Shown piece by piece: positions 1 through 13,581 of a stretch of DNA of 13,581 nt. The DNA comes from Flavipsychrobacter stenotrophus (GTDB lineage: Bacteria > Bacteroidota > Bacteroidia > Chitinophagales > Chitinophagaceae), in the NCBI GenBank assembly GCA_947372365.1, contig CANBTK010000009.1:1-13581 (forward strand). Direction: 5' to 3'. A program made the translations under genes and the position numbers. Under the pieces are notes generated by a model. That model worked only from the letters and a program-made list of their open reading frames with translations, ran no database searches and was not told the DNA's origin. Each line of letters begins with the position of its first letter. Positions within the stretch are counted from its first letter, which is position 1.

Positions 1-609
1 GGCAAAGCAAAGTACGAAACCGGGGCTGCCCATGGCACAGCAGGCATTGCGTTGGCAATAGCTTTGTATGGCATTGAATCCAAGTCAGATGAGCACCTGG
101 ATTTTGGTATAAAGTGTTTTAAGGAAATATACGACAACGGCAGGAGCGAGCAATGGCAACGCTATGTAATGAGCGTAGGGGTAAAGGTGAAGCAGCCTGC
201 GACTAATAATAATTGGTGCCATGGTGCCGCTGGTTACCTGTGGTGCGTAATTCAACTGCCTGAAGCTTACGATAGGCTGCAGAAAGAAATTGAGTGGACA
301 ATGTCGGTTTGCGCCAGCATATCGCACTTGTCTAACCCAACCTACTGCCACGGTATGGCCGGCTCGCTGGAACTATGGCGCATGGTAAACGCATCGCCAT
401 TGGGTACTGAGGTTACCCGGAATTGCTTTGAAAATACGTTGTACGAGCTGGTGAGCCTTGGCCAGGAGCATGAGGGTTTGGAGTTATTTGCAAGCGAGGA
501 CTCCAATACTTTTTCCCCCGACCTGTGGATTGGCTACCTGGGGCCAGTAAGTGCACTTGCCTTAACTAAGCAAAAATCAAGAGTGTCAATTTTAAATGCT
601 AAATGGTAA
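1..609 (+). CDS. LanC-type lanthionine cyclase, C-terminal part (5' end outside window)
   Basis: Only the last 202 residues are visible; the reading frame is open from base 1. LanC domains are alpha-toroids that bind one zinc ion and catalyse addition of cysteine thiols to dehydrated Ser/Thr, forming (methyl)lanthionine rings. Three diagnostic motifs occur in order, numbered from the window edge: GAAHGTAG (His11), NWCHGAAG (Cys73) and YCHGMAG (Cys116, His117). By comparison with NisC, Cys73, Cys116 and His117 would be the zinc ligands and His11 the conserved active-site histidine. A C-terminal LWIGYLGPVSALAL matches the usual closing helix motif. All key residues are present, so it should be active. 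It could be free-standing LanC (class I) or the C-terminal domain of a LanM/LanKC/LanL fusion; the missing 5' end decides this. It ends 4 bases before the next gene, so it is co-transcribed with the two FAD-synthetase-like genes. Confidence 0.87.
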   Translation, partial: GKAKYETGAAHGTAGIALAIALYGIESKSDEHLDFGIKCFKEIYDNGRSEQWQRYVMSVGVKVKQPATNNNWCHGAAGYLWCVIQLPEAYDRLQKEIEWTMSVCASISHLSNPTYCHGMAGSLELWRMVNASPLGTEVTRNCFENTLYELVSLGQEHEGLELFASEDSNTFSPDLWIGYLGPVSALALTKQKSRVSILNAKW

Positions 610-613
610 GGTT

Positions 614-1375
614 ATGGAAGCGAAAATATATGGTAGCCTTACAAGGCCCGCAGTACTTATAGTTGGGACTTGGGACCCATTTGTAGAAAATTATTTCCTT
701 CTGTTGGAGCACCTCAACCAATATTGCCAGAGTGCTGGATTCGATGCCCTGCCTATATTGCTGGAGCCTTCGCCCCAGCACCTGCTGCACAATGCAGTGC
801 TGCCCATATATGACAGCCCTGCTATGAGGCTTGCCCAGCTGAGAAGTAAAGTAAAGGGCGCAGTTGGCGTTTTTTCAATGGCTGAAAGCGAATTGGGCGA
901 TGGTGTTGAAGACTTCATGGAAGTGTTTTTCAAGCAGCAGGTGAAAATAGCTGAGCTTTGGCTATACGAGGGCCAAACAATGGGCCGGGGAGGCAAAAGC
1001 AACATCGCTATCCTTACCGAGACATGCGCTGAAATAGGCATAAAGGTAAAGACGATTCCAGGTGTGCTTAATTTTAAAGGTGTGGCACCGGAAGCGAAGC
1101 CGCTTTTAGGCAGTGGGCGCGTGGAGGAAGCAACAAAAATGGTAGGCCATGTGCCGCTATGGCAAAAGGGCGATGACGCCAATGAAAATATGCCTATAGG
1201 CTGGAAAAGCGGTTTGTATGAATACTGCCCGGTAAAGATGTTGCCGGATATGGGAGTGGAGTTAACGGGCCAGCCAGGCAAATTAACCATCTACCTTAAC
1301 AATAACGGAGCCACTGCTTTCGACTGGCCATGCCAGGGCCAGGATGTTATTGCAATAACAAAAATGCTGGAATAA
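614..1375 (+). CDS. Degenerate riboflavin kinase/FAD synthetase (RibF)-like protein, copy 1
   Basis: 253 residues. An in-frame ATG at 596 would overlap the LanC gene; ATG 614 is chosen because the paralogue downstream starts identically (MEAKIYG versus MECRLYG). The layout follows RibF: beta strand plus GTWDP (18-22) where RibF has GNFDGVHLGH; LEPSP (50-54) for the TFEPHP region; PIYDSPAMRLAQLRS (64-78) for the TxxxRLxLL region; AELWLYEGQTMGRG (113-126) for VGxDFxFGxxRxG; and LLGSGRVEEATKMVG (164-178), nearly the RibF helix after ISSTxxR. The C-terminal part (about 179-253) resembles a shortened flavokinase barrel. Both HxGH histidines, the DFxFG loop, the ISST serines and the PTAN motif are absent, so normal FAD synthesis is unlikely. 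Typical RibF is about 310 residues. The fold assignment is inference from these positional matches. Its place after LanC suggests a role in a RiPP pathway, perhaps binding a nucleotide, a flavin or the peptide. Confidence 0.72.
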   Translation: MEAKIYGSLTRPAVLIVGTWDPFVENYFLLLEHLNQYCQSAGFDALPILLEPSPQHLLHNAVLPIYDSPAMRLAQLRSKVKGAVGVFSMAESELGDGVEDFMEVFFKQQVKIAELWLYEGQTMGRGGKSNIAILTETCAEIGIKVKTIPGVLNFKGVAPEAKPLLGSGRVEEATKMVGHVPLWQKGDDANENMPIGWKSGLYEYCPVKMLPDMGVELTGQPGKLTIYLNNNGATAFDWPCQGQDVIAITKMLE

Positions 1376-1415
1376 AGCCCGGCATACAATCCCTCCACAT
1401 TTTTAAAATTACTTT

Positions 1416-2171
1416 ATGGAATGCCGCCTTTATGGGGAGCTTACCAAGCCTGCTGTAATGCTGGTTGGTACCTGGGACCCCCTTATCCCTAATTATTTTT
1501 CTTTGATTGAAAAGGCAAATGAGTACTGCGAAGCCTCGGGCTACGAGCTGCTGCTCATAATGCTGGACCCAATGCCAGCCGATTTCCTGAATAATAAGCA
1601 AAGCCCCATTTACGACTGCACCAGTGCCAGGGTGAAGCTTTTAAACCAGCAGTTTACTGGCGCTGTGTGTACAGTTGCAATGGGACCGGAAGATACCGCT
1701 GCTGGAGTGCATGGCTTTCTTCCCAAAATAAGTTCGCAATTCGGATTGGCTGAGCTTTGGCTGCGGCGGGGGCAGACCCTGGGGAGCGGCCCGCAAAACT
1801 CAGTAAGGGATATTAACGATTTATGCAGGGATCTAAACATCGTGTTTAAGATACTGGATACCGATGCTACGCTGGCAGGCACCGCTAATATTGTGCGGTT
1901 TAACCTGCAGAATGGGCACGTAAGCCTGGCCTCCGAGCTTGTAGGGCATTCGCCCTTATGGGAACGGCAGCTGCACGCAAATATCCCCATTGGCTGGAAG
2001 GCCGGGTACTACCAGTATTTCCCTGCGCGGTATTCTGCCGGCAATGATGTTGAAGTGGGGAAAGCGGGCGGCGTGTTAGAGGTATTTCACAATGAAGATG
2101 GCCATGCTGTTTTCAACTGGCCGGATAACAATATTGAGCTCATTACTATTTCTGAAATCATCTCAGGCTAG
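1416..2171 (+). CDS. Degenerate riboflavin kinase/FAD synthetase (RibF)-like protein, copy 2
   Basis: 251 residues, collinear with the preceding gene and clearly its paralogue: about half of the first 60 positions are identical by eye (YGELTKPAVMLVGTWDP against YGSLTRPAVLIVGTWDP), with lower similarity further on. It shows the RibF order of elements: GTWDP (18-22), LDPMP (50-54), PIYDCTSARVKLLNQ (64-78), AELWLRRGQTLGSG (112-125), then TANIVRFNLQNGHVSLASELVG (156-177), which aligns with RibF ISSTRIREAL-(x)-GDVEEAxxLLG and keeps the Arg161 position. The C-terminal IPIGWKAGYYQYFPARY aligns with the LPxxGVY strand of flavokinase. As in copy 1, both HxGH histidines (replaced by I and Y) and the PTAN motif are missing. 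The ATG at 1416 lies 40 bases after copy 1, with an A/T-rich leader and no promoter that I can see, so it is the last gene of the same operon. Two copies suggest a heterodimer or separate jobs; this is inference. Confidence 0.72.
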   Translation: MECRLYGELTKPAVMLVGTWDPLIPNYFSLIEKANEYCEASGYELLLIMLDPMPADFLNNKQSPIYDCTSARVKLLNQQFTGAVCTVAMGPEDTAAGVHGFLPKISSQFGLAELWLRRGQTLGSGPQNSVRDINDLCRDLNIVFKILDTDATLAGTANIVRFNLQNGHVSLASELVGHSPLWERQLHANIPIGWKAGYYQYFPARYSAGNDVEVGKAGGVLEVFHNEDGHAVFNWPDNNIELITISEIISG

Positions 2172-2210
2172 TTGAGGTAAGGCAGGAATGAGAAGGTTGC
2201 TTTTTTAGAT

Positions 2211-2307
2211 AAAAACTGCGCCAGGAAGCATATGCAAAAACACAGAAACAAAATTGATGGCAGTTTTGTACCCACCGTTGCATAGTTGCCCGTCCTGCGC
2301 AGTTTTT
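2211..2307 (+). repeat. Nested inverted repeat, structured RNA or read-through terminator
   Basis: Three sets of arms are nested. The outer arms are AAAAACTGCGC-c-AGGA (2211-2226) and TCCTGCGCAGTTTTT (2293-2307), 15 pairs with one bulged base. The middle arms are TATGCAA (2231-2237) and TTGCATA (2278-2284). The inner arms are ACAAAA (2248-2253) and TTTTGT (2264-2269), with a 10-base loop. In RNA this gives one long three-step hairpin of about 97 bases. The right outer arm runs into TTTTTTGTTT, so in the plus direction it could end the LanC/RibF-like transcript, starting 39 bases after the last stop codon. A small RNA or a short inverted-repeat mobile element are alternatives. No transposase is nearby. 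Confidence 0.6.
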
Positions 2308-2421
2308 TGTTTCTATCGGGCATGCAGTTACTGCCGTCATAAAATTTCCGCCCCGGGCGTGTTTTATAATTTCTCTGCAGCAATGCAGATTAAGCGGACC
2401 CTATCAAGAGGTGATTTAAGC

Positions 2422-2455
2422 AAAGGGGATGTGCAAATTTTGCATATCCCCTTTT
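2422..2455 (+). terminator. Strong hairpin terminator
   Basis: AAAGGGGATGTGCAAA (2422-2437) pairs with TTTGCATATCCCCTTT (2440-2455), a 16-pair stem with one G-U pair and a two-base TT loop as written. The right arm is followed by TGTTGCTTTG. The A/T-rich ends on both sides would let it serve either strand. It sits between converging transcription units, which fits a bidirectional terminator; it may also end a small transcript containing the 2211-2307 structure. Confidence 0.65.
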
Positions 2456-2617
2456 GTTGCTTTGTATGCTCTTGCCGCATATTTTTTAACTGCGTAATTG
2501 TGCCGGCAGGGCAATATTTTGCGTATGCGTTGCTGTGGAAAATTGGGTGCCCGTTGTAAGCGTATTTCAGGTTACTATAGTTGCCTGGCTATACTCGCCA
2601 CCTCGCTCTGTCATGAA

Positions 2618-2644
2618 GAAGTGCGGGAGCCCGAGCGGCACTTC
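2618..2644 (-). terminator. Possible terminator hairpin downstream of the adenylate cyclase gene
   Basis: GAAGTGC (2618-2624) and GCACTTC (2638-2644) are perfect 7-base inverted arms around a GC-rich 13-base loop. It lies 57 bases beyond the cyclase stop in the direction of that gene's transcription. There is no clear T-run after it on the minus strand, so its use as a terminator is uncertain. Confidence 0.35.
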
Positions 2645-2700
2645 AAGGTAGCTGAATTTGATGCCTAACTAGTGTATTGAACAGCATAGGGCTCGGCTAT

Positions 2701-4752
2701 TTATTGCGGTGTAGTATATTCCCGGTCAACAAAGTACATTTTTAGCGGCCCTTTATTCTTGGCGATGATTTTGCCCCTGTAAGTACATGCGAACTGGCCT
2801 TTAATTAGTTCGTAGGTTACGCTCGATACGTTTATTTTGCCTTTTTCGCTGTGTTGTTCCATCCTTGCGGCTGTGTTTACGGTATCGCCCCATATGTCGT
2901 AAGCAAACTTTTTTACGCCCACTATGCCCGCTACTACGCAGCCGCTGTGTATGCCTATCCGGATATCAAAAGTGCCACTACCCATTTTTGCTTTACGTTC
3001 AGCCATAAAGTCCATTATTTCAAAGGCCGCCCTCACTATGTTTACAGCATGTTCCTTATCGGGCACCGGAAGCCCGGCCACAGCCATGTAGGCATCGCCA
3101 ATGGTTTTTATTTTTTCAATATTGTACCTGGTGCTTATTTCATCGAATGTTTTAAAGCAATGGTGCAGCTCATCTACCAACTCCTGTGGCATCATCCTTT
3201 CCCCGGCTATAGTAAAGTCTATAAAATCGGTAAACAGCACCGAAACATAGTCATAGAATTTTGCGGCTGATTCTCCATCATTTTTTAATTCTTCAGCCAC
3301 TTCCGATGGTAGTATATTTAACAAAAGGTCGTCGGCTTTCTTTTTTTCAGCTTTTAGTTCCAGGTGTTGTTTTTCCAGTTCCAGTTTTTGGGTTATTACC
3401 TGATGTGTACGTATCATTACTTCCCTTTCCAGTTCTTCTTGCCGGCCTTCAAGCAGCCTCTTTTTTTCCTGTTCCTGCTCCAGTGCATAGTCCGATAGAA
3501 CCTTTACTTTCTGTAATTGGGAGGAAAGGTTTTTGTTGATGCCCGCGAAGCTCCAGGCCAGGAAAACTGACATAGAGCCAGGCAGGCTCATGATTGCGGC
3601 AAAGCCGAACAGCTCCAGTATTTGCGCCGTGGCGGAACTGTCATCAAAGTCTTTGTTGTAGATAATCAGTATGATTATTGTAATGAAAAAGAACGAAAAG
3701 AAAAGGACGCCAAACCCAATTGTACGGGCTCCTTTTACCCTGTTATAAATCGCTTTTATGGTAAGCGTAACTGACTCTATCGTCACAATTGCAATAACCA
3801 CGGTAAATAATACTATGCCTCCAAATGTGTTCACTATTACCATAACAGACGGCAGGTAGGAAAGTGCGGCAATTATTTTGAACCGCTGCTTTTTTTTGCT
3901 GAACAACTCATTGATAAAGCCGCTTAGCGACAGGCATGCCGATGACACCGCGAAGGATATGATAAGGTAATTGTTAAGGATGATGTACGGGTTGGTGTTG
4001 TATTGGTTAAGCAATACAAGCAGGAATATCAGTGCAAGCGAAAAGCAGAAAATGCTGAAGAATAGGTTTGATTTTGCTGTTTTGTAATAGAGGTACAGCA
4101 ACAGGTGTAAAATGGATAAGGCAACGAAAACACCAAACATAAGTGTAAGCACAAAGGTAATGACCACTGCACGCAGGTGAAGTTTGCGAAAGCTCATTTC
4201 CGCGTCCTCAATTATTAGTGTGAAACCTGCAGTGTTGCGGTGGTAAATCTTCCTTATCCGGCGGGCATCGTAGTTGGCATACCTTACTGCCAGCAGGTGC
4301 GGTCCCCTATCTTGAAGCACTACAATAAACGGCGTTGATTTTGGGTTGCAGTTTTTAGAGCCTCCGTTAGGGGCAATGAGTCCAAACGAGGCTATTTTTT
4401 TTCCGTCAAGGAAAATTTCCGATGCGCCGGGATGCGATATTTTAAAGGCCATCGGGTGCATCACCATGTTCGTATCTACAGAGAAGTGAAGCCGGAACCA
4501 GCCAATGCTGTTAAAGCTGTCGGATGGCCGTTTGGGTTTATTACTGATGTTTAATTCCGTGTGGGTGACAGGCCATGCGGAATCAAAATAGTACGGCGAT
4601 GCAAACGCGGTAGAGTCCCCTTCATGAAAGAGCCAATTGTCCTTAACCGGCTTGCTCAGGCTGTCGGGGTTTATGTAAGTGGTAGGGTGTTTTTTCTGTG
4701 GGTATGCCAATAGGGGGAGTGCCAGCAGGAAGATTATTGGTAAGGTTCTCAT
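2701..4752 (-). CDS. Membrane-bound class III adenylate cyclase with periplasmic sensor domain
   Basis: 683 residues. Order of parts: signal peptide (about 1-18, RTLPIIFLLALPLLAYPQ); a beta-rich extracytoplasmic domain (about 38-185) with NWLFHEGDSTAF and GASEIFLDGKKIASFG, which resembles the galactose-binding-like sensor modules found before 7TM regions; about six or seven membrane segments (193-403); a charged coiled coil (about 410-475); and a cyclase catalytic domain (about 476-678). Metal-binding aspartates are Asp509 (LFTDF) and Asp553 (IGDAYM). Lys549 and Asp619 (YDIWG) are the pair that selects adenine, and Asn626/Arg630 (NTAAR) the transition-state residues. All are present, so it should make cAMP from ATP as a homodimer, with the product released in the cytoplasm. 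Nothing nearby is clearly cAMP-dependent, and it stands alone on its strand. The start is fixed by the signal peptide; I found no good promoter match upstream. Confidence 0.9.
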   Translation of the reverse strand: MRTLPIIFLLALPLLAYPQKKHPTTYINPDSLSKPVKDNWLFHEGDSTAFASPYYFDSAWPVTHTELNISNKPKRPSDSFNSIGWFRLHFSVDTNMVMHPMAFKISHPGASEIFLDGKKIASFGLIAPNGGSKNCNPKSTPFIVVLQDRGPHLLAVRYANYDARRIRKIYHRNTAGFTLIIEDAEMSFRKLHLRAVVITFVLTLMFGVFVALSILHLLLYLYYKTAKSNLFFSIFCFSLALIFLLVLLNQYNTNPYIILNNYLIISFAVSSACLSLSGFINELFSKKKQRFKIIAALSYLPSVMVIVNTFGGIVLFTVVIAIVTIESVTLTIKAIYNRVKGARTIGFGVLFFSFFFITIIILIIYNKDFDDSSATAQILELFGFAAIMSLPGSMSVFLAWSFAGINKNLSSQLQKVKVLSDYALEQEQEKKRLLEGRQEELEREVMIRTHQVITQKLELEKQHLELKAEKKKADDLLLNILPSEVAEELKNDGESAAKFYDYVSVLFTDFIDFTIAGERMMPQELVDELHHCFKTFDEISTRYNIEKIKTIGDAYMAVAGLPVPDKEHAVNIVRAAFEIMDFMAERKAKMGSGTFDIRIGIHSGCVVAGIVGVKKFAYDIWGDTVNTAARMEQHSEKGKINVSSVTYELIKGQFACTYRGKIIAKNKGPLKMYFVDREYTTPQ

Positions 4753-5040
4753 TACACGAAACTAGCCGGGCAGCTTGCAGTGTATATGTATCAACGTAGA
4801 GTGTGTGCCCACTCCAATTACTTTGATTTTGTTAAAGTGTATTGGCATTCACTAAAGAATGCAGGGGTTATAATACAATGTATGTGGGCTTGTGCTGCCA
4901 CGCAGCCTTTGCTGGTAACACTTTTTTCTGGTTGGCCGGTAGCCTATGCATATAGGCCGCATTGTAATGTAGGTATTTTAACAGGGATGCACAGTGCCCG
5001 GTTGGTAATCGCCGGGACTATGTTATAAACGCTACACTAT

Positions 5041-6270
5041 ATGAATATTGGTATTTACGTGCCGGGCCTTGGCGAGAACTATAAGGAAGAGTCTGTCTTA
5101 AAATACGCCACCCGGTTTATGTATGAAATAGACTGGAACCACCGGGATGCAGGCAATGTCTATATTTTGAAGCATGAGACAATGTTCCTGGGTTTTAATT
5201 CAAACAATAAGGAGCTCAATAAGCTCAGGACAATTAAGGTTTCAATTATTCAGCGGGGCGCCGGGAAAGAAGATACTGTGATCTACCGTTTTTACGACCT
5301 GCCGTACGAAAGCCTGCTTACCGATAAATATATCAACAGCAACATTTTCAGGAAGTCGTCGCTGCTGTTGCTTACCATTCTCAGGAAATTCCCGAAGATT
5401 TTTTTTAGCCTTTTTTCAAAAGTTGAAGCCAGTTACCTGTCGCTTAAAAAGAGGCTGCAGTCGTTTTATGCCGTTTTGTTGCTTATGGCATTAGCTATAG
5501 GTGGGGTTTTGTTAATCCCATCATTTGTTACGGTTACCAGCCAGATGGAAGCCTTGCCACCATGGGTAAATGGATTGTTTCAGAAGGCAATCAGCAACAC
5601 TTTCTGGGACGAAATATCGCATTGCATTATTGCGGGTTCACTTATTTTGTTCAGTGCGGCACCGCGGCTCAATAACTTTATACTCGCCCTTACTGCCAAG
5701 CTGGTGTGCATACACTATTATTTGCAGGTAGGGGAGCGCAAGCAATCTATTTTGGGGCACCTTGACCATTTGCTGGAGTATATCTGTGAGAATGAGGGTG
5801 AAGGGGCTACAGTGCAGCTGCATGCGTGCGATTTTGGGGCACTTATTTGCTACGACCTGCTCTTCCCGGCAGGCACAGTGCCTACCGAGCGCGTGCGGCA
5901 ACGGGTTACAGGCTTGTATACTGTAAGCTTCCCTTTCGAGTTCATTTTGTCTTACTACCCTTTGTATTTCAGTAACCGGGACGGGTGTATGAGCAATTAC
6001 CTGCAGAAATGGTACAATATTTATTCGTTGCCCGATTTTTTCAGTACCAATCTGGATGCAGAGCTTTTCAGGAAGTCAATTAATGCTGAAACCAGCACAT
6101 TTGGGCCCATTAACCTGAACTATGACATAGTAGAACGCGAGAGTAATATTTTCGATTTCCTGGCATTTTTCAGCCTGAAGTCGTACAAGTACTACTGGGA
6201 CGATACAACCGATGGTGCCAGCTGCCTGAGGCTGGTAGTGAGGTCGATGATAGCTGATAAATTGCTGTGA
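5041..6270 (+). CDS. Membrane alpha/beta-hydrolase-fold protein with altered nucleophile elbow
   Basis: 409 residues. It opens with a beta strand and IYVPGLGENY (5-14), like the first strand and oxyanion loop of lipases. Two hydrophobic segments (about 143-165 and 193-228) suggest membrane insertion in the middle of the chain. VQLHACDFGALICYDLL (258-274) looks like the nucleophile-elbow strand and helix, but where hydrolases have GxSxG it reads HACDFG, placing Asp264 (or Cys263) at the nucleophile. KWYNIYSLPDFFST (323-336) matches the W-x-N-x-Y-x-x-x-D acid region of DUF676-like lipases, and a late YKYYWDD (382-388) matches the usual H-x-x-YW site without the histidine. So it may use a different nucleophile, or be a catalytically dead relative that binds a lipid. 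It is the first of three genes in a row on the plus strand, 28 bases before the M15 peptidase. The fold call is inference; no family name is claimed. Confidence 0.55.
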   Translation: MNIGIYVPGLGENYKEESVLKYATRFMYEIDWNHRDAGNVYILKHETMFLGFNSNNKELNKLRTIKVSIIQRGAGKEDTVIYRFYDLPYESLLTDKYINSNIFRKSSLLLLTILRKFPKIFFSLFSKVEASYLSLKKRLQSFYAVLLLMALAIGGVLLIPSFVTVTSQMEALPPWVNGLFQKAISNTFWDEISHCIIAGSLILFSAAPRLNNFILALTAKLVCIHYYLQVGERKQSILGHLDHLLEYICENEGEGATVQLHACDFGALICYDLLFPAGTVPTERVRQRVTGLYTVSFPFEFILSYYPLYFSNRDGCMSNYLQKWYNIYSLPDFFSTNLDAELFRKSINAETSTFGPINLNYDIVERESNIFDFLAFFSLKSYKYYWDDTTDGASCLRLVVRSMIADKLL

Positions 6271-6298
6271 TTAAGTATTTAAAATACCTGCAAATAGA

Positions 6299-6817
6299 AT
6301 GCAAATTCAATTTGTTACTTTATCTGGTAACTTATTCGCTATGGTAGATTTTTTTGAAATTATGGTGTGCCCGGCTGAGTTTTCGGGCCATCCCCAGCAA
6401 ATTTTACTGGACAGGTACGGCGACCCTCTTTCACAAGGGTGGGGCGCAAAGTGGCTGGTGAACTGGAAGGTAAAAGGGTGCTTCAGTTGGTTTCCAGCCG
6501 ACGCCATTTGTATTCATAAAGATTTTCAGCCCAGGTTGTACAATGCATTCGTGCAACTGGAAGGGGAGGGGTTGCATAACGAGATAATTTCTTTCGACGA
6601 AGGGTATGGTATCCGCTTTATCAGCGGCAGCTCTTCAGTGCTTTCAGTGCACAGTTGGGGTGCCGCCATTGACCTGAATGCTGACGATAACCCCTTGGGT
6701 AGTGTGGGCAACTGGAGCCTTGATTTTATAAGTGTTATGCGGCAGAACGGTGTGTTTGCTGGCCAGGAATGGACCGGGCGTAAAGACCCCATGCACTTTG
6801 CAATGGTCAATGGCTAA
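6299..6817 (+). CDS. M15-family metallopeptidase (L,D- or D,D-peptidase of peptidoglycan)
   Basis: 172 residues. SVHSWGAAIDLN (116-127) is the M15 motif SxHxxGxAxD, giving zinc ligands His118 and Asp125. EWTGRKDPMHF (157-167) supplies the third ligand His166 and the catalytic Asp163, as in phage endolysins of the Ply500/VanY group. All four are intact, so it should cleave peptide crosslinks or stems of peptidoglycan. The usual Glu after MHF is Ala here. The protein is close to the size of a lone catalytic domain, with no wall-binding domain and no signal peptide, which is odd for an enzyme acting on the periplasmic wall: delivery by another system, lysis, or a cytoplasmic role would be needed. 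ATG 6341 (MVDFFEIMV) is an alternative start that would shorten it by 14 residues. It lies between the hydrolase-like gene and an unrecognised gene. Confidence 0.85.
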   Translation: MQIQFVTLSGNLFAMVDFFEIMVCPAEFSGHPQQILLDRYGDPLSQGWGAKWLVNWKVKGCFSWFPADAICIHKDFQPRLYNAFVQLEGEGLHNEIISFDEGYGIRFISGSSSVLSVHSWGAAIDLNADDNPLGSVGNWSLDFISVMRQNGVFAGQEWTGRKDPMHFAMVNG

Positions 6818-6890
6818 GCTTATGCCCATACAGCATTGCAGCCGTTGCATAGAAGTAAATAATTGTAGTTAACCTATACAAACCAATAAC

Positions 6891-7571
6891 ATGAAACAAG
6901 AAGAATGGCCATTAAGTGGCGTCTTTGGCGTACAGTTGCGCATGATGCCGGCACTAATTAAGAATAATGGCACTGGTACATTTGGGTTCCTGAAACAAAG
7001 GGTAAAATTGTATTGCCTTACCCTTACAATCGAAGATACCGGTAGCCATTTTAATGGCTTCATTTACCTTGATGCGTTTGATAGCATAGGCCGGAATGAA
7101 TATCTGAACATCTATAAAACCATTTATACCAAGCAGTCCGATTCTATATACACAGCCCCGGACAGGCTGTTTATAATTTCATCTGTAATTAAATGCCGTG
7201 GTAGCCTTCGCGAAGTAGAGGCAATTATAAACAGCGCACGGCGCGATAAGGAGTACCAGGCCCTTGCAGATTTGTTGTTGTCTATGGTTTCGGAAACGGC
7301 ATCTTACCCGGTAATAGTAAACATAGCCATTAAAATATCGGAAGTGATAAAGAAGCACCTAGGTAAAATAGAAGATGTGTCAATAGCTACTACCAACCAT
7401 TATTTCAATAAGCATCACGGCGACCTTGACAACCTGGGCCTTATTTCCTTTAACAAATCTACCATGAATGTGAGTTTTGACTTTGAGTTGATAACGTATA
7501 ACAAGAGCACATTTTGCATTGGCGATGAAATGATTAATACAACTTTCCCGGCTGATATATACCAGATATGA
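6891..7571 (+). CDS. Unrecognised protein, last gene of the three-gene group
   Basis: 226 residues. I do not recognise a family. It has no signal peptide or membrane segment. The first 60 or so residues (VKLYCLTLTIEDTG, FNGFIYLDAFD) and the last 50 (MNVSFDFELITYNKSTF) look like beta strands, with a helical stretch between (about 105-165, SLREVEAIINSARRDKEYQALADLLLSMVSE then VNIAIKISEVIKKHLG), so a beta-sandwich with a helical insert is plausible. NHYFNKHHGD (about 169-178) is a histidine-rich patch of unknown meaning. It starts 73 bases after the peptidase and ends just before a bidirectional terminator, so it closes the unit. An immunity-like or partner role for the peptidase is possible but has no direct support. 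Confidence 0.75.
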   Translation: MKQEEWPLSGVFGVQLRMMPALIKNNGTGTFGFLKQRVKLYCLTLTIEDTGSHFNGFIYLDAFDSIGRNEYLNIYKTIYTKQSDSIYTAPDRLFIISSVIKCRGSLREVEAIINSARRDKEYQALADLLLSMVSETASYPVIVNIAIKISEVIKKHLGKIEDVSIATTNHYFNKHHGDLDNLGLISFNKSTMNVSFDFELITYNKSTFCIGDEMINTTFPADIYQI

Positions 7572-7578
7572 GTGCATA

Positions 7579-7608
7579 AAAATAAGCGGCTGGTTAGCCG
7601 CTTATTTT
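7579..7608. terminator. Bidirectional intrinsic terminator between converging genes
   Basis: AAAATAAGCGGCT (7579-7591) pairs perfectly with AGCCGCTTATTTT (7596-7608): 13 pairs around the 4-base loop GGTT. The A-run on the left and T-run on the right make it work in both directions. It starts 8 bases after the plus-strand stop, and the minus-strand WYL gene ends inside it: its stop codon (7594-7596) covers two loop bases and the first base of the right arm. Confidence 0.9.
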
Positions 7609-8610
7609 ATACCCCAGGGATAGCTTTTCGGCTATCTCGGCTATCTCCGATACCAGTTGTGTGGGCGATAACACTTTAACATGCTGCCCGTAACCCAGTA
7701 ATACGTCAATGAACTCCTGGTTGATGATTATGTTTAGCGATATTTCAAGTTTGCCGTTGGCGTGGTGTTTTATAATTTTTTGTGAATGGTGTATGGGGTA
7801 GGCGAGGATGTGGTGCGATTTTTGCTCGCTGAATATGAGCCTGATGTTGCAGACGTCGTCATTGGGTTTTGAAACGCCGATTATGTTGTCGAAATAGTTG
7901 TCTATAGATGGCGCGGCATCGGAGAAATAAGTGAGTTTTGAAATCTTTATTTCAGCCATGCGGCCCAGCTCAAATGAACCAATTGTTTGCAATTCGTCGC
8001 AATAGCCCACTATGTACCATACTTTGTCATATTCTTTGAGCAGGTAGGGGTGCAGGTTATAGGCTTCAGGCTCTTTTGCGTCGTCGGTGCTGTAGGCTAT
8101 TTTTAGTACGTTTTTCCTTATAATGGCATAGTAAATGTCTTCCAGGGTTTCTTTGCCGGGTGCATTTTGGTCGTTGCCAAAAATAATTATGTTCTTGTGC
8201 TCCACAACATTGAAGTTGTACCTCGATTCCAGTTTGCTTACAATGTCTGCAATTTCATCGGCAATGGTAAAGCCCTTTATCTGGCGGAGTACCTGTACGG
8301 CTATATTTAATTTGGCTATTTCGTCCTCGTTTATCGGTATGTTCTTTATTGAAAAATCGGGGTCATCGTAACGGTAGTAATATGCTTTACCAACTTTGTA
8401 CATTTCTATAGGTGCGTTGCACTCAGATTGCATGTTTTCGAGGTCATACCTTAACTGGCTGATGGAGATGATATGCCCGTCGCCAAATTGTAGCTCAAGG
8501 CGGCGGTTTATGTACTTAAGGATTTCGGCTTTTGACCACTTCTTTTTAGAATTGCGCAGGCAGGAATCAATTATCTCGAACCGGAATCTGGCAGCTTTAT
8601 TTACAGGCAT
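7594..8610 (-). CDS. WYL-domain transcriptional regulator
   Basis: 338 residues. The N-terminal part (about 8-60, FEIIDSCLRNSKKKWSKAEI and ISQLRYDLENM) fits a winged helix-turn-helix. Residues 88-150 are the helical linker usual in this family. The WYL core is about 152-222, with the name-giving residues as Trp198-Tyr199-Ile200 (KVWYIVGY) and the FELGRM strand (213-218). A WCX-like C-terminal extension follows (about 250-335, IRLIF to HVKVLSPTQLVSEIAE). WYL domains bind ligands, often nucleotides or nucleic acid, and such regulators frequently control stress or defence genes. Here the gene converges on the three-gene group and shares its terminator, but sharing an end does not show control. 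No palindromic operator is evident upstream of its start, where the sequence is very AT-rich. Confidence 0.88.
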   Translation of the reverse strand: MPVNKAARFRFEIIDSCLRNSKKKWSKAEILKYINRRLELQFGDGHIISISQLRYDLENMQSECNAPIEMYKVGKAYYYRYDDPDFSIKNIPINEDEIAKLNIAVQVLRQIKGFTIADEIADIVSKLESRYNFNVVEHKNIIIFGNDQNAPGKETLEDIYYAIIRKNVLKIAYSTDDAKEPEAYNLHPYLLKEYDKVWYIVGYCDELQTIGSFELGRMAEIKISKLTYFSDAAPSIDNYFDNIIGVSKPNDDVCNIRLIFSEQKSHHILAYPIHHSQKIIKHHANGKLEISLNIIINQEFIDVLLGYGQHVKVLSPTQLVSEIAEIAEKLSLGYKISG

Positions 8611-9006
8611 TTTGTGTTGGTGATTTTAAGGTGAACATTTTAAAAAATAGAAATATTTTTTATTTAACGGGCAGTCGCCTCCCCGAGACAAAAGCGAAGT
8701 AATTTGTTAATCATGCAGTCTATTTGCAGGTAATGTTAATATATTAAAATTTGAAAATATAAATTTGGTATTTATTGATTGTTTTAAGTTGTTGTAGCTG
8801 TACGTTGTGCCGCGTGTATCAGTAAGTTATTGGTTTGCAATATATTAAAGCCATCGGCGAGTAGCTTATTGGGTGGTATTGAGAGCGTTATTTTAGCTTT
8901 TTGGATATATTATGCGTTAAGCGACGCTGATTTATGTGCCACTAATGACAACTCACAGCTATCGGGAGCCTAGAATTAGGCCGCAATTCGTGCCTGCCCC
9001 AAGCAC

Positions 9007-9014
9007 TATATTTG
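9007..9014 (+). promoter_or_regulatory. Isolated TAnnTTTG promoter-like site
   Basis: TATATTTG is an exact match to the Bacteroidota -7 element. The -33 region has only a weak candidate (TTC at 8987-8989, 17 bases upstream). No coding gene follows on the plus strand; a hairpin (9022-9058) starts 7 bases later, where transcription would begin. Confidence 0.35.
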
Positions 9015-9021
9015 CAACAAC

Positions 9022-9058
9022 TTTGCCTCACGAACCTTCGGTTGTGAAACAGGGCAAA
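9022..9058 (+). ncRNA. Possible small structured RNA hairpin
   Basis: TTTGCC (9022-9027) pairs with GGCAAA (9053-9058), and TCAC-g-AACC (9028-9036) pairs with GGTTGTGA (9040-9047) around a TTC loop, with one bulged G on the left and five unpaired bases on the right. Placed directly after a promoter-like element in a gene-free stretch, it could be the 5' end of a small RNA. There is no downstream T-run, so its extent is unknown. Confidence 0.25.
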
Positions 9059-9389
9059 TCACTGCCATCGGGTATTTTAATTGAGCTCAGAATATGTAGG
9101 CGGGTTAGCTAATGTCCCACAGTACGTGAAACCACATATTGAAAAGTTGCAGGTAAAAGGAAGTTGCCACTTTTTGGGCCAATGATGGGCTACTGCGGAC
9201 ATCGCCGCATGCAATAGACGTATGGGAGAAATATTGCGCCATTTGCTACTAAAGTTAAGGGCTAATTGATTTTAGGCTTCGTAATGCCTCATAATAATTG
9301 CTTGGCGGTAGTATGAATGGGTGTTTTTTTGAAGCAGCATAAGGCTGGCCAAGCACTGCGGCGGTTGTACTGGGCAGTGTTGGCGCGCA

Positions 9390-10121
9390 CTAGTTTATAA
9401 GCGGCGGGGGCAAATACCCCTTAATAATCCATATAGATTCAATGAGGCTGTAATCGAGGTGAATGGCGGGGCATGACGGGTTGAGCGGGGTAAGGTGCAG
9501 CTTGCTCGGTTGGGCTGATGCTTCAATTTTGTAAAAGAGCTTGCGCCCATCGGTTAGGGCCACCATATATAATAACCCGACTTCTAAAAACTCCTGCCAG
9601 TTGGCTACCTGCTTAACAAACAGCCACGATTCTTTAGGTACCCTGGTTTCAAGGGTAATGGCGTGGCATTGCTCCACCTCGCAGCCCACATATGCAGGGA
9701 TATTGGCTATAAAGCAGGGGCGGGCATCGTCGGTAACCCTGCCTGCCATTTCTTTTAATGCCTTAAAGCTGTTGTAAAACGCAGGTGAGTTAGCCGGGCT
9801 ATAATGCTTGTTGCCGTCAGGCTCGTGTACTACAGATGAGTGCGGCGTTTTGTTATATGGGCCGGGTACGCTTATTGGGACCGGGTTTTCTTCAGGGTTT
9901 ACCAGCATAACGCCGCGGTTATTCAGCAGCCAGTCAATATTTAATTCTACAAACTTGTTTGATATGGCTTGAATAATATCAAGGCTGGGTTTATTCTTCG
10001 CATTTCTTAACAGCCGGTATATTTTCTCAGGGTTGTCATACCCCAATTCCAGCGAAAAGCCGCTGGCATTAAGGTTTTTGAAGTTAATGAACTCCTGTAA
10101 GCGCGAATTAAAGGTACCCAT
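9390..10121 (-). CDS. CI-like repressor: HTH domain plus S24/LexA-type C-terminal domain
   Basis: 243 residues. Residues 4-70 form an XRE/CI-type helix-turn-helix: RLQEFINFKNLNASGFS, then NPEKIYRLLRNAKNKPSLDIIQAIS, closing with INIDWLLNNRG-type residues as is usual in Bacteroidota. A Pro-rich linker (76-110) leads to a C-terminal S24-like beta domain (about 138-238), recognised from YMVALTDGRKLFYKI (185-199) and the closing SIWIIKGYL strand. Lys198 sits at the catalytic lysine position, but the GDSM loop with the nucleophile serine is not recognisable (CEVEQCHAI, 147-155), so RecA-stimulated self-cleavage seems unlikely; it may respond to another signal. The gene is divergent from a small gene, with tandem palindromes between them that are its likely operators. 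Such repressors usually guard phage or mobile genes, but no phage genes are seen here. Confidence 0.8.
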   Translation of the reverse strand: MGTFNSRLQEFINFKNLNASGFSLELGYDNPEKIYRLLRNAKNKPSLDIIQAISNKFVELNIDWLLNNRGVMLVNPEENPVPISVPGPYNKTPHSSVVHEPDGNKHYSPANSPAFYNSFKALKEMAGRVTDDARPCFIANIPAYVGCEVEQCHAITLETRVPKESWLFVKQVANWQEFLEVGLLYMVALTDGRKLFYKIEASAQPSKLHLTPLNPSCPAIHLDYSLIESIWIIKGYLPPPLIN

Positions 10122-10146
10122 GAGCCCAGTTTTTTAGAAAATAAAA

Positions 10147-10180
10147 TACAAATTTGTTTGTATTTACAAACTTGTTTGTA
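10147..10180. promoter_or_regulatory. Tandem operator-like palindromes for the CI-like repressor
   Basis: Two copies of TACAAA-N4-TTTGTA lie at 10147-10162 (spacer TTTG) and 10165-10180 (spacer CTTG), with centres 18 bases apart. The first extends to 8-4-8 (AATACAAA/TTTGTATT, 10145-10164). They lie 26 bases before the repressor start and overlap a plus-strand promoter. The arrangement of two spaced dyads between a repressor and a divergent gene is typical of CI-type control, so repression of both directions is inferred. Confidence 0.72.
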
Positions 10181-10186
10181 TTTTTG
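10158..10186 (+). promoter_or_regulatory. Promoter reading toward the small gene, overlapped by operators
   Basis: The -7 element TATTTTTG (10179-10186) matches TAnnTTTG exactly. TTG at 10158-10160 lies 18 bases upstream and TTG at 10154-10156 lies 22 bases upstream; either can be the -33 element. The second palindrome fills the gap between them, so repressor binding would block this promoter. On the minus strand TACTTTTG (complement of 10213-10220) is a possible -7 for the repressor gene, but without a well-spaced TTG. Confidence 0.5.
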
Positions 10187-10336
10187 TAATGCCCTTGTTG
10201 TTACTAGGTGGACAAAAGTAGGCAAAAATTAAAATGAAAGGCCCTGAAACAAAAAATGATGGCTGGCCTATGGTGCTGCACTAAAGGGCGGTAAGCCCCT
10301 TATGTTTTTTTACAACCTTATAATTTGCTGGTTACT

Positions 10337-10570
10337 ATGGAAAACCGCCCTGCTTTGTCGAAAGAGCTGCAAATAGAAGTAGCTACGTTTTTTGAGTATG
10401 CACCACCCGCACGGCTGAGCCGCAACCTGCGGAAGCTGCTGCTGTCTTACCTGAGCCTGCAGCGGGACGGACATAACCTGGATATGGATGACTTGTTGCT
10501 GGACCTGCAATCGCTTTTTGCCCTGCTGGATGCGGTACAGGATGAGATGGAAAAGCAGCGGGTACAGTAA
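10337..10570 (+). CDS. Small hypothetical protein divergent from the repressor
   Basis: 77 residues from ATG 10337 (MENRPALSKELQ); a TTG at 10325 would add four residues but is less likely. The protein is probably all helical and soluble, with a strongly amphipathic Leu-rich C-terminal half (RKLLLSYLSLQRDG, then MDDLLLDLQSLFALLDAVQDEME), which suggests a helical hairpin or dimer. I recognise no family. Its position behind the operator-overlapped promoter suggests it is controlled by the neighbouring CI-like repressor. The roughly 150-base leader contains a 16-codon frame (10234-10284) of doubtful meaning. The gene is followed by 244 bases without another start until the membrane-protein gene. 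Confidence 0.6.
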   Translation: MENRPALSKELQIEVATFFEYAPPARLSRNLRKLLLSYLSLQRDGHNLDMDDLLLDLQSLFALLDAVQDEMEKQRVQ

Positions 10571-10723
10571 AATCAGGCTCATTTGCACCGCGATAAATAT
10601 TGAATGACTGTACCATTACACCTATGAGCGTAATGCCAGGCTAGCATGAAGTGCTGCCTTATCCCTGCGGCCCTGTTGTTATTGATGCTATGGGAAAACT
10701 GCAATAGCGTGCTTAGGCCCGGG

Positions 10724-10754
10724 TTGGCTTTACAGCCCGAACTTTTTACCTTTG
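10724..10754 (+). promoter_or_regulatory. Consensus Bacteroidota promoter for the membrane protein gene
   Basis: TTG (10724-10726), a 20-base spacer, then TACCTTTG (10747-10754) match the TTG-N20-TAnnTTTG consensus exactly. Transcription would start near 10760. This places the upstream TTG codon at 10752 inside the promoter, so it cannot be the start codon of the following gene. Confidence 0.7.
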
Positions 10755-10814
10755 ATAGAGGGCTGCATTTTACCAGCCCTGGTTTACTTCATCAGCAAGC
10801 TAAAAATAACCACA

Positions 10815-12197
10815 TTGTCAGATACCCCTACTTTTCAGCAAAGGCTTAAAATTGCCGTTAGCGCGATATTGTTCCTGTGGGTGCTTTGCGCCTTTATGCC
10901 CGGCTCATATAGTGTTGACTCCTGGAACCAGTATTTGCAAATGGTGAGTGGCAACTACAACGACTGGTTTGGCCCGGCATTACCCGCTACGTGGCGCTTT
11001 TTATGGCTGGCCAGCGGCAGCTTTATGAGCCTGTATGTGCTACAGATGGCATTGTATTGGGTGTTTATAACGCTTTTGCTCTGGCGGCAGCACATAATAT
11101 CGCTGCAATACTGGGTAGTTATGGGCATGGCTGTTTTTTTCTGTTTTATACCCCAGTACATCATGCGCGACTCGTTAATGTCGTTAACCTGGGGCATTGC
11201 CTGCCTTTTGCTACTTCGTGTAAAGCCAGGGGATAAATACAATATACCCTTGCTGGCAGCCACTTTTGCTTTGTTCTATTATGGGCTGTGGGTAAGGCCT
11301 AATGCGCTGCCAGCCCTTGTGCCGCTTTTGTGGGCTTGCCTGGCCAATACAAGGCTGAGGGGTAAAGTGCGTTTGCTGGCGGCTGTAGCAGCCCCATTTG
11401 TATTGTTTGTGGGCATACAAGCGTTTAACTACAAGGTATTGAAAACCACAAAAGAATACCCCGCCTACAAATTAAAGCTACTGGATATAGCCGGTATATC
11501 TAAGCTGAGCGGCGAAAACTATTTCCCTGCGTGCATTACCAGTTACCCGGCTTTCAGCTATGATACGGTGATGAAAAATTACCACCCGGCAACATTCGAT
11601 AATATTTATTGGCCCGATGGCGGTGGCAAGCCAATGGTGCCATACCCTGATGCCACACTCAATAGCAGTGTGGATGCTAGCTGGAAAAAGGCGGTGGCAA
11701 AGCACCCTTTGCTCTACCTGAAGAACAGGGGCGAGGGCTTTTTATATTACCTGCACATTTTTAAGCGGTTTAAAGATGATGAGTACTGGAACGTAGCCAT
11801 ATGGATAGACCCTGGCAACCCTTTGCATATGCAGCTGCCTGATAATAAGGTGCGCGATGCATTTGGCCGTACCTATAACCGCATGAACCCCACCTGCCTT
11901 TATGCCCCATGGTTCTGGCTACTGCTTAATGCGGTGGCTTTTGCATGGGCTGCATGGCAATGGAATAAAACGCGGGCTCCATTCTGGCAGGTGCTGGCAT
12001 GCATCCAGCTATCAGGCTTGCTATACATACTCAGCCAGTTGCCGGTTTACCAGCACGACCGTGACTTCAGGTACACATATTGGAACGTTTTTGTAGCGCT
12101 GATAGCTATTGGCGCTGTTAGCGGAAAAAACTTTTTGAAACCTGGGAACAACCCCGTAGCCAGTAGCCCAGATGGTGCAATATCATTGACTACTTAG
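10815..12197 (+). CDS. Multi-pass membrane protein, GT-C glycosyltransferase-like
   Basis: 460 residues from TTG 10815 (MSDTPTFQQRLK). There is no ATG in this frame between the upstream stop (10683) and the first membrane helix, and the other TTG (10752) lies within the promoter. About seven membrane helices come first (roughly 12-29, 68-90, 98-116, 120-135, 144-160, 163-177, 186-206), then an extracytoplasmic region (about 210-365) and three more helices. The first loop has SYSVDSWNQY with Asp35, where GT-C enzymes carry a catalytic acid, followed by a YNDWFGPAL stretch. QYIMRDSLMS (114-123) resembles the (K/R)D-x-x-(F/M) motif common in these proteins. GT-C enzymes move sugars from polyprenyl-phosphate donors on the outer face of the inner membrane. 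The similarity is to general layout, so the substrate is unknown and the call is inference. The gene stands alone. Confidence 0.65.
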   Translation: MSDTPTFQQRLKIAVSAILFLWVLCAFMPGSYSVDSWNQYLQMVSGNYNDWFGPALPATWRFLWLASGSFMSLYVLQMALYWVFITLLLWRQHIISLQYWVVMGMAVFFCFIPQYIMRDSLMSLTWGIACLLLLRVKPGDKYNIPLLAATFALFYYGLWVRPNALPALVPLLWACLANTRLRGKVRLLAAVAAPFVLFVGIQAFNYKVLKTTKEYPAYKLKLLDIAGISKLSGENYFPACITSYPAFSYDTVMKNYHPATFDNIYWPDGGGKPMVPYPDATLNSSVDASWKKAVAKHPLLYLKNRGEGFLYYLHIFKRFKDDEYWNVAIWIDPGNPLHMQLPDNKVRDAFGRTYNRMNPTCLYAPWFWLLLNAVAFAWAAWQWNKTRAPFWQVLACIQLSGLLYILSQLPVYQHDRDFRYTYWNVFVALIAIGAVSGKNFLKPGNNPVASSPDGAISLTT

Positions 12198-12208
12198 GGA
12201 GATAAAAG

Positions 12209-12266
12209 TTTCACGCCGAGGCGCAAAGCCGCAATTTACAGGTCATTCAAGATTTCAAAGGCGCAA
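12209..12266. repeat. Short CGCAAAG-type repeat remnant
   Basis: TCACGCCGAGGCGCAAAGC and, 30 bases on, CAAAGGCGCAA are degenerate copies of a CGCAAAG-like unit. Similar short reiterated units occur in non-coding DNA of many bacteria. The copies are few and imperfect, so this may be a decayed remnant or chance. Confidence 0.3.
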
Positions 12267-12421
12267 CTAAAACACAAGAAACACTCAGTCAATGACATTG
12301 CCCAGATGGTGTGTGATGCCGCAAGCGGCTGCGCAAATTGTTGCGTTACAGTTATATAGGCCTTTTTACCTATGCCGCGCACGTAGTTATGCGGTAATTT
12401 TGTAAAATGTAGCCACCTGCT

Positions 12422-12452
12422 TTGGTGTTAAGCTGCTGCGTGGTTATCTTTG
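12422..12452 (+). promoter_or_regulatory. Consensus Bacteroidota promoter for the secreted protein gene
   Basis: TTG (12422-12424), a 20-base spacer and TATCTTTG (12445-12452) match TTG-N20-TAnnTTTG exactly, with the start codon 32 bases beyond. A further TAATTTTG at 12395-12402 lacks a spaced TTG and is less convincing. A perfect GCCGC-AA-GCGGC palindrome lies upstream, near 12320-12331. Confidence 0.7.
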
Positions 12453-12484
12453 CCGGATATTCGTCACATTTAAAAAATCGCTTC

Positions 12485-13581
12485 ATGAAGAAAATGTTTA
12501 CTCTGGCGGCATTACTGCCATTTGCTTCTGCTGCTTTCGGGCAGATAACCATTACCGCTACGGATATGCCTGTGCCAACATCAGCATATAACCTTAGGGA
12601 TATTACAACAACTACAGCTGCCAGCCCTACGGTAGGTACAAGCGCTACCTGGGACTATGGCACCTTCGTTGGTACAGCCACTACAAACATTTATACTACC
12701 GAAACCGACACTTTCTTTACGCATGCAGGCGTCGACGTTTACTATGCGGGCTTTAAGTCGCTGGTGCCAGGTTTAGGCTACAACCTTTTCGGCGAGATTG
12801 ATTTCAACTCATCTAACATTAAAGAATCAGGCGTTGATATTGCATGGCAGGGGTATAGCCTTACTGCAATGACTGGCGGAGCATCAGATAGCCTGGTAAT
12901 ACCAGCCCAGAAAGCAATATTGCCAACAGCTAAGGAAATTGTACACTTCCCGATGACGGCTGGCACCAACTGGAGTTCTATAAGCCGCAGGTCAACAGAT
13001 TTTACATTGACTGCACTGATATACAGCCACGCAGCATGCCAGCACGTTTACTACATTCACCGCACTGACAGTGTTGTAGGCTGGGGCAAAATGAGGGTTT
13101 ACGCTACATCTGGCCCAAGCACACAATACGATGTATTGATGGATAAAATACACCAGTATGCTGTTGATAGTTTTTATATCTCAGGCGCTCCGGCATCATC
13201 TATTGCATTGGCTGCATTTGGTGTGAGCCAGGGGCAGTTTACTGATACCACTTACAGGTACAATTTCTACCGCAAAGGCTCTTTCAATTACCTGTTAACC
13301 TTTAACTACGGCACCGATGCAAGCTACACCACAGCATCTGGCAAGTTTGCGCATACCGATAACATTACGCCTGCAGGCGTAGAGGAACTGGGCGGCTCTA
13401 CATACAGCACTGTATTGTTCCCTAACCCTGCTAATGGCAGCGAAGTGAACCTGATTGTTAATGGCAGGGATGTAACAGGCGGCAACTATACCATTACCGA
13501 TATGGCTGGCAAAACCGTACAGGCTGGCGCTATTGAAATGAAGGCTGGCGCAGTGCACATTGCGTTAGGTAATGTTTTAGC
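12485..13581 (+). CDS. Secreted protein with start of a type IX secretion C-terminal domain (3' end outside window)
   Basis: 365 codons are visible and the frame is open to the window edge. A signal peptide (MKKMFTLAALLPFASAAFGQ, cleavage near residue 20) is followed by a beta-rich, Thr/Ser/Gly-rich body without a recognised catalytic motif. RTDSVVGWGKMRVY in the middle recurs in my memory of Bacteroidota surface proteins but gives no function. From about residue 312, STVLFPNPANGSEVNL and YTITDMAGKTV match the type A sorting domain (FPNP...N...V.D..G), which directs export by the PorSS/type IX machinery and is removed at the cell surface. The missing tail is probably about 25 residues. It has its own promoter, so it is independent of the membrane-protein gene upstream. 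A surface or extracellular role is likely; what it binds is unknown. Confidence 0.85.
   Translation, partial: MKKMFTLAALLPFASAAFGQITITATDMPVPTSAYNLRDITTTTAASPTVGTSATWDYGTFVGTATTNIYTTETDTFFTHAGVDVYYAGFKSLVPGLGYNLFGEIDFNSSNIKESGVDIAWQGYSLTAMTGGASDSLVIPAQKAILPTAKEIVHFPMTAGTNWSSISRRSTDFTLTALIYSHAACQHVYYIHRTDSVVGWGKMRVYATSGPSTQYDVLMDKIHQYAVDSFYISGAPASSIALAAFGVSQGQFTDTTYRYNFYRKGSFNYLLTFNYGTDASYTTASGKFAHTDNITPAGVEELGGSTYSTVLFPNPANGSEVNLIVNGRDVTGGNYTITDMAGKTVQAGAIEMKAGAVHIALGNVL

Follow-up and report, generated by a model that had tools for sequence, protein, structure and literature searches.

Flavin-related proteins occur in lanthipeptide clusters, among them the LanD-type flavoproteins, and both LanD and LanJB belong to families other than RibF, with folds that are not of the nucleotidyltransferase type. 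A survey (PMC7268733) notes that several class IV clusters contain genes for FAD-dependent oxidoreductases. In Corynebacterium ammoniagenes RibF, as described in PMC3509593, substitution of H28, H31 or N125 abolishes the adenylylation of FMN (<0.1 per min) but not its binding, with Kd values of 6.1-18 vs 7.8 µM for the HxGH mutants. The PxP loop (P56 and P58 in the same protein) shapes the isoalloxazine site and, according to PMC6829536, is generally conserved in FAD synthetases and not in other nucleotidyltransferases. Within the open-licence literature, no title among the matches listed links RibF-type proteins to lanthipeptides or RiPPs, the term 'riboflavin kinase' is absent from the lanthipeptide papers among the matches listed, and nothing was found for class IV lanthipeptides combined with Chloroflexi.

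The window, that is, the whole stretch of 13,581 bases analysed here, opens contig C9 of a fragmented genome (G000; 3.0 Mb in 568 contigs, 70.8% complete). It begins with a same-strand row of the end of a LanC frame (1-609, +), a RibF-like gene that we call A (614-1375, +; 253 aa from a conserved ATG) and its tandem paralogue B (1416-2171, +; 251 aa). The 4-base gap between LanC and the first paralogue given in the first-pass annotation is indeed there when the homologous ATG of A at 614 is set against the LanC stop at 609; the longest reading of A opens at 596 and would from there overlap the LanC frame. A terminator-like hairpin of 15 pairs lies 3' of B (2422-2454, +) and is a possible operon end, the pattern scan having returned 2 sites where 1.1 (s.d. 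1.0) are expected, which is near chance and alone no evidence of function. The next large frame after B (2701-4752, -) is on the opposite strand and fuses a 7TMR-DISM receptor domain (PF07695, E value 1.7e-9) to an adenylate/guanylate cyclase domain (PF00211, 4.5e-52). Further along the window are a 409-aa frame with no family above cut-off followed by an M15-type peptidase (5041-6817, +; PF13539, 2.3e-9), a WYL/WCX-domain protein that is probably a regulator (7594-8610, -) and a 243-aa frame without a Pfam match (9390-10121, -), whose N-terminal start looks by eye like a phage-repressor type of DNA-binding segment.

The LanC frame encodes 202 aa, is open at the contig edge and matches PF05147 with an E value of 3e-18 over profile positions 157-310 of 350. 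As the window opens contig C9, the upstream part of this gene is missing rather than absent. The zinc motifs on which the earlier assignment relied are all in place: GAAHG, whose His (31-33, +) we take to be in the LanC active-site region; WCHGA, whose Cys-His (217-222, +, in WCHGAAG) presumably includes the first zinc Cys; and YCHG, whose Cys-His (346-351, +, in YCHGMAG) we assume to supply further zinc ligands. The His and the CHG motifs coincide with those of solved LanC-like chains in weak alignments to 3t33 (E value 7e-4) and LicM2 (0.018), and NisC is also among the structure-chain matches (0.92). By its sequence, the fragment qualifies as a LanC-like cyclase, its LanC domain having a His and two Cys as putative zinc ligands.

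The association of such a domain with a RibF-like gene recurs in one further genome (G692), a single contig of 6.7 Mb from another genus of the same bacterial family. There, three genes stand in a row and encode a 119-aa precursor-like peptide, an 890-aa synthetase and, last, a RibF-like protein, the gene of which overlaps the synthetase end by 11 bases. The synthetase has RamC_N (lyase, E value 7.5e-28), protein kinase and LanC domains in one chain, and its best model is that of class IV LanL (NCBIfam NF038150), where its 293.6 bits fall short of the curated cut-off, 650. The precursor candidate has clustered Cys, Ser and Thr and no Pfam match. No transporter was recognised among seven scanned neighbours; upstream are the end of a UvrD-type helicase and, 2.5 kb from the precursor gene, an M16 peptidase (L027:1823-4609, -). 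Downstream, 7.7 kb from the RibF-like gene and on the same strand as it, is a flavin-containing amine oxidoreductase (PF01593, E value 2.1e-60; L026:5587-6879, -), with three opposite-strand genes between it and the operon. Both the M16 peptidase and the amine oxidoreductase lie outside the row and could matter for peptide maturation.

Residues 686-886 of this LanL-like synthetase are the best match of the window fragment (E value 1.9e-34, 35% identity), and when the fragment was compared by blastp with the genes called in 20 RamC_N neighbourhoods, nothing else had an E value below 0.5. Because that best match is a lyase-kinase-LanC chain, the fragment is probably the tail of a LanL-like lyase-kinase-LanC synthetase; of the cyclase that the first-pass annotation placed before the pair, the LanC domain stands, whereas its stand-alone nature most likely does not. 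The NCBIfam scan scores the fragment higher as LanM (60.5 bits) than as LanL (45.9 bits), and we prefer a LanL tail despite this, to stand-alone LanC as well as to LanM, given the domain make-up of its relative and that the relative's best model is LanL; for the window itself LanM keeps some likelihood. The rest of the window's genome, which is 71% complete, yielded no lyase-kinase N-terminal part of a synthetase, and the locus is cut at the contig start.

How far does the linkage extend? Within the window's bacterial family, 15 of 394 genomes have RamC_N domains, at 20 places in total, and all 20 neighbourhoods were covered, two of them on contigs of just 6 and 8 kb. A RibF-like gene adjoins one of the 20; within the stretch examined, the other 19 have none, so synthetases of this sort generally do not need it. 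Among the RamC_N proteins of the family, paired WCHG/YCHG motifs are found only in the G692 synthetase, and when that LanL-like protein was searched against 296 genomes of the phylum at a stringent E value of 1e-30 or below, nothing but the window fragment was returned. Together, the 19 loci without the gene and the confinement of the paired motifs tie the RibF-like family to a rare zinc-type lineage and not to lanthipeptide synthetases at large. The expectation that these genes would accompany LanC-type cyclases in other Bacteroidota is borne out in another genus, but in that one further genome only, and within its genus the synthetase and the RibF-like gene are both present in one of six genomes. 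Six of the 19 further RamC_N loci (L051-L069) encode short proteins of 449-489 aa that seem to have no cyclase domain; at eight of the 19 the directly adjoining gene encodes a hydrophobic protein of 147-162 aa, which by eye resembles MauE/DoxX, and several of the loci have small exported-looking peptides encoded nearby, possibly a separate kind of system.

A and B are 36% identical over 253 positions (E value 5e-64), and both have the GTWDP (665-679 in A and 1467-1481 in B, +), E/DPxP, AELWL..GQT.G and GxVxxA..(L/M)VG elements, which bears out their description as tandem paralogues that keep the order of RibF elements. In the alignment, GTWDP of A is the GxFDGxHxGH site of RibF minus its histidines. 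As single sequences the two proteins give weak evidence of RibF, with E values of 0.0065 and 0.1 to Pfam FAD_syn, below cut-off, and of 1.2e-6 and 0.0057 to the best NCBIfam FAD synthetase model, far under cut-off. Other family members, P0015 and P0014 among them, exceed the FAD_syn cut-off. A profile built from 8 family members reaches RibF in genomes of the Bacteroidota phylum with E values down to 4.6e-18, one built from 13 members reaches Corynebacterium RibF at 1.5e-14, both well beyond chance, and the AlphaFold models of A (pLDDT 88.4) and B (pLDDT 87.1) match solved FAD synthetases across both domains. The similarity to RibF proposed from the letters alone thus came through in profile and predicted structure for both proteins, which by predicted fold and ancestry belong to the RibF superfamily. 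PF01687 (riboflavin kinase) has no match in the 10 of 13 family members that were scanned (A, B and 8 others).

The residues that make RibF an enzyme have fared differently from the fold. In an alignment of the 13 family members with 21 RibF from the searched genomes, the first His of HxGH is present in none of the 13 and the second in five, against both in 21 of 21 RibF; the position of N125 is G, R, H or K throughout the family, against D in 20 RibF and S in one; and in xSSTxxR the first Ser is found in 0/13 and the second in 4/13, with R in seven members and K in three at the Arg position. The PTAN columns of the flavokinase motif GxPTAN are not kept across the 13 members either. As these catalytic motifs are gone, A and B would be neither working flavokinases nor working FAD synthetases, and they very likely no longer make FMN or FAD. 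What survives, then, is the flavokinase/FAD-synthetase fold named in the first-pass annotation and very likely not the working enzyme. The family also has invariants of its own, W20, R72, Q121, W197, Y202 and W238-P239, in 13 of 13 members.

The RibF-like family is very rare. Searches of 5.8 billion proteins, the last of which was limited to scoring the 7,992 candidates with the most words in common, yielded at least twelve members including the two of the window, and a thirteenth came from the genome search; by source records, P0013 is from Dehalococcoidia and P0015 from a Chloroflexota MAG. The profile search matched only the genome of the window and G692 among the 394 genomes of the bacterial family (E ≤ 1e-15), and the former alone among 396 genomes of the order (E ≤ 1e-22). 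Among 99 relatives, six further genomes were matched and all six sequences (L003-L008) carry RibF motifs. Among 395 genomes of the phylum (E ≤ 1e-12), 43 further genomes were matched, of which 14 were aligned (L010-L023) and carry RibF motifs and 29 were called RibF from frame length (at least 311 aa) and low score only. The relative, phylum and order samples overlap and their E value limits differ. Scans of genome contigs by short exact patterns gave no relative of A or B. As for carriage as mobile cargo, plasmid matches were nil for three family proteins and relatives in IMG/VR were nil, and the idea was rejected. The distant members P0009 and P0012-P0015 keep the second HxGH His and have a C-terminal GPxD stretch in common, and may form a subfamily apart, with a different partner.

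In an IQ-TREE phylogeny, the RibF-like family is split from the 21 RibF with a support of 100/100. P0002 falls beside B (98/96) and P0005-P0008 fall beside A (89/95, slightly short of the program's star), and the single copy of G692 sits on a very long branch, its position inside the family being unsure. The sources of P0002 and P0005 have longest contigs of equal length (11,558), from which we infer that both genes are on one contig. Given that shared length and their places beside B and A in the tree, a second lineage probably has such a tandem pair as well, and the duplication appears to predate the split from it.

What could such proteins do? Our best explanation, held tentatively, is that A and B are RibF-derived accessory proteins of a rare zinc-type LanL that act as binding partners of the synthetase or of its peptide and not in flavin making. 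They are likely members of a lanthipeptide operon, and would be the last genes of a row in which a lyase-kinase-LanC synthetase from the rare, zinc-motif-bearing LanL-like lineage is the main enzyme. Descended from a bifunctional RibF, they lack its residues for adenylylating FMN and phosphorylating riboflavin but retain both domains of the predicted fold and a cleft that is altered yet conserved (W20, P52, P54, R72, Q121, G124, W197, Y202 and W238-P239). The old substrate cleft of the pair, or of the single copy in G692, may be a binding site for the synthetase, its precursor peptide or some small ligand, and this binding would help the lyase-kinase-cyclase act on its substrate. Against this reading stand the size of the linkage, which comprises two loci (the window and the one in G692), one of them cut at the contig edge; the 19 of 20 RamC_N loci of the family without the gene; the precursor-like gene of G692, which has no match in the 71%-complete genome of the window at an E value of 1 or below; and the conserved W, Q and R, which could equally form a new catalytic site. 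A bolder version, rather unlikely in our estimate, is that the family has been re-tooled into a dedicated zinc-type LanL component that modifies the peptide, or enables its modification, by nucleotidyl, phosphate or flavin chemistry, some lineages having two specialised copies in tandem; a modification step of that kind is not known to us from any lanthipeptide.

That A and B instead hold FMN or FAD for a flavin-dependent peptide step, for instance as users of the cofactor or as its suppliers to an oxidase or decarboxylase, is unlikely. The prolines of the isoalloxazine site (P52 and P54; PMC6829536) are retained in 13 of 13 members, and HxGH mutants of RibF still bind FMN; both agree with flavin holding, as do the amine oxidoreductase on the same strand downstream in G692 and the FAD-dependent oxidoreductase genes of several class IV clusters (PMC7268733). 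However, three opposite-strand genes part that oxidoreductase from the operon, and of the columns that are Phe in all 21 RibF, position 50 (CaFADS F54) is L or I in 13/13 members, position 123 (F128) is not Phe in 12/13 and position 89 is not Phe in 9/13, changes that speak against ordinary flavin binding. At the pocket position 58 (F62), family members and all 21 RibF alike have aliphatic residues, which makes it uninformative.

More doubtful still is that A and B are new active transferases in which a replaced site (W20, D21, R72 and Q121) moves a nucleotide or phosphate to a peptide or small molecule. The changes at old active-site positions are fixed, Q121 standing in 13/13 members for a His in 21/21 RibF, W20 in 13/13 for F or Y, and D21 in 12/13 with E in one, and the second HxGH His is kept in five of the 13. 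The first HxGH His, essential in C. ammoniagenes RibF (PMC3509593), is nevertheless lost in all 13, and the SS of xSSTxxR is also lost. A role in self-protection or product handling, with A and B binding the finished peptide, is improbable: the two genes are at the operon end and no ABC transporter or immunity gene is among the 7 scanned neighbours in G692, a subset of the neighbours, but by eye neither A nor B shows a signal peptide or a membrane segment. To our knowledge, no lanthipeptide immunity protein has a RibF-like fold.

It is very improbable that the linkage is accidental and A and B are decaying RibF duplicates. Rarity of the family and single-sequence scores under the Pfam cut-off would fit decay, whereas the frames are open and 18 columns are invariant across very divergent members, the adjacency is found in two genera with the duplication apparently retained in two lineages, P0015 and P0014 score above the FAD_syn cut-off, and the family forms one side of the 100/100 branch. 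Scarcely conceivable is an ordinary RibF (riboflavin kinase/FAD synthetase), which the shared two-domain fold would allow and which is rejected on the absent catalytic motifs and on the normal RibF on contig C385 of the same genome (E value 3.3e-44; G692 likewise has one elsewhere), with the ribF model TIGR00083 giving B 12.5 bits against a cut-off of 184.35 and not listing A among its matches.

The pairing of RibF-derived proteins with a peptide-cyclising enzyme in two bacteria suggests a rare, perhaps undescribed helper in the making of a modified peptide. If true, a family of RibF ancestry fixed beside a LanL-like synthetase would add an unexpected partner to these enzymes, provide genome mining with an entry point to a rare lineage and show cleanly how an enzyme of cofactor synthesis can become a component of peptide biosynthesis.

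Among the closest known systems, the FMN reductase LanJB (PMC7268733) is a flavin-related protein of lanthipeptide clusters. With class IV LanL, the G692 neighbour has in common the RamC_N lyase, the kinase and the zinc-motif LanC domain, but it scores below the curated NF038150 cut-off, and the window shows the LanC end alone. The other RamC_N (LanKC-like) proteins of the bacterial family, at 19 loci, have the RamC_N domain in common with the G692 synthetase, yet lack the paired CHG zinc motifs and a RibF-like neighbour. With bifunctional RibF (C. ammoniagenes 2x0k, Thermotoga maritima TM379), the family of A and B has in common the predicted two-domain fold, the order of the elements, the PxP loop, G124 and, in 12 of 13 members, GxxD of the first loop, whereas it is without HxGH, Asn/Asp125, the SS of xSSTxxR and the flavokinase PTAN, and has a shorter C-terminal part and its own invariant W, Q, Y and WP.
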